Assembly (NCBI GenBank): GCA_024278555.1
Contig: JAJRSX010000176.1
Coordinates: 1-30,476, forward strand
Direction: 5' to 3'
Source: a bacterium
GTDB taxonomy: Bacteria; CG2-30-53-67; CG2-30-70-394
Length of the DNA: 30,476 nucleotides
The translations under genes and the position numbers were made by a program. Positions within the stretch are counted from its first letter, which is position 1. The number at the start of each line of letters is the position of its first letter. The notes under the pieces are model-generated. The model searched no databases. It had not been told where the DNA came from and saw only the letters and a list, made by a program, of their open reading frames with translations. Below are positions 1 to 30,476 of this stretch, one piece after another.

Positions 1-6
1 CATCGT

Positions 7-94
7 GGAGAGGTGACCGAGCGGCCGAAGGTGCACGACTGGAAATCGTGTGTGGTGCAAGCCACCGGGGGTTCAAATCCCCCCCTCTCCGCCA
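7..94 (+). tRNA. tRNA-Ser (anticodon GGA)
   Basis: Complete class II tRNA. The acceptor arm pairs GGAGAGG (7-13) with CCTCTCC (84-90), followed by discriminator G91 and an encoded CCA (92-94). The anticodon stem CACGA/TCGTG (34-38/46-50) encloses loop CTGGAAA with anticodon GGA at 41-43, which reads UCC and UCU. The T loop TTCAAAT and a long variable arm (GTGGTGCAAGCCAC) are typical of serine tRNAs. It is the first of two tandem tRNA-Ser genes. Confidence 0.97.
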
Positions 95-106
95 TATTTT
101 CGAAAT

Positions 107-194
107 GGGCGTCCGGGGCTCAGCCTGGGATGCCCGGCAGCTAGATGATCAGAGGTCCACTTTCGGGCGACAGGGGCCGCGGCCCCGGACGCCC
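107..194. other. Long inverted repeat between two tRNA-Ser genes
   Basis: GGGCGTCCGGGGC at 107-119 is repeated exactly inverted as GCCCCGGACGCCC at 182-194. This gives a 13-bp perfect stem enclosing about 62 nt. A second, overlapping perfect palindrome, GGGGCCGCGGCCCC, lies at 173-186 and would compete with the long stem. It could terminate or process the first tRNA transcript, or be a small structured RNA. There is no T tract after the stem, so it is not a standard intrinsic terminator. The inverted repeat is certain; its role is not. Confidence 0.6.
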
Positions 195-205
195 GTTGCG
201 AACAC

Positions 206-293
206 GGAGAGATGGCCGAGCGGTCGAAGGCGTCTGACTCGAAATCAGATGTGGTGCAAGCCACCGGGGGTTCAAATCCCTCTCTCTCCGCCA
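206..293 (+). tRNA. tRNA-Ser (anticodon CGA)
   Basis: Complete class II tRNA. The acceptor pairs GGAGAGA (206-212) with TCTCTCC (283-289), followed by G290 and an encoded CCA (291-293). The anticodon stem TCTGA/TCAGA encloses loop CTCGAAA with anticodon CGA at 240-242, which reads UCG. The variable arm and T arm are nearly identical to the tRNA-Ser 110 bp upstream, which suggests an ancestral duplication. Confidence 0.97.
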
Positions 294-313
294 GGACGCG
301 CTGGTCGCGCCTC

Positions 314-370
314 CCCCTTTGCGCCTTGGCGTCTTCAGCGTCTTTGCGGTGAACGGTTGCCTGCCCGGCC
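314..370 (+). repeat. Dispersed TTTGCG-type repeat, copy 1
   Basis: A non-coding stretch between tRNA-Ser(CGA) and the pilT-like gene. It matches 26549-26604 over about 56 bp with few mismatches and one indel: both copies share CCCCTTTGCG, CTTGGCGTCTTC, CTTTGCG, CGGTTGCCT and a closing GGCC. The motif is internally periodic (TTTGCG/TTGGCG/TTTGCG). Related shorter copies occur at 22190-22220 (inverted), 22647-22675 and 9294-9324 (inverted). Confidence 0.6.
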
Positions 371-409
371 GAGGTCGTCTCTCGGTTGGCCGCGGGTCGG
401 GGGAGCCTC

Positions 410-1615
410 CTACTCGCCGTAGATCGGGTCGCCGCCGAACCGGCCAAAGCCGCCGCTGGCGTCGAGGCCGACAGTCTGGGTCCCCTCGGAGGCGGCGGCG
501 ACGGTGATGTCCTCGCCCACCTGGGCGCGCTCCTCCTCCTGACCGAGGCGTAGGGCGCGCTCGAAGTCGGAGGGGTTGGTGGCCGCGCCGAGGGCGACCT
601 CAAGGGAGATGACCCCACGCAGGTAGAGGTCGGTGAGGTGCATGTCGAAGGTCTGCATCCGGTACTGGTCTGCCCCCTTGACGATGTAGTCGCGGATCAG
701 GTGGACCTTGTCTTCGTCGCGGATGCAGTCGGTGATGGTCGCCGTCGCCTTCATCACCTCGACCGCGACCACCGCGCCGCGGCCGTCGGCCCGCACCACC
801 AGCCGCTGGGAGACGATACCGCGCATCGACTCGGCCAGGCGGATGCGCACCTGGCGCTGCTGATCCAGCGGGAAGACGGAGACCAGGCGGTTGATGGTCT
901 TTGGGGCGTCGGGGGTGTGGAGGGTGGAGAAGACCAGGTGGCCGGTCTCCGCCGCCTTCAGGGCGACGTCGATGGTCTCGGTGTCGCGCATCTCACCGAC
1001 CATGATGATGTCCGGATCTTGGCGCAGGGCGGCGCGCAGGGCGGTGGCGAAGTCGTGGGTGTCGGCGCCGATCTCCCGCTGGGTGATGGAGGCGACGTCG
1101 CTCCGGAAGAGGAACTCGATGGGGTCCTCGATGGTGATGATGTGCTTGCGCCGGCTGGCGTTGATCTCGTTGATCAGGGCGGCGAGGGTGGTCGACTTGC
1201 CGGAGCCGGTGACCCCGGTGACCAGGACCAGGCCGCGCTCTTCGTGGGTGAAGTCGCGCACCCCGTCGGGAAGGCCGAGGGACTGGAAGCCGGGGACCTC
1301 GAAGGGGACCACCCGCATCACGATCGCCACCGTGCCGCGCTGACGGTAGACGTTGACACGGAAGCGGGCGGTGCCGGGCAGGGAGTAGGAGAAGTCGAGC
1401 TCCTGCAGGCGATCGAAGTCGGTCTCCTGCAGGCCGTACGGGAGGATCGCCTGGGCGATGTCGCGGGTGTCCTGGTAGGTGAGCTTGGGGAAGTCCTGGG
1501 GCTGGAGTTGCCCCTTGAGACGGAAGAGGGGCGGGTCGCCCACCTTCAGGTGGAGGTCGGAGGCGTCGCGTTCGACCGCGGTCTGGAGGAGACGATTGAA
1601 GGTGTTGCCGTCCAT
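410..1615 (-). CDS. pilT: PilT/PilU-type type IV pilus retraction ATPase
   Basis: Hexameric cytoplasmic ATPase that powers depolymerisation and retraction of type IV pili (twitching). The 401-residue protein has the N-terminal PAS-like part with the DASDLHL motif, Walker A GVTGSGKST (about residues 134-142, Lys140), an Asp box (TIEDPIEF), Walker B IIMVGEMRD and a His box (GHLVFSTLHT), as in the GspE/PilT secretion ATPase family. ATG at 1615 is preceded by GGGAG and a run of C; a TTG 15 nt upstream is possible but less likely. After the core there is a Gly/Ala-rich acidic tail of about 50 residues. It sits alone without other pil genes, as is common for pilT/pilU. PilT versus PilU cannot be decided from sequence alone. 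Confidence 0.9.
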   Translation of the reverse strand: MDGNTFNRLLQTAVERDASDLHLKVGDPPLFRLKGQLQPQDFPKLTYQDTRDIAQAILPYGLQETDFDRLQELDFSYSLPGTARFRVNVYRQRGTVAIVMRVVPFEVPGFQSLGLPDGVRDFTHEERGLVLVTGVTGSGKSTTLAALINEINASRRKHIITIEDPIEFLFRSDVASITQREIGADTHDFATALRAALRQDPDIIMVGEMRDTETIDVALKAAETGHLVFSTLHTPDAPKTINRLVSVFPLDQQRQVRIRLAESMRGIVSQRLVVRADGRGAVVAVEVMKATATITDCIRDEDKVHLIRDYIVKGADQYRMQTFDMHLTDLYLRGVISLEVALGAATNPSDFERALRLGQEEERAQVGEDITVAAASEGTQTVGLDASGGFGRFGGDPIYGE

Positions 1616-1645
1616 GGGGGCTCCCGGCAACGGCGGGAGCCCACG

Positions 1646-2974
1646 CTAGCGGCTGGAGGCGATGGCCCGCTCCGGGGCCTCGTTCACCAGCCGCGCCTGG
1701 TACTCCGCCGCCAGACGGAGAAAAGGTTGTCGATATGCCTTCTTTACGGGCTCCGCAGGGGGAGACTTGATCGTCATTGGGTTCACCGCCCGCCCATGGA
1801 TGTAAAAACGGTAGTCGAGGTGGGGTCCGGTGGCCCGTCCGGTGGCCCCGACGTAGCCGATGATCTGCCCCTGCTTCACCCGCGCCCCCCGCCGCACCCC
1901 GCGGCCGTAGCGCGACAGGTGGAGGTAGGCGGTCTCGTAGAGGTCGTTGTGGTGGACGCGCACCATCTTCCCCGCCGCCCCCTTGCGCCTCGCCGCCACC
2001 ACCCGGCCGTCACCGACCACCCGCACCGGCGTCCCCACCGGCGCGGCGAGGTCGACCCCGAGGTGCGGCCGGTAGACGTGCAGGATCGGGTGCAACCGGT
2101 GGTGGGTGAAGCGCGAGGAGATGCGGGTGTAGTTCACCGGCGAACGGAGGAACTGCTTGCGCAGCGAGCGGCCCTTGGGGTCGTAGTACTCCTCGTAGCC
2201 GCTCGGGTCCTTGTAGTAGATCGCCGTGTGGTCGTGGCCCTGGACCGTGAGGGTGGCGGCGAGGACCTTGCCGTACTCCACAAACCGGCCGTTGCGCCAC
2301 TTCTCCTGGAAGAGGATGTTGTAGGCGTCGCCCGGGCGGATATCGATGGCGAACTCGATGTCCCAGCCGTAGATCACCGCCAGCTTCATGGGGATCGCGT
2401 CGCCGATGCCGCGCACCCGCAGGGTCTCGAAGATCGAGCCGTCGATGGTCCCGGCGAGGTGGCGGAGGCGGATCTCCCACGGGACGGGGTCGACGCGGGC
2501 GGTGAACTGCTCCCCCTCCAGGCGCGCGACGTAGTCGTGGTCGTCGTCGGTGCGGTAGCGGAACTCCACCGCGCCGGTGGCGGGCTCATGGGTGAGGGTG
2601 TAGGGCTGGCCGGCGGTGAGGTGGCTCAGCTCACGCTTGCCCCGGCCGCGGGAGGCCATCGCCAGGACCCGCGCCGGGGGGATGCCGTGGCCGGTGAGGA
2701 TCGAGTAAAAGGAGTCCGCTCGTCCCACCACGCCCTCCCACCGCTCCTTCCGGGGAGGCGCCGGGGGGGTGGGCGGCTCGTCGATCGGGCCGCCCACGTG
2801 GAGCGGCTCCGCCTCGGGCAGGGCGACCACCGCCACCGCCGGGGTGACGAGGGAGGGGGGGGGCTCGGGGGGGGAGGGGTGGTGCGCCAACCCCATGGCA
2901 AGGGCCGCGACCCCGGCCACCAGGAGTAGCCAGACCCCCTTGCGCCGCCCTCTGCGACCACCATAGCGTCTCAT
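1646..2974 (-). CDS. M23-family murein endopeptidase, membrane-anchored
   Basis: Probable periplasmic peptidoglycan DD-endopeptidase of the MepM/YebA type, 442 residues. There is an N-terminal hydrophobic signal/anchor (about residues 12-30), a Pro-rich linker (about 31-75), a LysM/OapA-like middle region and a C-terminal M23 (LytM) domain. The first zinc motif H304-x3-D308 is intact (HLGVD). The second motif, normally HxH, reads H385-L-D387, so a usual zinc-ligand His is replaced by Asp. I recall HLD variants in some proteobacterial M23 proteins, so activity is not excluded. ATG at 2974 follows GAGGGGAG; an in-frame GTG at 2989 has no such signal. Two G runs (9 and 8 nt on the + strand) fall in codons 34-40. 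It lies 30 nt upstream of the pilT-like gene on the same strand. Confidence 0.85.
   Translation of the reverse strand: MRRYGGRRGRRKGVWLLLVAGVAALAMGLAHHPSPPEPPPSLVTPAVAVVALPEAEPLHVGGPIDEPPTPPAPPRKERWEGVVGRADSFYSILTGHGIPPARVLAMASRGRGKRELSHLTAGQPYTLTHEPATGAVEFRYRTDDDHDYVARLEGEQFTARVDPVPWEIRLRHLAGTIDGSIFETLRVRGIGDAIPMKLAVIYGWDIEFAIDIRPGDAYNILFQEKWRNGRFVEYGKVLAATLTVQGHDHTAIYYKDPSGYEEYYDPKGRSLRKQFLRSPVNYTRISSRFTHHRLHPILHVYRPHLGVDLAAPVGTPVRVVGDGRVVAARRKGAAGKMVRVHHNDLYETAYLHLSRYGRGVRRGARVKQGQIIGYVGATGRATGPHLDYRFYIHGRAVNPMTIKSPPAEPVKKAYRQPFLRLAAEYQARLVNEAPERAIASSR
2855..2874. repeat. Homopolymer G9-CTC-G8 inside the M23 gene
   Basis: On the + strand, nine G at 2855-2863 and eight G at 2867-2874 are separated by CTC. 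On the coding (minus) strand they are C8 and C9 tracts encoding prolines in codons 34-40 of the M23 peptidase. A one-base slip would frameshift the gene just after its signal anchor. Confidence 0.7.
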
Positions 2975-3113
2975 CAACTCCCCTCGCACGCACCGTGTGC
3001 AGCGCCGGCCATCTTACGGACTTCGTCGGCGCTAGGCACGATACCCTCTCCCACCCCGGGCGGCTGGGCCGCGACCGCCGCCCCCGCCCTTCGTCCACCC
3101 CACGAGCCCCACC

Positions 3114-4472
3114 ATGAACAAGGCCGCCCTCTACGCCGCCGAGCACGACTGTCTCTGGCACCCCTTTACCCAGATGCGCGAGTGGATGGAGGGGGAGCCG
3201 ATCATCATCGAGCGGGCCCACGGGGCCACCCTGGTGGACATCGAGGGGCGCGAGTACCTCGACGGCACCGGTGCCCTGTGGTGCAACCTCCACGGCCACC
3301 ACCTCCCGGAGATCGACGATGCGATCCGGGCGCAGCTCGACAAGGTCGCCCACTCGACCCTCCTCGGCCTCGGCTCGGAGGCGGCGGCCCGCTTTGCCGG
3401 GGAGCTGGTGGCGGCGGCGCCGGCGGGACTGACCCGCTGCTTCTACTCCGACTCCGGCTCCACCGCGGTGGAGGTGGCCCTGAAGATCGCCTTCCAGTTC
3501 TGGCAGCAGGAGGCGGGGGGCAAACACCGCGGCCGCACCCGCTTCCTCTGTCTCACCAACGCCTACCACGGGGACACCATCGGCTCGGTGTCGGTGGGGG
3601 GGATCGAGCTCTTCCACAAGATCTTCGGGCCGCTGCTGTTTGACGCCTTCCACGCCCCGTCGCCCTACTGCTACCGCTGCCCGGTGGGGCGGGAGCCGGC
3701 GACCTGCGCCATGGCGTGCTTCGACGACCTCGCCTCCCTGGCGCGGGCCCACCAGGAGGAGATCGCCGCGGTGATCATCGAGCCCCTGATGCAGGGGGCG
3801 GCGGGGATGATCTGCCAGCCGCCGGGGTATCTGCGGCGGGTGCGGGAGCTGTGCGACGAGCTCGACCTGCTGCTCATCTGCGACGAGGTCGCCGTCGGGC
3901 TCGGACGCTGCGGGACGCTCTTGGCCAGCGACCAGGAGGGGGTGGTGCCGGACCTGCTCTGCCTCGCCAAGGGGATCACCGGCGGCACCCTGCCCCTGGC
4001 CGCCACCCTGACCACGGAGCGGATCTTCGACGCCTTCCTCGGTGACTACACCGAGCTCAAGACCTTCTTCCACGGCCACACCTACACCGGCAACGCACTC
4101 GCCTGCGCCGCCGCCTCCGCCAACCTGGCGCTGCTCCTGCGCGACGGCGGCACCCTCGCCGGGGTGGCGGAGCGGGCCGACCACCTGGGCCGCAACCTGG
4201 AGGCGATCGCCGCCCATCCCCACGTGGGCGAGGTGCGGCGTCGCGGCCTGATGGTCGGGGTGGAGGTGGTGGCGGACAAGGCGACGCGCGCCTCGTACCC
4301 GTGGGAGCAGCGGCGCGGCTGGCAGGTATGCCAGGCGGCGATCGCCCGCAGCGTCTACCTCCGCCCCCTGGGCGACGTGGTCGTCCTCATGCCGCCGCTG
4401 ACCATCAGCACGACGGAGATCGACCGCCTCACCAACACCCTCGCCGAGGCCCTGGATACAGCCCTCGGGTAG
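3114..4472 (+). CDS. bioA: Adenosylmethionine-8-amino-7-oxononanoate aminotransferase (biotin synthesis)
   Basis: PLP-dependent class III aminotransferase that converts 8-amino-7-oxononanoate to 7,8-diaminopelargonate with S-adenosylmethionine as amino donor (biotin pathway, cytoplasm). The 452-residue length is normal. The BioA N-terminal signature WHPFTQM is present, then GTGALWCNLHGHHLPEI, the PLP phosphate-binding region FYSDSGSTAVE, the Asp of ICDEVAVGLGR and Schiff-base Lys286 in LAKGITGG. No other bio gene is adjacent. The start has no Shine-Dalgarno; it follows a pyrimidine-rich leader ending GCCCCACC. A small CCGCC-TTT-GGCGG hairpin (4474-4486) follows the stop codon. Confidence 0.95.
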   Translation: MNKAALYAAEHDCLWHPFTQMREWMEGEPIIIERAHGATLVDIEGREYLDGTGALWCNLHGHHLPEIDDAIRAQLDKVAHSTLLGLGSEAAARFAGELVAAAPAGLTRCFYSDSGSTAVEVALKIAFQFWQQEAGGKHRGRTRFLCLTNAYHGDTIGSVSVGGIELFHKIFGPLLFDAFHAPSPYCYRCPVGREPATCAMACFDDLASLARAHQEEIAAVIIEPLMQGAAGMICQPPGYLRRVRELCDELDLLLICDEVAVGLGRCGTLLASDQEGVVPDLLCLAKGITGGTLPLAATLTTERIFDAFLGDYTELKTFFHGHTYTGNALACAAASANLALLLRDGGTLAGVAERADHLGRNLEAIAAHPHVGEVRRRGLMVGVEVVADKATRASYPWEQRRGWQVCQAAIARSVYLRPLGDVVVLMPPLTISTTEIDRLTNTLAEALDTALG

Positions 4473-4605
4473 ACCGCCTTTGGCGGGCGGCTGCCCCAAA
4501 GCTCCCCATTGGTCCGGGTGAGGGGGTCTTGCCTGGAGGGCAGCAGGTGGAGCCGACGATTACGGGCGGCGCGCGGCCCAATGGTCGTCACCCCGGGTGG
4601 CGGCG

Positions 4606-4611
4606 TATAGT
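4606..4611 (+). promoter_or_regulatory. Possible -10 box upstream of queC
   Basis: TATAGT at 4606-4611 is a near-consensus -10 hexamer in an otherwise very GC-rich spacer. Transcription would start around 4618, leaving a very short leader before the queC ATG at 4635. No good -35 (TTGACA-like) lies at 16-18 bp, so this is weak. Confidence 0.3.
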
Positions 4612-4634
4612 GCCCCCCCTTTTTTCCATCTGCC

Positions 4635-5330
4635 ATGTCCCATCCCCGCGCCCTGATCCTCCTCTCCGGGGGGCTCGATTCCGCTACCTGCCTGGCGATC
4701 GCCCGGAGCGAGGGGTTTGACTGCCTCGCCCTGACCTTTGCCTATGGCCAGCGCCACGGTTGCGAGGTGGAGGCGGCGGCCAGGGTGGCCGTGGCCCTTG
4801 GGGCAGAGGAGCATCGGGTGGTGACCCTGCCCCTGGGGGAGACGGAGCGTTCGGCCTTGACCGGCGACCAGGCGGTGCCGAAGGCGGACTCGGTGGAGGA
4901 GATCGCGGCAGCGATCCCGGTCACCTATGTGCCGGCGCGCAACACCATCTTCCTCGCCCACGCCCTGGGGATTGCCGAGAGCGAGGGGGTCCGCGACCTC
5001 TTCATCGGGGTGAACGCGGTGGACTACTCGGGTTACCCGGACTGCCGACCGGAGTTCATCGACGGCTTCGAGCGCCTGGCCAACCTCGCCACCCGCGAGG
5101 GGGTGGAGGGGCGGCCGTTTCGGGTCCATGCGCCCCTGATCCACCTCACCAAGGGGGAGATCATCGGCCGCGGCCTGGCCCTTGGGGTCGACTACGGCCT
5201 CACCCATAGCTGCTACGACCCGACCCCTGACGGCCGCGCCTGCGGCCACTGCGATAGCTGCCTCCTGCGCCGCCGGGGCTTCTTGGAGGCAGGGTTGCCC
5301 GACCCGGTGGCCTACGTGGAGGAGGGGTGA
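4635..5330 (+). CDS. queC: 7-cyano-7-deazaguanine synthase
   Basis: Converts 7-carboxy-7-deazaguanine to preQ0 with ATP and ammonia, for queuosine tRNA modification. The 231 residues show the PP-loop SGGLDS (11-16), the family-typical [17 protein letters not shown] and [13 protein letters not shown], and the zinc-binding cysteines C193, C203, C206 and C209 near the C-terminus. Length is normal. The leader before ATG is pyrimidine-rich without a Shine-Dalgarno. Its TGA overlaps the GTG start of the next gene by 4 nt (GTGA), so the two are translationally coupled. Confidence 0.96.
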
Positions 5331-5971
5331 CGCGCCGCCGGGTCAACGTGGAGCAGGTGGCGCCGTGGCTGCTGGAGGTGGGGCTGCAGGAGCCGGGGCC
5401 CCTGGCGTGGGGAGAGATCTTCCCCGGGTGCGCCGGACCGGTCTCGGTGGAGCTCGGCTGCGGCTACGGCCTCTTCCTCCGTGATCTTGCAGTGCTCACC
5501 CCGGAGCGCCCCTTTCTCGGGGTGGAGCTGGATCGGGGGGCGGGGCTCAGGGCGGCACGCAAGCTCATGCTTGCCGCCACCCCGAACGCGCGGCTGTTGG
5601 TGGGCGATTCGTTTTGGGCGATCCACCAGCTCTTTCGCCCAGGCGAGGTGGGGGATGTCTACGTGAACTTCCCCGACCCGTGGCCGAAACGGCGCCACGC
5701 CCGCCGCCGCTACGTGCGTCCGCCCTTCGTCGAGGAGCTGCACCGCAAGATGGCGCCGGGCCACGCGGTCTATCTCGCCACCGACGTGGCCGCCTACGCC
5801 GAGGAGATGGAGCTCCTGTTCGACGCCCACCCCGGGTTCACCGGCGGCCGGGTGGCAGAGAAGCCGACACCGGTGTCGTCGAAGTATGAGCTGGAGTTTG
5901 GCGCCCAGGGGTTGGAGATCCACTACCTGGTCTACCGCGTGGCCGCTGGCACCCCCCCTACAGGCGGTTAG
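5327..5971 (+). CDS. trmB: TrmB-type tRNA (guanine46-N7)-methyltransferase
   Basis: SAM-dependent Rossmann methyltransferase that makes m7G46 in tRNA variable loops. In the 214 residues, motif I VELGCGYG (41-48) binds SAM, GVELD follows, and the TrmB signature NFPDPWPK (114-121) followed by a basic HARRR stretch is present. The GTG start at 5327 overlaps the queC stop; the sequence GAGGAGG just upstream, inside queC, serves as ribosome site. Both genes of this pair act on tRNA. The C-terminal part (VSSKYE) agrees with the family. Confidence 0.9.
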
Positions 5972-6056
5972 CCCCGGTTTCCAGGCGGTTGACGGCCTCC
6001 ATCGATGCGGCAGGGAGACCACTCGGCACAATCCCCTCGGCAGTGATCCCCGTGTG

Positions 6057-7193
6057 TCAGGCCCCCGCCCACACCCAGGTGGAGACGCTCTCCACATGGA
6101 AGGTCTGGGGGAAGAGGTCGACCGGCTGGAGGGCCTTGAGGCGGTAGCCGAGGTCGGTGAGGCGGGCGGCGTCGCGGGCGAGGGTGGCCGGGTCGCAGCT
6201 CACGTAGACGAGGCGGGAGACGCGGCGGCTGGCCAGGGCCTCCAGGAGCGGCGGGGCGCAGCCTGCCCGGGGTGGGTCGATCACCGCCGCGTCGATGCGG
6301 CCGGAGAGGCTCCCCACCACCGCCTCGGCGCGCCCCTCCACCACCTCGGCGCCGGCCAGCGACCCGAGGTTGACCCGCGCGTCCGCCACCGCCGCCGGGC
6401 CGGTCTCCACCACCACGACCTCGGCGGCGCGCTCGGCGAGGAGGCGGCCGAAGAGGCCGACGCCGCCGTAGGCGTCGACCACCCGCTCGCCGCCGGCCGG
6501 GGCGATCCGCTCCACGACCATCTCCACCAGGGTGGGCAGGAGCGGCGTGTTCACCTGAAAAAAGGAGCCGGGGGAGACCCGCAGCCGCGCCCCGGCCACC
6601 TCGGCAAAGAGCGGCCTGGGCGCCTGGCTGGTGGCCAGCTCACCGCCGAGGCAGCGCACCGCGATCTGCGGCGGCCCGGGCTGCCCCTGCATCGACGCCA
6701 GCCAGTCGGCGATCGGCGCCATGGCGAGGCCGCAGCCTTTGATCGGCACCAGCCGCTCGCCGCCGGGGCTACGGAACCCCCAGCCGTCGCCCACCCGGTG
6801 AAAGCGGCAGTTGTTTCGATACCCCCACGCCACCGGGCTCGCCACCGTCTCCCGGACGAGGGGTTCCGCCTCCGGGAGGTGGCCGATCCGGCGGAGCTGG
6901 TCCACCACCACCTGGCGCTTGAAGCGGAGCTGCGCCGGGTAGTCGATGTGCTGCCACTGGCAGCCGCCGCAGGCGGGAAAGGCGGGACACGGCGGTGTGG
7001 TTCGCGCGCCGCTCTCCTCCTCCACCGCCACCACCTCGGCGCGCAGATAGCCGCGCCGCCGGGCCACGATCCGCGCCCTGACCCGCTCCCCGGCGATCGC
7101 CCCGGCCACAAAGACCGCCTGCCCCTGGTGGCGGCCGAAGGCGTCACCGCCGTGGACCATCCGGTCGCAGGTGAGGGTGATCTCGTCGGCCAT
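6057..7193 (-). CDS. rlmD: RlmD/RumA-type 23S rRNA (uracil-5-)-methyltransferase
   Basis: Class I SAM-dependent RNA m5U methyltransferase, 378 residues. It begins with a TRAM RNA-binding domain (about 1-58), followed by 4Fe-4S ligands C69, C75, C78 (CxxxxxCGGC) and C154. The catalytic domain has FQVN (212-215), motif DAYGGVGLFG, DPPRAG (306-311) and catalytic Cys333 in YVSCDPATLARD. ATG at 7193 fits the TRAM start; a GTG 72 nt upstream would add a non-homologous stretch. The leader is CCCTCCCTCCCCCCC with no Shine-Dalgarno. RlmD, RlmC and TrmA are related, so the exact target is inferred. It converges with trmB across 85 bp. Confidence 0.88.
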   Translation of the reverse strand: MADEITLTCDRMVHGGDAFGRHQGQAVFVAGAIAGERVRARIVARRRGYLRAEVVAVEEESGARTTPPCPAFPACGGCQWQHIDYPAQLRFKRQVVVDQLRRIGHLPEAEPLVRETVASPVAWGYRNNCRFHRVGDGWGFRSPGGERLVPIKGCGLAMAPIADWLASMQGQPGPPQIAVRCLGGELATSQAPRPLFAEVAGARLRVSPGSFFQVNTPLLPTLVEMVVERIAPAGGERVVDAYGGVGLFGRLLAERAAEVVVVETGPAAVADARVNLGSLAGAEVVEGRAEAVVGSLSGRIDAAVIDPPRAGCAPPLLEALASRRVSRLVYVSCDPATLARDAARLTDLGYRLKALQPVDLFPQTFHVESVSTWVWAGA

Positions 7194-7299
7194 GGGGGGG
7201 AGGGAGGGTAACGGATCGGCCGCGTTTTCCGGAGTTATCCAGGGATGCCGCCCGTGGACAGCCACAACCTTGGCCCGAGCATGGATAGTCAGTCGTGCG

Positions 7300-7318
7300 A
7301 TGAATGATTATCATTCAT
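7300..7318. promoter_or_regulatory. 19-bp palindrome resembling a Fur box
   Basis: ATGAATGAT-T-ATCATTCAT is a perfect 9+1+9 palindrome ending 3 nt before the ATG at 7322. Its core AATGATTATCATT is identical to the centre of the classical 19-bp Fur box GATAATGATAATCATTATC apart from the W position, and 13 of 19 positions agree. The outer three bases on each side do not match. An operator for a Fur-family or autoregulating protein is plausible; a translational hairpin is the alternative. Confidence 0.45.
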
Positions 7319-7321
7319 GCC

Positions 7322-8548
7322 ATGAATACTTCACCGCTACCACGCCTCCTCGCCGGTCCGCTGGCCAATGCCCTGCCTTCGGCACCGGTGGTGGTGGTGA
7401 CCGGGGCACGACAGGCCGGGAAGAGCACCCTGGTCCAGATGGCGGAGGTGGTGGGCGAGCGGAGCTATCTCAGCCTCGACGATATGGAGATACGCGCCCG
7501 CGCCGCGGATGATCCCGACCTCCTGGTCCGCTCCGCCCCCACCCTCACCATCGACGAGGTGCAACGCGCCCCGGAGCTCCTCCTGGCGGTAAAACGGGCC
7601 GTGGACGAGGAGCGGCGGCCGGGACGATTCATCTTGACCGGCTCGGCCAACCTCCTCCTGATGAAGCAAATCGCCGAGACCCTCGCCGGCCGCGTCGCCT
7701 ATTTCACCCTTGAGCCGCTGAGCCGGAGGGAGCAGCTCGGCCGCGGGGAGGCAGGGGCGTGGGAGCGGCTCTTCGACACTGAGGAGGTCGAGTGGCCTGA
7801 CCTCCTCACCGCGGAGACGGCACCGGAGGAGGCGTGGCCCGACCTCGCCCTACGGGGTGGATACCCGACGCCGGCCCACCACCTCACCGACACGGATAGC
7901 CGCGCCTTCTGGTTTGCCGGTTACGCCCAGACCTACCTGGAGCGAGACCTGCGCGACCTCTCGGCGGTCCATGGCCTGGTGGAGTTTCGCCGTCTCATGC
8001 GCGCCGCCTGTCTTCGCCTCGGCAACCTCGTCAACCAGACCGAGCTCGGCCGCGACGTGGGGCTCCCCCAGCCGACGGTGCACCGCTACCTCGCCCTCCT
8101 CGAAACCTCCTACCAGCTCGTCCGGCTGCCTGCCTACGCGGTCAATCGCACCAAGCGACTCATCAAGAGCCCGAAACTCTACTGGACCGATACGGGGGTC
8201 GCCCTCCACCTCGCGGGGGAAGAACAGCCACGTGGCGCCCACCTGGAGAACCTCATCCTTACCGACCTTCACGCCTGGGCAGGCGCACGTGTCGACCGAC
8301 CCCAGCTCCTCTACTGGCGGACGACCACCGGGGAGGAGGTGGACTTCGTGATCGAGTGGCGCGGCAAGCTCCTCCCCATCGAGATCAAGGCGACCCGCCG
8401 GCCACGCCTCGCCGATGCCAAGTCGCTGCGCACCTTCCGCGCCGAGTACCCCGACCGCACCCGGGGCGGCCTCCTCCTCCATACGGGCACCGAGCTCGGC
8501 TGGATCGCCGACGGCGTCCTCGCCGTCCCCTGGTGGCGGGTGGTGTGA
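7322..8548 (+). CDS. AAA-family ATPase with DUF4143 domain
   Basis: Member of the widespread AAA_14/DUF4143 family, whose cellular role is not established. The 408 residues have Walker A GARQAGKST (28-36), Walker B-like LTIDEVQRAPEL, a sensor-like LTGSANLLL, then a winged-helix region (NQTELGRDVGLPQPTVHRYL) typical of DUF4143. The C-terminal part has a PD-(D/E)XK-like signature (EEVDFVIEW...IEIKAT). It is a single gene between convergent and co-directional core genes. ATG 7304 would add six residues but lies inside the palindrome at 7300-7318, so 7322 is preferred. Neither start has a Shine-Dalgarno. Confidence 0.88.
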   Translation: MNTSPLPRLLAGPLANALPSAPVVVVTGARQAGKSTLVQMAEVVGERSYLSLDDMEIRARAADDPDLLVRSAPTLTIDEVQRAPELLLAVKRAVDEERRPGRFILTGSANLLLMKQIAETLAGRVAYFTLEPLSRREQLGRGEAGAWERLFDTEEVEWPDLLTAETAPEEAWPDLALRGGYPTPAHHLTDTDSRAFWFAGYAQTYLERDLRDLSAVHGLVEFRRLMRAACLRLGNLVNQTELGRDVGLPQPTVHRYLALLETSYQLVRLPAYAVNRTKRLIKSPKLYWTDTGVALHLAGEEQPRGAHLENLILTDLHAWAGARVDRPQLLYWRTTTGEEVDFVIEWRGKLLPIEIKATRRPRLADAKSLRTFRAEYPDRTRGGLLLHTGTELGWIADGVLAVPWWRVV

Positions 8549-8574
8549 CCCCACGGGAACCCACAGCCACCAAG

Positions 8575-8595
8575 CCCCCCGACGAGGTCGGGGGG
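8575..8595 (+). terminator. Hairpin after the AAA/DUF4143 gene
   Basis: CCCCCCGAC-GAG-GTCGGGGGG forms a perfect 9-bp GC stem with a 3-nt loop, 26 nt after the stop codon. There is no T tract behind it, so it is a terminator-like or transcript-protecting hairpin rather than a textbook intrinsic terminator. The remainder of 8596-8736 shows nothing clear. Confidence 0.45.
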
Positions 8596-8736
8596 ATCGG
8601 CCGGGCGCTCGCGCGGATCCCGACCCACCAACGTCATCCGCCGTCGCCCGTGGGCGGCCTTGGTGGGCTTGGTGTTCTTGTCCCGGTAAACTCTTCCCCC
8701 GCTTGGCACCGCCCTCCCCCCGCGCCAACCTCCCCC

Positions 8737-9255
8737 ATGGCCCGCGCCGCACGCGCCATCGTCCTCGCCGCGTCGCTGTTCACCCTCGCCACCGGCTGCG
8801 CCCACGTGGAGCACCGGCGGATGGTGGTCACCGCCTACGACCCGGGTGGCGAGTCGTGTGGCTGGCAACGGGGGCGGCTGCTCTTCTGGCGCAAGTACGT
8901 CTCCGCGGGGCCGCGCAAGGGGGAGCGGTACACCGGCCGGACCGCCAGCGGCACAAAGCCGAAGACCCCGCGGCCGGGCCTCTTCTCCTGGGACACGGTG
9001 CGCCACCCGTGGATGGCGCCGGTGCGCCTGGTCTTCTTCTGGAACCTCCTGCCGCGTGCCGGCACCATCGCCGCCGACACCCGCTACTACCCCTTCGGCA
9101 CCCGGATCTACGTCCCCGGCTGGGGGTGGGGGGTGGTGGAGGACCGCGGCGGCGCCATCAAGGGGCCGGCCCACATCGACCTCTTCTTCAGCTCCCGCCG
9201 CCAGGCCCTGGCGTGGGGCCGCCAGCGGCTCACCGTGAAGGTGGTGGCGCCGTAG
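8737..9255 (+). CDS. 3D-domain lipoprotein
   Basis: Predicted lipoprotein of 172 residues with a lipobox LATGC (Cys21). The mature part matches the 3D (Asp-Asp-Asp) domain found at the C-terminus of MltA lytic transglycosylases and in other wall-active proteins: VTAYDP, then DTRYYPFGTRIYVPG (D114), GVVEDRGGAIKG (D136) and AHIDLFF (D148). The three Asp are present. It is much shorter than MltA, so only the 3D domain is kept, with an insert rich in Arg/Lys/Trp between the first strand and the core. A role in peptidoglycan binding or cleavage is inferred. ATG 8737 directly follows CCTCCCCC, without a Shine-Dalgarno. Confidence 0.8.
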   Translation: MARAARAIVLAASLFTLATGCAHVEHRRMVVTAYDPGGESCGWQRGRLLFWRKYVSAGPRKGERYTGRTASGTKPKTPRPGLFSWDTVRHPWMAPVRLVFFWNLLPRAGTIAADTRYYPFGTRIYVPGWGWGVVEDRGGAIKGPAHIDLFFSSRRQALAWGRQRLTVKVVAP

Positions 9256-9293
9256 ACAGCTCCACAACGCGGCTGTCATTGCTGGCGCGAGTA

Positions 9294-9324
9294 GGTCGCG
9301 CAGGGGCGCAGAGGGCGATGACTG
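9294..9324 (-). repeat. Dispersed GCGCAG-type repeat
   Basis: GTCGCGCAGGGGCGCAGAGG and a following CGATGACTGG resemble 22190-22230 (TCGCGCAGAGGCGCAGAG, ending CGATCACTGG). It lies in the 145-bp gap between two lipoprotein genes. It belongs to the inverse orientation of the TTTGCG/CTCTGCG repeat family. Confidence 0.45.
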
Positions 9325-9400
9325 GCGAGAGTCGGCGGCGCCCGAGAACACTTCCCGACGGTGCGCTAAACTTCGACTCGTGGTCCATGGAGAAGCCGTG

Positions 9401-10210
9401 ATGACCCATCCCCCCTGTTCGTACCCTCAGCTCCCCATGGACGCCTCGCGCGCCGCCGAGACCGCGTGGGCGCGGCGCCGTGGGGGGCGTCTCATCCGCC
9501 GGATGGCCCTCGCCGGATCGCTGCTCGCGGCCCTGGTCGCCGGTTGCGCCACCTACGGCGAGCGCGTCGCGTCGATCCCCTTGCCGTCGGCCCAGGCGGA
9601 CCACGTGGAGGTGGCGGGGGTGACGCTCGTGGCCCGGCCCTACGTCGACGTGCGCGAGGCGAAGGCGGCCTTCGGCTTCGACATTCGCGGTGCCGGCCTC
9701 CTGCCGGTGCGCTTCGTCATCGACAACCAGAGCAACGACACGGTCCAGGTGGTGCCCGGTCAGACCCTCCTCATCGACGCCGATGGAAACGCCTGGCCCC
9801 TGCTCAGCTCCGAGCAGGCGTACCGTCGGGTGAAGGGCAAGGTGGAGGTGGGCGAGACCTTCCTGGGCGCGGCCAAGCCCGCGACCCTGCTCGGCGCGGC
9901 GGGCGCCCTGGCCGGCTTCGCCGTCGGCGTGCTTACCGGAGAAAACCTGGCGGAGACCACCAGCAAGGGTGCGGTGCTCGGCGCGGCGGCGGGCGCCGCC
10001 GGTGGCGGGGCGAGCCGCTACGACGAGCTGGGCAGCCAGGTCAGCAACGACCTCGCACGGCAATCGCTGCAAAACCGGCGGGTCGGCCGGGGCGAGCTGG
10101 CCCACGGCTACCTCTTCTTCCCCGGCCACGACGAGGCAAAATCGGCAAAGAGCCTCCGCCTGGGGATCAAGATCGGCAACGTCTCGCACATCGTCACGCT
10201 TCCCCTCTGA
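9401..10210 (+). CDS. Lipoprotein with glycine-zipper segment
   Basis: Unrecognised outer-membrane or periplasmic lipoprotein, 269 residues from ATG 9401, which has GGAG 6-7 nt upstream. A lipobox LVAGC places the lipidated Cys at residue 49, giving an unusually long n-region; ATG 9503 (15 residues before the Cys) would give a normal signal peptide but lacks a ribosome site. The mature part starts with a beta-rich region containing VRFVIDNQSNDTVQV, which looks like a beta-sandwich. Then come Ala/Gly repeats (GAAGALAGFAVG, GAVLGAAAGAAGGG) of glycine-zipper type, and a beta-rich end (LRLGIKIGNVSHIVTL). No function can be assigned. Confidence 0.75.
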   Translation: MTHPPCSYPQLPMDASRAAETAWARRRGGRLIRRMALAGSLLAALVAGCATYGERVASIPLPSAQADHVEVAGVTLVARPYVDVREAKAAFGFDIRGAGLLPVRFVIDNQSNDTVQVVPGQTLLIDADGNAWPLLSSEQAYRRVKGKVEVGETFLGAAKPATLLGAAGALAGFAVGVLTGENLAETTSKGAVLGAAAGAAGGGASRYDELGSQVSNDLARQSLQNRRVGRGELAHGYLFFPGHDEAKSAKSLRLGIKIGNVSHIVTLPL

Positions 10211-10274
10211 GCCCGGCGCCTGCCGTCGCCGCGCCTCTCGCCCCAGCTTTGACAGAGCAGGTGGCGCTCCTTAG

Positions 10275-10293
10275 CGTCGCTGAACCAGCGACG
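10275..10293. other. Perfect hairpin upstream of darT
   Basis: CGTCGCTG-AAC-CAGCGACG is an 8-bp perfect inverted repeat with a 3-nt loop, between the lipoprotein stop (10210) and the darT-like start (10320). It could be the terminator of the upstream gene or an operator for the toxin-antitoxin operon. It has no T tract. It lies where the missing toxin N-terminus would have been encoded. Confidence 0.45.
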
Positions 10294-10319
10294 AACATGT
10301 CCGGCAGGTTGATGCAACC

Positions 10320-10775
10320 ATGGATCGACGTGACCAGAAGCGTGTCCCCGGGGGCTTGAAACTGCACCAGTACGCCAACCTGTATTTCCACGCCCGCAAC
10401 CCCATGCTCCACAAGCGGCTGGGCGAAGCGAATGCGCTGTGTGTGCTCCGGGTCTCGACGGAGGTGTTGACGTTGGAAGGAGCCGTTATCACCGATCAGA
10501 ACGCGGCCAGCGACTATGTGCGCTTCCTCGCGCCATCGCAGTGGCCTTTACTCGCCTTCGACGACATCTTCGCGATGGACTGGCGTCACCCAGACGACCA
10601 GATCGCTTATTGGCGCCACAAGTCATGCAAGTGTGCCGAAGTCCTGATCCCGCATCGGGTGGAACCGAGGTTCCTGATCGGCGCCTATGTTGTGGATGCA
10701 ATCACCGCGGAGCGGCTGATGGCCGGCGGTTGCACCCTGCCCATTACCGTTGACGCCGTTCTGTTCTTCCGCTGA
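10320..10775 (+). CDS. darT: DarT-like ssDNA thymidine ADP-ribosyltransferase toxin (DUF4433), N-terminally truncated
   Basis: DarT toxins ADP-ribosylate thymidine in single-stranded DNA. These 151 residues align by eye with the DUF4433 family from about its residue 45 onward: the RRxxxxVPGG segment (3-12), LHQYANLYFHARNPML (15-30), LCVLRVS, VITDQNAASDYVRF and KSCKCAEVL with Glu107 at the position of the catalytic Glu. The N-terminal part, which in characterised DarT holds the THxDN-type NAD-binding motif, is absent. The in-frame stop at 10281 and the previous gene ending at 10210 leave no room for it, and the other frames upstream show no such motif. ATG 10320 has only a weak GGCAGG upstream. 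GC is lower than in neighbouring genes. Probably an inactivated toxin; a divergent start cannot be excluded. It is followed 12 nt later by darG. Confidence 0.75.
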   Translation: MDRRDQKRVPGGLKLHQYANLYFHARNPMLHKRLGEANALCVLRVSTEVLTLEGAVITDQNAASDYVRFLAPSQWPLLAFDDIFAMDWRHPDDQIAYWRHKSCKCAEVLIPHRVEPRFLIGAYVVDAITAERLMAGGCTLPITVDAVLFFR

Positions 10776-10787
10776 GGCGTGCACACT

Positions 10788-11906
10788 ATGAGCATGTTCA
10801 AGGTATTGATCGGCGACCTCTTCGTGAGCCAGGCGCAGACCCTGGTCAACACCGTGAATTGTGTCGGTGTCATGGGGAAGGGCGTCGCGGCGGAGTTCAA
10901 GAAGCGCTGGCCGGCGATGTTCGAAGACTACAAGCGCCGCTGCGAGCACAGGGCGGTGCGCCTCGGCGAGCCGTACCTGTATCGCGATGCGTCGGGCGTA
11001 TCGATCGTGAACTTCCCGACCAAGGGCCATTGGCGCTCACCGTCCCGGCTGGCGGATGTCGAACGGGGGCTCGACTACTTTGCGGCGCATGTTGGCGAAT
11101 GGGCCATTACGAGCGTGGCGGTGCCACCGCTGGGCTGCGGTAACGGTGGGCTGGAATGGGCGGAGGTGGGACCGCTGATCCACCGCAAGCTGCATGGTCT
11201 GTCGATCGATGTGGAGCTTTATGCACCCTACGGCACGCCCAAGCACCAGTTGACGGAGGGGTTCTTGGTCGCACCTGCACAGAGGGCGCTGTCGGGTCAG
11301 GGGCGGCGGTTCGACAAGCTGAATCCGGATTGGGTCGCGTTGATGGAGGTGCTGCGCGAGCTACAGGCGCAGCCCTACGCGAACCCGGTGGGGCGGACGA
11401 TCTTCCAGAAGATGTGTTACGTCGTCACTGAAATGGGCGTACCGACCGGCTTCTCGTTCGGCAAGGGCAGCTACGGGCCGTTCTCCGGCGACGTGAAGGC
11501 CGCGCTGCACGAGTTCGCCAACCGGAACTGGCTACATGAGGAGCCGCTCGGACGCATGGTGGCGCTCACGGTCGCTCCGCAGTATGAGCAAGACCGGCCC
11601 AGGTTCACGGCGCACATCGAGACCCACCGGAAAAAGATCGCCAAGGCAGTGGACCTCTTCAGTCGCATCAGGAATACCCGGCAGGCTGAGGAGGTGATAA
11701 CCGTGCTGTACGCGAGCCGCCAGCTCAAGCAGTCGCGCCACGGCGACGAGGTGGCCGAGCAGGAGTTGCTCGACTACATCCTGGACTGGAAGAAGTCGTG
11801 GAACACGGAGGAGAAGAAGCACGCGGTTGCGAGCGCCATTCGCAATCTCGTGCTGCTCGGCTGGATGCGTATGCGCATCAGCGAAGACTTAATCGGCGCC
11901 GCCTGA
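10788..11906 (+). CDS. darG: DarG macrodomain antitoxin
   Basis: Antitoxin that removes ADP-ribose from DNA through its N-terminal macrodomain and also sequesters DarT. The 372 residues start with MFKVLIGDLFVSQAQTLVNT; the macrodomain motifs VNTVNCVGVMGKGVA (about 20-34) and PPLGCGNGGLEW (about 107-118) are intact. After about residue 160 follows a helical C-terminal domain (IFQKMCYVVTEMGVPTGFSF, LVLLGWM) typical of DarG. ATG 10788 lies 10 nt after TGAGG; a GTG at 10779 and an ATG at 10794 are alternatives. It forms an operon with the truncated darT. The antitoxin looks complete although the toxin does not. Confidence 0.9.
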   Translation: MSMFKVLIGDLFVSQAQTLVNTVNCVGVMGKGVAAEFKKRWPAMFEDYKRRCEHRAVRLGEPYLYRDASGVSIVNFPTKGHWRSPSRLADVERGLDYFAAHVGEWAITSVAVPPLGCGNGGLEWAEVGPLIHRKLHGLSIDVELYAPYGTPKHQLTEGFLVAPAQRALSGQGRRFDKLNPDWVALMEVLRELQAQPYANPVGRTIFQKMCYVVTEMGVPTGFSFGKGSYGPFSGDVKAALHEFANRNWLHEEPLGRMVALTVAPQYEQDRPRFTAHIETHRKKIAKAVDLFSRIRNTRQAEEVITVLYASRQLKQSRHGDEVAEQELLDYILDWKKSWNTEEKKHAVASAIRNLVLLGWMRMRISEDLIGAA

Positions 11907-11990
11907 GCGAAGGGTGTGCTGCGGCGTGACCGGGAGGCCGGGCAACCAGAGGGTCGAGCGCTGTGGCTGTCAGCGGGGGCACCTTGTCTT

Positions 11991-12017
11991 CTGATTTTTC
12001 GCGCCGCGAAAAATCAG
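11991..12017. other. 12-bp perfect palindrome between convergent genes
   Basis: CTGATTTTTCGC-GCC-GCGAAAAATCAG: two 12-nt arms around a 3-nt loop, in the gap between darG (+) and the LpoA-like gene (-), overlapping the latter's stop codon (12014-12016). The T run lies in the 5' arm and the A run in the 3' arm, on both strands, so it does not have the stem-then-T-tract order of an intrinsic terminator. It may be a bidirectional RNA-end hairpin, a protein-binding site or an insertion boundary. Confidence 0.55.
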
Positions 12018-14227
12018 GGGATGGGGATCCCCCACCGGTCCTCCTCGAAGAGGCCCGGGGTCATCCCCTCGGGGTTGTCCTCGGGGGGCGGGGCGCTCGC
12101 CTCGGGCGACGGCGGCGAGTCGGTGAGGGGGAGCTGCCAGGGGGCGGCGGGCGGGCCGACCACGGTCCACGGGTCGGCGGGGGGGGACCACGAGGTGAGC
12201 TCCGGGAGCCCCTCGGGGAGCCGCTCGAAGCGATGGCGGCGGACGGTGATGAGGGTGGGCGGGACGGCGATCTCGCCGCCTTCGTCCACCGTGAGGGGGC
12301 CGGCGAGTCCGTCGAGGGCGGGGCCGCGGCCGAGGAAGGCGGCGAGGTCCGGCCCCGAGCGTACCCCCTGGTCGAGGCCGGTGAGGATCACCTGCACCGC
12401 CTGGTACGCCTGCGCCGCGAGGCGGTCGGGGTCACTGCCGAAGCGGTTGCGGTAGCGGGAGGCAAAGGCGGCGGCCGGGCTCCCCGGGGCGGCAAAGAGG
12501 CCGGTGGCGATCGCCGCCTTGCGGGCGAACCGCTCGCCCCGCTCGATCAGCTCCGGGGTGGCCGCCTCCTCGGTGGCGAGCCACACCGCCTCCTCCACCC
12601 CGTAGTAGGTGAGCTGCGCCATCACCAGCCCCACGGTCGCCGCCGGGCCGGGGAGGAAGACCGCGTCGATCCCGGAGCTCCGCTCCACCCCGTTGGGCTG
12701 CGGCGGCGGCGCGGCGGAGTCGGCCACCGGGCCGGGGAGGAGGGTGCCGTCGGCGAGCCACGGGAGGCGCGGCAGGGCGGGGTCGGGCGGCGCGGGGATG
12801 AAGGGGCGATCCGCCACCAGACGGGCGTTCGCCGCCCGCTCCTGGACGAGCAGGTTGCGGATCGGGGGGCCGAAGTCGACCCCGTCGGGGGGATAGCTCG
12901 CCTGCGCCACCACCTCCACCCCCATGCACCGCGCCCGCTCCACGAAGAGGTCGCGGAAGTGGGCGCCGTAGCCGTTGTTCGGGTAGAGGCAGGCGAGGCG
13001 ATGGGCGCCGCGCTCGCCCACCGCGTAGTCGAGGAGCCGCGCCACCTGGCTGGCGTCGCTCATCCCCACCCGAAAGAGGTAGGGGTAGCTATCCGGCAGG
13101 TCGGCGGCGGCGGCCGACGGGGTGACAAGCGGCAGCCCGGCCACCGCCGCCAGCGGCGCCAGGCGGCGACACGCCGGGCTGGTGGCCGGCCCGACCACCG
13201 CCAGGGGCAGCGTGTCGCGGTCGAGGAGCCCCCGGAGGGCCGCCTCCGCCCCCGCCTCGTTGGCGCCGGTGTCGTGGAGGGTGAGGGTGACCTGGAGGGC
13301 GCCGGGGGCCTCGCGATCCCGCTCGGCGTTGTACCTCTCCACCGCCAGGGTCGCCCCCTGGAAGAGGGCGATCCCCACCTCGGCCAAGGGTCCGGTGGTG
13401 GGTAGCAGGAGGTCGATCCGCTCCGGGTCGTACGCACGGGCGACCCTGGGCGGAGCCTGCGTGATGAGCGGCGCGGCCACCGGCGGTGGGGGCGGCGGCC
13501 TGAGGGCGGCGGCGCGTGGGTGGTCGGGGAAGGTTGCGAGGAAGTGGTCGGCGAGCCTACGGGCGAGCCTCGGGTCGCGCTCCCGGTACCGGTCGATGAG
13601 CGCCAGCAGCGCGTAGTCGGAGGGAAAGGCGGTGTCGAATTCGCGGATCACCCAGCGCAGGAAGGGCTCGGGCCGGGGCGCCAGCCACCGCTCCACCTCC
13701 GTGGCCTCGCCCTGTTGCTGCGCCGGGGAGAGGGTCTCGTGGAGGGCGGCGTAGGCGTGCGCCGCCTCCTGGTGGCGGCCGAGGGCGACCAGGGCGTGGG
13801 CGCGCATCGCCAGCAGCGCCGGGCGCGCCCGCCGGGGCCGGCGGGCGAGGAGGGTCTCGGCAAGGTGCAGCGCCTCCTCCGCCCGTTGCCGCTTGGCCAG
13901 CAGCCGGTCGAGGAGGATCACCGCCTGGGCGCCGGCGTCGCTCTCTAAGTTGTCGGCGAGGAGCCGCCGCAGCCGCACCTCCGCCAGCCATGGACGGTTC
14001 AGCCGCAGGTGGCAGCGGGCCATCTGCAAGAAGGTATCGGGGAGGTCCGGCGCCTCCGGGTGGGTTGCCACCTGCTCGGCGTAGGCGGCCAGCGCCGCCG
14101 CATACTCGCCGGCCACAAACAGCCGGTCGCCGTCGCTCGCCGCGGACGCGACCCCTGCCGCCGCCGACACCGCCAGGAGCAGGCTAACGAGCCAGATCGA
14201 GAAGGGTGAAGCAGAAGAGGGAGACAC
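12014..14227 (-). CDS. LpoA-like penicillin-binding protein activator / periplasmic substrate-binding protein
   Basis: A 737-residue exported protein. After a signal peptide (SIWLVSLLLAVSAAAGVASA) comes a helical, TPR-like region (about 30-270: GEYAAALAAYAEQ, ARCHLRLNRPWLAEVRL). A Pro-rich linker leads to a type I periplasmic-binding fold (IDLLLPTTGPLAEVG, VVGPATSPACRRLAPLAAVAGLPLVTPSA, FRVGMSDASQVARLLDYA). This TPR plus Leu/Ile/Val-binding order is that of LpoA/YraM, which activates PBP1A from the outer membrane; no lipobox Cys is seen here. The GTG at 14227 gives a clean signal peptide and overlaps the 3' end of the ubiA-like gene by 44 nt, which suggests coupling. A long in-frame extension to 14302 has poor composition. 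The family is convincing; the exact role is inferred. Confidence 0.75.
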   Translation of the reverse strand: MSPSSASPFSIWLVSLLLAVSAAAGVASAASDGDRLFVAGEYAAALAAYAEQVATHPEAPDLPDTFLQMARCHLRLNRPWLAEVRLRRLLADNLESDAGAQAVILLDRLLAKRQRAEEALHLAETLLARRPRRARPALLAMRAHALVALGRHQEAAHAYAALHETLSPAQQQGEATEVERWLAPRPEPFLRWVIREFDTAFPSDYALLALIDRYRERDPRLARRLADHFLATFPDHPRAAALRPPPPPPVAAPLITQAPPRVARAYDPERIDLLLPTTGPLAEVGIALFQGATLAVERYNAERDREAPGALQVTLTLHDTGANEAGAEAALRGLLDRDTLPLAVVGPATSPACRRLAPLAAVAGLPLVTPSAAAADLPDSYPYLFRVGMSDASQVARLLDYAVGERGAHRLACLYPNNGYGAHFRDLFVERARCMGVEVVAQASYPPDGVDFGPPIRNLLVQERAANARLVADRPFIPAPPDPALPRLPWLADGTLLPGPVADSAAPPPQPNGVERSSGIDAVFLPGPAATVGLVMAQLTYYGVEEAVWLATEEAATPELIERGERFARKAAIATGLFAAPGSPAAAFASRYRNRFGSDPDRLAAQAYQAVQVILTGLDQGVRSGPDLAAFLGRGPALDGLAGPLTVDEGGEIAVPPTLITVRRHRFERLPEGLPELTSWSPPADPWTVVGPPAAPWQLPLTDSPPSPEASAPPPEDNPEGMTPGLFEEDRWGIPIP

Positions 14228-15035
14228 TGATATAGCCGTTGAGGGTGAAGAAGGCGCGCTCGATCCGCACCATGCGGCCGCCGCGCACCAGGGTGTGCTC
14301 ATAGACCATCAGGCCGGCCACCACCAGGAGGCCGAGGTCGTAGAGGGGGCCGAGGTGGAAGAGGCGCTCCACGGTGGCGAAGCCGACGAAGGCGGCGAGG
14401 TGGCAGCCGCGGGCGATCCACAGGGCGGGGGTGACGCCGAGGCGGGCGGGGATCGAGTGGAGCCCCGCCCGGCGATCGAAGTCCAGATCCTGGAGGGCGT
14501 AGATGGTGTCGAAGCCGGTGACCCACAGCAGCACCCCGAGACAGAGGGGCAGAATGCGCGGATCGAAGCTCCCGGTGGTGGCGATCCACGCCCCGAGGGG
14601 CGCCAGCCCCAGGGCGAGGCCGAGGACCAGATGGGCCAGGCTGGTGAACCGCTTGGTGTACGAGTAGCCGAGGAGGACCGCCAGGGCGACCGGGGAGAGG
14701 GCGAGACAGAGGGGGTTGAGCTGCCACGCCGCCACCTCGAACAGCACGACCGCCCCGACGATCACCGCCTTCGTCGCCCCCGGGGAGATCTGCCCGCGCG
14801 GCAACTCACGCTCGCGGGTACGCGGATTCAGGGCGTCGATGTGTCGGTCCACCAGCCGGTTCATCCCCATGGCCGCGGAGCGCGCCCCCACCATCGCCAC
14901 CACGATCCACCCCACCACCCGCGGCGCCGGCACCCCGCCGGCGGCGAGCCACGCTCCCATGAGGGCGAAGGGGAGGGCAAAGATCGTGTGGGAGAACTTG
15001 ATCATCCTCCCGTAGGCGAAGAGCTCACGGACCAT
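14184..15035 (-). CDS. ubiA: UbiA-family prenyltransferase (4-hydroxybenzoate polyprenyltransferase-like)
   Basis: Integral membrane prenyltransferase that attaches a polyprenyl chain to an aromatic quinone precursor. The 283 residues have eight to nine hydrophobic segments and both Asp motifs: N59-x3-D63-x3-D67 (NRLVDRHID) and D183-x3-D187 (DLDFD) followed by RRAGLHSIP. The LGLALGLAPLGAWIATTG segment and the second motif resemble the non-enteric UbiA-like group, which in menaquinone (futalosine-type) organisms may act on another aromatic acid (MqnP-like). Ubiquinone versus menaquinone use cannot be decided here. ATG 15035 is preceded by CCGCCGCC with no Shine-Dalgarno. The gene overlaps the LpoA-like gene downstream. 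Confidence 0.85.
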   Translation of the reverse strand: MVRELFAYGRMIKFSHTIFALPFALMGAWLAAGGVPAPRVVGWIVVAMVGARSAAMGMNRLVDRHIDALNPRTRERELPRGQISPGATKAVIVGAVVLFEVAAWQLNPLCLALSPVALAVLLGYSYTKRFTSLAHLVLGLALGLAPLGAWIATTGSFDPRILPLCLGVLLWVTGFDTIYALQDLDFDRRAGLHSIPARLGVTPALWIARGCHLAAFVGFATVERLFHLGPLYDLGLLVVAGLMVYEHTLVRGGRMVRIERAFFTLNGYISVSLFCFTLLDLAR

Positions 15036-15230
15036 GGCGGCGGATTATCCGCCATTCCGGGCCGCGGATCTCCCCCTCAGGCGATCGCCGCGCGGCGGAG
15101 GCGCGCCCCCCTCTCCGGATCACCGTCGAGGCGGCGGACGCACCATCTCAGAAAAAATCCAGATGTAACCGATACCCATTCTGACCTGTCGCGCACCTCC
15201 GGGTGCCGACCACTCAAACCCCGACACCAC

Positions 15231-15235
15231 GGAGG
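15231..15235 (+). promoter_or_regulatory. Strong Shine-Dalgarno before the 681-residue lipoprotein
   Basis: GGAGG sits 5 nt before ATG 15241. It is the clearest ribosome-binding site in the window and stands out because most neighbouring genes have none. The preceding 200 bp (15036-15230) hold a palindrome CGCCGCGCGGCG and an A-rich patch (GAAAAAATCC near 15151) but no convincing promoter. Confidence 0.75.
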
Positions 15236-15240
15236 AATAC

Positions 15241-17286
15241 ATGCCTCACCGCGTACCGCCTCTCAACCTCCTGTTCGCCGTTGCGCTCACCCTCTCCCTG
15301 GCGTGCGGCGGCGGCTCCTCTTCCAGCGGCACGACAACCGACACCACCACCGATACCGGGACCACCACGGACACGACCTCCGGCACCGACACCGGCACCA
15401 CCACCACCCTCCCCATTACCGGCACCGCCCAGGTCGCCGCCGCCGACCTCCCCGCAGCCGCGGTCTCCGCCTCGTCGCTCCCCACGAGTGCCGACACCGC
15501 CCTCGACGGCGGCACCGTGACCCTGGTGCGGATCAAGCCCGACGGTACCGAGGCGGTGGTGGACATCGGCACGGTGACCACCGACGCCGCCGGCGCCTTC
15601 ACCATCCCCGGCGTCCCGCCGGTGGAGGCGGGGAGCGGCGCGGCCACCGACGCCTACTACGAGGTGCGGGTCACCAAGGGGACGATCGAGGAGGCGATCC
15701 CCCTCGCGCCGACCGGGGACACCACCGTGGAGGTCACCCCGGAGACCTCCATCGCCGCCGACATCCTCAGCGAGGTGGTCGATGCCCCCACGGTCGACAG
15801 CAGGCCGATCCCGTCGAAGGCGATGATCGATGCGGTGGTCAACCAGACCGCCGGTGACCTCCACGCCATGAGCGGCCTCGTCGACATCCCCTCCGCGGAC
15901 ACCGCGACCCAGGCCACCGACAAGGCCGACTTCACCGACATGGCCAATGGCGTGGTCACCGTCGGTGGCAACGCCGAGGCGGTGGCGCGCGCGGCACAGT
16001 TCGAGAGCGAGTACCTCGGCCTCACCGCTGACGCCGCCACCCCCGCGGCGGTCTACGCCGGCTACCTCACCCGCCTGGTGCGCGACGCCTGCGGCGAGCC
16101 GGCGGACAACCCAATGCCGGCGCCAGTGGTCGACGCCGCCGCCGCCAAGCTCGCCGCGTCCACCACCTACACCGTGCAGCAGGTGGTCGACGCCTACGCC
16201 GTGGCCAACCCCGCCACCACCCTCACCGCCGCCGCCGTGGTCTCGGCGGCGAACACCGCACGCACGGCGCTGGACACCGCCCTCGCGGCCACCGACGGCG
16301 ACACCGCCATCGACGGCGACAAGCAGCTCCTCCTGGTGGGCCACGGCCGGGTCACCACCCTCGCCACCGACACCCCCCTCGCCCCGGACATGGTCCTCGT
16401 CCTCCTCCACTACATCGCCTCCCTCGAACCGACCGCCACCGCCGGCGACCCGTGCCCCCTCGACAAGCTGACCGCCGCCGAGGCCCTCGGGTCGCTCTTC
16501 GGCGACAGCGGTCTCGCCGACCTCTCCATCGCCGACTACCAGATCTACAACAACTCCGGCTTCGGCTGTGACGAGGGGGCCGGGCAGGGCCACCTGGTGG
16601 CGCAGGTGGAGCTCAACGTCCCGACCGGGGTGACCGTCAGCAGCGTCACCGTGGCCGCCGATGACGCCACCGCCCTCGGCGGGGCGCCGATCAGCCTCAC
16701 CGAGGATCCCCCCGGTTCCGGCCGGTGGAGCAACTCCGCCGACGGCAACTGCGTCCCGGAGGAGACCCCCATCACCTACACGATCACCGTCACCCCGGCG
16801 ACCGGCAGCCCGGTCACCCTCGCCGTGGACCGCTTCCACGTCCACGTGCCCGAGCCGACGGTGCTCTACCGCCTCACCCCCATGTCCAGCGCCTCCGCCG
16901 CCCCCACCCCCGTGGGAGAGACCCGGCCCCTGGTCGTCTGGACCCGGCCCGCCGACCTCCTCGCCCAGATCACCGGCGCCCCGGCGGATGCGACGGTGAG
17001 GTACGGCTACGAGTTCGCCCACGTGGACACCACCGCCTCGCCGGTGGGGCCCCTGGCGGCGTGTGAGGCCACCAACGCCGCCGGCCAACAGCACCTCTAC
17101 GCGATGAGCGCCTTCATCCCCACGGTCGACTGCGATCCGGCCGCGTGCGCCGCCGCCTCCGGCGTGGCCGAGGCGAACATCGCCTGCCGGATCAACATTC
17201 AGACATTCCTCCTCGACGGCGACGACCGCTACCAGAGCCAGGCGGCCGGCACCTTCCGCTTCTTCAGCGTGAGCCCGGCGCCGTAG
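15241..17286 (+). CDS. Large exported lipoprotein, Thr/Asp/Gly-rich linker, unknown function
   Basis: No family recognised with confidence. The 681-residue protein starts with a signal peptide and lipobox LSLAC (Cys22), followed by a Gly/Ser and Thr/Asp repeat linker (about 23-60) as often seen in surface lipoproteins. A beta-rich segment (GGTVTLVRIKPDG, GAFTIPGVPP, YYEVRVTKGT) looks like a carboxypeptidase-regulatory or pilin-like Ig fold. Then comes a long Ala/Thr/Asp-rich, probably helical middle with DTATQATDKADF. The C-terminal 250 residues contain six or more Cys (GFGCDEG, GNCVPEE, CEATNAA, VDCDPAACAAAS, IACRI) that may form disulfides. It ends 27 nt from the convergent permease gene. 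Confidence 0.75.
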   Translation: MPHRVPPLNLLFAVALTLSLACGGGSSSSGTTTDTTTDTGTTTDTTSGTDTGTTTTLPITGTAQVAAADLPAAAVSASSLPTSADTALDGGTVTLVRIKPDGTEAVVDIGTVTTDAAGAFTIPGVPPVEAGSGAATDAYYEVRVTKGTIEEAIPLAPTGDTTVEVTPETSIAADILSEVVDAPTVDSRPIPSKAMIDAVVNQTAGDLHAMSGLVDIPSADTATQATDKADFTDMANGVVTVGGNAEAVARAAQFESEYLGLTADAATPAAVYAGYLTRLVRDACGEPADNPMPAPVVDAAAAKLAASTTYTVQQVVDAYAVANPATTLTAAAVVSAANTARTALDTALAATDGDTAIDGDKQLLLVGHGRVTTLATDTPLAPDMVLVLLHYIASLEPTATAGDPCPLDKLTAAEALGSLFGDSGLADLSIADYQIYNNSGFGCDEGAGQGHLVAQVELNVPTGVTVSSVTVAADDATALGGAPISLTEDPPGSGRWSNSADGNCVPEETPITYTITVTPATGSPVTLAVDRFHVHVPEPTVLYRLTPMSSASAAPTPVGETRPLVVWTRPADLLAQITGAPADATVRYGYEFAHVDTTASPVGPLAACEATNAAGQQHLYAMSAFIPTVDCDPAACAAASGVAEANIACRINIQTFLLDGDDRYQSQAAGTFRFFSVSPAP

Positions 17287-17313
17287 GGGCGACCCACCTG
17301 CAACACGCCTCCC

Positions 17314-18312
17314 TCAGCCTCCTCCCCCTCGCCCGGCCCCGCCGCGGGCGAGGAGGAGGAGGAAGAGGGGGGCGCCGATCAGCGCGGTCACCGCCCCCAC
17401 CGGCAGCTCACCCCCGAGGCGGCCGCGCGCCAGCAGCCGCACCCCCGCGTCGCACAGGACGAGAAACCCGCCGCCGGCGAGCAGGGAGGCGACCAGCAGC
17501 CGCCGGTGGCTGCCGCCCACCAGCGGCCGGACCGCGTGCGGCACCACCAGGCCGACAAAGGCGATGGGGCCGGCCACCGCCACCACCGCCGCGGTGATCG
17601 CCGCCGCCGCCGCCAGGACCCCGGTGGTGGACCCGGCGACCGCCACCCCGCGGCTCGCCGCCACCTCCGGCCCGAGGGCGAGCTGGTCCAGGGCCGGGGC
17701 CAGGAGCAGCAGCAGCGCCACCCCCACCCCCCACAGGGGGAGAAGCCCCAGCCACTCACCGAACCCCACCACCTCCAAGCCCCCCATGAGCCACCGGTCG
17801 AGGTGGGCCAGGGCCATCGGCTCCGGCGCCAGGGCGCGAAAGAAGAGGATCACCGCCCCGGCGAGCAGGTTCAGGGTCACCCCGGCCAACAACAGGGGAT
17901 TGGTGGAGCGGCCACCGGTGCGCGCCGCCGCCACCGCCAGGAGCGCCGACTCGCCGAGGGCGAGGAGGAGGCCGCCGGCGGGGGGGATCGGCAGGCCGAG
18001 GAGGAGGGTGGCGGCGGTGCCGAGGGCGGCTGCGGCGGCCACGCCGGTGGTGTAGGGGGTCGCCAGGGGGTTACGGAAGAGCCCCTGGAGGGCCGCCCCG
18101 GCCATGGCCAGGCCGCCGCCCGCCACCCAGCCGAGGGCGACCCGCGGCAGGCGAAGAGAGAGGATCGCCGCCGCCGTCGGGTCCGCCGGCGGCTGGCCGG
18201 TGGCCCGCGCCCACCAGCTCGACCACGCCGACACCCCGAGGGGCGTAGACCCGAGCCACGGCGCCACCGCGAGGGCCACAAGGGAGGCGAAGAGGAGAAG
18301 GTAGAGGCGCAT
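17314..18312 (-). CDS. FecCD/BtuC-family ABC transporter permease
   Basis: Inner-membrane permease of the iron-siderophore/haem/cobalamin importer family, 332 residues with about nine to ten hydrophobic segments. Family motifs are clear: [25 protein letters not shown] near residue 60, RNPLATP, and near the C-terminus [15 protein letters not shown] (coupling region), CDAGVRL and [17 protein letters not shown]. No ATPase or binding-protein gene is in the neighbourhood: the flanking genes are a lipoprotein on the other strand and the oxoprolinase-like gene. The substrate is therefore unknown. ATG 18312 follows GCCCCCG; ATG 18324 would add four residues. I looked for a cobalamin riboswitch upstream and do not see one. 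Confidence 0.88.
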
Positions 18313-18446
18313 CGGGGGCACCATAAATCGGCGAGGCGCATCGCGGCGACCGGCCCCGTGCCGGACATCGCTGGCGGCGGCGGACGGGGTGACCGGTGGC
18401 CTTCACCATGGGAATCGCCACGCCGACCCGGTGAGCCCCGTCCGTT

Positions 18447-22061
<3,615 letters not shown>

Positions 22062-22093
22062 GGGGCGAGAGGGTAGCCCGGCGGGGAGGCAAA

Positions 22094-22123
22094 ACCACGA
22101 AGGGCACGAGGAACACGAAGGGG
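22094..22123 (+). repeat. CACGAAGG periodic repeat
   Basis: Three tandem, imperfect copies of a 9-10 nt unit (CCACGAAGGG, CACGAGGAA, CACGAAGGGG) just upstream of the oxoprolinase-type gene. A G-rich relative lies at 28293-28319, and a possible inverse one (TTGGTGGGCTTGGTGTTCTTG) near 8660. Confidence 0.5.
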
Positions 22124-22189
22124 AAAGCGAACGGTAGGTGGTGTCCTCCTCAATTCTCCGGCGATGGGGGGAGACCTGGAATGTGAGGG

Positions 22190-22220
22190 CTCGCGCAGAG
22201 GCGCAGAGACGCAAAGGGGA
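22190..22220 (-). repeat. GCGCAGAG 8-nt periodic repeat
   Basis: GCGCAGAG-GCGCAGAG-ACGCAAAG: three consecutive 8-nt units. It is the inverse orientation of the CTCTGCG/TTTGCG family at 314-370, 22647-22675 and 26549-26604, and it shares its right flank (CGATCACTGG) with the copy at 9294-9324. Confidence 0.5.
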
Positions 22221-22500
22221 CGATCACTGGAAGATCCGGCGACGCCGCGGGTGAACCGCGCAGAGGCGTAGGGTGTGCCAAGCGCAGCGCGGCGCACCGA
22301 TGCCAGGGAGGCTCCGTCCACCTTGGAACATGGAGATGGCGAAGGGGGAAGAGATCCGTCCCCGGTGATCACCAGACGGGATCGTCGGCGCCCTGAATGC
22401 AGAGTTGTCCCCAAATATCTCAGATTTGGGAGCAACCGCCGGTTCGGTGGCGCGGGAGGAACGAAGAGGCTCGGACGCGGCGAGCACCGGAACAGCAAGC

Positions 22501-22531
22501 CGCGAATGAACGCAAATGGACGCGAATGGGG
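22501..22531 (+). repeat. ACGCAAATGG 10-nt periodic repeat
   Basis: CGCGAATGAA, CGCAAATGGA, CGCGAATGGG: three consecutive 10-nt units with two or three differences each. Non-coding surroundings. Confidence 0.5.
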
Positions 22532-22646
22532 GTGCCCCCGTTCTGGCGTCTCCGGCGTCGCTCATCCGCGCGCAGCAGCCTGGAAGGCGATTTTTGGCCA
22601 CGGAATCCAGGGGCGACTCGTTTGCCACCAGGCCATCCATATCTCC

Positions 22647-22675
22647 TTCCCTCTGCGCCTCTGCGCGAGATTCCT
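22647..22675 (+). repeat. CTCTGCG periodic repeat
   Basis: CTCTGCGC-CTCTGCGC: two exact 8-nt units, the inverse of the array at 22190-22220 in the same intergenic region, so the two arrays form a widely spaced inverted pair. Confidence 0.5.
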
Positions 22676-22681
22676 ACACAA

Positions 22682-22709
22682 CGATTATGGACAGGATGGA
22701 GAGGATAGG
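22682..22709 (+). repeat. GGACAGGAT 9-nt periodic repeat
   Basis: GGACAGGAT-GGAGAGGAT, preceded by TTAT: two 9-nt units with one difference. It is the fourth distinct periodic motif in this 800-bp gap. Confidence 0.4.
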
Positions 22710-22856
22710 CCTGTCATCTTCCAATCTTGGAAGCCTGGCCCTGTTGTGGCCCTGTTGCTGCTGCGAGCTATGACTCCAAGCCACTGCCAGATGCATATCG
22801 ACTGTTAACTGATATACCGCTTGACAGCCTGAAAACGCCGGTCATGTTTGGGGACC

Positions 22857-23633
22857 ATGGCGACTACGACCCAACTCCATCTCCTTCGCTACATCGGCCT
22901 CGGTGACTCCATCTCGATCGACGACTACGCCGGAGGGCCCGGCCGCGGAGCGATCTCCCTCCTACACCGCAACCGAGATGGTGACTTTCCAGCCTTTCGC
23001 GCGAGAGACCTGATCTCCGCACACCCCGGTGTGGCCTTCCACTGCCTCGCCTGGGACGGCGCCACCACCCACGACGTGCTCGATGACCAGCTGCCCCGCG
23101 CGGCAGACCACCGGGGTGCGGGCCGGACCGTCGTCACCCTCACCGCCGGCGGCAATGACCTCCTCTTGACCCTCGGCGGAAAGGGCCACCTGGAACCGGA
23201 GGACGGGGAGCTGCTCATTAAGCGGATCGAGCGCATCCTCCACGAGATCACCAACCATTGGTCCGACTCCCTCGTCCTCCTTAACACCATCTACGACCCC
23301 ACCGACGGCGTTGGCGACCTACTGGAGCCGGGGGTTCTCCTCGAAAGGGAGATGCGTGTCTTCGACCTGGTCAACGGGGCGATCCGCGCCCTGACCGATG
23401 CCCAACGCATCCGCCTCGCCGACCTCCACCGCCACTTTCTCGGCCACGGATCCCACCACGAGGACCCGACCCACCCTCACTACCACCCCGAGGACCCGAC
23501 CCCCTGGTTCACCTTCAACATCGAGCCCAACGGCCGCGGCGCCTCCGAAATTCGCCGGGTATGGTGGCGGGCACTCGTGGAAGCCGGGTGCGTTGCAGAG
23601 CCGGAAGACCCGCCGGGCTCTCTCTTCCCATAG
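22857..23633 (+). CDS. SGNH/GDSL-type hydrolase
   Basis: A 258-residue cytoplasmic-looking esterase/lipase-fold protein; no signal peptide. Block I is YIGLGDSISIDDY with nucleophile Ser18, and block III is TAGGNDLL with Asn100. The C-terminal block, normally DxxH followed by Pro-Asn, here reads NIEPNGRGASEIRRVW, preceded by a His-rich stretch (HGSHHEDPTHPHYHPED). The usual Asp/His pair is thus replaced or displaced; the His-rich stretch may supply the catalytic His. The substrate is unknown. ATG 22857 follows GGGGACC. A consensus -35 TTGACA lies at 22821-22826, but the -10 at the right distance (ATGTTT) is poor. The gene is accessory, isolated between repeat-rich gaps. Confidence 0.72.
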   Translation: MATTTQLHLLRYIGLGDSISIDDYAGGPGRGAISLLHRNRDGDFPAFRARDLISAHPGVAFHCLAWDGATTHDVLDDQLPRAADHRGAGRTVVTLTAGGNDLLLTLGGKGHLEPEDGELLIKRIERILHEITNHWSDSLVLLNTIYDPTDGVGDLLEPGVLLEREMRVFDLVNGAIRALTDAQRIRLADLHRHFLGHGSHHEDPTHPHYHPEDPTPWFTFNIEPNGRGASEIRRVWWRALVEAGCVAEPEDPPGSLFP

Positions 23634-23731
23634 ATCACGATTGGCCAAGTCGAACCACCATGCCAAGCGCCACCTTCCCAAACATTTCCGAGGACAACGA
23701 GGTGCCGACGCAATTTATTCCTCTCCTGCAG

Positions 23732-23887
23732 TGCAAATAGGGGACGTTGTTGATCAAATCAACTTTCGGAACCCAGGTCAGCGTCGTCGACCGGCTGGAG
23801 GGTAGTTTGCGGGTGCGCGGTCCCGGTTCAACCGGTACCTCGTCGAAAGCGTAAGTTTATTCAGTCAACAACGTCCCCCACTCTGCA
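23732..23887. mobile_element. MITE-like element with terminal inverted repeats
   Basis: GGGGACGTTGTTGA at 23740-23753 is repeated exactly inverted as TCAACAACGTCCCC at 23865-23878. Similarity continues imperfectly both inward (AA.AACTT.CG, to about 23769) and outward (TGCA shared), giving terminal inverted repeats of about 35 bp around a GC-rich core of about 100 bp. The left end also folds on itself (GTTGAT-CAA-ATCAAC). There is no open frame inside. Its size and structure fit a non-autonomous mobile element; I cannot name its parent transposon. No clear target-site duplication is seen. It lies where the sequence turns from GC-rich to about half GC. The rest of 23634-23942 shows nothing coding. 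Confidence 0.6.
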
Positions 23888-23942
23888 CCCTACGAGAGGT
23901 GCAAAGTATCAACTAACGACCTGCCCAGGAGTACTAGGTTAT

Positions 23943-24341
23943 TCACTGTTCGTTTTGTTCATTGATTTTCTGCATTTCGGCACCTGCGTAAAAGTTGGAT
24001 CCGGAGGGGATATGTACGATCAGGAGCCCCTGAAAAACACGCTCCCACATTCCTCCGGCCTTCATTACAGAGTCGCAAAATCTCTCGAACTTGGGCAGAG
24101 CTACTACTTTTTTGGAGATAAACTATTCAGATCTCTTGAAGTTTCCTCGCTCAACCACGTGCCTAATGCAAAGAGCGCCTTCATCGTTAGGGTAGGCTTC
24201 GACAACATCGCCGAAGCCGACTTCCTCAGCAAACAAGGGTGTGCAGACCACTTGGTATTTCGTCCCGCCTATTGGCGTTGCATCAAGGGGCTCTCCCTCG
24301 TGCATCACTTCGACTAACTCAATGTTTTCAAACGTCGCCAC
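23943..24341 (-). pseudogene. DUF4265-like gene interrupted by an in-frame TAG
   Basis: From GTG 24341 the frame reads 72 codons, meets TAG at 24123-24125, and then stays open for 59 more codons to TGA at 23943-23945. The total of about 132 positions is what I expect of a DUF4265 protein. The first part (YQVVCTPLFAEEVGFGDVVEA, CIRHVVERGN) resembles the N-terminal half of DUF4265. The part after TAG (FERFCDSVMKAGGMWERVFQG, LLIVHIPSG) looks like its C-terminal half. The frame is unchanged, so a single nonsense mutation or a read-through codon explains it. The start lies 14 nt from the attC-like box at 24356-24362. The family call is by eye and moderate. Confidence 0.5.
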
Positions 24342-24355
24342 GTGTCTTTGTCGTC

Positions 24356-24443
24356 GTCTAACGCTTGTAGTACGCGGCGCGCCTCCGGTCGATCGGCACG
24401 ATTGCCCGCGAATTACCGCGTCCGATCGACCACATTGGTAGAC
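24356..24443 (-). repeat. attC-like inverted repeat A
   Basis: Read on the minus strand: GTCTACC ... GTTAGAC, with GTTAGAC fitting the integron R' consensus GTTRRRY. The internal arms GGTCGATCGG (24387-24396) and CCGATCGACC (24422-24431) pair perfectly over 10 bp. Length is 88 bp. It overlaps the 3' end of the PD-(D/E)XK-like gene and stops 14 nt before the start of the DUF4265-like gene, the placement expected of an attC site between cassettes. The arms are asymmetric, with about 18 extra bases containing GGCGCGCC, so this is suggestive only. Confidence 0.35.
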
Positions 24444-24850
24444 CCTAGTCGTGCGTGGACGAACGCAGAAATTAATGACCTCCTAGGGTTAGCAGAACTG
24501 TAGCTCCCTCTAATCTTCCAAGAATCGGTTTCGAGCCAGTTCGTTTTCTCTCCAACGAGGTCCACGAGTTCGTCGTGCTCGATTAGGTACCAAACTCCAC
24601 GAACAGGAAAAGCTAGATAGAGTTCTTTACCAAGATACTTCTTATCGATGTGGACTCGCGCCTTTAGCTGAACCCGCAATGTCTTTTTTCCATCTTTATG
24701 ATACGCGATAAAATCCGCACCTTGCCAGTCATCCGCAAGTTTCATACAGTTATAACCGAAATCAGCGAGTAGGGCGGCGACCTTCTGGAAGTTGTAGATC
24801 TCCTTCTGCTTCGCGTTTAGTTCAGCATACTCGGTCCTCTCGAATTTCAT
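24413..24850 (-). CDS. PD-(D/E)XK-like protein of a conserved hypothetical family
   Basis: Small cytoplasmic protein of 145 residues. The opening MKFERTEYAELNAKQKEIYN, then FQKVAALLADFGYNC and DDWQGADFIAYHKDGKK (D46) followed by LRVQLKAR (Q61-x-K63), is a pattern I recall from a conserved uncharacterised family. The spacing D...QxK is that of PD-(D/E)XK nuclease folds, so DNA or RNA cleavage is possible but unproven. The last 15 or so residues (GSTNVVDRTR) are encoded inside the attC-like repeat A and may be non-homologous. The ATG is 11 nt from attC-like repeat B. GC is clearly lower than in core genes. Confidence 0.65.
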   Translation of the reverse strand: MKFERTEYAELNAKQKEIYNFQKVAALLADFGYNCMKLADDWQGADFIAYHKDGKKTLRVQLKARVHIDKKYLGKELYLAFPVRGVWYLIEHDELVDLVGEKTNWLETDSWKIRGSYSSANPRRSLISAFVHARLGSTNVVDRTR

Positions 24851-24860
24851 CGGAGTCTAG

Positions 24861-24984
24861 GCCTAAAAACGAAAGCTCAGGCGACCGCAAGACGGTGGAA
24901 TTAATTAAAGCTGTGAACCATGGGACATAGCGAAGACGGCAACCATCGTCACGAAGCAGCGTCGCCTGGAATGCCTCGTTAGAG
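24861..24984 (-). repeat. attC-like inverted repeat B
   Basis: On the minus strand it starts CTCTAAC (24984-24978, fitting RYYYAAC except the first base) and ends GTTTTTAGGC (24870-24861), a lengthened version of GTTAGGC. Internal arms CAGGCGAC (24878-24885) and GTCGCCTG (24961-24968) are perfectly complementary. It is 124 bp long, the size of large attC sites such as those of Vibrio. It fills the gap between the 3' end of the HNH-like gene and the start of the next gene. The deviant R' box lowers confidence. Confidence 0.35.
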
Positions 24985-25019
24985 CCCTCGTATATTCTCC
25001 AGATGGATGGATCATGGCC

Positions 25020-25382
25020 TTATGTGAAGCGTCGTTCCTCTTGGATCCTGTAGTCACATTCTCGACATAGTAGACGAGTGTTTTCCCATGTATAACCGGC
25101 CATGGCTTCGAGACGGTCAAGTACAACATTTTTTGCCGGGAGAGACGCACCACATACAGCACATTTATTGTCTTGTCCCGCACGTTTTTCCTCTTTGAGT
25201 TTTCGGCGCTGCATCGGTTTGAGACGTTCGTCGTATGCGAGTTCCTTGTATAGCTTCCGTCGCAGTGCCCAATATAACGCTTCGTCTCCATCCGCAAGAT
25301 CACCAAGGCGTATGCGAACCTCTTCAAGGAGAGGATAAAAAAGTTTCTCCAATTCGCCCTTTGTTAGTTGCCTGTTTGCCAT
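25020..25382 (-). CDS. HNH/zinc-ribbon-like protein of a conserved hypothetical family
   Basis: A 120-residue protein. The N-terminal half is helical and charged (MANRQLTKGELEKLFYPLLE, LRRKLYKELAYDERLKPMQR). The C-terminal half has two CxxC knuckles, C74-x2-C77 and C106-x2-C109, around VVLDRLEAMAGYTWENTRLL, a layout of HNH endonuclease-like zinc fingers in which the usual His is replaced by Asp89. I recall the family as conserved but uncharacterised. A nuclease or nucleic-acid-binding role is inferred. It lies 50 nt downstream of the Cys-rich gene with no attC-like site between them. The same region has an alternative minus-strand frame (24905-25327) that I reject. Confidence 0.68.
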   Translation of the reverse strand: MANRQLTKGELEKLFYPLLEEVRIRLGDLADGDEALYWALRRKLYKELAYDERLKPMQRRKLKEEKRAGQDNKCAVCGASLPAKNVVLDRLEAMAGYTWENTRLLCRECDYRIQEERRFT

Positions 25383-25431
25383 CGTAGAAAATTTTATGGC
25401 ATTCGTTTAATGCGACATAAAGCTTACGCGC

Positions 25432-26142
25432 TTAAAACATAGGGCCAGTACAACGACCGTTGATCCATGCACCATGGCATGTTGGGTGGCACGACTTTTT
25501 TGGAACAATCGTTCCTTGACAGCGACCCATTATAGCGGTGCCAACGCACTCATCAGCGTCGTATACAGTTTGGCCTTGTTCTACACTGGTGTTTTTTCTG
25601 GACCGGTAGAGTGGTGTGGTAGTCCTACGCGACATTGAGGATCGTCGGAACCGATTCATGAAGAAAGCCCGCCAAACGTCACGTCGCGCGTCGCTGTAAT
25701 CGCGCCAAACAACTGTTTCCGATTTGCATGGCGCCCATTCTTGCACTTGTTTATTTGGCGGAAGAGGGAATTTGGCAAGGCAATCACGAAACGCTTGTTG
25801 TTTTTCCGCGAATGCAGGAGGATAAGGTGGGGTAATAAGGGCATCTTCCCCTTGTGTGGTAGCCACACGGAGGGCCAATACGACTGCCTTGTACCGCCGT
25901 CTTTCTCGGCCGCAGTCAGTGGGTTGGCTTTGTGAAAGGCAGGAGTCTAAAGCATTTTTGTATCCGGCTAGCAATTTCTCAATAGGACTCAGTCGTGGGG
26001 TAGTCGCACAGGCAATTCCGGTGACAATCAACGCTGCGGAGAGAGGGATTCGAAGCGAATGACAGACAGTACGAATGGGAGAATGGACCACGGGCATTAA
26101 GCATCGCGCAACAGCAAGATTGAAGGCGTCTTTTTCGTCCAT
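25432..26142 (-). CDS. Exported Cys-rich protein of unknown function
   Basis: Not recognised; 236 residues. A hydrophobic stretch IPLSAALIVTGIACATT (about residues 30-48) looks like a signal peptide with a poor lipobox (GIAC). If translation starts at the internal ATG 26097, the signal peptide has normal length. The middle is helical with scattered Cys (LDSCLSQ, TDCGRERRRYK, RDCLAKF). The last 40 residues contain CVGT, GRCQG, SCHPTCHGAWINGRC, a compact Cys/His-rich knot. ATG 26142 lies 29 nt downstream of attC-like repeat C. GTG 26151 is also possible. It is the first gene of the low-GC cassette-like block. Confidence 0.6.
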   Translation of the reverse strand: MDEKDAFNLAVARCLMPVVHSPIRTVCHSLRIPLSAALIVTGIACATTPRLSPIEKLLAGYKNALDSCLSQSQPTDCGRERRRYKAVVLALRVATTQGEDALITPPYPPAFAEKQQAFRDCLAKFPLPPNKQVQEWAPCKSETVVWRDYSDARRDVWRAFFMNRFRRSSMSRRTTTPLYRSRKNTSVEQGQTVYDADECVGTAIMGRCQGTIVPKKSCHPTCHGAWINGRCTGPMF

Positions 26143-26170
26143 GGTGGTCACTGAGTAACAAAAGGCGATG

Positions 26171-26280
26171 CGCTAACTTTCAATTCAGCCCCAGAAGTGG
26201 GGTATTTGCTCATTCTCAATCGGACGCCCAGCACGCCGCGGCAATCTTATGCCGCGATGAAGTCATTGAAGACGTTGGTG
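26171..26280 (-). repeat. attC-like inverted repeat C
   Basis: Plus-strand CGCTAAC (26171-26177) and GTTGGTG (26274-26280) are imperfectly inverted, with TTCAAT (26179-26184) and ATTGAA (26265-26270) as inner perfect arms; total length 110 bp. On the minus strand the terminal GTTAGCG is near the R' consensus. Two further hairpins lie inside: CCCCA-GAAG-TGGGG (26189-26202) and CGCGGCA-ATCTTA-TGCCGCG (26237-26256). It lies 29 nt upstream of the Cys-rich gene's ATG. The placement matches repeats A and B. Confidence 0.3.
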
Positions 26281-26757
26281 GCCAATAGGCGCCTCTTGTT
26301 GAGTTGGGACTGCTATGCGGCTCTCCATGCATGGTGGTCTCGACGCGGGCGCGTTGGCAGGAGGACAGGAGCATTCACCCTCGCTACCGATCAAGTTTGT
26401 CGAACATAGCCAGCCAAACGACATAGGTCGATTTTGTGCCATCGATCCGGCTGCAACGCACGGGTCACCACCCTGTCGACGCGCCGGTGGCCACCATCCT
26501 CAGTACCACTGGCGATCCGCCATCCCCTCCACGCCCCCCTGCCCATCTCCCCTTTGCGACTTGGCGTCTTCGCGCCTTTGCGTTGAGCGGTTGCCTTCCA
26601 GGCCACCGCCCCCTTCCAAGTGACGCCGTTCCCCCGGCCTCCCTCCCATCTGCGACTCTGCGTTGAAAATCCCACCCGCGCACCGACCCCCCTCCTGCCC
26701 GGTTGCCGCCGATCCAGCCGCCTGCCGCCCCTTCGAGGCCGTTGCACTTCCGCCGAT
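26281..26757. other. Non-coding gap with a dispersed repeat
   Basis: No gene supported on either strand. The left half is of mixed composition; the right half contains the TTTGCG-type repeat at 26549-26604 and a shorter relative near 26649 (CTGCGACTCTGCGTTGA). Confidence 0.5.
26549..26604 (+). repeat. Dispersed TTTGCG-type repeat, copy 2
   Basis: Second copy of the repeat at 314-370, 26 kb away and in the same orientation. It shares CCCCTTTGCG, CTTGGCGTCTTC, CTTTGCG, CGGTTGCCT and a closing GGCC, with about 50 of 57 positions alike allowing one indel. Both copies lie in non-coding DNA next to an accessory or tRNA boundary. Confidence 0.6.
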
Positions 26758-27063
26758 TCAGGTACCGCTGAACCACTCCACGCCGTGGTTGAGAATGTGG
26801 TCCCGCAGCTTCTCGTTCTTGATGGTTGGGTAACGAAGGAGGTCCACGCGCTGGGGGATCGGCAGCGCGTCAAGCTCACTGGCAAACTGCGCCTGGTCGT
26901 CGAGGCTGAGAGTAGGGCCGAAGAGGGCGAGGTCGATGTCGGAGGTAGCGGTGTGGGTGCCCATCGCGCGAGAGCCGAAGAGCACGACCCTCTCGACCCG
27001 CGGATTGGCGGTGAGGATCGCAAGGATCTGCCGCCGGGTCTCTTCCTTTAGTCCGTCGCTCAT
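26758..27063 (-). CDS. mntA: MntA-type nucleotidyltransferase antitoxin
   Basis: Minimal nucleotidyltransferase, 101 residues, with the defining motif G30-S31...D42-x-D44 (FGSRAMGTHTATSDIDLAL) and a later Asp in RVDLLRY. In type VII toxin-antitoxin pairs such proteins inactivate the HEPN partner by adding AMP near its active site. Its start overlaps the stop of the upstream HEPN gene by 4 nt (ATGA), the usual hepT-mntA arrangement. A housekeeping role for the pair, as for HI0073/HI0074 relatives, is not excluded. Confidence 0.88.
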   Translation of the reverse strand: MSDGLKEETRRQILAILTANPRVERVVLFGSRAMGTHTATSDIDLALFGPTLSLDDQAQFASELDALPIPQRVDLLRYPTIKNEKLRDHILNHGVEWFSGT

Positions 27064-27476
27064 CCGTGAGAACGCTTCTCTTGCAGGGTGTCGAAGAGGC
27101 GGTGCAGAGCCGGATAGTAGTGTGTCCTGATGAGGTGCTCCGCTTCCTCGGCAGTCTCCTCGTCGTAGGTGTGCGTCAGGAGATTGCGCTTCTGCAGCGC
27201 CTCAAGCAGGGTCGCCGTGTCGGCTTCGGCAAGGTACTCGGAAACAAACGCCTGGCGGATGACCTCACGCGGCGAGTTGACCGAGAATCCTTCGTAGAAC
27301 AAGAGATCCTTCAGGGTCTTCCAGGCGAGCTCGAAGGTGAACTGGAAAACTTGGACCAAGCCGGCTCGCTCAAGGTCGGAATACGCATCCTTGTCGCAGG
27401 CCGCCTCAAGCTGAAGCAGAGCCTTGCGGAAGTTGTCGTGGCGTTGCTGCCAGCGGACTGGATCGCCATTGCTCAT
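27060..27476 (-). CDS. hepT: HepT-like HEPN toxin (HI0074 family)
   Basis: Helical HEPN-domain protein, 138 residues, of the nucleotidyltransferase-substrate-binding (HI0074) family. The HEPN RNase signature R97-x4-H102 followed by Thr-Tyr-Asp-Glu (RNLLTHTYDE) is intact, as are FQFTFELAWKTLKDLL and SPREVIRQAF typical of the family. It pairs with the MntA-like gene, with a 4-nt overlap. By analogy it cleaves or modifies RNA (tRNA) unless AMPylated. ATG 27476 follows AAGG directly; an in-frame extension to 27542 lacks homology. The 27477-27661 gap shows nothing clear. Confidence 0.86.
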   Translation of the reverse strand: MSNGDPVRWQQRHDNFRKALLQLEAACDKDAYSDLERAGLVQVFQFTFELAWKTLKDLLFYEGFSVNSPREVIRQAFVSEYLAEADTATLLEALQKRNLLTHTYDEETAEEAEHLIRTHYYPALHRLFDTLQEKRSHG

Positions 27477-27661
27477 CCTTGGTTCACCGTAGACATGGCC
27501 CCCCTCCCCGTCAACGAGCACCCTATTGGGTATTTTTCCCATCCCGTATTTTTCCCCTCCCTCCGTGGATTACGTGGCCAATCCCCCTTGCCAGCGATCG
27601 CCCCGGCCCATCGCCGATGACGCCCTACACTCGGCCATCACCCTCTTCGCCTCCCTCCCCT

Positions 27662-28219
27662 TCAGGGCGGCTCCGGGGAGGGGGAGGAGAGGGGATACTC
27701 CGATTCCACCCGGTGGAGCGCCCCGCGGCGGCCGAGGGTGGAGGAGGAGAGGCGGAAGCGGTCGACGGCGAAGGAGGGCGAGCGGAAGAGGGGGTGGTCT
27801 TGGAGGAAGCGGCCGACCCGCGCCGGGGGGGTCCCCTTGAGGCGGGCGAGGGTGATGTGGGGGGCGAACTTGCGCCCCTCGCGGGCAACCCCCACCCCGG
27901 CCAGGGCCGACTCGACCCGGGTGCGCAGGCTCACCAGGGCGTCGCTCCGCCCCACGCCGGCCCAGAGGACCCGCGGCACTCCGCGGGGTGGGAAGTGGCC
28001 GAGGCCGTCGAGGGTGAGCTCGAAGGGGGTGCCGCCCACCGCCCCGAGCGCCGTGGCGATGTCGCGAAACAGAGCCCCGTCCACCTCGCCGATGAAGCGG
28101 AGGGTGAGGTGGAGCTGGTCGCCCTCCACCCAGCGCGCCCCCGGAACGCCGGCAGCCAGGGCGGCGAGCCCCTCCCGCACCCCCGCGGGCAGGTCGACGG
28201 CGACGAACAGACGGACCAT
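27662..28219 (-). CDS. thpR: RNA 2',3'-cyclic phosphodiesterase (2'-5' RNA ligase family)
   Basis: Cytoplasmic 2H phosphoesterase, 185 residues, that opens 2',3'-cyclic phosphates on RNA and ligates 2'-5' half-tRNAs in vitro. Both catalytic motifs are present: H37-L-T39 (HLTLRFIGE) and H121-I-T123 (APHITLARL). The start MVRLFVAVDLP is typical. The C-terminus ends in a Ser/Pro-rich tail. ATG 28219 is preceded by TTTCCCCCC and no Shine-Dalgarno. Confidence 0.92.
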   Translation of the reverse strand: MVRLFVAVDLPAGVREGLAALAAGVPGARWVEGDQLHLTLRFIGEVDGALFRDIATALGAVGGTPFELTLDGLGHFPPRGVPRVLWAGVGRSDALVSLRTRVESALAGVGVAREGRKFAPHITLARLKGTPPARVGRFLQDHPLFRSPSFAVDRFRLSSSTLGRRGALHRVESEYPLSSPSPEPP

Positions 28220-28638
28220 GGGGGGAAACTACCGCAGCGACCCACCCGTGGGCAGCCCGAAGGGAATGGTAGGCCGTGGGTGTCGCCCTGGCAGGGGGAC
28301 CACGGGGGACACGGGGGGGCGTGAGGGGCAAGCCACCACCGGCGATCACGTACGGTTGGGCGGCGCGGGTAGAGGCGACCCGAGGTTACCTGCCGGCCAC
28401 CCCTACCTTTCAGTCCGCCTCCGGCGCCGCCTTGTCTCCCCTTCGCGCGCCGCGTGTCGTCTGTAGCTCTATGGCGGTGATCTTATCCCTCGGAGAGATC
28501 CCGTCCTCGCCGCCGGGTTCGCCGAGATACACCGTCCTCCCTTGCCCCCATCTCCCCCGTGGAAAAAACGGAAAATCCACCGATCGAGGGCCCACCCCTT
28601 CGTCGACAGCTCCGCGGGCTTCGTGGGAAACTTTCGCC
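28220..28638. other. Divergent intergenic region between thpR and bamD-like
   Basis: No gene seen. It must hold promoters for both divergent genes, but none is clear. It contains three G runs at 28293-28319 (G5, G5, G7 spaced by ACCAC and ACAC) and, close to the BamD-like start, an A-rich patch (GGAAAAAACGGAAAATCC near 28560). Confidence 0.4.
28293..28319 (+). repeat. G-run repeat, possible G-quadruplex
   Basis: GGGGGACCAC-GGGGGACAC-GGGGGGG: 9-10 nt units, a G-rich relative of the CACGAAGG repeat at 22094-22123. Three G runs, the last long enough to count as two, could fold as a G-quadruplex in the leader region between divergent genes. Confidence 0.4.
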
Positions 28639-30476
28639 ATGAATCATATTTTTCTCCGCCCCCGGCGCGGGGCGGCCCTCCTCCTTGCCGCGGCGACCGC
28701 TGCCGGCTGCGCCACCACCAAGCCCACCCCCTCGCCACAGGAGGAGTACCGCCAGGCGGTGGCGGAGGCGCACAAGGGCCACTACGTGGAGGCGCAGCGC
28801 CTCTTCGAGAACGTCCGCGACGCCGACACCCCGGTGCGCCTGGAGCTCCTCGCCGAGGTGGGGGTCGCCGACTCCCTCTACAAGGGGGGCAAGTTCGAGG
28901 AGGCGGCACAGGCGTACAGCAAGCTCCTCGCGGTCCACTCGGGCGACCCCATCGCCGACTACCTGAACTACCAGCTCGGCATGTGCTTCTACCGGCGGAT
29001 CGACACGGTCGACCGTGACCAGGGGCTCACCCGCAAGGCGCGCTCCCAGTTCATGGCCCTGATCACCCGCTACCCGGAGAGCGACCTGGTGGAGGCGGCG
29101 CGTGAAAAGCTCCAAGCGTGCAACGACTACCTTGCCCGACGGGAGCTCTACGTCGGCCGCTTCTACCTCACCCGAGGCAACTACGAGGCGGCGAAGCGGC
29201 GCTTTATCCGCGGCCTCAGCCGCTACGGCAAGGTCGAGGTGGAGCCGGAGCTCCTCCACGACCTCAGCCTCGCCGAGGACGGCCTCGGCGACGCGCAGGC
29301 GGCACAGCAGGCGGCGGAGCGCCTGCGCCACGAGTTCCCCGCCGCCCCCGCCACCGCCGCCCTCGCCGACGACCGGGCCAAGGCGCGCGCCCGACGCGAG
29401 GGGAAGACGGGCGACGGACCGCTGCACCGCCTCGGCCGGTGGTGGAGTGGCCGCCACTCGGACACCAAAGGCGAGGCAACGGAGGGAGCGACGACCGAGG
29501 GGACGCCGCCCAAGGCCGCCGCGCCGCCCCCCCCGGAGAGCCCGGCCGCCGCGGAGACCGCACCGGCGCCCACCCCGGCGACTCCGCCCCCCCCCACGAC
29601 CACCGACGGCGGCGCCGCGGCGGAGCCCTCCCACCCCACACGGGTCTCCGCCCTCGACCCGGAGGCGCCGTGGCCCGGCTCCACCGTGGCCACGGTCTCG
29701 ACCGGTGCGGCGGTGACCGCGGCGACGGCGAACAACGGGACGCCGCCGCCGGAGAGGCCATCGCGCTGGCGCCACCTCCTCTCCTGGCTGCACCGCAACG
29801 GCGAGACGCCGACCGGGCCGGCCATCGCCCCCAAGGCGACACCGGTGTCCGCCCCCACGCCCGGGTTGATCGTCCGCCACATCCCGCCGGTGGAGCAGGA
29901 GATGCCGGTCGCACCCGCCACCGCGACCCCTCCGAGCCCTCTGTCCGTGTCGCACCTGGCGCCGGTGAAGGCCCCGACACCGGAGACGAGCCCACCTGCC
30001 GCCGCGATCGCTGCCGAGAGCGCGGTGGTCGCCGAGTCGGTGCCCCCACCGCCGGCGGCCCCCTCTCCCGAGCCGCCGGCCGCGACGCCGACACCTCCCC
30101 CCGCGGGCCGCACCGCCACGCCGCCGTCCACGACGCTCACCCGCACCCTCACCGCCCAGCGCAACACCCAGCGCAACAGAGGTGACCTGGTCGTAGAGGA
30201 GTTCCCGGCGGTGGAGAGGGAGGCGGCCGAAGCTCGCCCGGCGCCGCCGACCGCCCCACGCACGAGCCTCGCCGACCGGGTCGACGAGACCCTCGGCCAG
30301 GAGCCCGCCCCCCTCCCCACGGCCACGCCGGCCGCCGCCCAAGCGGTGGAGACCACCCAGCTACCCGCGGCGGCCCCCCCCACGCCGCAGCCCCTGGTGG
30401 CGAGCGGCAAGGCACTGCGCCACGACCGGCCCCCCCCCCCTCCCCCGCCCACCCTCACCCCCCCCCCCCCCCCCCC
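28639..30476 (+). CDS. bamD: BamD-like outer-membrane assembly lipoprotein with a very long Pro-rich extension (partial, open at window end)
   Basis: BamD is the essential lipoprotein of the beta-barrel assembly machine. Here a signal peptide with lipobox ATAAGC (Cys24) is followed by TPR repeats (about 33-245). These include BamD-typical YQLGMCFYRRIDTVDRDQGLTRKA, MALITRYPESDLVEAA and ELYVGRFYLTRGNYEAAKRRF. Ordinary BamD ends near 245-280 residues. This frame continues without a stop to at least residue 612 as a Pro/Ala/Thr-rich, probably disordered region. Two short basic/aromatic segments interrupt it, HRLGRWWSGRH (263-273) and SRWRHLLSWLHR (375-386). The end is cut at a C19 run. Assignment to BamD rather than another TPR lipoprotein is likely but not certain. 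ATG 28639 has no Shine-Dalgarno (TTTCGCC). Confidence 0.75.
   Translation, partial: MNHIFLRPRRGAALLLAAATAAGCATTKPTPSPQEEYRQAVAEAHKGHYVEAQRLFENVRDADTPVRLELLAEVGVADSLYKGGKFEEAAQAYSKLLAVHSGDPIADYLNYQLGMCFYRRIDTVDRDQGLTRKARSQFMALITRYPESDLVEAAREKLQACNDYLARRELYVGRFYLTRGNYEAAKRRFIRGLSRYGKVEVEPELLHDLSLAEDGLGDAQAAQQAAERLRHEFPAAPATAALADDRAKARARREGKTGDGPLHRLGRWWSGRHSDTKGEATEGATTEGTPPKAAAPPPPESPAAAETAPAPTPATPPPPTTTDGGAAAEPSHPTRVSALDPEAPWPGSTVATVSTGAAVTAATANNGTPPPERPSRWRHLLSWLHRNGETPTGPAIAPKATPVSAPTPGLIVRHIPPVEQEMPVAPATATPPSPLSVSHLAPVKAPTPETSPPAAAIAAESAVVAESVPPPPAAPSPEPPAATPTPPPAGRTATPPSTTLTRTLTAQRNTQRNRGDLVVEEFPAVEREAAEARPAPPTAPRTSLADRVDETLGQEPAPLPTATPAAAQAVETTQLPAAAPPTPQPLVASGKALRHDRPPPPPPPTLTPPPPP
30458..30476. 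repeat. C19 homopolymer at window end
   Basis: Nineteen or more C in a row end the window, with C11 at 30430-30440 shortly before. Within the BamD-like frame both encode proline. The length is at the limit of what sequencing and assembly resolve, so the break is probably technical. Confidence 0.8.

Follow-up and report, generated by a model that had tools for sequence, protein, structure and literature searches.

A decayed cluster of attC sites in a little-studied bacterial lineage, probably left by an integron that lost its integrase

CALINs, as the term is used with IntegronFinder, are clusters in which two or more attC sites lie within 4 kb and no integron integrase gene, intI, is present (PMC9024848, PMC9668308), and they have been proposed to be degraded integrons (PMC9024848). 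Off-target insertion, loss of intI and rearrangement have all been put forward as their origin, and cassettes with two open reading frames are known (PMC8618304). In Xanthomonas, an inactivated, truncated intI is found at one locus while small CALINs lie elsewhere in the chromosome, away from ilvD (PMC12444791).

We analysed a contig of 30.5 kb (C156, referred to in its entirety as the window) from a 3.06-Mb draft genome assembled in 211 contigs. A block at about 23.9-26.4 kb, situated 4-6 kb inside the contig, has a GC content of 0.47-0.55, compared with about 0.70 in the flanks, and carries four genes, all on the minus strand (Table 1). The low GC content and the single gene orientation had been pointed out in an initial annotation, which proposed an integrase-less array of cassettes with three attC-like repeats, measuring 88, 124 and 110 nt and each preceding the start of a gene. 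We conclude, with a probability of about 85%, that the block is a decayed CALIN derived from an integron of this lineage that lost its integrase. It shares with described CALINs the presence of two attC sites within 4 kb, the second of which is marginal by covariance model, genes on one strand and the absence of an adjacent intI; it differs in having no more than these two sites, each of which has a damaged core box, and in standing at the limit of detection. Like the Xanthomonas clusters, it belongs to a genome with a truncated intI at another locus, though in a different lineage. The kind of element is known (CALIN); the lineage is little studied.

Table 1. Genes and attC sites of the block, in order of position in the window.
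Feature	Coordinates	Strand	Description	Parts
DUF4265 gene	23943..24341	-	PF14085; last gene of block	
attC site 1	24356..24443	-	88 nt; profile score 33.4, second in window	R'' GTCTACC (consensus AAC reads ACC), L'' ...TCGATCGGAC, L' CCGATCGACC, bulge ~15-18 nt, R' GCGTTAGAC
145-aa cassette gene	24413..24850	-	tblastn relatives on alphaproteobacterial plasmids	
attC site 2	24861..24984	-	124 nt; profile score 36.5, top in window	R'' CTCTAAC, L'' TTCCAGGCGAC, L' GGTCGCCTGAG, R' CGTT-ttt-AGGC (3-nt insertion, degenerate)
120-aa CxxC/HNH-like protein gene	25020..25382	-	sub-threshold HNH/zinc-ribbon matches; attC site 2 follows	
239-aa orphan gene	25432..26151	-	no family match	

A strict search of the genome for exact core motifs gave no match. 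Because a pairing score devised by hand failed to tell attC sites from controls, we turned to a trained profile and ran it alongside controls. The profile, which comprises the R''-L'' and L'-R' arms plus their pairing, was trained on 125 attC sites located beside the integron integrases of other genomes, with the window left out. These sites came from the flanks of IntI relatives from the class and from 80 further genome contigs, and reversed and complemented sequence served as the control during their collection. Training sites scored 28.6 at the lowest, and 31.5, 34.0 and 39.5 at the 5th, 10th and 25th percentiles. When both strands of the window were scanned, the two best matches were the 124-nt and the 88-nt repeats, followed by a match at 22.8. 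Control scans of 2.5 Mb of sequence, reversed or complemented, yielded 3, 1 and 0 matches with scores of at least 28, 30 and 33, respectively, and 1000 dinucleotide shuffles of the block yielded none as high as 33.3. The initial annotation had made its proposal depend on attC scores above background, and this condition did not refute it: the scores were 33.4 and 36.5, a level that no control attained. Both sites score in the range of the weaker true attC sites.

The two sites are 0.4 kb apart on the coding strand, each directly after one gene and before the next start. Site 1 follows the 145-aa gene, overlapping its last codons, and ends 14 nt before the DUF4265 gene, whereas site 2, in the spacer from the HNH-like gene to the 145-aa gene, stops 10 nt short of the latter; the short repeat-to-start spacing described initially was thus recovered for these two sites. 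Arms and spacing conform in both to the R''-L''-(variable)-L'-R' architecture, but each has one core box that deviates from the consensus (RYYYAAC/GTTRRRY), and site 1 has an extra bulge in addition to its altered R'' core.

Two covariance models were also used, R1 and R2, the second built from sites with longer central regions, including an attC from contig C199 of the same genome. In the R1 alignment, 86% of the cells were paired, compared with 69% in shuffles and 25-43% when the alignment was slid, and the covariation score was 0.407, compared with 0.124 in shuffles. Site 1 was matched over its full length by R1 (17.3 bits, E 0.045) and R2 (21.8 bits, E 0.0059) and was the only one of the two sites with an E value below 1. 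Its single-strand fold energy was not better than that of shuffles (z -0.7 and -0.24). Site 2 was aligned end to end but weakly (E 2 with R1 and 1.4 with R2). Its probable identity as an attC is therefore carried by its profile score, its position and its likeness to the C199 attC, with which its two arms share 19 of 24 and 13 of 16 nucleotides, each being the best match within the window to that arm of the C199 attC. In the genome-wide covariance searches, in which 150 first-look candidates were scored, the two sites of the window were not among the matches listed. The case shows that a profile trained on many lineages can recover degraded attC sites where covariance scores alone are marginal.

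The third repeat (26171..26280, minus strand, 110 nt) was rejected as an attC site: its 5' arm scored -13.5 and its best total was 5.5, far below that of the lowest training site, and neither R1 nor R2 reported it. Two of the three repeats, at the positions initially given, and the gene-attC-gene layout built on them, therefore stand, and the third does not; no more than two attC sites can be recognised in the array, which has no defined left boundary. The 110-nt repeat may be a junction between cassette and chromosome. A degenerate candidate after the DUF4265 gene (23911-23954) was also discarded, with an E value of 7 and nearly equal scores on both strands.

We considered the possibility that no integron was involved and that the foreign genes form an ordinary island, the spacer palindromes of which resemble attC sites by chance. 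The deviant core boxes, the failure of one repeat out of three and the weak covariance score of the 124-nt site would fit such a view. Yet the two best profile matches of the window fall in adjacent spacers, at a level reached by no control, and the same genome contains independent remains of an integron (see below), so that we consider a chance resemblance improbable.

Several other elements were seen around the block. A short dispersed repeat containing CTTGGCGTCTTCGCGCCTTTGCGTTGAG (26534-26617) recurs elsewhere in the genome in over 30 partial copies, and some copies also occur in a genome of the same genus. At the other end, adjoining the block, two 29-nt arms (GGGGACGTTGTTGA...; 23740-23768 and 23850-23878), 83% complementary and 81 nt apart, form an inverted repeat that resembles a small mobile element, yet is single-copy in this genome. 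Upstream of the block, a minimal nucleotidyltransferase and its substrate-binding partner (an MNT/HEPN-like pair) are encoded at 26758-27542; no such pair was seen beside LigT in the same-genus genome.

An in-frame TAG at 24123-24125 interrupts the DUF4265 gene, whose PF14085 match extends over profile positions 1-98 by reading through this codon; the gene could be either a cassette gene or a flanking gene. The product of the 145-aa gene gave a tblastn match with 51% identity (E 5e-31), and identities to plasmid relatives rose to about 55%; the relative ranked first is flanked by genes for a DNA methyltransferase and a DEAD/DEAH helicase. No plasmid relative was obtained for the HNH-like gene or for the 239-aa gene. 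With the profile, no attC was found in the spacer between these two genes, so that they may share one cassette, the 239-aa gene being possibly its second open reading frame; alternatively, the latter may lie outside the array. An attC site is thus present after the HNH-like and 145-aa genes and absent after the 239-aa gene. None of the four genes was found in seven other genomes of the phylum, which contained no PF14085 match, and tblastn detected no relatives of the cassette proteins in IntI-flanking loci.

The initial annotation had suggested looking for intI in the same genome. A fragment of an integron integrase gene was indeed present at the end of contig C121, matching positions 136-315 of 315 of TIGR02249 (259.6 bits). 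Its N-terminal half is gone, and with it the region of the first catalytic arginine; this truncation lies inside the contig. The terminal 141 nt of C121 recur exactly at the end of contig C73, and the order across the join is the intI fragment, an attI-like sequence (CAGCGTTAGGC), a 145-codon cassette gene, a 72-nt attC (45.5 bits) and a further gene. This layout is that of integrons with intI in the direction of the cassettes (loci L033, L035 and L014), except that only the C-terminal part of intI is retained. On C156 itself, no TIGR02249 match was found. The description "integrase-less" therefore holds for the contig and not for the genome. For the two attC sites, the proposal of a chromosomal cassette cluster with no integrase beside it is supported by the broken intI, the attI-like core and the cassette with its strong attC at another locus, and by a lone attC on a third contig. 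There is no functional intI beside the array, as there would be in a complete integron. The alternative offered at the outset, that the block is the edge of a larger integron, is not upheld: the block lies 4-6 kb inside C156, and the intI-attI-attC locus of this genome spans the junction of two other contigs.

These observations also bear on whether the block could be a piece of a living integron that was split by the assembly, the intact intI being missing from the draft. With 211 contigs, and with the intI contig ending at an assembly break, this could be envisaged; however, the 141-nt overlap with C73 closes the break, the N-terminus of the integrase was lost inside the contig rather than at its end, and no second IntI was found in the genome, which was scored 100% complete, the C121 fragment being the only one. 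We therefore hold a living, split integron to be very improbable.

A third locus, on contig C199, has one lone attC of 130 nt (30.6 bits) adjoining an antitoxin-like gene and a putatively MazF-like frame. This frame (2841-3161 of the C199 locus, minus strand) is interrupted by an in-frame TAA after 66 residues, which is a second sign of decay in the cassette genes of this genome. The sequence GGGGTCAGTTCTTTACCTTATA is shared by the surroundings of both attC-bearing loci (at about 3720 in the C73 locus and 3660 in the C199 locus) and is possibly a REP-type element.

Of seven further genomes from the phylum, four have a full-length IntI, and no genome has it at more than one locus. In relatives, attC sites follow downstream of intI and in the same direction. 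Matches to attC at E <= 0.02 were obtained in five of the seven (G003, G004, G005, G006 and G007; 150 first-look candidates scored), often on contigs without intI. Such contigs were numerous in G003, G004, G005 and G007, and some sites lay deep inside long contigs, for example at 49.5 of 75 kb (C50) and 27 of 51 kb (C84) in G004. The dispersed matches suggest that cassettes are scattered across this phylum.

Within the reading of the block as a decayed CALIN, we asked whether the cassettes arrived by IntI-mediated, off-target insertion at a secondary (attG-type) site rather than by break-up of an ancestral array. Off-target insertion is among the routes proposed for CALINs (PMC8618304), and insertion at attG is cited elsewhere (PMC12444791, PMC12901181). 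It is consistent with the spread of attC sites over several contigs, both in this genome and in its relatives, some of the sites lying far from contig ends, with full-length intI being limited to at most one locus per genome, and with the G^TT present at the putative left edge (26171). Against this, many other attC sites are close to contig ends, where the assembly may have split arrays, and the same-genus genome, whose neighbourhood beside LigT differs, yielded no empty site. Neither the same cassettes nor an empty site was found in any of the seven relatives, and there is thus no comparative proof of insertion. Altogether, we view this route as plausible, with a chance that falls a little short of even.

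The decayed-CALIN reading implies the following sequence of events, of which we infer the capture, the route to the locus and any residual activity. The IntI of the lineage would have captured foreign genes as cassette circles, and the folded bottom strand of each attC would have recombined with attI, attC or a secondary genomic site, leading to the gene-attC-gene arrangement on one strand. The integrase gene then lost its N-terminal half, as observed on C121. The cassettes would have stayed in place and decayed, which may account for the 3-nt insertion in R' of site 2, the altered R'' and bulge of site 1 and the premature stop codon of the DUF4265 gene. Renewed movement of the cassettes would be expected only if IntI were supplied in trans.

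These findings document integron decay in a poorly sampled bacterial phylum, with a truncated intI next to a surviving attI-like core, cassette and attC, and with cassettes at other loci that carry stop codons and damaged attC cores. More tentatively, and with the odds somewhat against it, off-target insertion in this candidate phylum may seed cassettes, singly or in small groups, throughout the chromosome, where they would outlive the integrase, so that CALINs would form by attG-type insertion and not by the break-up of arrays.
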